Shown: one piece after another, positions 1 through 34,035 of the stretch
Position numbering within the stretch: position 1 is the stretch's first letter
How the letters are laid out: each line of letters begins with the position of its first letter
Source of the DNA: Pelagibacteraceae bacterium AG-464-B04
GTDB taxonomy: Bacteria; Pseudomonadota; Alphaproteobacteria; Pelagibacterales; Pelagibacteraceae
Assembly: GCA_003209225.1 (NCBI GenBank)
Contig: QCRZ01000010.1
Location: forward strand, 1 to 34,035
DNA: 34,035 bases
Reading direction: 5' to 3'
Translations under genes and position numbers: made by a program
Notes under the pieces: model-generated
What the model was told of the DNA's origin: nothing
Seen by the model: only the letters and a program-made list of their open reading frames with translations
The model's database searches: none

Positions 1-267
1 ACTAACAATATTACTGTCACAGAAGTAAGAATGAGCCCTGACTTAAAAAATGCTAGAGCTTATGTTATACCTTTGGGTGGAAAAGATGCTGATAAAACAG
101 TTAATTTGTTAACAGAATTTTCTTATTTAGTTAGAAAAGCTTTATCCAAAAAAATTTATATGAAATTTTTACCAAGAATTTCATTTGTTAATGACCAATC
201 TTTTGATTATGCAGAAAAAATAGAAAAATTAATAAAGGAATCATATGAACATAAAAACAATAACTAA
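1..267 (+). CDS. rbfA: Ribosome-binding factor A, C-terminal part (5' end outside window)
   Basis: The reading frame is open from base 1 and runs to the stop at 265-267, so the N-terminus lies upstream of the window. The visible residues (ITVTEVRMSPDLKNA, then a PLGG turn and an FLPRISFVNDQSF stretch) match the C-terminal half of RbfA, the KH-like factor that binds the 30S subunit during 16S rRNA maturation and cold adaptation. The ATG at 31 is internal and is not a start. The 3' end overlaps rpsO by 23 bases. The order rbfA-rpsO-pnp is the common proteobacterial arrangement and supports the call. Confidence 0.85.
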   Translation, partial: TNNITVTEVRMSPDLKNARAYVIPLGGKDADKTVNLLTEFSYLVRKALSKKIYMKFLPRISFVNDQSFDYAEKIEKLIKESYEHKNNN

Positions 268-517
268 CAAAAAAACTTTAATTAAATCATTAGGAGTACA
301 TGAAAATGATACAGGCTCATCCGAAATTCAAATAGGACTTTTAACTCAAAAAATAGAAAAACTTTCAAAACATTTCAAAAAATTCAAGAAAGATAAACAT
401 TCATCCCTTGGATTATTGAAAGCTGTAAATAGAAGAAAAAGATTACTTCAATACTTAAAGAATCATAATATTGATTCATACAACAACATATTAAGCAAAT
501 TAAATTTAAGGAAATAA
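245..517 (+). CDS. rpsO: 30S ribosomal protein S15
   Basis: This 90-residue protein has the S15 signature: NDTGSSEIQIGLLT near residues 21-34, a lysine-rich helix, then LLKAVNRRKRLLQYL. Family length is about 89, so it is complete. S15 binds the central domain of 16S rRNA and is a primary binder in platform assembly. The chosen ATG at 245 overlaps the end of rbfA by 23 bases. A later start would remove conserved N-terminal residues. The stop is immediately followed by the pnp ATG (TAAATG), so the two are probably co-transcribed, as rpsO and pnp are in many bacteria. Confidence 0.95.
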   Translation: MNIKTITNKKTLIKSLGVHENDTGSSEIQIGLLTQKIEKLSKHFKKFKKDKHSSLGLLKAVNRRKRLLQYLKNHNIDSYNNILSKLNLRK

Positions 518-2587
518 ATGTTTAAAGTATATAAAGAAGAAATAGAATTGGGTGGTAAAAAATTAATTTTAGAAACAGGTAAAATAGCCCGACAAGCAGA
601 CGGAGCAATAATTGCCACTTTAGGGGAAACGGTTGTTATTTCAACTGTAGTTGGTGCAAAAAAAGTAAATCCAGAAACTGATTATTTTCCACTACAGGTG
701 AATTATCAAGAAAAATACTATGCAGCAGGAAAGATACCTGGGGGGTATTTTAAAAGAGAAGCAAGACCAACTGAATCTGAAACTCTAATTTCAAGGTTAA
801 TAGATAGACCTATTCGTCCATTATTTCCAGAAGGATTTAGAAATGAAGTACAAATTTTACCAACAGTGCTTTCGTATGACAATGAAAATGAATCAGATAT
901 ATTATCAATAATTGCATCCTCGGCTGCTTTAGCTATTTCGGGTTTACCTTTCGAAGGACCCATAGCCGCCTCTAGAGTTGGTTTTATAAAAGATGAATAT
1001 GTTTTAAACCCATCAAAAGAACAGTTAAAAGAATCTAATTTAGATCTAGTAGTTGCAGGCACAAAAGATGCAGTATTAATGGTTGAATCTGAAGCATCAG
1101 GCTTAACAGAGAAACAAATGTTAGATGCAGTTAAATTTGGTCATGAAAAATTTATTCCAGTAATTAAAGTGATAGAATCTCTTGCTAAAAAATGTGCAAA
1201 AGAAGCTTGGGTAGTGGAAAAAAAAGATTACACTGATTTGAAAACAAAGATTTCTAATGAATTAACAAAGGATTTAGAAAAAGCCTTTTCAGAAAAAGAT
1301 AAGAAAAAAAGATCTGAACTTATTAATTTAGCAACTGAAAAATGTAAATCTTTATTTGAAGAAAATGAAACATTTTCAGATTTAGAAGTCTCTTTACAAT
1401 TAAAAAATTTGGAAAAGGATATAGTAAGAGGAAAGATACTTAAAACCAAAAAAAGAATTGACGGTAGAGGTTTGTCCGATGTTAGACCTATAAAATGTGA
1501 AGTAGGTGTTTTGCCAAGAACCCACGGATCAGCTTTATTTACTAGGGGAGAAACCCAAGCATTAGTTACTACAACTTTAGGAATGTCGGACGATGAACAA
1601 AGAATAGAAAGTCTTGAAGGTCAAAAAAGAGTAAGTTTTATGTTACATTATAATTTTCCACCTTTTTCTGTTGGTGAAACAGGAAGAATAGGAACGGGAA
1701 GAAGAGAAGTTGGGCATGGAAAATTAGCTTGGAGAGCACTAAAATCCTCACTACCTGAAAAAGAAAAATTTCCTTATACTATAAGAGTAGTATCCGAAAT
1801 TACTGAATCAAACGGATCTTCATCAATGGCGACAGTTTGTGGAGGCTCTTTAGCACTAATGGATGCTGCGGTTCCCATAGCAGAACCAGTCGCTGGAATA
1901 GCGATGGGCTTAATAAAAGAAAAAGATGAATTTTCAGTTTTATCAGATATTTTAGGAGATGAGGACCATTTAGGCGATATGGATTTTAAAGTTGCAGGTA
2001 CAAAAGATGGTATTACATCACTGCAAATGGATATAAAAATTACTGGAATTACTTTTGAAATTATGGAGCAAGCACTTAATCAAGCAAAAGAAGGTAGAGC
2101 TCACATATTACAAGAAATGAATAAAACAATTAAATCATCAAGAAAAGAAGTTTCTAAACATACTCCAAAAATTGAAACTGTTATGGTTGATAAAAAAGAT
2201 ATAGCAGCTGTTATAGGTAAAGGAGGAGCTACAATTCGAGAAATCGTTGAATTATCTGGTGCCAAAGTAGATGTTAAGGATACGGGAGAAGTTACAATTG
2301 CAGCACCTGATGAAGAATCAAGAAATAAAGCAATGGAAATGGTAAAAAGTATAATTGCAAAACCAGAGATGGGCAAAGTTTATAAAGGCAAAGTTATAAA
2401 AATAATGGAGTTTGGTGCTTTTGTAAATTTTTTAGGTAAGCAAGATGGATTGGTTCATATATCTCAACTTGCCTCAAAAAGAGTCAATAAAGTTACAGAC
2501 GTTGTAAAAGAGGGTGACGAAGTTTCTGTAAAAGTGATTGGATTTGATAGAGGAAAAGTTAAACTATCAATGAAAGAAGCTGTTTAG
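518..2587 (+). CDS. pnp: Polyribonucleotide nucleotidyltransferase (PNPase)
   Basis: The 689-residue protein has the expected order: a first RNase PH domain with the [17 protein letters not shown]-type stretch (visible as [16 protein letters not shown]), an all-helical linker rich in Lys/Glu, a second catalytic RNase PH domain ([35 protein letters not shown] with the acidic metal-binding residues), a KH domain ([11 protein letters not shown]) and a C-terminal S1 domain ([18 protein letters not shown]). PNPase degrades RNA 3' to 5' phosphorolytically and is the core of the RNA degradosome. Slightly shorter than the E. coli protein but complete. It starts directly after the rpsO stop. It ends 5 bases before the convergent fabI stop, and I see no hairpin between them. 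Confidence 0.97.
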
Positions 2588-2592
2588 TTTTT

Positions 2593-3378
2593 TTAAGTTA
2601 TGTTTTTTGGATTAGGCATTCCAACTTTGTTATAGCCAGCATCTACATAATGTATTTCACCAGTTACAGCTGAAGCCAGATCGCTTAATAGGTATAAGGC
2701 TGAACCACCAACATCATTAATATCAACATTTCTTTTTAATAAAGAATGGTCTTCATTCCATTTATATAAAAATTTAGCGTCACCTATAGCAGAAGCAGCT
2801 AAAGTTTTAATTGGACCTGCACTAATTGCGTTAACTCTTATTCCTTGTGGTCCAAGATCTCTTGCAAGGTATTTTACACTAGCTTCCAATGCAGATTTGC
2901 AAACTCCCATTACATTATAATTTGGAATTACTTTGGAAGATTCATAAGTCAAAGTTAGCATGCTTGAACCTTTGTTCATAATTTTCGAAGCTTCCTTGGC
3001 TATTTCTGTGAAAGAAAAACATGAAATTAACATACTTTTTAAAAAATTTTCTCTTGAAGTATTTAAATATTCTCCAGAAAGTTCTGATCTATCAGAAAAA
3101 GCAATCGCATGAACAATAAAATCTAAATTTTTCCACTTATTTTTAATATCAGAAAAAACTTTAACTATGTCTTCTTTTTTTTCAACATCACAACTTAACG
3201 TGAAGTTTGAATTTAAAGATTTTGACAAAGGGATAACCCTCTTTTTTAATGCATCACCTAAATAAGTGAACGCAAGTTCCGCACCATTCTCTGCTAATTT
3301 TTTTGCAATTCCCCAAGCAATAGATCTTTCATTTGCAACTCCCATTATCAGACCTTTTTTTCCTTTTACTAAATTCAT
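2593..3378 (-). CDS. fabI: Enoyl-[acyl-carrier-protein] reductase (NADH)
   Basis: This 261-residue short-chain dehydrogenase-like protein catalyses the last step of the fatty acid elongation cycle, reducing trans-2-enoyl-ACP. The N-terminal GLIMGVANERSIAWGIAK is the modified FabI nucleotide-binding loop. The catalytic set is visible as Tyr145 and the YNVMGVCK stretch (Tyr154, Lys161), matching the Y-x6-K of FabI rather than the Y-x3-K of ordinary SDRs. It lies 2 bases downstream of fabB in a fabA-fabB-fabI operon transcribed away from irr, a typical alphaproteobacterial arrangement. Length is normal for FabI. Confidence 0.95.
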   Translation of the reverse strand: MNLVKGKKGLIMGVANERSIAWGIAKKLAENGAELAFTYLGDALKKRVIPLSKSLNSNFTLSCDVEKKEDIVKVFSDIKNKWKNLDFIVHAIAFSDRSELSGEYLNTSRENFLKSMLISCFSFTEIAKEASKIMNKGSSMLTLTYESSKVIPNYNVMGVCKSALEASVKYLARDLGPQGIRVNAISAGPIKTLAASAIGDAKFLYKWNEDHSLLKRNVDINDVGGSALYLLSDLASAVTGEIHYVDAGYNKVGMPNPKNIT

Positions 3379-3380
3379 AA

Positions 3381-4595
3381 TTATAATTTTTCAAAAATTA
3401 AGGTTGCATTTGTACCACCAAAACCAAAGCTATTTGACATTACTGAATTTAAAGAAACATCTTTTTCAACTTTGGTTACAATAGGAAAATTTTTTGCACC
3501 TTCATCCATCTCTTTTATATTTGCTGAGGCTGCAATAAAATTGTTTTCCATCATAATTAAAGAATAAATTGCTTCATGAACCGAAGCTGCCCCCAAAGGA
3601 TGACCTGTAAGAGATTTAGTTGAACTTATTTTTGGAATTTTATCTTTAAAAGCGTTCTTTATTGCATTTAACTCAATTATATCCCCAACAGGAGTTGATG
3701 TGCCGTGAGCATTTATATAATCGATTTTATTTCTGCTTGTTTTTAAGGCCATCTTCATACATCTTGTAGCGCCTTCGCCTGATGGTGCTACCATATCATT
3801 TCCATCAGAGGTAGCTCCATATCCAGTAAGCTCAGCATAAATTTTCGCCCCTCTTGATTTTGCATGTTCTAATTCTTCAAGTATTAATACACCTGCACCA
3901 CCAGCAATGATAAACCCATCTCTAGTTTTATCGTAAGGTCTCGAAGCAGTCTCCGGTGTATCGTTATATTTTGAACTTAAAGCTGTCATTGCATCAAACA
4001 TCGCTGACATTGCCCAATCGAGCTCTTCACCACCTCCTGCAAAAACAATACTTTGTTTGCCCAATTGAATAAGTTCCATTCCATTCCCTATACAGTGGCC
4101 ACTAGTTGCACAAGCTGAACTAATTGAATAGTTTACCCCTTTAATTTTAAAAGGAACTGCTAAATTTGCAGAGCATGTACTAGCCATTGTTCTTGGCACT
4201 ACAAAGGGCCCCATTTTTTTTGGAGAAGATTTTCTTGTTGAATCTACCGCGTGCACAACATTTTTTATTGATGGTCCTCCAGAACCCATTACCAAGCCAG
4301 TCATATCATTGCTTATATGGTTTTCTTTTAAACCTGAATCTTCTATTGCTTCTTGCATCGCAATATAGTTGTAAGCAGAGCCATCTCCCATAAAACGTTT
4401 ATTTTTTCTATCAATGTGATCATCAAAGTTTAAATTTTTTATTGATCCACAAATTAAACTTTTAAAATTATAATTTTTATACTCTTCAGAAAAAACAATT
4501 CCAGATTTTGTGTGTAATAGAGATTTTAAAACCTCATTCTTATTATTTCCTAAGCAAGAGACTATTCCAATTCCTGTGATTACTACTCTTTTCAT
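3381..4595 (-). CDS. fabB: 3-oxoacyl-[acyl-carrier-protein] synthase I
   Basis: A 404-residue beta-ketoacyl-ACP synthase. The nucleophilic cysteine sits in [12 protein letters not shown], and the two catalytic histidines in [11 protein letters not shown] and [14 protein letters not shown]. The C-terminal [10 protein letters not shown] glycine loop is present. It elongates acyl-ACP, and partnership with fabA (overlap of one base, TAATG) indicates the FabB role in unsaturated fatty acid synthesis rather than FabF. Start chosen at the ATG encoding [16 protein letters not shown], the normal KAS N-terminus. No anomalies. Confidence 0.95.
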
Positions 4596-5098
4596 TATTT
4601 AAATAAACCTACTTTTAAATTTTCTGCCTCATATATCTTTTTATTATCAGCAAACAAAAACCCATTTGCTAAGCCAACTATTGTTCCTTCTTTTTTTAAA
4701 ATTCTTTTTATATCAATTTCATAAATAGCTTTATTTGTACTATTTAAAACTTCACCAGAAAACTTGACATTATTTACACCTAGAGCTCTTCCTTTTCCGG
4801 GTTCACCTAGCCATCCAAGATAAAATCCTACTAGTTGCCACATAGCATCCAAGCCAAGACATCCGGGCATAACAGGGTCTTGTTTAAAATGACAATCAAA
4901 AAACCAAATATCTTTTTTAATATCAAGTTCAGCTTTTACAAAACCTTTATTAAAACGTCCTTTGTCTTCATTAATTTCTATAATTCTATTGAACATAAGC
5001 ATGGGTGGTAAAGGTAGTCTTGCATTTCCTTCACCAAAAAGATTGCCGTTTCCGCAGTCAATCAATTCTTCGTAATTATAACTTTTTTTTTTTATCAT
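4595..5098 (-). CDS. fabA: 3-hydroxydecanoyl-[acyl-carrier-protein] dehydratase/isomerase
   Basis: The 167-residue hot-dog-fold enzyme dehydrates 3-hydroxyacyl-ACP and isomerises trans-2- to cis-3-decenoyl-ACP, the branch point of anaerobic unsaturated fatty acid synthesis. The active-site His70 ([16 protein letters not shown]) and Asp84 (GLDAMWQ) are at the family positions. It is first gene of the fabA-fabB-fabI operon, divergent from irr across 71 bases. On the minus strand a TATAAT hexamer at 5151-5146 could be its -10 box, but no matching -35 is evident. FabA rather than FabZ because of length, the fabB neighbour and the [10 protein letters not shown] motif. Confidence 0.95.
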
Positions 5099-5115
5099 TC
5101 GATTTAGCCTACTAC

Positions 5116-5143
5116 TTGATTAAAAATTTTTTTAGTATATACA
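5116..5143 (+). promoter_or_regulatory. Candidate irr promoter
   Basis: TTGATT (5116-5121), a 16-base spacer and TATACA (5138-5143) precede the irr ATG at 5170. The predicted start near 5151 would leave a leader of about 20 bases. In such AT-rich DNA hexamers of this quality arise by chance, so this is moderate at best. Confidence 0.4.
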
Positions 5144-5169
5144 TCATTATACATTAAATATATCAGCTT

Positions 5170-5607
5170 ATGCTAAAAATGAAAGATTTTGAAGAACATA
5201 TTAACACGTTAAGAAGCTTAGGATTAAGACCAACCAAGCAAAGAATTAAGATATGTGAAATATTATTTGGAAAAAAAGCAACTTTTCATTTTACAGTTAA
5301 TCAATTAAATGAAATTTATAAAAAAAAATTTAAATCAAAAATTTCTCTAGCAACAATTTATAATACTGTTCATGGCTTTAAAAAAAAAGGTTATTTAAAA
5401 GAGATAACTTTGGATGGAAATAAAAGTTACTACGATACCAATACCTTAAACCATCACCATTTTTATGATGAGGGCGAAGATAAATTAATTGATATTGAAA
5501 ATTTTGATGTTTCTTTAAATAGTTTACCTAAAGCGCCCCTAAATAAATCAATTAAATCTGTTGAATTAATGATTAGACTTGAGAACAATAATCATAATCA
5601 AAAGTAA
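5170..5607 (+). CDS. irr: Iron response regulator Irr (Fur superfamily)
   Basis: A 145-residue Fur-family winged-helix repressor. The DNA-binding helix region SLATIYNTVHGFKKKGYLKEI (around residues 59-79) is the family hallmark. The HHH triad at residues 95-97 is in the Irr-type metal/heme site, and the C-terminal CxxC zinc pairs of Fur and PerR are absent (the only cysteine is Cys29). Irr is the alphaproteobacterial regulator that senses iron through heme status and binds iron control elements. Location beside fabA-fabB-fabI is a usual context for irr. A near-perfect Irr box lies just downstream in the rubrerythrin promoter. A second in-frame ATG is at 5179. Confidence 0.88.
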   Translation: MLKMKDFEEHINTLRSLGLRPTKQRIKICEILFGKKATFHFTVNQLNEIYKKKFKSKISLATIYNTVHGFKKKGYLKEITLDGNKSYYDTNTLNHHHFYDEGEDKLIDIENFDVSLNSLPKAPLNKSIKSVELMIRLENNNHNQK

Positions 5608-5645
5608 TTTATAAAATTAAATTTTAAATTAAAAAGTTCGAGGTG

Positions 5646-5673
5646 TTGACTTATACTTTAGAATGATTATAAA
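5646..5673 (+). promoter_or_regulatory. Rubrerythrin promoter
   Basis: TTGACT (5646-5651), 16 bases, TATAAA (5668-5673), predicted start near 5680, then a strong ribosome site AGAAGGA (5694-5700) 5 bases before the ATG at 5706. A second possible -10 (TATAAT, 5682-5687) lies closer to the gene but lacks a -35. Confidence 0.55.
5657..5673 (+). promoter_or_regulatory. Iron control element (Irr box) overlapping the rubrerythrin -10 region
   Basis: The 17-base sequence TTTAGAATGATTATAAA is an inverted repeat, TTTAGAA-TGA-TTATAAA, with a single mismatched pair. The published alphaproteobacterial Irr/ICE consensus is TTTAGAA-N3-TTCTAAA, so 13 of 14 arm bases agree. It begins 49 bases after the irr stop and spans the spacer and -10 of the promoter, the position expected for a repressor site. 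Binding by the adjacent irr product is inferred. Confidence 0.75.
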
Positions 5674-5705
5674 TTAATTATTATAATTTAATTAGAAGGA
5701 AAAAT

Positions 5706-6122
5706 ATGTCGTTAAAAGGTAGTAAAACAGAAAAAAATTTAAAAGACGCTTTCGCTGGCGAAAGCCAAGCAAACCGTAGATATCTTTATTTTGCTCAAAA
5801 AGCTGATGTTGAAGGGTACAATGACGTTGCTTCAGTTTTTAGATCTACAGCAGAAGGAGAAACTGGACATGCTCATGGTCATTTAGAGTATTTAGAAGAT
5901 GTTGGAGATCCCGCTACTGGTTTGCCAATTGGTGAAACAAAAGATAATTTAGCTTCAGCAGTTGCTGGTGAAACTCACGAATATACAGACATGTATCCAG
6001 GAATGGCTAAGACAGCAAGAGAAGAAGGTTTTGAAGAAATTGCTGATTGGTTTGAAACTTTGGCAAAAGCAGAAAAATCACACGCTGGGAAATTCCAAAA
6101 AACATTAGATTCAGTCAAGTAA
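5706..6122 (+). CDS. Rubrerythrin-like di-iron protein without rubredoxin domain
   Basis: The 138-residue protein is a four-helix ferritin-like di-iron fold. Carboxylate/histidine clusters are visible in [39 protein letters not shown] and [11 protein letters not shown]. Rubrerythrins reduce hydrogen peroxide to water using electrons from rubredoxin or ferredoxin-type donors. The usual C-terminal rubredoxin domain with two CxxC motifs is missing and there is no cysteine at all, so it must accept electrons from a separate protein. The Fe-S/CCG protein encoded next is the obvious candidate partner (inference). It has an unusually good Shine-Dalgarno (AGAAGGA) for this window and an Irr box in its promoter, suggesting high, iron-controlled expression. 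Confidence 0.9.
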
Positions 6123-6135
6123 ATAAATATTTTAA

Positions 6136-6160
6136 TAATGGTGGGTTTTACTCACCATTA
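6136..6160 (+). terminator. Hairpin after the rubrerythrin gene
   Basis: TAATGGTG (6136-6143) pairs perfectly with CACCATTA (6153-6160) across a 9-base loop. The following bases are AAATTCT, not a clean T-run. It could be a weak terminator or an mRNA-stabilising 3' hairpin that gives more rubrerythrin than downstream Fe-S protein. Confidence 0.5.
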
Positions 6161-6185
6161 AAATTCTAATAAATATAAAATTAAA

Positions 6186-7521
6186 ATGCCTAAAGAAGGA
6201 AGTACAGAAGCACCAATTAGACATCCCATAGATTTTAAAAATCCAGATTTCTTAAATCCAGAAAAGTTAGATGCAGAAATGAGAAGGGTTTTTGATATTT
6301 GTCATGGATGCAGAAGATGTTTTAATTTATGTGACTCATTCCCAAAGCTTTTTGATCTAATTGACAATTCAAAAGAAGAAAATATTGAAAGTGTATCAAG
6401 TGATAAATTTCCCGTGGTTGCTGATGCTTGTACGCTTTGTGATATGTGTTTTATGACAAAATGTCCGTACGTGCCACCTCATGAATTTAATTTAGATTTT
6501 CCACATTTAATTCTTAGATATAGAACCTTGCAGAAAAAAAAAAATAAGCTTTTGACGATACCCAATCAACTAGCGAAAATAGATAGAAATGCAAGAATCG
6601 GAGTAATCTTTTCAAGGATCATTAATTGGTTTTCAAATATAAAAAATAAGCTTTTAAGATCTCTATTAGAATTAGTTACAGGAATAGATAAAAGAGTTGA
6701 GCTTCCAAAATACAATTTTGAAACATTTACAAATTATTTTAAAAAAAATAAATACCCAACAAATAATAATGCACCAGGAAAAAATAGAAAAGTGGTAATA
6801 TATTCTACTTGTTTTGTAAATTTTAATAAAAAAAATACAGGTATTGCTGCTTTAAAGGTTTTAAAAAAAAAATGGTGTAGAAGTACAAAATGCTTATCCG
6901 GGATGTTGTGGTATGCCTTTTTTTGAACAAGCAGATTTACAAAAAGTTGTAGAGCAGGCAAAAAAAGTTTCAAAAGATTTACTTGAATGGATTGATAAAG
7001 GGTATGAAATAATAACATTAACAGCTAGTTGTGGGCTGATGTTAAAATTTGAATGGCCTTTGCTACTTCCGGAGGACTCAAATATAAAAAAGCTTTCTAA
7101 AAATGTTAGTGATATTGATGAATATATAGTTGATATTTCTCAAAAAGAAGGTTTGGCTGAGGGTTTAGAAGAAATAGAAGGTGGAGTTACAGTTCATAAT
7201 GCCTGTCACGCTAGAGCTCAAAATATGGGCATTAAAGCAAGAGATATGCTCAAGTTAATTCCCAATATCAAACTTGATATTGTAGAAAGATGCGCTGGCC
7301 ATGGAGGAACTTTTGGTGTTATGAAAGAAACTCATAATATTGCACTTAAAATTGGTCGACCAACAGCAAAACAAATTAAGAATAAAAAAAATAAATATAT
7401 AGCGTCAGATTGTCCGCTAGCAGGAAAACATTTAAAACAATTAATGAATGATAAAAATATTTTAAATGATGAGGCAATACACCCAATAGAAATTTTAGCT
7501 AAAGCATATAGATTAGTATGA
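6186..7521 (+). CDS. GlpC/HdrB-like Fe-S oxidoreductase with CCG domains (apparent +1 frameshift)
   Basis: Two 4Fe-4S motifs lie near the N-terminus (CHGCRRCFNLC and CTLCDMCFMTKCP, within residues 39-96), followed by CCG cysteine-rich modules. The first has STCFVNFN and, beyond the break, GCCGMPFF. The second has VHNACHARAQ and ERCAGHGGTFG. This is the architecture of GlpC and heterodisulfide-reductase-like electron carriers. The frame breaks in a run of ten A at 6863-6872. Removing one A joins the two halves into a continuous 444-residue protein and turns WCRSTKC into NGVEVQNAYPGCCG, restoring the conserved CCG. The 3' end overlaps the DUF3501 gene by four bases (ATGA). Family context (rubrerythrin, this protein, DUF3501) recurs in proteobacteria; the exact substrate is unknown. 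Confidence 0.82.
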
Positions 7522-8117
7522 GAATGAACAAACAAGCTAAATTAATTGATAAATATGATTTAATGTCTTTAGATCAATATTCTAAAAATAGAAAACAACT
7601 AAGAAAAAATTTAATTGAATTTAAAAAAAAAAGAAGAATACCATTAGGTCCGTATGCTACATTTTATTTTGAATGCTATGAAACTATGTTAGCCCAAGTT
7701 CAGGAAATGTTGCATATTGAAAAAGGTGGAGAAGAACAATTAAAAGATGAATTAGAAGCTTATAATCCACTGATTCCCAAAGGAAACGAACTTGTTGCTA
7801 CGTTAATGTTTGAAATAGATAATCCTGTTTTAAGGAGTGCCTTTCTAAATAAAGTGGGTGGAATAGAAAAAAAAATATATTTTAAAATTAATTCAGAAAA
7901 AATAAATGCAATAGCTGAGAATGATGTTGCAAGAACTTCAGAAAAAGGTAAATCTTCATCAGTTCATTTTGTTCATTTTAATTTTACACAAGAACAAATT
8001 AAAAAATTTAAAAATATTTCATCAAATATATTTATTGGAACTGAACACGATGAATATTCCCATGAAACCAAAGTTTTAGAACCACAAAGGCTAGCTTTGG
8101 TAAGTGATTTTTATTAA
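7518..8117 (+). CDS. DUF3501 family protein
   Basis: This 199-residue soluble protein matches DUF3501 by its N-terminal KNRKQLRKNLIEFKKKRRIPLGPYATFYFE segment, the HIEKGGEEQLKDELEAYNPLIP stretch and the C-terminal SSVHFVHFNFT region. No catalytic motif or cysteine cluster is recognisable and the function is unknown. Its start overlaps the stop of the Fe-S/CCG gene (ATGA), which implies translational coupling. With rubrerythrin upstream it forms a likely redox module. It overlaps the end of the convergent SH3 gene by four bases once the frameshift in that gene is corrected. Confidence 0.85.
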   Translation: MRMNKQAKLIDKYDLMSLDQYSKNRKQLRKNLIEFKKKRRIPLGPYATFYFECYETMLAQVQEMLHIEKGGEEQLKDELEAYNPLIPKGNELVATLMFEIDNPVLRSAFLNKVGGIEKKIYFKINSEKINAIAENDVARTSEKGKSSSVHFVHFNFTQEQIKKFKNISSNIFIGTEHDEYSHETKVLEPQRLALVSDFY

Positions 8118-8558
8118 AAATTTCCCCAAAGAAATTTTTTTTTTATCCAAACTTTATTATTTTTTACTAAAATTTTACACCATTCTTTTTTACACTTATA
8201 AACAGTGACCAATTTACCTTTTTCTAATTTAGCTAATGGTTGAGAATAAACATTTGGTTTTTTAAAAAACAATTGATAAATCATGAATATTTATAGCAGA
8301 TTTCTTTTTTGTAAGTTGAGAGACATGAATCCACCCACTATTATTTTTTAAATCAATTATTTTCTTAAATTTGTCACTACTATCAATTATTTTAATAGGT
8401 AAATTTTTTTTTTTATATATAAATTTTACTGGATGTTTTAAGGAAGGTCCATGCCTTACTTTTACTTTATTATATTTTAATGATAAAAAATTATTTTTTT
8501 CTTTACTAGAAAGGTTTTCAACTAAAAAAAAAATTAAAAAAAAACTTAAAAAATACAA
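8114..8558 (-). CDS. Secreted SH3-like domain protein (apparent frameshift)
   Basis: The N-terminus is a hydrophobic signal sequence (MYFLSFFLIFFLVENLSSKE). The first SH3-like repeat contains KVRHGPSLKHPVKFIYKK and GWIHVSQL. The apparent stop after DLSIVF lies in a T6/A6 stretch on the + strand (8258-8269). Dropping one base continues the frame through a second repeat (KPNVYSQPLAKLEKGKLV, CKKEWCKILVKN, VWIKKKFLWGNF) to a stop at 8114, giving 147 residues. Two bacterial SH3 repeats, each ending in a W-rich strand, match periplasmic SH3 proteins common in Alphaproteobacteria. It starts 2 bases after the stop of the upstream moeB-like gene. Role unknown, probably cell-envelope binding. Confidence 0.75.
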
Positions 8559-8560
8559 TT

Positions 8561-9322
8561 TTAGTAATTTTTACCATTACAAATACATTTCTCTCTCTTT
8601 TTTATTTTTGCTTTTCTAAAACTTATATCGAGAGAATTAATAATCAACATATAGCCACACAATGAATTACCAATATTTAATATTTCTTTTACAACTTCGT
8701 TTGCTTGAATAGTTCCAGCAATTCCTGCCAGAGTACTGAAAATTCCATCTATTTCACAATTTAACAGTTCATCAGAAGGATAAGTTTGGAAAAAACACCT
8801 TAAGCATGGAGATTTATTATTATTTTGAAAATTAAACGTAAATATCTGGCCATCAAACTTATTTATAGCTCCTGTAATTAATATTTTTTTACTTTTAACT
8901 ACATAATCATTTATTAAAAATTTTGTTTTAAAATTATCACTTCCATCTACTAATACTGTATATTTTTTTGCAATTTTATTAATGTTATTTTTGTTTATTT
9001 TATTTTTATAATTGTAAACATTTATGTCGGGATTAATTCTTTTAATTTTTTCACCTGCAATTTTTACCTTATCTTTTTTTACATCTTTTGTTTCAAACAA
9101 TATTTGTCTATGAAGATTAGATATGTTTATTTTGTCATGATCAATAATCCCTATATTTCCAACACCCATAGCAGCTAAATAAATTAAAATAGGTGAACCG
9201 AGTCCACCAGCACCAATTACTAAAACTTTTGAATTTAAAAGTTTTTTTTGACCAATTGGTCCAATTTTTTTAAGCACCATTTGTCGTGAATATCTTTTTA
9301 TTTGTCTGTTATTTAGTTTCAT
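8561..9322 (-). CDS. moeB: MoeB/ThiF-family adenylyltransferase (E1-like)
   Basis: A 253-residue E1-like enzyme that adenylates the C-terminal glycine of a ThiS/MoaD-type sulfur carrier. The N-terminal RYSRQMVLKKIGPIGQKKL and VLVIGAGGLGSP nucleotide loop (around residues 34-43) and the NISNLHRQILF motif define the family. Zinc-binding cysteines appear as CLRC near residue 175 and CIC at the C-terminus. There is no rhodanese extension. MoeB, ThiF and HesA cannot be separated from sequence alone, and no moaD/thiS gene is in the window. It follows dut by 14 bases in the ubiE-ubiB-coaBC-dut operon. Confidence 0.85.
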   Translation of the reverse strand: MKLNNRQIKRYSRQMVLKKIGPIGQKKLLNSKVLVIGAGGLGSPILIYLAAMGVGNIGIIDHDKINISNLHRQILFETKDVKKDKVKIAGEKIKRINPDINVYNYKNKINKNNINKIAKKYTVLVDGSDNFKTKFLINDYVVKSKKILITGAINKFDGQIFTFNFQNNNKSPCLRCFFQTYPSDELLNCEIDGIFSTLAGIAGTIQANEVVKEILNIGNSLCGYMLIINSLDISFRKAKIKKREKCICNGKNY

Positions 9323-9336
9323 TTTAATTTATTAGA

Positions 9337-9774
9337 TTATTTTCCTGTTGAACCGAAACCACCTTTCCCTCTAACAGTTTTTGGCAAACTTTCTACTTCT
9401 TCAAGCTGCGCTTTTATGATTGGGCAAACAACTATTTGTGCAATTCTGTCATTTTTTTTAATCTGAAAAATTTCTTTTCCAAGATTAATTAATATAACTT
9501 TAATTTCACCTCTATAATCGGAATCAATTGTTCCAGGTGTATTTAGTACACTAATTCCATTTTTTGCAGCTAGACCAGACCTGGGTCTAATTTGTACTTC
9601 ATATTGTTCAGGGATTGCTACTGAGATGCCAGTAGGGATAACCTTTTTTTCGCCTGGTAATATTTTAATCATTTGCTCAATATTGGCAGCAAGATCCATG
9701 CCAGAAGATCCATCAGTTTTATATTCTGGTAACAAAATATCTTTATGGATTTTTTTGATCAACAACTTAACCAT
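9337..9774 (-). CDS. dut: Deoxyuridine 5'-triphosphate nucleotidohydrolase (dUTPase)
   Basis: The 145-residue trimeric dUTPase has all its motifs in order: GMDLAAN (motif 1), [10 protein letters not shown] (motif 2), [15 protein letters not shown] (motif 3 with the catalytic Asp), RIAQIVV (motif 4) and the C-terminal GKGGFGSTG loop (motif 5). It hydrolyses dUTP to dUMP and PPi, limiting uracil incorporation and feeding dTMP synthesis. Five bases separate it from coaBC; coaBC-dut linkage is common in proteobacteria. Confidence 0.96.
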
Positions 9775-9779
9775 ATTGG

Positions 9780-10988
9780 TTAGGAATTGAAGTTTTCTAA
9801 GATTCTTTTTGTAATTTCTTCAGCAATTTCAGATTTTTTTCTTTTTGAAATTAATTCATTATTTTTATTTTTGTAAATAATCGAAACTTCATTAAAGTCC
9901 GAAGCAAATCCAATTTCTGATTTTGATACATCGTTTGCGATAATCCAGTCGCAATATTTTGTTTTGATTTTTTCTTCTGCATTTTTAATAATATTATTTG
10001 TCTCAGCAGCAAAGCCTATTACCAACTTAGGTCTCAACGAATTATGTGTAGATAAAAATTTTAATATATCTTTGTTTTTTTCAAGTTCTAGTTTAGTGAT
10101 ATCCTGTTTTTTTATTTTATTTTTTTTTATTTGAGAAACTTTAAAATCACCTACAGCAGCAGCAGAAACAACAATGTCAACTGGAAGACTTTTTTTTGTT
10201 TCCTCGTACATTTCTTCTGCACTTTGAACTTTTATTAATTTAATATTTTTTGGACTTAGTAAATTAGTTGGGCCAGAAATTAGAGTTGTTTCTACGCCTT
10301 TTTCGGATAAAGATTTTGCTATTTCATATCCTTGTTTTCCAGTGGAATCGTTAGAAATATACCTTATGGGATCAATATATTCTTTTGTTGGTCCCGATGT
10401 AACTATTGCCTTTAACTTATTATTTAAAATAAATTTTTTTTCTGAAAAAAAATTATTTAAAAACTTAATAATTTTACTTGGTTCTGACATTTTGCCCTCA
10501 CCATATTCCCCGCATGCCATTTCTCCAATTTCTGGTCCTATACAGAGATATCCATAATTCAGTAATTTTGAGATATTTTCTTGTGTTGCTTGGTGCATCC
10601 ACATTCTCACATTCATTGCGGGTACTAAGATTATTTTTTTATTTGACGCAAGAACTAGTGTTGATGCCAAGTCCTCTGCATTCCCGTATGAGAACTTTGA
10701 AATTGTATTTGCAGTAGCTGGAGCTACTAATATTACATCGCACCATCTTGAAAGACTAATATGATCCATTTCGGCTTCATCTTTTGCATCAAATAAATCT
10801 TCATAAACTTTATTGTGAGTGAGTGATGTAATAGATAACGGCGTTACAAACTCCTTTCCATTTTTGGTTAAAACAGTTTTAATTTTAGCTCCTTCGCTTT
10901 TTAGTAAACGAATTAACTCAAGACTTTTGTAAGCTGCAATTCCTCCCGTTATAATTAAGAGTATTTTTTTTTCTTTTAAGTGGTTCAT
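9780..10988 (-). CDS. coaBC: Bifunctional phosphopantothenoylcysteine decarboxylase/synthetase
   Basis: The 402-residue fusion carries an N-terminal flavin-dependent CoaC decarboxylase (residues about 1-180: [22 protein letters not shown] with the active-site His, VPAMNVRMW, and MACGEYGEG) and a C-terminal CoaB CTP-dependent ligase ([39 protein letters not shown]). It makes 4'-phosphopantetheine in two steps from phosphopantothenate, cysteine and CTP, on the way to coenzyme A. Gap of 5 bases to ubiB upstream and 5 to dut downstream, so one operon. Length is typical. Confidence 0.96.
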
Positions 10989-10993
10989 TTCTT

Positions 10994-12562
10994 TTATTTG
11001 AATACCAATAATATTAAAATTACAAGAACTAAAAAGGCAGATATTAGTTTATTTCTAAATAGTTTCATTTTTATCTCCTCTTCTTTTAAAGAATAGTAAG
11101 AGGATGAATTAGATGGCAATTTACCTTCAGTAATTATTGTTAATGCCTCATTTGCTTTGTCCATAATCTTTGGCAATTCTGGAAGTCTTTTTAAGAGTTC
11201 TGAAGCATTTTCTATTTTTTCACCCATTATGTTTATTGGATCCTTAGTTTTTTCTAACCACTCTTTTAGTACTGGCTTTGATACTTCCCAAATATTTGTA
11301 TTAGGATGTAATTTTCGTGCAACACCCTCCACAACAACCATGGTTTTTTGAAGAAGTAAAAGTTGAGGTTGTGTTTGCATGTTAAACTTTTCAGTATTTT
11401 CAAATAGTTGTTTTAAGAGTTTACTACCGGAAATATCTTTTATTGACTGGCCAAAAATTGGTTCACCAATAGATCTTAGAGATTGGGCAAATTCAGCTAC
11501 AGAAAATTTCTTTGACACCAGTCCAGCTAAAAAATGTACTTCAGCAACTTTTTTATAGTCTCTATTTATAAATCCATATAAAATTTCAGCCAAATATCTT
11601 CTATTTAATTTGTCCAATCTTCCCATAATCCCAAAATCAACAGGGGCTATATCACCATTTTTATCAATAAAAATATTACCTTGGTGCATGTCAGCATGGA
11701 AAAAACCATCTCTAACAGCTTGTCTTAAGAAATGCTGTATTAAGTTTTTAGATAATTTTTCTACGTTAATATTTTTTTCTACAAGTTTTTTGGTTTCTCT
11801 AATCGAAATACCTTCTATTTTATCTAATGTAAGTACATTTTGAGTAGTAAAATTCCAATAAATTTTTGGTACACTAAATCCTATGTCATCTTTGGTATTT
11901 TCATGTAATTCATTTGCAGCAGCTGCTTCAAACCTTAAATCCATCTCTATGTTTGTAATTTCTTTAAGCAAATAAACTACTTCAATTAATTTAAGTCTTC
12001 TTGTTTTTTTTGCTATATTTTCAACAAAATATGCCAGCAACATAAGAGCATCTAATTCTTCATTAAAAACTTTTTTAATTGAAGGTCTTAGTATTTTTAT
12101 TGCAACTTCTTTATTTGCTCCATTACTTTTTATTTTTGCAAAATGTACTTGCGCTATTGAAGCAGCAGCAACCGGTTCACTAAATTCATGTATTTTTTGA
12201 AATATCTTTTCTGGAAATTCTTTTTTTAATATTGAATAAGCTTCATTTTTACTAAAAGGAGGAAGTTTGTCCTGTAGTTTTTCTAAATCTTTTGCTAATT
12301 TTTCTCCTATTATATCGGGCCTTGTAGCTAAAAATTGACCAAGTTTAATAAATGTTGTTCCCATTTCTTGAAGAGAAGAGCATAATTTTTGACCAGAGGT
12401 TTCATTTTTTAAATTTGTTTTATTTTTTAAATTAAAACCTAGAATAAAAAAAAAAACTTTAATTAATATTGGTGGATTATATAACTCAAAAATACTATTT
12501 ATAGTTCCTGATTTAGATAATTTTCTACCAATACCAAACAGTAAAAAAAGTTTTTTAAACAT
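10994..12562 (-). CDS. ubiB: UbiB-family atypical kinase, ubiquinone biosynthesis
   Basis: About 522 residues. The ADCK/UbiB signature KxGQ appears as FIKLGQFLATRPD, the Ala-rich loop as AAASIAQVHFA, the ATP-binding lysine in EVAIKILRP, the catalytic HADMHQGNIF and the metal-binding VDFGIMG. The C-terminus has a hydrophobic stretch (LISAFLVLVILILLVF) that would anchor it in the inner membrane. UbiB is an ATPase that supports coenzyme Q assembly. I chose the ATG at 12562, two bases after the ubiE stop and giving the usual MFKKLF-type beginning. An ATG 15 bases further upstream overlaps ubiE and adds five non-conserved residues. Confidence 0.94.
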   Translation of the reverse strand: MFKKLFLLFGIGRKLSKSGTINSIFELYNPPILIKVFFFILGFNLKNKTNLKNETSGQKLCSSLQEMGTTFIKLGQFLATRPDIIGEKLAKDLEKLQDKLPPFSKNEAYSILKKEFPEKIFQKIHEFSEPVAAASIAQVHFAKIKSNGANKEVAIKILRPSIKKVFNEELDALMLLAYFVENIAKKTRRLKLIEVVYLLKEITNIEMDLRFEAAAANELHENTKDDIGFSVPKIYWNFTTQNVLTLDKIEGISIRETKKLVEKNINVEKLSKNLIQHFLRQAVRDGFFHADMHQGNIFIDKNGDIAPVDFGIMGRLDKLNRRYLAEILYGFINRDYKKVAEVHFLAGLVSKKFSVAEFAQSLRSIGEPIFGQSIKDISGSKLLKQLFENTEKFNMQTQPQLLLLQKTMVVVEGVARKLHPNTNIWEVSKPVLKEWLEKTKDPINIMGEKIENASELLKRLPELPKIMDKANEALTIITEGKLPSNSSSYYSLKEEEIKMKLFRNKLISAFLVLVILILLVFK

Positions 12563-12564
12563 AA

Positions 12565-13284
12565 TTATATTTTCCAACCAGAGTGAATAGCAACAATTCC
12601 ACCATTTAAATTTCTATATTTAACTTTGTAAAAATTGTTTTTTTTCATCAAAATGGCCAATTCATCTTGACTATAAAAATTTTTTATACTTTCTACTAAA
12701 TATTTGTAAGGTTGATCGTCCCCAACAACTAAATTTCCAATTTTTGGGATATTTTTCGAATAAAAATCATACAATCTTTTAAATTTATAATTTTTAATTT
12801 TTGAAAATTCTAAACATATAAATCTCCCACCAGGTTTTAATACTCTGTAAGCTTCACTTAAAACACAGTTTATGTTATTTGTATTTCTCAATCCAAAGCT
12901 AATAGAATAATAATCAAAATAATTATCTTTAAAATTTAGTTTTTCCGCATCACCTAAATACCATTTTATATTTTGAAATTTACTAAGTTTTTTTTTAGCA
13001 ATTTCTAACATTTTTAAGTTAGGGTCAACTGCAAATACTAATCCTTTATTTTTTACATGTTTTAGAAATAGTTTGGTAATATCCCCAGTACCAGATGCCA
13101 TATCTAGTAAAATTGTGTTTGTGTTTGGGGATAGCCAACTCATCATTTGTCTCTTCCACAACCTATGTGACCCAAAAGATAAAATATCATTCATCAAATC
13201 ATATTTATCAAAAACTTTGTTAAATACTTTTTGGACTAACCTTTTTTTTTCAGCATTATTAAATCTCATTTTCAATTTTTCCAT
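12565..13284 (-). CDS. ubiE: Ubiquinone/menaquinone biosynthesis C-methyltransferase
   Basis: A 239-residue SAM-dependent methyltransferase with the UbiE signatures: FDKYDLMNDILSFGSHRLWKR at the N-terminus, SAM motif LLDMASGTGDI, and SISFGLRNTNN plus RVLKPGGRF. It C-methylates the benzoquinol ring during ubiquinone synthesis. First gene of a run continuing through ubiB, coaBC, dut and moeB, and divergent from mutM across only 39 bases. An alternative start six codons in (MRFNNAEK) is possible. Confidence 0.95.
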   Translation of the reverse strand: MEKLKMRFNNAEKKRLVQKVFNKVFDKYDLMNDILSFGSHRLWKRQMMSWLSPNTNTILLDMASGTGDITKLFLKHVKNKGLVFAVDPNLKMLEIAKKKLSKFQNIKWYLGDAEKLNFKDNYFDYYSISFGLRNTNNINCVLSEAYRVLKPGGRFICLEFSKIKNYKFKRLYDFYSKNIPKIGNLVVGDDQPYKYLVESIKNFYSQDELAILMKKNNFYKVKYRNLNGGIVAIHSGWKI

Positions 13285-13323
13285 TAACTAAAATATTTTT
13301 TTTATGTATTATATAATATTTTT

Positions 13324-14187
13324 ATGCCAGAACTACCAGAAGTAGAGATTTTAAAAAGATCTCTAAAAAAAAAGATAAAATTTTGCAAAGTGGCAAAAAT
13401 TAAGATACATAATGCAAATTTAAGATACAAAGTTCCTCAATTAATCAATCAAAATTTGAAAAATCATACTGTGTTGAATGTTTCCAGAATATCAAAATAT
13501 TTAATTATTGATTTTAATTTCTCAAAAAAATTATTAATTCATCTTGGGATGACAGGCACAGTTCATTTAGTAAAAAAAAATAACAAAAAATATACTAATG
13601 CTAGTTTTTATCATTCATCATCTTTGCCAAAAAAACACAATCATATTGAAATATATTTTAAAAATAATATTAAAATGATTTATAATGATCCAAGAAGATT
13701 TGGATATTTTAAATTATTTGAAAAAAAATATTTATTAAATAATTTAATTAAAAATTTAGGACCAGATCCTTTTAGTTCTAAATTTAATTATAATTATATA
13801 AAAAAATTTATTCAAAATAAGAAAATTAAAATTAAAATTTTATTAATGAACCAAAAATTTTTAGGTGGTTTGGGTAACATTTATGCAAATGAAATTCTTT
13901 ATAACTGTAAACTTAAACCAACTAAATCAGTAAATTTATTGACAAAAAAAAATATTCAAAATCTTATTTACCAATCTAGAAATACTTTAAAAAAAGCAAT
14001 AAAATTTGGTGGATCGTCAATTAGAGATTTTAAAAAAACAGATGGTACATCTGGTAATTATCAACATAATTTTAATGTTTATGGAAAAAATAATACAAAC
14101 TGCCCAAGATATAGTTGCACAGGATCTATAAAAAAGATCTTAATATCCAAAAGATCTTCTTTTTATTGCCCAAAGTGCCAGACATAA
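13324..14187 (+). CDS. mutM: Formamidopyrimidine-DNA glycosylase (Fpg/MutM)
   Basis: The 287-residue base-excision repair enzyme starts MPELPEVE, placing the catalytic Pro2 and Glu3 correctly. HLGMTG and DPRRFGYF follow in the N-terminal domain, then the helix-two-turn-helix stretch FLGGLGNIYANEILY and a C-terminal zinc finger (CPRYSC ... FYCPKCQ, Cx4C and Cx2C spacing, as in other alphaproteobacterial Fpg). It removes 8-oxoguanine and formamidopyrimidines and nicks the strand. A TATAAT (13312-13317) just 6 bases before the ATG suggests a leaderless or nearly leaderless message if used; otherwise the promoter is unclear. Confidence 0.95.
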   Translation: MPELPEVEILKRSLKKKIKFCKVAKIKIHNANLRYKVPQLINQNLKNHTVLNVSRISKYLIIDFNFSKKLLIHLGMTGTVHLVKKNNKKYTNASFYHSSSLPKKHNHIEIYFKNNIKMIYNDPRRFGYFKLFEKKYLLNNLIKNLGPDPFSSKFNYNYIKKFIQNKKIKIKILLMNQKFLGGLGNIYANEILYNCKLKPTKSVNLLTKKNIQNLIYQSRNTLKKAIKFGGSSIRDFKKTDGTSGNYQHNFNVYGKNNTNCPRYSCTGSIKKILISKRSSFYCPKCQT

Positions 14188-14203
14188 TAATAAAAAATAT
14201 TTA

Positions 14204-14232
14204 TTGACCCCAACTTTTGTACGAGTTATATA
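14204..14232 (+). promoter_or_regulatory. rpsT promoter
   Basis: TTGACC (14204-14209), a 17-base spacer and TATATA (14227-14232) lie just upstream of the rpsT ATG at 14245. Hexamers and spacing are close to the sigma-70 consensus. The start would be near 14239, leaving almost no leader. Confidence 0.65.
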
Positions 14233-14244
14233 ACTTTTCTTTCT

Positions 14245-14505
14245 ATGCCAAATACAAAATCAGCCATTCGAAGAGTTAGAAGAGTTAATAAACAAACTTC
14301 GGTTAATAGATTGAGAAAAAAAAAATATAGATCTATTATTAAAGAGATTGCTTTATTAATAGATGCAAAGAAAAAAGAAGAAGCAATTAAATTGTTGCCA
14401 AAATTTAATTCTCAGATGATGAAAATAGCTAAGATCGGAGTTATAAAAAAGCAAACTATCTCACGCAAAGTGTCACGACTAACAAAAAGAATAAACAAGC
14501 TTTAG
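14245..14505 (+). CDS. rpsT: 30S ribosomal protein S20
   Basis: The 86-residue, Lys/Arg-rich protein begins MPNTKSAIRRVRRVNKQTSVNR and ends in KQTISRKVSRLTKRINKL, the two conserved blocks of S20, a primary 16S rRNA binder. Length matches the family. The gene sits between mutM and dnaA, as in many Alphaproteobacteria. It has its own promoter at 14204-14232. Confidence 0.95.
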   Translation: MPNTKSAIRRVRRVNKQTSVNRLRKKKYRSIIKEIALLIDAKKKEEAIKLLPKFNSQMMKIAKIGVIKKQTISRKVSRLTKRINKL

Positions 14506-14844
14506 AAATTTCAATTTAGAGTTGATCACTTTAAAAGAATTTAATATATTTTTTTTTAATAAAATTTAAATACACACAGTCTATATAAACTAATTTTTTT
14601 TTAGAATTAACTAAATGTGGTAATCATAAAGTTAAAAATTTTTTTTTTTAAAAAGATTCAATCTTTAATTTAAAATCAATTTTAAGTTTAATTTAAAATT
14701 GTTTTTTTTTATATTATTTTAAATACAAAATCAATTTCAAGTTTTATTTCTATTACAGATTTTATTTTTTTTTATAAATAAAAAAAATATAGTTGCTTTA
14801 ATTACTTAAGAGGACTAAAGACATCTAATCTAATTTTTATATTC
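14506..14844 (+). other. 339-base AT-rich gap between rpsT and dnaA
   Basis: I see no ORF or RNA gene here. It is almost pure A/T with long T-runs and holds a 23-base imperfect direct repeat, a short perfect palindrome (AAAGATT-C-AATCTTT, 14652-14666) and one degraded DnaA-box-like string on the complementary strand (TGTGGTAA, 14616-14623). No clear dnaA promoter is obvious; an AGAGGA at 14810-14815 is too far (about 30 bases) from the ATG to act as its ribosome site. Whether the region has origin or dnaA autoregulatory function cannot be settled from sequence alone. Confidence 0.6.
14672..14749 (+). repeat. Imperfect 23-base direct repeat upstream of dnaA
   Basis: Copies at 14672-14694 and 14727-14749 both begin AAAATCAATTT and contain AAGTTT, agreeing at 21 of 23 positions, 55 bases apart. 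In such AT-rich DNA partial matches are expected, but 21/23 including the C and G positions is more than background. Confidence 0.6.
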
Positions 14845-16276
14845 ATGAAAGAAAATAATTATAATAAAAAAATAAATGATAACTCTGATTTGCAATCTTT
14901 AGATTGGCAAATTGTATGTAAAGAAATAAAACTTAAATTAGGACAAGATATATATGATAGTTGGATAAAAAAACTTAAGTTAGTTGAAGAATTTCAGTAC
15001 TATTTGGTTCTATCCTCCCCTACTCGATTTATCAGAGATTGGGTGGTGTCTAGATATATTGATAAAATATTAGAAATCATTAAATCTTATAAATATTCTA
15101 TAAGTAGGATTGACTTTATCATTGAATCAGAATTGGATGATGATCACAATCGCGGTGTAGATAAAAATCAAAAAATCAAAAAAGAAGCAGGTACTTCTAA
15201 TGTTAGTTTTATAGGAGATTCGCTAATAAATTATAGTCGTTTAGATCCAAATAAAAATTTTGAAAATTTTATTATAGGAAAAAGTAATAACCTTGCTTTT
15301 CAAGCAGCACAAAAAGTTTGCGAACAGATTGCACATTATAATCCATTATTTATTTATGGCGGTATTGGAATGGGAAAAACTCATTTACTTAATGCGATAG
15401 GTTTAAAAATGAAAGAAAATCGTAAAGTAATATTTATTTCTGCAGAAAGATTCATGTATCATTTTATTAAATCTATTCGCAGTAATGAAATGGTAAAATT
15501 TAAGGATTTTTTTAGAAAAACAGATTTATTTATTATAGACGATATACAGTTTGTAATTGGCAAAGAAGCCATGCAAGAAGAATTTTTTCATACCTTTAAT
15601 GCTTTAATTGATAGAAAAGCCCAAATTATAATTTCCTCGGATAGAGCTCCAATTAATTTAATTAAAGTTCAAGAAAGAATCAAATCTCGTTTCTCCGGTG
15701 GTTTAGTTGTAGATATACAACAATCTGATTTTGATTTAAGATTAGATATTTTAAAAAATAGAATTAAAGAAATAAAAAAAATCGTTTTCTGATACAATAG
15801 AACCAGATGAAAATTTATTAAACTTTATCGCAAGTGAAATGAAAATTAATATTAGGGAAACAATAGGTGCACTTAATAGAATTATATCTTTCAGCAGAAT
15901 ATATAATAAATCACCATCACTTTCAGAAAGTAAAATTATTTTAAAAGATTTATTAAATTTTTCAGAAAACCATGTAACGGTTGAAAATATTCAAAAAATT
16001 GTATGTGATTATTTTAAAATAAATGTTCGTGAAATGCTTTCACAAAGAAGATCAAGGTATTTGGTAAGACCAAGGCAAATTGCTATGTATTTAACAAAAA
16101 ATTTAACTTCAAAATCTTTACCAGACATTGGAAGACAATTTTCTAATCGAGATCACACAACTGTTATCCATTCAATAAAAACAGTTGATAAGCTGAGAGG
16201 CCTAGATTCTGAAATGAATAAAACTATAGATAAGCTTAAAAATAAAATTTTATACAATAACCAGGATGAAGTTTAG
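14845..16276 (+). CDS. dnaA: Chromosomal replication initiator DnaA (apparent +1 frameshift)
   Basis: All domains are present in two frames: domain I (LDWQIVCKEIKLKLGQDIYDSW), the AAA+ domain with Walker A GGIGMGKTHLL (near residue 170) and Walker B FIIDDIQF, arginine-finger region RIKSRFSGG, and domain IV with SQRRSRYLVRPRQIAMYL and RDHTTVIHSI, the DnaA-box-binding signature. The frame is lost in eight A at 15774-15781. Dropping one A reads IKKSFSDTIEPDENLLNFIA straight into the second part and gives a normal 476-residue protein. DnaA melts oriC and loads the helicase and is essential in most bacteria, so a true null is improbable. The last 11 bases overlap dnaN. Confidence 0.92.
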
Positions 16277-17378
16277 CGTAAACAGAGATAAATTTTTAAA
16301 ATCATTAAATTATTGCCAAGGCATTATTGAAAAAAGAAGTACACTACCAATACTTTCTAATATTTTAATTGAAGCTAAGAATTCATCAGTAAAGATAACA
16401 GCCACAGATCTTGATTTAATTTTTACCAATTTAACAGATAATGTTAAAATAGAAAAAGAAGGAAGCACAACGACTTCAGCTTCAATTATTTATGATATTG
16501 TTAGGAAATTATCACCAGGTAGTGAAATTAATTTTAACTTGTTAAATGAAAATAAACTTCAACTTGAGTCTGAAAAATCTAAATTTAATTTACTGTGCTT
16601 AAATCCTAGAGATTTTCCTTTAGTTGATGAAAATTTTAATACCAATGAATTTACAATTAATTCTAAACAAATATTGAAACTATTAAATAAATCAAAATTT
16701 TCGATTTCTAACGATGAAACAAGACATTATTTAAATGGGGTTTTTTTACATCAAACCGAACACGATAATAATATTTTTCTTACAGCCGCAGCTACTGACA
16801 GCCATAGAATGTCTGTTTCAAAAATAAAATTAAGTTCAAAAATAAATTTTGAACCTATAATTCTTCCAAAAAAAACAATTTTTCAATTAATTTCCTTGCT
16901 TGAGGATCAAGAAGGAACAATAAAAATTTGTAACATAAAATCTAAGATTAAATTTGAATTTGATAACAGTATATTAATTTCTAAATTAATTGATGGAAAA
17001 TTTCCAAATTATATCCAAGTAATCCCAACCAAAAATGAAAAAAAGTTGGAAATAAATTTAAATAATTTTTTAAGCTCAGTAGAAAGAGTTGCTTCTGTTT
17101 CAACGGATAGAAAAGAAGGAATTAAATTTAAATTATTAAAAAATGTTTTAAAATTATCAGTTAATAATCCCAATAGTGGAGATGGAAGTGAAGTGCTAGA
17201 AGTAAAATTTGATTATGAATTAAATATTAGTTTTAATTCTAAGTATCTTATTGATGTTGCTTCCCAAATCGATGGAGAAAAAATTTTATTTTATTTAAAC
17301 GAAGTAGATTCTCCTGCTTTAATTAAAGATGCAGTAGATAGAGATAGTATTTTTATACTTATGCCTATGAAAGTTTGA
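16266..17378 (+). CDS. dnaN: DNA polymerase III beta subunit (sliding clamp)
   Basis: The 370-residue clamp matches DnaN throughout: MKFSVNRDKFLKSLNYCQGIIEKRSTLPILSNILIEA at the start in essence, ITATDLDL, the middle-domain FSISNDETRHYLNGV, TAAATDSHRMSV and the C-terminal FILMPMKV close to the usual PMR(L/V) end. As a ring dimer it tethers polymerase III to DNA. It overlaps the end of dnaA by 11 bases, so the two are translationally coupled, and it converges on plsC 11 bases downstream. Confidence 0.96.
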   Translation: MKFSVNRDKFLKSLNYCQGIIEKRSTLPILSNILIEAKNSSVKITATDLDLIFTNLTDNVKIEKEGSTTTSASIIYDIVRKLSPGSEINFNLLNENKLQLESEKSKFNLLCLNPRDFPLVDENFNTNEFTINSKQILKLLNKSKFSISNDETRHYLNGVFLHQTEHDNNIFLTAAATDSHRMSVSKIKLSSKINFEPIILPKKTIFQLISLLEDQEGTIKICNIKSKIKFEFDNSILISKLIDGKFPNYIQVIPTKNEKKLEINLNNFLSSVERVASVSTDRKEGIKFKLLKNVLKLSVNNPNSGDGSEVLEVKFDYELNISFNSKYLIDVASQIDGEKILFYLNEVDSPALIKDAVDRDSIFILMPMKV

Positions 17379-17389
17379 TTTATAGTTAG

Positions 17390-18097
17390 CTATTTTATTA
17401 CATTTATTTCTTCATAAATTTCTTTTTCTAATGTTTCTAAAAAAATTTCTTTTTTTAATCCAGGCTTAATTGGATTTAAAAAAGATATCGTTATTTTACC
17501 TGGATATTTTATAAATCCAATTTTTGGCCAAACCTTACCTGAATTTAAAGCTACCGGAATACAAGCAATATTAAGTGATTCATATATTCTTGCAGCACCT
17601 TTCTTAAATGGAACCTTTTCATCAAATTTTACCCTAGTTCCTTGAGGAAATATTAAAAGTGGTCTATTTTCATTTTTTATTGTATTTGCAATTTTCTCAA
17701 AAAAATTAAGATTGTCTTTTGTGGTTGTGTCCCTGACAATCTCTATTGATTTTATTTTTTTAAGATAAAGACCAAATAAAGGAATTTTTAAAAGTTCTTT
17801 TTTTAAAATAAATATAGGATAATTTAAAATACTTTGAAGAGCAAAAGTTTCAAATACTGATTGATGAGCTGAAGCTACAAAAAATTTTTCAGATCTAGGA
17901 ATATTTTCAACACCTTTAAATTCTACTTTGGTATTTAAAAAAAATCTTACAGAAAAAACAACATAATGACCCAAAATTTTTCCGAAAATTAATGTGAATT
18001 TTGAAGGTAATAATAGTGTTGGGATAGCTATTAAAAATATTACAACTATTCCAGTGTACACAACAACATTAAAGATAACTGATCTTATTAGTAACAT
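17390..18097 (-). CDS. plsC: 1-acyl-sn-glycerol-3-phosphate acyltransferase
   Basis: A 235-residue membrane acyltransferase that makes phosphatidic acid from lysophosphatidic acid. An N-terminal hydrophobic segment (VVVYTGIVVIFLIAIPTLL) precedes motif I SAHQSVFETF, an Hx4E variant of the usual Hx4D. Motif III is FPQGTRV, with EIVRD as motif II and CIPVALNSG as motif IV. Hx4E is found in many proteobacterial PlsC proteins, so it is not evidence of inactivation. Lies 16 bases after lysA on the same strand. Confidence 0.9.
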   Translation of the reverse strand: MLLIRSVIFNVVVYTGIVVIFLIAIPTLLLPSKFTLIFGKILGHYVVFSVRFFLNTKVEFKGVENIPRSEKFFVASAHQSVFETFALQSILNYPIFILKKELLKIPLFGLYLKKIKSIEIVRDTTTKDNLNFFEKIANTIKNENRPLLIFPQGTRVKFDEKVPFKKGAARIYESLNIACIPVALNSGKVWPKIGFIKYPGKITISFLNPIKPGLKKEIFLETLEKEIYEEINVIK

Positions 18098-18113
18098 TTA
18101 ATTTAAATTACTT

Positions 18114-19343
18114 TTAATTTTTTATTAAATCATTCAAATTTTGTCTTTTTCTAATCAACCTATGCTTTGATCCAGTCACTAAAATTTCAGCAATCATTGG
18201 TCGGACATTATAATTTGAAGATAAAGACATTCCATAAGCGCCAGCATGAGTTAAACACACATAGTCACCTTCTTTAATTCTTGGAAAACTTTTTTGATTT
18301 AAAAATTTATCAGAACTTTCACAGATGGGTCCTACAAATTCAATTTCACCACTAATTTTTTTATTTGTTTTTTTAATAGGCAGTATTTGGTGTTTTGCAC
18401 CATAGAGAGCAGGTCTCATTAAATTATTCATTCCTACATCTAGTACTATAAATCTTTTATTGCCACTTTTTTTTATATATATAACTTTTGAAATTATTGA
18501 AGCTGTGTTTCCAACAATTATTCTGCCTGGTTCAAAAATTATTCTAATATTTTTTTTCTTTAAAAAATTTTTTACTAATTGAGAATATTTTTTTAAATTT
18601 ATTTCTTTTTCTTTTTTAGCATAAGAAATACCCATACCTCCACCTAAATCTATATATTTAAAATTTATATTTGTTTTTTTTAATAATTTATTGAGCAATG
18701 ATAAAACTTTTTCAAATGGCTCGATGTCTGTTATTTGACTTCCTATATGAACACTTAATCCTTCTAGCTTTAAATTTTTCATTTTTTTTACTTTTTTACA
18801 AAGATTTATAAAATCATTATAAAGTAAACCAAATTTTTCATATTTGCTCCCAGTTGAAATTTTTTTATGTGTTTTACCGCTTATATTGGGATTTAGACGT
18901 ATGCCAATTGAAGTTTTTTTAGATAGTTTTTTTGAAATTTTATTAATTAAATTAACTTCACTTTCAGATTCTGCATTGATCAAAAGTATCTTTTTTTTAA
19001 TTGCAATTTTAATTTCTTCTTCAGTTTTACCCACACCTGAAAAAACAATTTTTTCAGGTTTAATTCCTGCTCTTAATGCTTTCAACAATTCTCCGACAGA
19101 AACAACATCTGCTCCAGAGCCAATTTTTTTCAACTCCTTCAATATGAATAAGTTCGAATTAGATTTGATTGAAAAACATATAAGTGGCTTAATACTTTTA
19201 AATGTATTTTTAAAACTAACAAAATTGTTTTTTAGTTGAGTTAATGAGTAGCAATAAAACGGAGTATGATATTTTTTAGCTAAAGTAAGCAAAGATATAT
19301 TTTCAATACAAAGGTTGTTTTTCCTAAGTTTTATAGAATTCAT
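18114..19343 (-). CDS. lysA: Diaminopimelate decarboxylase
   Basis: The 409-residue fold-type III PLP enzyme makes L-lysine from meso-diaminopimelate. The PLP lysine is in CFSIKSNSN, with HIGSQITD, the glycine-rich IDLGGGMGISY phosphate loop, FEPGRIIVGNTA and the second-site CESSD motif, plus the C-terminal AGAYGMS. It lies five bases after a small lipoprotein gene that follows argH, the argH-lptM-lysA order of many proteobacteria. Lysine-rich coding is typical of the window and not a sign of transfer. Confidence 0.95.
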   Translation of the reverse strand: MNSIKLRKNNLCIENISLLTLAKKYHTPFYCYSLTQLKNNFVSFKNTFKSIKPLICFSIKSNSNLFILKELKKIGSGADVVSVGELLKALRAGIKPEKIVFSGVGKTEEEIKIAIKKKILLINAESESEVNLINKISKKLSKKTSIGIRLNPNISGKTHKKISTGSKYEKFGLLYNDFINLCKKVKKMKNLKLEGLSVHIGSQITDIEPFEKVLSLLNKLLKKTNINFKYIDLGGGMGISYAKKEKEINLKKYSQLVKNFLKKKNIRIIFEPGRIIVGNTASIISKVIYIKKSGNKRFIVLDVGMNNLMRPALYGAKHQILPIKKTNKKISGEIEFVGPICESSDKFLNQKSFPRIKEGDYVCLTHAGAYGMSLSSNYNVRPMIAEILVTGSKHRLIRKRQNLNDLIKN

Positions 19344-19348
19344 TATTT

Positions 19349-19465
19349 TTAAATTATTTTAACTTTATCATTTTTTTGAAAAAAAGATTTATATTCTGGG
19401 TCACCTTTTTTTCCACAAGCAAAACAAGTAATTGAAATAATTATAATAAAAAAAAATGTTTTCAT
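19349..19465 (-). CDS. lptM: Small LptM-like lipoprotein (38 aa)
   Basis: The ATG at 19465 overlaps the argH stop by one base (TAATG). The product begins MKTFFFIIIISITCFACGKK: two lysines short of a run of hydrophobics, then a lipobox-like CFA-C with Cys17 as the acylation site, followed by GKKGDPEY. The C-G-x-K-G pattern right after the lipid cysteine is the hallmark of LptM/YifL lipoproteins, which stabilise LptD maturation in E. coli. Position between argH and lysA is the conserved one. It is short and the -3 lipobox residue (Cys) is unusual, so lipidation is inferred. Symbol by family resemblance. Confidence 0.78.
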   Translation of the reverse strand: MKTFFFIIIISITCFACGKKGDPEYKSFFQKNDKVKII

Positions 19466-20853
19466 TATTTAAACTCCCTTTTTAGTTTTGATATCATTTT
19501 TTTTATATTTTTTATAGAAGTTCCACCATAAGATGATTTTGAATTTACAGCATTTTTTGCACTGAAAACTTTTAATACATCTTTATTTAAATCATTATTT
19601 ACTTTCTTTATCTCATTTAAGTTTAGTTCATCTAGCTTTTTTTTTGTTTTTTCAGCATAGTTTACTAGTTTTCCAGAAATTTTATAAGCTTCCCTAAAAG
19701 AAAGATTTTTTTTTTGCACTAAATAATCTGCAAAATCGGTTGCCGTTGTATATCCAGTGGTTGCAAGCAATAACATCCTTTTTTTATTTGGTTGTAAATT
19801 TTTAACTAGTTCTTTAGTAATTAAAATTGAGTCCATTAGAATATCGCAACTTTCAAAAACTAAATTTTTATCTTCTTGCATATCTTTGTAATATGAAAGC
19901 GGCAGACCTTTCATTGTAGTAAACATTGCTTGTAAATTTCCAAAATTTTTTCCAGCTTTTCCTCTAATTAATTCTGCGGGATCAGGATTCTTTTTTTGAG
20001 GCATAATAGATGAGCCAGTTAATATTCTATCGTTAAATTTAATTAAGTTAAAAATATCTGAATTCCAAATAATCAAATCTTCTGCTAATCTAGATATATG
20101 CATCGAACAAATAGCTGTAGAAGATAAAAAATCTAAAACAAAGTCTCTATCAGATACTGTATCAATTGAATTTGAGGTTGGTTTTTTAAAACCTAACTTT
20201 TTAGATGTAAAATTTCTGTCAATATTGTAGGAAGTACCTGCTAGCGCTGCAACGCCCAAAGGACACTCTTCTAAATTTTCAATATTATTAGTAAATCTTT
20301 TTTTATCTCTTTTAAATATTTCTACATAAGCTAACAAATAATGTGCGAAGGAAATTGGTTGGGCATTTTTAAGATGCGTAAATCCAGGCATTATTGTTTG
20401 AATATTTTTTTCAGATTTTGCTAAAAAAATTTTAATTAGAACATTTAGATTTTCAATAATATTTAATGATGACTTTTTTAACCACATTTTAAAATCAGTG
20501 ATTACCTGGTCATTTCTAGATCTTGCAATATGTAAATAACCAGCATCTTTACCAATAATCGAGAAAAGTCTTTTTTCAATATTTAAATGGATATCCTCAT
20601 ATTTTTTGTTGAAAAAAAATTTCCCTTTTTTGATTTCAATTCTAATTTTTTTTAAACCACCAATTATTTTTTTACCTCTTTTTTTGTTAATTATTTTTTG
20701 TTTTACTAACATTTGTGTATGTACAATTGACCCTGCAATATCTTCATTAAATAGTCTTTTATCGACATCAATTGAAGCTCCTACCTGTTCTAAGGTTTTT
20801 AAAGTAGAATTTTTAAATCTAGTACTCCACACTGTCGCGCTTTTATTTTTCAT
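19465..20853 (-). CDS. argH: Argininosuccinate lyase
   Basis: The 462-residue lyase of the fumarase/aspartase superfamily cleaves argininosuccinate into arginine and fumarate. The signature GSSIMPQKKNPDPAELIRGK is intact, with the catalytic serine in the flexible loop, and the N-terminal half contains EDIHLNIEKRL and HIARSRNDQV. First gene of a minus-strand run with the lptM-like gene, lysA and plsC, divergent from a TlpA-like gene. This neighbourhood (tlpA-argH-lipoprotein-lysA) recurs in Alphaproteobacteria. Confidence 0.96.
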   Translation of the reverse strand: MKNKSATVWSTRFKNSTLKTLEQVGASIDVDKRLFNEDIAGSIVHTQMLVKQKIINKKRGKKIIGGLKKIRIEIKKGKFFFNKKYEDIHLNIEKRLFSIIGKDAGYLHIARSRNDQVITDFKMWLKKSSLNIIENLNVLIKIFLAKSEKNIQTIMPGFTHLKNAQPISFAHYLLAYVEIFKRDKKRFTNNIENLEECPLGVAALAGTSYNIDRNFTSKKLGFKKPTSNSIDTVSDRDFVLDFLSSTAICSMHISRLAEDLIIWNSDIFNLIKFNDRILTGSSIMPQKKNPDPAELIRGKAGKNFGNLQAMFTTMKGLPLSYYKDMQEDKNLVFESCDILMDSILITKELVKNLQPNKKRMLLLATTGYTTATDFADYLVQKKNLSFREAYKISGKLVNYAEKTKKKLDELNLNEIKKVNNDLNKDVLKVFSAKNAVNSKSSYGGTSIKNIKKMISKLKREFK

Positions 20854-20890
20854 ATAATTTTTACCCTTCGTATGTTAAGCATCTATTTTT

Positions 20891-21434
20891 ATGTTTAAAA
20901 AAGATTAAAATTATAAAACTTGTATTTTTTTGTTGTTTTTTTTTAAGTATTTTTTTATCAAAATCATTTACAAATGAAAATTTACCATTCAATAATATAG
21001 CACAACACAAAAGTCCAAAACTAATTTCTCCCGTAGAGTTTGAGGATTTTAATGGTAATAAGCTTAATTTGAGTGATTATTCAGAAAAACTTATAATTCT
21101 TAACTTTTGGGCTACATGGTGTGCGCCTTGTTTGAAGGAAATGCCTTCATTAGATTCTCTTTTATATAATAAAAATTTTAAAAATTTATTAATTTTTCCT
21201 ATAAATATGGAAGAACCAAATTTAAAAAAAACAAAAAAATTTTATTCAAATTTATATATTAAAAAATTAGAAATTTTTTTTGATAAAAATTTAAATTTTG
21301 TAAAGGAATTAAAATTAAGAGGAGTCCCAACGACTGTTTTAATTAATAAACAAGGAAAAGAATTTGCAAGGATTACAGGTGCAATAAATTTTCAAGACGA
21401 AGATTTTTTAAATTGGTTAATAAAGTATGACTAA
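20891..21434 (+). CDS. TlpA-like membrane-anchored thioredoxin (start separated by apparent +1 frameshift)
   Basis: The thioredoxin core is clear: FWATWCAPCLKEMPSLD with a WCxPC active site and the cis-proline loop RGVPTTVLI. The core frame continues upstream without a stop through KKIKIIKLVFFCCFFLSIFL, a good signal anchor, but has no ATG. The ATG at 20891 reads MFKKD then stops. Dropping one A from the six at 20897-20902 makes MFKKIKIIKL and joins it to the anchor, giving about 180 residues. Alternatives are a rare ATT start or the internal TTG at 21069, which would delete anchor and first strand. A periplasm-facing reductase, perhaps for cytochrome c maturation (inference). Overlaps the next gene by 8 bases. 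Confidence 0.75.
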
Positions 21435-22084
21435 ATATATTTTTAAAACAACATCTTTTTCTCCAATTTCTGAAAAAAAACCGAAACAACTGGTTGTTCT
21501 ATGCCATGGTTATGGTGGAGATGGAAAAGATATAAGTATTTTAGCCAATAATTGGAGAAGATTTCTTCCAGATGCAGAATTTCTATGTCCAAATGCTCCA
21601 GAAATTTGTGCAGTCAATTCGCAGGGTTACCAATGGTTTGATTTAAATAACGAAAATATCGAAGTAATATTAGAAAAATCACTTGCAGCTGAAAAAAAAA
21701 CTAAATATTTATTTAGATCAAATTTTAAATAATTTTAATTTAAATTCTATAAACCTAGCACTTGTTGGTTTTAGCCAAGGTTGTATGATAATTTTACAAA
21801 CAGCTCTTAAAAGAAAAAATCAAATAAATTGTTTAATTGGTTATTCGGGTAAAATAATTAATAAAAAACATTTATCAGATAAAATTTTTTCAAAACCAAA
21901 AATGTTTTTAATGCATGGGGATCAGGACACTATTGTTTCTCCTAGTTATTTATTAGAAGCAAAAGAATTTTTTCTTAGGTATGATTTAAAAGTTAGAACA
22001 AAACTTTTTAAAAATTGTGAACACAAAATATCCGTCGAAGGCGCAAGTCTTGGTTTGGGATTTTTAAGAAAAAATCTTTTATAA
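21427..22084 (+). CDS. Phospholipase/carboxylesterase, alpha/beta hydrolase (apparent +1 frameshift)
   Basis: The N-terminal half has VVLCHGYGGDGKD (oxyanion region) and the C-terminal half has the nucleophile elbow GFSQG, the acid in HGDQDTIVSP and the histidine in CEHKISVEG, a complete Ser-Asp-His set for the phospholipase/carboxylesterase (YpfH/EstB-like) family. The halves are in different frames. The break is in nine A at 21692-21700; with eight, the text reads LAAEKKLNIYLDQILNNF and runs through, giving 218 residues, the family length. The start overlaps the TlpA-like gene by 8 bases (ATGACTAA), so the pair is probably coupled. Substrate unknown. Confidence 0.85.
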
Positions 22085-22147
22085 TTAAAACAATATTATA
22101 ATAAACTATTTCTTGTAATATTTCTTACTATCGGCTAACTTATTTGT

Positions 22148-22717
22148 ATGATAATAACAGCTTCCGAAACTGTTCCGTTAGAAAAATGTCCAGCGCTAGT
22201 ATTAAATGCAGATTTTAGACCTTTAAGCTATTACCCTTTGTCATTATGGTGTTGGCAAGATGCCATTAAATCAGTTTTTCTTCAAAGAGTAAGTATAGTT
22301 TCAAATTATAAAAGAAAAATAAGAAGCCCTTCATTTGAAATGAATTTACCAAGTGTTATAGCATTAAAAAATTTTATTACCCCCTCAAAACATCCAAATT
22401 TTACAAGATTTAATGTATTTTTAAGAGATAAATTTACCTGCCAATATTGTGGAGAAAAAAAAGATTTAACTTTTGATCATTTATTACCAAAATCTAAAGG
22501 CGGAATCACCGATTGGGAAAATGTTGTTACAGCTTGTTCAGCGTGTAATGTTAAAAAAGGAGGTAGATTATATTCTATTTCAGGAATGAAATTATTTCAA
22601 AAACCTTTTAGGCCTACAGTTGACGATCTACACCAAAGTGGAAGGAATTTCCCTCCAAATTTTTTGCACGAAAGTTGGATGGATTACTTATATTGGGATG
22701 TTGAATTAGAGCCGTAA
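22148..22717 (+). CDS. HNH endonuclease family protein
   Basis: A 189-residue protein with a C-terminal HNH fold: zinc pair CQYCG, the catalytic DHLLPKSKGG (Asp-His), the asparagine in TDWENVV and a second zinc pair CSAC. The N-terminal part (VLNADFRPLSYYPLSLWCWQDAI) matches the housekeeping HNH proteins widespread in Alphaproteobacteria and cyanobacteria rather than restriction or phage nucleases. Physiological role is not established. Its last 34 bases overlap the end of the convergent dsbB gene. Confidence 0.87.
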   Translation: MIITASETVPLEKCPALVLNADFRPLSYYPLSLWCWQDAIKSVFLQRVSIVSNYKRKIRSPSFEMNLPSVIALKNFITPSKHPNFTRFNVFLRDKFTCQYCGEKKDLTFDHLLPKSKGGITDWENVVTACSACNVKKGGRLYSISGMKLFQKPFRPTVDDLHQSGRNFPPNFLHESWMDYLYWDVELEP

Positions 22718-23184
22718 TTTAAAAATAAACCTAAAAAAATAAAACTTAAAATAAGTGAAAATATAATATTAATAGTTGCAAGTGATAAACCAAAAATCCT
22801 GAAAGCAACATCTTTGCAGCTTACAAATTTTTTGTTTAATTCTTCAAGAAGTTGTTCTTTTGACAAAATGTTTAGCTGGTTTTCAACGTTACAGACAAGA
22901 GATTCATTAAAAAAACCTTGCTCAATACCAAAATGATAAAATGCAATTAGTGTACTAAATACAAAAATTAGAAATAATATTAAAAATATAACTTTTTCAT
23001 ATTTTTTAAAAAAAAATATTTTAATAATCAATAATGCAGATAAAAAATATGGAACTCGTTCATAAATACATAAATTGCATGGTTGATATTTAAAAATATG
23101 CTCAATTATTAATGCAGATATAATTGATAGTACAATTATAAAAAATGCAAAAGACAAAATAACGTTTTTTTTAATATTTAGCAT
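22684..23184 (-). CDS. dsbB: Disulfide bond formation protein DsbB
   Basis: About 166 residues with four hydrophobic segments. The periplasmic redox pair CNLC follows YQP (CNLCIYERVPYF) and a second pair of cysteines flanks the next loop (CNVENQLNIL ... FVSC), the DsbB plan for passing electrons from DsbA to quinone. I take the ATG at 23184, which overlaps the yqaA stop as TGATG, because the longer reading 12 codons upstream would run back into yqaA and add a non-hydrophobic start. yqaA-dsbB pairing is common in Alphaproteobacteria. Confidence 0.88.
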   Translation of the reverse strand: MLNIKKNVILSFAFFIIVLSIISALIIEHIFKYQPCNLCIYERVPYFLSALLIIKIFFFKKYEKVIFLILFLIFVFSTLIAFYHFGIEQGFFNESLVCNVENQLNILSKEQLLEELNKKFVSCKDVAFRIFGLSLATINIIFSLILSFIFLGLFLNYGSNSTSQYK

Positions 23185-23786
23185 CACCTGCTTATTATTA
23201 AAAAATAACCTATTAAGCATAAAAGAATTATAATTGCAGTTATTATTATTGATATTGCAGTTCCTTTTTTATCTAAAAGAGGTCTTATTTTATGACCAAA
23301 TTTATTAGTAAAAAAAGAAACTAAAAAAAATCTTAAACCTCTGGTGAAGAAACATGTGAAAATAAAGAGAAATAAATTGTAATGTATAAATCCACTTGTA
23401 ATTGTTAAAATTTTAAATGGTAAAGGAGTAAAGCCAGCTGTGAATAAAAGTCCAAACCACGAAAACATGCCGCTTTTAGTTGAAAACATTTCTTTTAATA
23501 CATTTATATTTCCGTATCCATAAAATTCAAATATTTTGTAACCAATTTCATTAAAAAAAATATAACCTATAAAATATCCAAACAGACCACCTAAAACAGA
23601 AAATATAGTAGCAATTAAAGCTATTTTAAGAAATCTATTCTTTTTTGCTATTACCATTGGAATAATCATTGCATCTGGAGGAATAGGAAAGAAAGAACTT
23701 TCTATAAAAGATACAAAAGCTAGCGCAGTATTTGCATATTTACGACCTGCCAACTCTATACATTTGTCAAATAATTTTTTAAGCAT
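23184..23786 (-). CDS. YqaA-family DedA/VTT-domain membrane protein
   Basis: The 200-residue integral membrane protein contains the VTT/SNARE-associated domain: FIESSFFPIPPDAMIIPM near residue 28, GGLFGYFIGY, and FTAGFTPLPFKILTITSG. Several hydrophobic helices follow, ending in ISIIITAIIILLCLIGYF. DedA-type proteins act in membrane lipid flipping and envelope homeostasis. The YqaA subgroup is less studied. It is translationally coupled to dsbB downstream and divergent from the TPR glycosyltransferase. Confidence 0.85.
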   Translation of the reverse strand: MLKKLFDKCIELAGRKYANTALAFVSFIESSFFPIPPDAMIIPMVIAKKNRFLKIALIATIFSVLGGLFGYFIGYIFFNEIGYKIFEFYGYGNINVLKEMFSTKSGMFSWFGLLFTAGFTPLPFKILTITSGFIHYNLFLFIFTCFFTRGLRFFLVSFFTNKFGHKIRPLLDKKGTAISIIITAIIILLCLIGYFLIISR

Positions 23787-23835
23787 TATATTTTAAACTA
23801 ATTCAATTTTTTATACTAATTTAACTAAATATAAA

Positions 23836-25701
23836 ATGACATTTGAAGAAAAAATTAATTCAATAATTAACAAATATCAATCTGGTTCATATATAGAAGC
23901 AGAAGTTTTGGCGAGTGATTTATTGAAAAAAAATGAATACGACTACCAATTGCTTAATATTTATGGACTGATTTTGATTAAGTTAAAAAGATTAGAATTG
24001 TCTATTGGATATTTTCAAAGATCTTCAAAAATAAAACCAGATTTTTTTGACGCTTATTTTAATTTATCAGTATCGTTTAACGAACTTAAAAGATTTGATG
24101 ATGCAATTTTACCTTTAAAGGAATGCTTAAAAATTAACCCCCAATCTACACAGACATTGATTTTTCTTGGAAATTTATATTTTAAAAAAAATCAGGAAAA
24201 AATTTCAGAACATTATTACAGTGAAGTGCTTAAGATTGACTCAAAACATAATATTGCATTTTACAGTTTAGCTAATTTATATAAAAAACAAAAAAAATAC
24301 GACAAGGCAATTAGCCATTATAAACTTGCAATTAAATATTATAATAATGATTTTGCATCATACAATAATCTCGCTACCTTGTATCAAGATATAGGTGAAT
24401 TTGATTTAGCAATACTAAATTTTAAATCTGCAATTAAAATAAATCCAAAATTTTCTTCAGCGTACCAAAATTATTTATTTTGTTTAAATTTTAGTAAATT
24501 ATATGACCCTAATCTTTATAGCAGCTTAGTTGAACAATATAAAAAAAGTTTGCCTGAAATTGATGTAACTAAAATTTATAAAATTAAAAAAAATAATAAA
24601 AAAATTAAAATTGGATTTGTATCCGGGGACTTTGGACAGCACCCAGTAAGTTACTACCTTCTTAATACTATTAATCATATAAACAAAGAATCGTTCGATT
24701 TGATTGCGTATTCAAATTCTAATAGAGAGGATGAAATAACATCAGCGCTAAGAAAAAAATTTAATTTTTGGAGAAAAATAAATAACCTAAATGATTTGGA
24801 TGTAATAAATCTAATAAGAGAAGACTCAATAGATATTTTATTTGACCTATCAGGACATACTGCAAAAAATAGATTATCAGTTTTTGTAAATAAACCTGTT
24901 CCCATACAAGTAACTTGGTTAGGTTACAATGCATCCACCGGACTTAAAGAAATAGATTATATTATAGTAGACCCCCATGTAGTTAATTTATCTGATCAAA
25001 AGCACTTTTCAGAAAGAATTTTTCAATTACCGCACACATTCCAATGTATCTCAGTATTTGATGATGCAAATATTAATATAAAAAATTTTAAAAATAAAAA
25101 AGAAATTGTATTTGGAAGTTTTAACAAATTGTCAAAAATAAATGACGATGTAATTTTTTTGTGGTCTCAAATATTAAACAAAATTAAAAACTCAAAATTA
25201 TTTTTAAAAGCAGGTCAGCTAGACGACCCAACTATTTCATACAAAATAAGAGAAAAGTTTAAAAAAAACAAAATAGATAATGATAAAATAATTATAGAAG
25301 GCAGATCTGCAACAAGGCAAGAAATGTTGAAAAAATATAATGAAATTGATATTGCTTTAGATCCATTCCCATATCCGGGAGTTACAACAAGTCTAGAGGC
25401 AATTTCAATGGGAGTTCCATTGCTTACAAAAATTGGAAATAATTTTTATTCCAATATAGGAAAAAGTATAAATAAAAATTTAAATATGGAGGATTGGATT
25501 GCTAAAAATGAAAAAGATTATGTTTTAAAAGCTATTTCAAAAACCTCTAATTTAGAAGAATTATATTATACAAAAATAAAATTAAGAGAAAGATTTTTAA
25601 AATCTCCTTTATGTAATGCAAAACAATTTACGAAAGATTTTGAAAATTCTTTAAAAAAAATGTGGGAAACGTATTTAAAAAACAATAAAATTACTAATTA
25701 G
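23836..25701 (+). CDS. TPR protein with SPINDLY-type O-GlcNAc transferase domain
   Basis: 621 residues. The first ~215 form TPR repeats (for example PDFFDAYFNLSVSFNELKRF, NNDFASYNNLATLYQDIGEF and NPKFSSAYQNYLF). From about residue 250 the catalytic OGT/SPY domain begins: KIGFVSGDFGQHPVSYYL, DILFDLSGHTAKNRL, PVPIQVTWLGYNASTG and the donor-binding DIALDPFPYPGVTTSLEA. Such enzymes transfer GlcNAc or fucose to Ser/Thr of proteins, and the TPRs select targets. Bacterial substrates are mostly unknown; some act on flagellin or adhesins, none of which is encoded here. It overlaps the convergent adenine deaminase gene by 8 bases. Confidence 0.92.
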   Translation: MTFEEKINSIINKYQSGSYIEAEVLASDLLKKNEYDYQLLNIYGLILIKLKRLELSIGYFQRSSKIKPDFFDAYFNLSVSFNELKRFDDAILPLKECLKINPQSTQTLIFLGNLYFKKNQEKISEHYYSEVLKIDSKHNIAFYSLANLYKKQKKYDKAISHYKLAIKYYNNDFASYNNLATLYQDIGEFDLAILNFKSAIKINPKFSSAYQNYLFCLNFSKLYDPNLYSSLVEQYKKSLPEIDVTKIYKIKKNNKKIKIGFVSGDFGQHPVSYYLLNTINHINKESFDLIAYSNSNREDEITSALRKKFNFWRKINNLNDLDVINLIREDSIDILFDLSGHTAKNRLSVFVNKPVPIQVTWLGYNASTGLKEIDYIIVDPHVVNLSDQKHFSERIFQLPHTFQCISVFDDANINIKNFKNKKEIVFGSFNKLSKINDDVIFLWSQILNKIKNSKLFLKAGQLDDPTISYKIREKFKKNKIDNDKIIIEGRSATRQEMLKKYNEIDIALDPFPYPGVTTSLEAISMGVPLLTKIGNNFYSNIGKSINKNLNMEDWIAKNEKDYVLKAISKTSNLEELYYTKIKLRERFLKSPLCNAKQFTKDFENSLKKMWETYLKNNKITN

Positions 25702-26698
25702 TTAAATAATTTATTTTATCTATCCATTTTTTTTTATAATGTTTGTTAAGAAATGATGATTTAAAGGAATTTATAGCTAATTTTTTTATATCTTTTTTCA
25801 AAAAATTTAGCGCACCGTGACATTTGATTAAATTCTTATTTAAGTAACCACCAAAGTAAGCGGGATCATCAGAATTTACTGTAACCATTAAGCCTTTGTC
25901 TAATAATTTTTTCAAATTATGATCTTCAAGTTTTTTAAATACGCAAAGCCTAATGTTTGAGAGTGGGCATACAGTCAAGGGCACTTGATCTCTTTTTAAT
26001 CTTTCAACTAGCTTTGTATCTTTTAAACAATTTATACCATGGTCGATTCTTTGAACTTTTAGAATATCTAGCGCTTCCCATATGTATTCTGGTGGCCCTT
26101 CTTCTCCTGCGTGTGCTACGGTTAAAAAACCTTCTTCCATTGCTTGTTTAAAAACATTTTTAAATTTTCTTGGAGGATTATTGATTTCTGAAGAATCAAG
26201 ACCTACTCCAATAATTTTTTCTTTATGTTCCAGGGCCTTATCTAAAATTTTAAAGGCAGATTTTTCATCAAGATGTCTCAAAAAACACAATATAATTCTT
26301 GCACTTATTCCCAGTTCTTTTTCAGCCTTTAAAATTGCACCATGTATTCCATTTATAATTATATTAAATTCAATTCCTCTAGTTGTATGAGTTTGTGGGT
26401 CAAAAAAAATTTCTGTATGAACTATGTTTTCTTTTTTTGACTTTAACATGTAGGCCCAAGTGAGATCAAAAAAGTCCTGCTCTTCAATCAAGACTTTAGC
26501 TCCCTGGTAGTAAATATTTAAAAAATCTTGAAGATTATGAAAATTGTATGCTTTTTTAATCTCTTTACTATTTTTAAAAGGAATTTCTATATTATTTCTT
26601 TTTGCAAGCTTCAACATTAGCTGAGGTTCAAGGCACCCCTCAATATGTAAATGTAATTCAGCTTTTGGTATTTTTTTGATTAAATCAACAATTTTCAT
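25694..26698 (-). CDS. Adenine deaminase (adenosine-deaminase-like family)
   Basis: A 334-residue metal-dependent amidohydrolase of the ADA superfamily. Metal ligands: HLHIEG near the start, HAGEEGPPEYIWEALD and the C-terminal SDDPAYFGGY. The run HTEIFFDPQTHTTRG plus IGVGLDSSE and HAGEEGPPEYIW resembles the adenine deaminase subfamily (as in Pseudomonas and fungal Aah1) more than adenosine deaminase, so I assign adenine to hypoxanthine conversion for purine salvage. The ATG at 26698 (MKIVDLIKKIPKAELHLH) is chosen. A longer frame reaches into the tRNA gene and is not credible. It lies 44 bases downstream of that tRNA on the same strand. Confidence 0.88.
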   Translation of the reverse strand: MKIVDLIKKIPKAELHLHIEGCLEPQLMLKLAKRNNIEIPFKNSKEIKKAYNFHNLQDFLNIYYQGAKVLIEEQDFFDLTWAYMLKSKKENIVHTEIFFDPQTHTTRGIEFNIIINGIHGAILKAEKELGISARIILCFLRHLDEKSAFKILDKALEHKEKIIGVGLDSSEINNPPRKFKNVFKQAMEEGFLTVAHAGEEGPPEYIWEALDILKVQRIDHGINCLKDTKLVERLKRDQVPLTVCPLSNIRLCVFKKLEDHNLKKLLDKGLMVTVNSDDPAYFGGYLNKNLIKCHGALNFLKKDIKKLAINSFKSSFLNKHYKKKWIDKINYLTN

Positions 26699-26742
26699 AA
26701 CTAGTTTATTTATTTTAAAACAAAAATTTATAAAATAATTTT

Positions 26743-26829
26743 TGGTGGGGGAAAGGGGACTCGAACCCCTACACTTTTGCAAGTAACAGATTTTGAGTCT
26801 GTCTTGTCTACCAGTTCCAACATTCCCCC
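26743..26829 (-). tRNA. tRNA-Leu (anticodon CAA)
   Basis: On the minus strand a 7-bp acceptor stem GGGGGAA/TTCCCCC, D-arm with GGTAGAC, anticodon stem CAGA/TCTG around loop CTCAAAA, a long class II variable arm and T-arm AGGGG-TTCGAGT-CCCCT fold cleanly. Anticodon CAA (26795-26793) reads UUG. The long variable arm fits leucine. Discriminator A and the CCA end (26745-26743) are encoded. Confidence 0.97.
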
Positions 26830-26886
26830 TTTTAATAAATTATTTGATTAGAATATAAATTACTAATTAATAAATGTAAAAATACT

Positions 26887-26916
26887 TTGACACTTGTTTG
26901 ATATGTAAAATATACT
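26887..26916 (+). promoter_or_regulatory. Strong promoter for the acyl-CoA synthetase gene
   Basis: TTGACA (26887-26892), 18-base spacer, TATACT (26911-26916): the best sigma-70 match in the window. It leaves a leader of roughly 100 bases before the ATG at 27023. That leader carries a short hairpin AGTGT/ACACT (26997-27001 and 27009-27013) just before the start codon. Confidence 0.75.
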
Positions 26917-27022
26917 TAAAATAAACTAACAAACTCAAGTAAAGTGGTTAACTTAAAAATTTTAAAACCTGACAATAGAAACAAGGTGAGAATTAAAGTG
27001 TCCCTTTTACACTGAGAATAGT

Positions 27023-28741
27023 ATGAATTTAGATCAATTTAATAGCTTAGTAGACTTATTTTTTTATCAAGCAAAAAAACAAAATCCAAAAGGAATTTTT
27101 TTAGAATGGTTAAACCAAAGTGGCAGAAGATCATTTACTTGGGAAGATACTGTTTTAAATATTTACAAATTATCTAAAACTTTAAAACAATATTTAAATG
27201 CTGGAGATAGATGTCTATTAGTTTCTGAAAATAGACCTGAATGGCTTATTTCAGATTTGGCAATAATGTTAGCGAATGGAATTACTGTGCCCGCATATAC
27301 TACCTATGCAGAAAATGATTACAAATATTTAATTGATGATTGTAAGCCGTCTGTAATTATACTTTCAAATAACAAAATGCATAAAAAGATAGAGCAAATT
27401 ATAAAAAATAATAATTTTGTTAAAAAGATAATAACTTTTGATGAAATAGATAACATAAAATATCAAAATAAATATTTGAATTTAAATTCAATAATTAAAA
27501 ATAAATTATTAGAAACCGACATAATAAATAATTTAAATTTAAAAAGAACTTCACCTGCTTGTATAATATATACGTCAGGGACTGGTGGTGATCCTAAAGG
27601 AGTCGTGTTAAGTCATGGTGGTATATTAAGCAATTGTCAAGGTGCCTGTGAATTATTAAAACCTTTGTTAAATAAAAAAACAATTTTTTTGACGTGGCTT
27701 CCTTTGTCACATTCTTACGAACATACAGTTCAATTTGTACAGATAGCGATTGGAGCAAAAATATTTTATGCCGAAAAAATAGAAAAACTTTTAGACAATA
27801 TTTCAGAAGCTAAGCCAACAATAATGACTGCAGTGCCAAGATTTTATCAAAATCTTTATAATAAAATAAATATAAATATGAAAAAACAAACAGGATTAAA
27901 AGCTAAATTAATCCACTTTACAATTTTGTTAGGCAAAAAAAAACTTTTAGGTTTAAAAATGAGCTTCAATGAAAAACTCATAAATTTTGTTGTAAATATT
28001 TTAGTCAGAAAAAAAATAAAAAAACAGTTTGGTGGAAACTTAAAAGCTTTTGTTTCAGGGGGAGGTGCTTTAGATAAAGAAATAGGTGAGTTTTTAAATG
28101 CCATTGGATTACCTACTTTGCAAGGCTACGGTTTAACAGAAGCCTCACCTGTGGTTAGCTGCAATCCTTTTGATAAAATAATTGTTGAAACTGTAGGTCC
28201 ACCCTTTAAAGGTAACAAAATAAGAATAGCGCATGATGGTGAAATTTTAGTTAAAGGCGAAAATGTTATGTTGGGTTATTGGAACAAACAGGAAGATACA
28301 AATAAAGCTATTAAAGATGGATGGTTATACACAGGTGATATTGGAGAAATAAATCCCGAAAATGGATATTTAAAAATTACGGATAGAAAAAAAGATATAA
28401 TAGTCACTGCGGGTGGTGATAATATTTCTCCAGCTAAAATTGAAAATATTATTTCAAATTTTTCTGAAATCGATCAATGTATGGTGTATGGAGATAGAAA
28501 AAATTATTTAGTAGCAATTATAGTTCCTAATAAGGAAATTAAAGAACAAAAAGAGGTAATTGATGAAGTTTTAAACAAAGTTAATAAAGGCCTAACACAG
28601 GTTGAAAAAATAAAAAAATATTATTTAGTAAAAGAAAGTTTTTCAATTGAAAATGGTTTGCTAACACCAACAATGAAAATTAAAAGAAATAAAATAACAG
28701 AAAAATATAAAAATATTTTAGAAAGTTTCTATAAAAATTAA
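27023..28741 (+). CDS. AMP-dependent synthetase, long-chain acyl-CoA ligase
   Basis: The 572-residue adenylate-forming enzyme has the P-loop-like YTSGTGGDPKGVVLSHGG, the LQGYGLTEASPVVSCNP motif, GWLYTGDIG and the DRKKDIIVTAGGDNISP hinge, with a C-terminal lysine in TPTMKIKRNKI. It activates fatty acids as acyl-AMP then acyl-CoA at the membrane. FadD-like long-chain activity is inferred from subfamily resemblance (WLPLSHSYEHTVQF). Transcription probably starts near 26923 from a strong promoter. No partner gene for beta-oxidation is nearby. Confidence 0.9.
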   Translation: MNLDQFNSLVDLFFYQAKKQNPKGIFLEWLNQSGRRSFTWEDTVLNIYKLSKTLKQYLNAGDRCLLVSENRPEWLISDLAIMLANGITVPAYTTYAENDYKYLIDDCKPSVIILSNNKMHKKIEQIIKNNNFVKKIITFDEIDNIKYQNKYLNLNSIIKNKLLETDIINNLNLKRTSPACIIYTSGTGGDPKGVVLSHGGILSNCQGACELLKPLLNKKTIFLTWLPLSHSYEHTVQFVQIAIGAKIFYAEKIEKLLDNISEAKPTIMTAVPRFYQNLYNKININMKKQTGLKAKLIHFTILLGKKKLLGLKMSFNEKLINFVVNILVRKKIKKQFGGNLKAFVSGGGALDKEIGEFLNAIGLPTLQGYGLTEASPVVSCNPFDKIIVETVGPPFKGNKIRIAHDGEILVKGENVMLGYWNKQEDTNKAIKDGWLYTGDIGEINPENGYLKITDRKKDIIVTAGGDNISPAKIENIISNFSEIDQCMVYGDRKNYLVAIIVPNKEIKEQKEVIDEVLNKVNKGLTQVEKIKKYYLVKESFSIENGLLTPTMKIKRNKITEKYKNILESFYKN

Positions 28742-28961
28742 ATATTACAATTTCAATTAATAATTTAATTTATTCCACTATACAAAAAGCATTGTTATTA
28801 CTTGTTTATTTTTATCATTAAATAAAAAATTATTTTTTAAATTTTTTATTTTTTTAAATTTTTTTAATAAGAATTTATGTTTGACATAAGTAAAAAAAAA
28901 CATAAGAGTAGAAATATAAAACGAATCACGCTGATTCGTAATTAAATAAAGGGAGTTTAAG
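28742..28961 (+). promoter_or_regulatory. Leader region of the basic peptide gene: TTGACA box and hairpin
   Basis: No gene is seen in these 220 bases. TTGACA at 28881-28886 is a perfect -35; no good -10 lies at 16-18 bases (28903-28908 is TAAGAG). Just after it, ACGAATCA (28921-28928) and TGATTCGT (28932-28939) form a perfect 8-bp stem with a CGC loop, probably near the 5' end of the transcript. GGGAG at 28951-28955 is a good ribosome site for the ATG at 28962. Confidence 0.55.
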
Positions 28962-29027
28962 ATGGCTAAAAGAAGAAAAGCTAAGAAAAAAGGAAAAAAG
29001 AAAGCTAAGAAAAGAAGAAGAAGATAA
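28962..29027 (+). CDS. 21-residue Lys/Arg-rich peptide
   Basis: The frame starts MAKRRKAKKKGKKK and ends in four arginines before TAA. Of 21 residues, 16 are Lys or Arg; the rest are Met, three Ala and Gly. It has a GGGAG ribosome site 6 bases upstream, a structured leader and a perfect terminator 17 bases after the stop, so it looks like a real, independently transcribed unit. I recognise no named family. The composition suggests nucleic-acid (histone-tail-like or ribosome) binding. It could also be the visible part of a small RNA. Confidence 0.7.
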   Translation: MAKRRKAKKKGKKKAKKRRRR

Positions 29028-29043
29028 AAAAAGTTTTCTTTTA

Positions 29044-29082
29044 ATACGCTCCTTACCAATCCTTGATAGGGAGCGTATTATT
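29044..29082 (+). terminator. Bidirectional intrinsic terminator between the basic peptide gene and carD
   Basis: TAATACGCTCC (29044-29054) pairs with GGAGCGTATTA (29072-29082), a perfect 11-bp stem with a 17-base loop. T-rich sequence follows on the + strand and A/T-rich on the other, so it can serve both convergent transcripts. The carD stop is 4 bases away. Confidence 0.85.
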
Positions 29083-29085
29083 TAA

Positions 29086-29766
29086 TTATTCTTCCTGATG
29101 TTGATTTCTTTTAAGAGCTTTATCAAGTTTTTTTTGGGTTTGTTCGGCTGTAGCTCCAAGCACTATTTGAAATTCAGTTAAAATTCTATCATAGGCTTTC
29201 TCAAGTAATTGTCTTTCACTGTAAGATTGATCAACTAGTATGTCATTGCCTTTATTTAAGTCTCTAACTACCTCGGCCAAATCATAAATTTTTCCTGAAA
29301 CTATCTTTTGTTCATATTCTTGCGCTCTTCTGCTCCACATTGTTCTTTTTATTTTAGGTTTTCCTCTTAAGATACTCATAGCTTTATTAACTTGGTTTAT
29401 ACTTGATAGAGGTCTTAGGTGAGATTGTTTGTTAACAGGAAGCAATCCTATTGCTTTATCCTTTTCAAATTTTATGTCATAACATTGAACTTCTATTCCT
29501 CCAATAGTTTTTGATCCTACTGATAAAATTTGTCCTACGCCATGTTTTGGGTAAACGATATGGTCTTTTATTTTAAAAATTTTCTTTTCTGTAGCCTGCT
29601 TTTTTATTTTTATTATCTCAACTTTTTGATCATTACTTTTTGGAATTCTATGAATATTTTCTTGAACAATTTTATTTTTTTTTGTTTGTCTAGTTTTAGA
29701 TTTTTTTTTAGAAATTTTTTTTTTTAATTTTACTTTTTTTCTTTTTTTTATTTTTTTTTTAGGCAT
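29086..29766 (-). CDS. carD: CarD-family transcription regulator with lysine-rich N-terminal tail
   Basis: 226 residues. The CarD domain starts at about residue 64 (FKIKDHIVYPKHGVGQIL), followed by the RNA polymerase-binding Tudor-like region (VQCYDIKFEKDKAIGLLPV) and the C-terminal helical DNA-contacting domain (MWSRRAQEYEQKIVSG, LLEKAYDRILTEFQIV). CarD stabilises promoter open complexes. The first ~30 residues contain 17 Lys and 2 Arg, a basic tail absent from most CarD proteins. Some SAR11-like genomes may share it, which I cannot check. The ATG is one base beyond the ferredoxin stop. A later start would leave a normal CarD, so the tail deserves confirmation. Confidence 0.9.
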   Translation of the reverse strand: MPKKKIKKRKKVKLKKKISKKKSKTRQTKKNKIVQENIHRIPKSNDQKVEIIKIKKQATEKKIFKIKDHIVYPKHGVGQILSVGSKTIGGIEVQCYDIKFEKDKAIGLLPVNKQSHLRPLSSINQVNKAMSILRGKPKIKRTMWSRRAQEYEQKIVSGKIYDLAEVVRDLNKGNDILVDQSYSERQLLEKAYDRILTEFQIVLGATAEQTQKKLDKALKRNQHQEE

Positions 29767-29767
29767 A

Positions 29768-30103
29768 TTAATTATTTTCTAAATTTTCTTTAAAATATTT
29801 ATCATATTTATTTTTTTCATTTCTAAAATTATCAGCATCAATCGGAGGATCCTTTTTTTTGTTTATATTTGGCCAAATTTCAGAATACTTTGTATTAATT
29901 TCTAACCATTTTTCCAAACCTTTTTCAGTATCTGGTTTGATTGCATCAACCGGACATTCGGGTTCGCAAACGCCACAATCTATACACTCATCAGGTTTAA
30001 TTACAAGCATATTTTTGCCTTCATAAAAGCAATCTACCGGACAAACTTCAACACAATCCATTAACTTACATTTTATACACTCATCTTTAACAATATATGT
30101 CAT
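29768..30103 (-). CDS. fdxA: 7Fe-ferredoxin (FdxA type)
   Basis: The 111-residue ferredoxin has [17 protein letters not shown] with the spacing of a 3Fe-4S plus 4Fe-4S (7Fe) cluster protein and a second motif [16 protein letters not shown]. The C-terminal extension [15 protein letters not shown] is typical of FdxA/FdII. It is a low-potential electron carrier. Its ATG overlaps the stop of the TerB-like gene by one base (TAATG). Helicase-ferredoxin-carD neighbourhoods are common in Alphaproteobacteria, although a functional link is not understood. Confidence 0.93.
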
Positions 30104-30507
30104 TATAATTTTTTATTGATAACTGATTGCCTAATATCACCAGCTTCTTTATCGCTTACATAAAACAACCCGTTTAGTCTTCTCATTAAATTGGATTCAT
30201 ACATATCAGAAACATCATCTGAATATATTATCTTCCACAAAATTTCAAGAATTTTAAGTCTAAAATTTTTTTCAGAATTTTTTACTTCCCTTGTAAATTC
30301 TAAAATTTGATTGGATTGACTTTCTTTTTCTTCTGCCTCTTTAAGGATTATTTTATTATCACTTTCTTTATTGTCTGTCATTTCAGCTAAAGCTTTTAAT
30401 ATAATTAATTTTTCTTTATCAGTATAGTTTTCGTCCATTTTTGCAGCATGTACAAATAAGGCACACACAAGAACAAGCTTTTCTTTATCGTATTTAGATT
30501 TAGTCAT
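30103..30507 (-). CDS. TerB-like helical protein
   Basis: The 134-residue, all-helical, acidic protein resembles the TerB/DUF533-like family: [29 protein letters not shown] at the N-terminus and [34 protein letters not shown] at the C-terminus, each containing a D-rich metal-binding-type turn. No catalytic residues are evident. TerB homologues are annotated for tellurite resistance, but most stand-alone copies have unknown roles. It sits between the helicase and fdxA with a 25-base gap upstream and a one-base overlap downstream. Confidence 0.7.
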
Positions 30508-30532
30508 TTTTTAAATATTTATTATTATAATT

Positions 30533-33028
30533 TTAATTAAAATTTACATTAGTAAGAACGTCAAAGGGGCTATCCTTTTTTTTATCTTCTCTAATTATTT
30601 TTTTTTTATGATCCACTTTAACCGGGCTATATCTAAAATAAATTTCATTTTTGTTTTTCATTTTTTCTATTTTATAATCCATAAGTCTAAGTAATTTCAA
30701 AAAATTATCTTTATTACAACCAAGCAAATTGACCATGTCAGAGTCTAATTTTATCTTATTTTCAACCCTTTTTTCTATAATTTTAACAAATAATCTTTCT
30801 AAAATATCAATCCTAACAAAAAAGTTTTTAAATTTTTCAAAGCCACAAATCAACATAAATTTTTGGTCCAAGTCTTTTTTTGAATCTAAAAAGTTTAGAC
30901 CAAATTTTGGTGGGTCTAATTTTAAATTATTTCTAAAAAAGTTTTTCCACAAAAGTACTCTTGTTGTAACAGCGCTAGGTTTAAATATTCTGTGCAAAAA
31001 AATATGATATCTTCCAATTTTAATTCCTTTATTTCTTAAAGTTTTTCTATCTTCTTGGTTTAGATTTTTTATAAATTCTTTAACTGAATCTCTTTTTAAA
31101 ACCCCATTATTTTCAAATAACTGATAACATAACGCTCTTACATAGTTGTTTTTTTGTTTAAATTTATTCAGGTTTACTAAGTCTTTTAATTCAAGGTTTA
31201 TAAATTTTAATATCCAATCATTAAGGAATGATATTAGCTTATTTCTTGAATTATCATCTAATATATCATCTGTAATTAGATTTACATTTGGTTCTAAATA
31301 ATTTTTTCCTGGCATAATTTGAGCAATGGCATTTTCCAACCAATATATCTTAAAATCTTCATTTAATTTTAAACTTTTATCTTTTATAATAAGATTGACT
31401 CTTTTTTCTAATTCTGGACCAATGCCTTGTCGGGCAGCTTTTTTCAAAGATTTGATGTCGGTATCAAGTGCCCCTGTTTTAAAATCTAAGTTTAGTTTTA
31501 GTCCTTTTAGCTCTCCTATAAAGTGTCCATCAATAATAACTTCTCTTTCATTTTTAATTTTTGTTTCCAGAATAGCGTCTTGTTTAAGACCTCTAGCCAA
31601 TACACTTGCTCTTTTATCAATAAAACTTTTTGATAATTCCTCATGGAGTCTTTCAGACAATTTGTCTTCTAATGTCTTTGTTCTTTCTAACCAATAATCT
31701 TGGTTTTGTATCCAATTTCTTTTATTTGCGACATAAGCCCATGTTCTAACATTAGATATTCTATTGGCTAAAGTGTCTACATTTCCAGCGAGCACATCTA
31801 AGTTTTTTATTTGTTCACGCATATATATATTTGGAACTCTTTTTTCACCCGAAGTTAGAAATTTAAAAACTTTACTTACTACATCAAGATGGTGACCATA
31901 GGTATGTTTAACAAAATCAGGGATTTGACAACAATCCCAAAGAGTTTCTAAAATGTATTTTTCATTAGCAATACTTAATTTTGAATTATTTTTTAAAAAA
32001 TATTTTAATATTTTTTCATCTTCGCAATCGTTTATTCTTCTCAAAAAATTTTCATTAGGTCTTTCATCTAAAGAATTAATTAATTTTTCAAAGCTTCTAA
32101 AATCTAAATTTGAATTTCTCCAAAAAATTTTTTGTATTGATTCCAATTTATGATTTTCAACTAATTCAACTTCCTCAGAAGTTAAATTTTCACAATCTCC
32201 CGTAATACCAAAATTTCCATCATTAATATGGCGTCCAGCCCTTCCTGCAATTTGGGATATTTCAGCTAAATTTAAACGCCTAAGTTTCTTTCCATCAAAT
32301 TTTTTTAAGCTAGTAAAATAAACATCGTTAATATCCATATTGATACCCATTCCAATGGCATCAGTAGCTACCAAATAATCTACATCTCCAGACTCATATA
32401 ACCTAACCTGAGAATTTCTTGTTTTTGGGCTTAATGTGCCCATTACTATTGCAGCACCTCCCTTTTGTCTTCTAACCAGCTCTGCGATTGCATATATTTC
32501 TTCAATTGAAAAAGCTATAATTGCTGTTTTTCTTTGCAACCTAGATATTTTTTTTTGTCCACTATAAGTAAGTTTTGAAAACCTTTCTTTACTTATAAAT
32601 TCCACATCTTCTTTAAGAGATCCAATTATATTTTTCATGGTATGAGATCCTAAAAACATAGTTAATTTTTCACCTCTCAAATTTAATAAACGATCTGTAA
32701 ATATATGTCCTCTTTCATGGTCCGCACACATTTGAATTTCGTCCACACCAACAAATTCTACATTTTTATCTATAGGCATAGATTCAACAGTGCATAAAAA
32801 ATATTTTGCATTCATGGGTATAATTTTTTCCTCCCCAGTTATAAGAGCAACTTTTGCTGGATTAACTCTTTTCAAAATTTTTTCGTAAACTTCTCTTGCT
32901 AATAATCTTAGTGGGAATCCTAAAATGCCACTTTCAAAATTTAGCATTGTTTCTATTGCCATGTGGGTCTTCCCTGTATTTGTGGGACCAAGAACTGCAG
33001 TAATTTTTGAATTATTGTTCAGATGCAT
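30533..33028 (-). CDS. SUV3-type (mgpS-like) DExH-box RNA/DNA helicase
   Basis: 831 residues. Walker A is GPTNTGKT (14-21) and Walker B DEIQ (96-99). The helicase C-terminal domain has MGTLSPKTRN, YLVATDAIGMGINMDI and QIAGRAGR. This is the SUV3/mitochondrial-degradosome-like architecture found in alphaproteobacterial mgpS-type helicases, with a long C-terminal extension of about 450 residues that I do not recognise in detail. Likely unwinds RNA in decay or ribosome-related processes (inference). First gene of a minus-strand run ending in carD. Start MHLNNNSKITAVLGPTNTGKT puts Walker A at the usual distance. Confidence 0.9.
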   Translation of the reverse strand: MHLNNNSKITAVLGPTNTGKTHMAIETMLNFESGILGFPLRLLAREVYEKILKRVNPAKVALITGEEKIIPMNAKYFLCTVESMPIDKNVEFVGVDEIQMCADHERGHIFTDRLLNLRGEKLTMFLGSHTMKNIIGSLKEDVEFISKERFSKLTYSGQKKISRLQRKTAIIAFSIEEIYAIAELVRRQKGGAAIVMGTLSPKTRNSQVRLYESGDVDYLVATDAIGMGINMDINDVYFTSLKKFDGKKLRRLNLAEISQIAGRAGRHINDGNFGITGDCENLTSEEVELVENHKLESIQKIFWRNSNLDFRSFEKLINSLDERPNENFLRRINDCEDEKILKYFLKNNSKLSIANEKYILETLWDCCQIPDFVKHTYGHHLDVVSKVFKFLTSGEKRVPNIYMREQIKNLDVLAGNVDTLANRISNVRTWAYVANKRNWIQNQDYWLERTKTLEDKLSERLHEELSKSFIDKRASVLARGLKQDAILETKIKNEREVIIDGHFIGELKGLKLNLDFKTGALDTDIKSLKKAARQGIGPELEKRVNLIIKDKSLKLNEDFKIYWLENAIAQIMPGKNYLEPNVNLITDDILDDNSRNKLISFLNDWILKFINLELKDLVNLNKFKQKNNYVRALCYQLFENNGVLKRDSVKEFIKNLNQEDRKTLRNKGIKIGRYHIFLHRIFKPSAVTTRVLLWKNFFRNNLKLDPPKFGLNFLDSKKDLDQKFMLICGFEKFKNFFVRIDILERLFVKIIEKRVENKIKLDSDMVNLLGCNKDNFLKLLRLMDYKIEKMKNKNEIYFRYSPVKVDHKKKIIREDKKKDSPFDVLTNVNFN

Positions 33029-33054
33029 TTTTTGTGTGTCAATTTTGATTATGT

Positions 33055-33082
33055 ACTATATCTAGTTCAGTTATTAGAACAA
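33055..33082 (-). promoter_or_regulatory. Candidate promoter of the helicase-terB-fdxA-carD run
   Basis: On the minus strand TTGTTC (33082-33077), 16-base spacer and TATAGT (33060-33055) precede the helicase ATG at 33028. Moderate fit to sigma-70 consensus. Confidence 0.4.
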
Positions 33083-33152
33083 AAGAAGTCTAAAACATGA
33101 CCGAATCACTGGTTTAAAAGTTCTCATTAAATTATTTAACTATTAATAAAGA

Positions 33153-33180
33153 TTAACACAATTAATATTATTTCTATAAT
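33153..33180 (+). promoter_or_regulatory. Candidate promoter of the aminotransferase gene
   Basis: TTAACA (33153-33158), 16-base spacer and a perfect TATAAT (33175-33180). Transcription would start near 33187, leaving a leader of about 90 bases before the ATG at 33278. The remainder of the 249-base gap 33029-33277 holds no gene that I can see. Confidence 0.5.
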
Positions 33181-33277
33181 GTTTTTTTAAATTATTTTTT
33201 TATATTTACTTTTAAAATTTTTAGAACCACTAGTAAAAAACATTAAAGTTATGTCAGAAAAAATATTTATTTAATTT

Positions 33278-34035
33278 ATGTTAAAAAAAAAAATTTTTAT
33301 CCCAGTAAATACACCTTTGATTACCAAAAGTGATGCCAAGGCTGTTTATAAAAGCATTTCCACAGGATGGATTTCATCAGAAGGTCCACAAGTTGGAGAG
33401 TTTGAAATTAAAATGGCAAAATTAGTAAAAAGAAAATTTGCTTGCTGTGTTTCTAGTGGAACTGCAGCTTTAGAAATTGCTGTTAAAGCTTTGGACCTTG
33501 GTAAGGGTGATGAAGTTATAATGCCAACTTTTACAATCATATCCAACGCAAATGCTATTATAAAAAATTTAGCAACACCAGTTTTAGTTGATGTAAATTT
33601 GCAAACCTGGAATATCAAAATAGAAGATATTGAAAAAAAAATTACTAAACGGACAAAAGCTTTAATGTTGCCCCATGTTTACGGTTTTCCCAATGACATG
33701 AATAAAATTATAAAAATTATTAAAAAATATAATTTATACTTAATCGAAGATGCAGCAGAAATGATAGGACAAAAATATAAAAACCGTAACTGTGGAAGTT
33801 TTGGTGATATAAGTATATTCAGTTTTTATGCTAATAAACATATAACTACAGGCGAAGGGGGGATGCTTCTTACAAATAGTAAAAAACTAAATAACAGAAT
33901 AAAAAATTTAAGAAATCTGTGCTTTGGAAAAAAAAATAGATTCAATCATTTCGATATAGGTTGGAATTATAGATTTACAAATATCCAAGCCTCGTTAGGC
34001 CTAAACCAACTTAAAAGAATTAAAGAAATAATTAA
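33278..34035 (+). CDS. DegT/DnrJ/EryC1/StrS-family sugar aminotransferase (3' end outside window)
   Basis: The first 252 residues are visible and the frame is open to the window end. The start MLKKKIFIPVNTPLITKSDAK is followed by GWISSEGPQVGEFE, SSGTAALEIAVKAL, VIMPTFTIISNANAI and the PLP-binding LIEDAAEMIGQKY. The Schiff-base lysine is Lys187 in FYANKHITTGEGGM. These PLP enzymes aminate keto-sugar nucleotides for lipopolysaccharide or O-antigen, perosamine-like synthesis being one possibility. The exact sugar cannot be assigned. The gene starts with an 11-A run (33283-33293) that is in frame here. Confidence 0.9.
   Translation, partial: MLKKKIFIPVNTPLITKSDAKAVYKSISTGWISSEGPQVGEFEIKMAKLVKRKFACCVSSGTAALEIAVKALDLGKGDEVIMPTFTIISNANAIIKNLATPVLVDVNLQTWNIKIEDIEKKITKRTKALMLPHVYGFPNDMNKIIKIIKKYNLYLIEDAAEMIGQKYKNRNCGSFGDISIFSFYANKHITTGEGGMLLTNSKKLNNRIKNLRNLCFGKKNRFNHFDIGWNYRFTNIQASLGLNQLKRIKEII

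Follow-up and report, generated by a model that had tools for sequence, protein, structure and literature searches.

The window, as we call the whole 34,035-nucleotide stretch of Pelagibacteraceae bacterium AG-464-B04 DNA analyzed here, carries a very short open reading frame (ORF) between an acyl-CoA-synthetase-type gene and carD. The upstream neighbor, which encodes an AMP-binding enzyme (positions 27023 to 28741, plus strand; Pfam PF00501, 1.8e-64), points in the same direction as the peptide gene and ends 139 nt 5′ of a TTGACA sequence (28881 to 28886, plus strand) that resembles a −35 box; a neighbor of the AMP-binding type can also be read at the relative locus L006. An earlier note had described this box together with a leader hairpin of 8 bp with a 3-base loop, a GGGAG ribosome-binding site, and an ORF of 21 residues, 16 of them Lys or Arg, and direct reading bore out all of these elements on the plus strand. 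The hairpin, ACGAATCA-CGC-TGATTCGT, occupies 28921 to 28939 and was recovered by inverted-repeat search and folding, the Shine-Dalgarno (SD) sequence lies at 28951 to 28955, and the 21-codon ORF, MAKRRKAKKKGKKKAKKRRRR, runs from the ATG at 28962 through the TAA at 29025 to 29027. Between the convergent stop codons, an inverted repeat (29042 to 29080, assigned to neither strand) whose 11-bp core pairs perfectly is a candidate bidirectional terminator shared with carD (29086 to 29766, minus strand; CarD_TRCF_RID, PF02559, 4e-10; CarD_C, PF21095, 3e-19). The minus-strand block from 29086 to 33028 comprises carD and the genes for a ferredoxin (DUF3470), a TerB-like protein, and a Suv3-type helicase. 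CarD has a long Lys-rich N-terminal tail in SAR11 (seen in the window and also at L040:1904-2728). In the window CarD, Lys and Arg make up 45% of the first 55 residues, and an H1-like Ala/Lys-rich stretch is found at the CarD N-terminal position in at least one carD locus elsewhere in Alphaproteobacteria (L130). A link between this tail and the neighboring peptide gene is no more than a possibility.

The encoded peptide has a net charge of about +16 and is distinguished by its Lys/Arg richness only, with no Pro and no clear repeat. Among ATG-initiated ORFs of 15 to 100 aa in the 34-kb window, it alone reaches at least 50% Lys/Arg. First-order Markov sequences of the window's composition contained 0.05 such ORFs per window at this threshold, and none were seen in 60 trials at a threshold of at least 70%. 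Independently of the Markov estimate, conservation among relatives settles, on sequence evidence alone, that the ORF is not a product of chance. A second genome match to the region (G000:C39, L002) was ruled out as a paralog, being low-complexity coding-type DNA.

In the search for relatives, carD served as the anchor, which avoids a similarity search with a low-complexity peptide. One set of 30 loci came from the window's own genome and its relatives, and 80 further named loci, titled Pelagibacteraceae, Candidatus Pelagibacter, or Pelagibacterales, were taken from a CarD alignment led by the window CarD. An intact short Lys/Arg ORF convergent to carD was found in 29 of the 30 loci of the first set, in one case with a GTG start. 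The remaining locus (L006; G003:C5, about 2210 to 2300), which belongs to the same genus, also has the complete unit, but its peptide ORF is broken by a one-base frameshift in an A-run; this copy comes from a metagenome-assembled genome, and an assembly error cannot be distinguished from real loss. The gene is present in 79 of the 80 named loci, and the contig of the 80th ends inside it. Together with L047, these make up 109 intact Pelagibacteraceae loci, among which 80 coding sequences and 57 peptides are distinct; the peptides have 20 to 50 aa, and most loci encode 20 to 27 aa. In a sister family, all 10 loci that are not truncated by the end of a contig carry TTGACA, CGAATCA, an SD sequence, and an ORF of 40 to 91 aa beside carD, and carD is convergent to the peptide gene in all loci. 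A strict start pattern was matched in 93 of 148 family genomes, never twice in one genome, while a reversed-pattern control gave no match; the figure is a lower bound, because true genes with other codons escape the pattern. No viral contig matched the start pattern, and a class-wide carD search in Alphaproteobacteria, in which 30 loci were read, 1 of them from Pelagibacteraceae, revealed no comparable downstream gene in the others. As far as sampled, and as judged from these alignments, the peptide gene at the carD locus is thus a trait of the order Pelagibacterales; the adjacency of the gene to carD may merely result from low rearrangement in these genomes.

Several patterns bear on whether the ORF is a protein gene. 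Relatives were compared as 30 nearest pairs without overlap. Of the 106 changes between pair members, 50 were synonymous, where a simple model of mutation predicts 24% (p=1.5e-7), and the window differs from L005 at four bases, all of them synonymous. The 2027 residues of the 80 distinct Pelagibacteraceae ORFs include no Asp or Glu, but in the two alternative frames this purine-rich DNA would encode 360 and 285 Glu. Length differences among the ORFs are whole codons, with the exception of L006. Taken together, the synonymous excess, the acid-free frame, and the whole-codon indels identify a true protein gene. The comparison of relatives demonstrates, at the level of substitution patterns, purifying selection for an unbroken, acid-free string of Lys and Arg, in which codon choice drifts, Lys and Arg are swapped among relatives, and Lys exceeds Arg 2.5 to 1 across the Pelagibacteraceae peptides. 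The earlier note had named the lack of a conserved reading frame, or of a synonymous pattern among relatives, as grounds for refutation; that test was run, and the gene withstood it. These same features, along with the conserved SD sequence and start codon, leave hardly any room for a small noncoding RNA in which the ORF is incidental, for which the strong predicted RNA structure could be invoked. An equally negligible chance is given to transcription attenuation with the ORF as a leader peptide of Lys/Arg codons. Although a short ORF rich in one codon class with a terminator-like hairpin close behind would be expected of such a device, no codirectional gene follows, carD being convergent throughout, and neither the drifting codon choice with its Lys/Arg swaps nor sister-family ORFs of up to 91 codons fit it.

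The signals around the ORF are conserved along with it. Among the Pelagibacteraceae loci that extend as far as the box, 107 in all, 102 have TTGACA and 5 have TTGACT; TTGACA also occurs in 10 of 10 sister-family loci and is invariant in alignment A2. The distance from the box to CGAATC is 39 to 42 nt in 106 of the 107 loci, and from this nearly fixed spacing it is inferred that transcription starts a few bases 5′ of the hairpin. The promoter half of the proposed "self-contained transcription unit" was only partly upheld: the TTGACA is there, but a simple sigma-70 scan of the window paired it with no −10 element, and the sequence 17 nt 3′ of it is unlike TATAAT. The SD sequence is GGGAG in 105 and GGAG in 3 of the 109 Pelagibacteraceae loci. 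Similarly, the "perfect 11-bp terminator" holds as an inverted repeat and is weaker than described as a terminator in the window copy. Its arms, TAATACGCTCC and GGAGCGTATTA, form a perfect 11-bp core (29042 to 29052 and 29070 to 29080) within 18-nt arms that are 89% complementary, but they are directly followed by TTTAATTATT instead of a clean U-run, which is why a terminator scan made no call there. Most relatives have a T run at the corresponding position, and a script search found a hairpin with a T-rich tail downstream of the ORF in 106 of 109 Pelagibacteraceae loci. With the promoter box, hairpin, SD sequence, frame, and inverted repeat conserved across the order, and with the synonymous pattern described above, the claim of a functional microgene in its own transcription unit is supported, in the absence of any expression data.

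RNA from 28905 to 29085 folds with a z of −4.7, and the leader region has a mean folding z of −6.0 against mononucleotide shuffles, compared with −0.5 for a control segment. CGAATCA is present in 109 of 109 Pelagibacteraceae loci. In the main group of this family the arms are CGAATC and GATTCG around a loop of variable length; the 3′ arm reads GATTCG in 61 cases and GATTTG, which allows a G-U pair, in 10, and the outer stem pair is A-T in 48, G-T in 15, G-C in 5, and mismatched in 3. A second group of genera has a shifted stem (e.g., TCACTTAA/TTAAGTGA), where a second helix can involve the SD sequence, and the sister-family stem is GAATCA/TGATTC. Even where the pairing partner shifts, CGAATCA is invariant. 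A reading of the palindrome as a DNA operator was considered and set aside, RNA being favored by the variable loop length and the G-U-compatible changes in the 3′ arm; this argument has its limit in that pairing alone leaves the invariance of CGAATCA at shifted stems unexplained. Among 60 family genomes the hairpin motif occurs at a single place in each matching genome, except for one genome with one additional copy (CGAATCA...GATTTG at G027:C1:3412-3432, away from the carD locus). With roughly one copy in each genome, linked to the peptide gene, we interpret the hairpin as a leader element of the peptide mRNA and not as a regulon signal. The "dual-function small RNA" suggested earlier gains no positive support from such a distribution. 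Stem-loops in 5′ UTRs are known to protect mRNAs against decay (PMC7509114), and by analogy the simplest role for the hairpin would be mRNA protection.

In some Pelagibacteraceae genera, a second predicted helix, in which CTCC pairs with GGAG, covers or adjoins the SD sequence (z of −3.7 in one example). An anti-SD sequence of the CTCC type that could pair with the SD region was noted at L017, L019, L025, L026, L028, L032, L033, and L047, and perhaps in the sister family (L034 to L045). The predicted pairing suggests translational control by an anti-SD in several genera, perhaps also in the sister family, and is lacking in the window lineage, where no SD helix is found. It could be imagined that the peptide acts mainly on RNA, its own leader included, binding the CGAATCA hairpin and, where present, the SD-hiding helix in a translational feedback loop. 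The near-exclusive association of the hairpin with the peptide locus, the constancy of CGAATCA under a shifting partner, the CTCC-GGAG helix, and the precedent of chlamydial Hc2, which binds RNA and represses translation (PMC2848022), are in line with such feedback. We nevertheless regard it as improbable, since the SD helix is missing from the window lineage, two sister-family leaders fold nonsignificantly (z of −1.3 and −0.9), and there are no binding data.

Sister-family proteins (e.g., MEELKVIFAKARKKAKKKAAPKKKRKAAKRKPAKKK...) carry H1-like AAPKKK/KPAKKK repeats after a short N terminus of the MEELKVIFA type, and Lys/Ala/Pro-rich, acid-free repeats are shared by the sister family (apart from acidic residues in the N-terminal MEELK/MEDLK) and the longer Pelagibacteraceae members. 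In a tree built from carD, the two families are split from each other at full support; when it is midpoint rooted, the deepest Pelagibacteraceae branch has peptides of 29 to 37 residues and the window lineage peptides of 20 to 22, although the long-to-short direction of change rests on this rooting. Set against the longer sister-family proteins, no more than 20 to 24 residues are left in the lineage of the window. Given the H1-like sister-family versions, the most plausible reading of the 21-mer is a minimal nucleic acid binder of the H1-tail or protamine type, the binding of DNA or RNA being itself an inference. No family was found in Pfam at E≤1 for three longer members or at E≤0.001 for the 21-mer, and in NCBIfam the 21-mer and two longer members were likewise without a family at E≤1; in the absence of a profile match, the H1 comparison depends on composition and repeats, which converge easily. 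At the Rfam gathering score only a single tRNA was found in the window, with weak, chance-level matches at the peptide locus. A Pelagibacter ubique screen of intergenic regions longer than 100 bp with at least 26% GC names none as flanking carD (PMC2704228), and our searches of the open-access literature found no description of such a peptide. Going by sequence, we rate the gene as H1-like in its composition and longer relatives, and as unusual in its size, its near universality in the order, and its dedicated expression unit.

We put at about even the chance that this true protein-coding gene, conserved in the sampled Pelagibacterales (SAR11), specifies a minimal histone-H1-like (protamine-like) polycation. 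Transcription would start just 5′ of the hairpin, so that the mRNA begins with a stem-loop, which would slow decay and favor high output. The presumably disordered peptide of about +16 would bind DNA, and probably RNA too, through the phosphate backbone without base specificity, and would help to neutralize and compact the nucleoid alongside HU. On this economical view, an H1-like polycation would have been reduced to its charge, neutralizing and bridging nucleic acid, and its length would drift because selection acts on charge and not on a fold.

The earlier suggestion of "nucleoid or ribosome binding" was a sound guess, and the H1-like sister versions favor the nucleoid side, with binding again inferred. 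The main rival is a ribosome-associated microprotein: the peptide would bind rRNA, either as a very small ribosomal protein or as a helper in assembly. The ribosomal proteins eL41 and bTHX are likewise stand-alone, very basic, and about 25 residues long, and a widespread, single-copy gene with a strong SD sequence and a stable-looking leader would suit a housekeeping part of translation; the basic composition is equally compatible with RNA or ribosome binding. We consider a ribosomal role unlikely, though by no means dismissible: no PDB chain matched the window 21-mer at E≤10 and the sister-family version gave only a chance-level match (E of 0.52), a range of 20 to 91 aa with repeat expansion is unlike a fixed binding site, in contrast to eL41 and bTHX the peptide is highly variable in length, and no ribosomal-protein genes are neighbors.

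Since it is apparently universal among free-living cells whose genomes are some of the most streamlined, the peptide gene is unlikely to be dispensable. Gene finders would miss 21 codons, no family library searched names the peptide, and trypsin proteomics would overlook it, as 16 Lys/Arg in 21 residues leave fragments too small to detect. It is tempting to assume, with rather less than even confidence, that SAR11, whose cells are some of the most numerous in the ocean, depend on a universally kept polycation of about 20 to 27 residues. It would rank with the smallest known bacterial proteins that pack chromosomes (or bind ribosomes) on their own, and would be made from a dedicated hairpin-led mRNA and systematically missed by gene callers and tryptic proteomics. 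If DNA packing proves true, the peptide would help to explain chromosome handling in very small cells and would provide biophysics with a natural minimal H1 tail; if ribosome binding does, a new component of the ribosome would have been found. The locus, with lengths from 20 to 91 residues, is a natural experiment on the minimum length of a functional polycation.

Among known systems, protamines are likewise short, low-complexity polycations dominated by arginine and lysine; they differ in that Lys outnumbers Arg here, and we know of no bacterial relationship for them. Hc2 (HctB) of Chlamydia and Hc2-like proteins such as BpH1 share with the present peptides Lys/Arg/Ala repeats, length variation through repeat number, and an acid-free basic tail (PMC2848022). 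Chlamydia Hc2, however, has 165 to 237 aa, versus 20 to 27 in most loci here and 40 to 91 in the sister family, lies at an unrelated locus, and shares no profile match. The KPAA-repeat tails of AlgP and PhaF from Pseudomonas also resemble H1 tails in composition, as do the peptides described here, and are reported to bind DNA and to be undercounted in trypsin proteomics (PMC9239181). AlgP is a protein of 352 aa that joins an N-terminal helical domain to 154 aa of KPAA repeats, whereas the Pelagibacterales gene encodes the basic tail alone.
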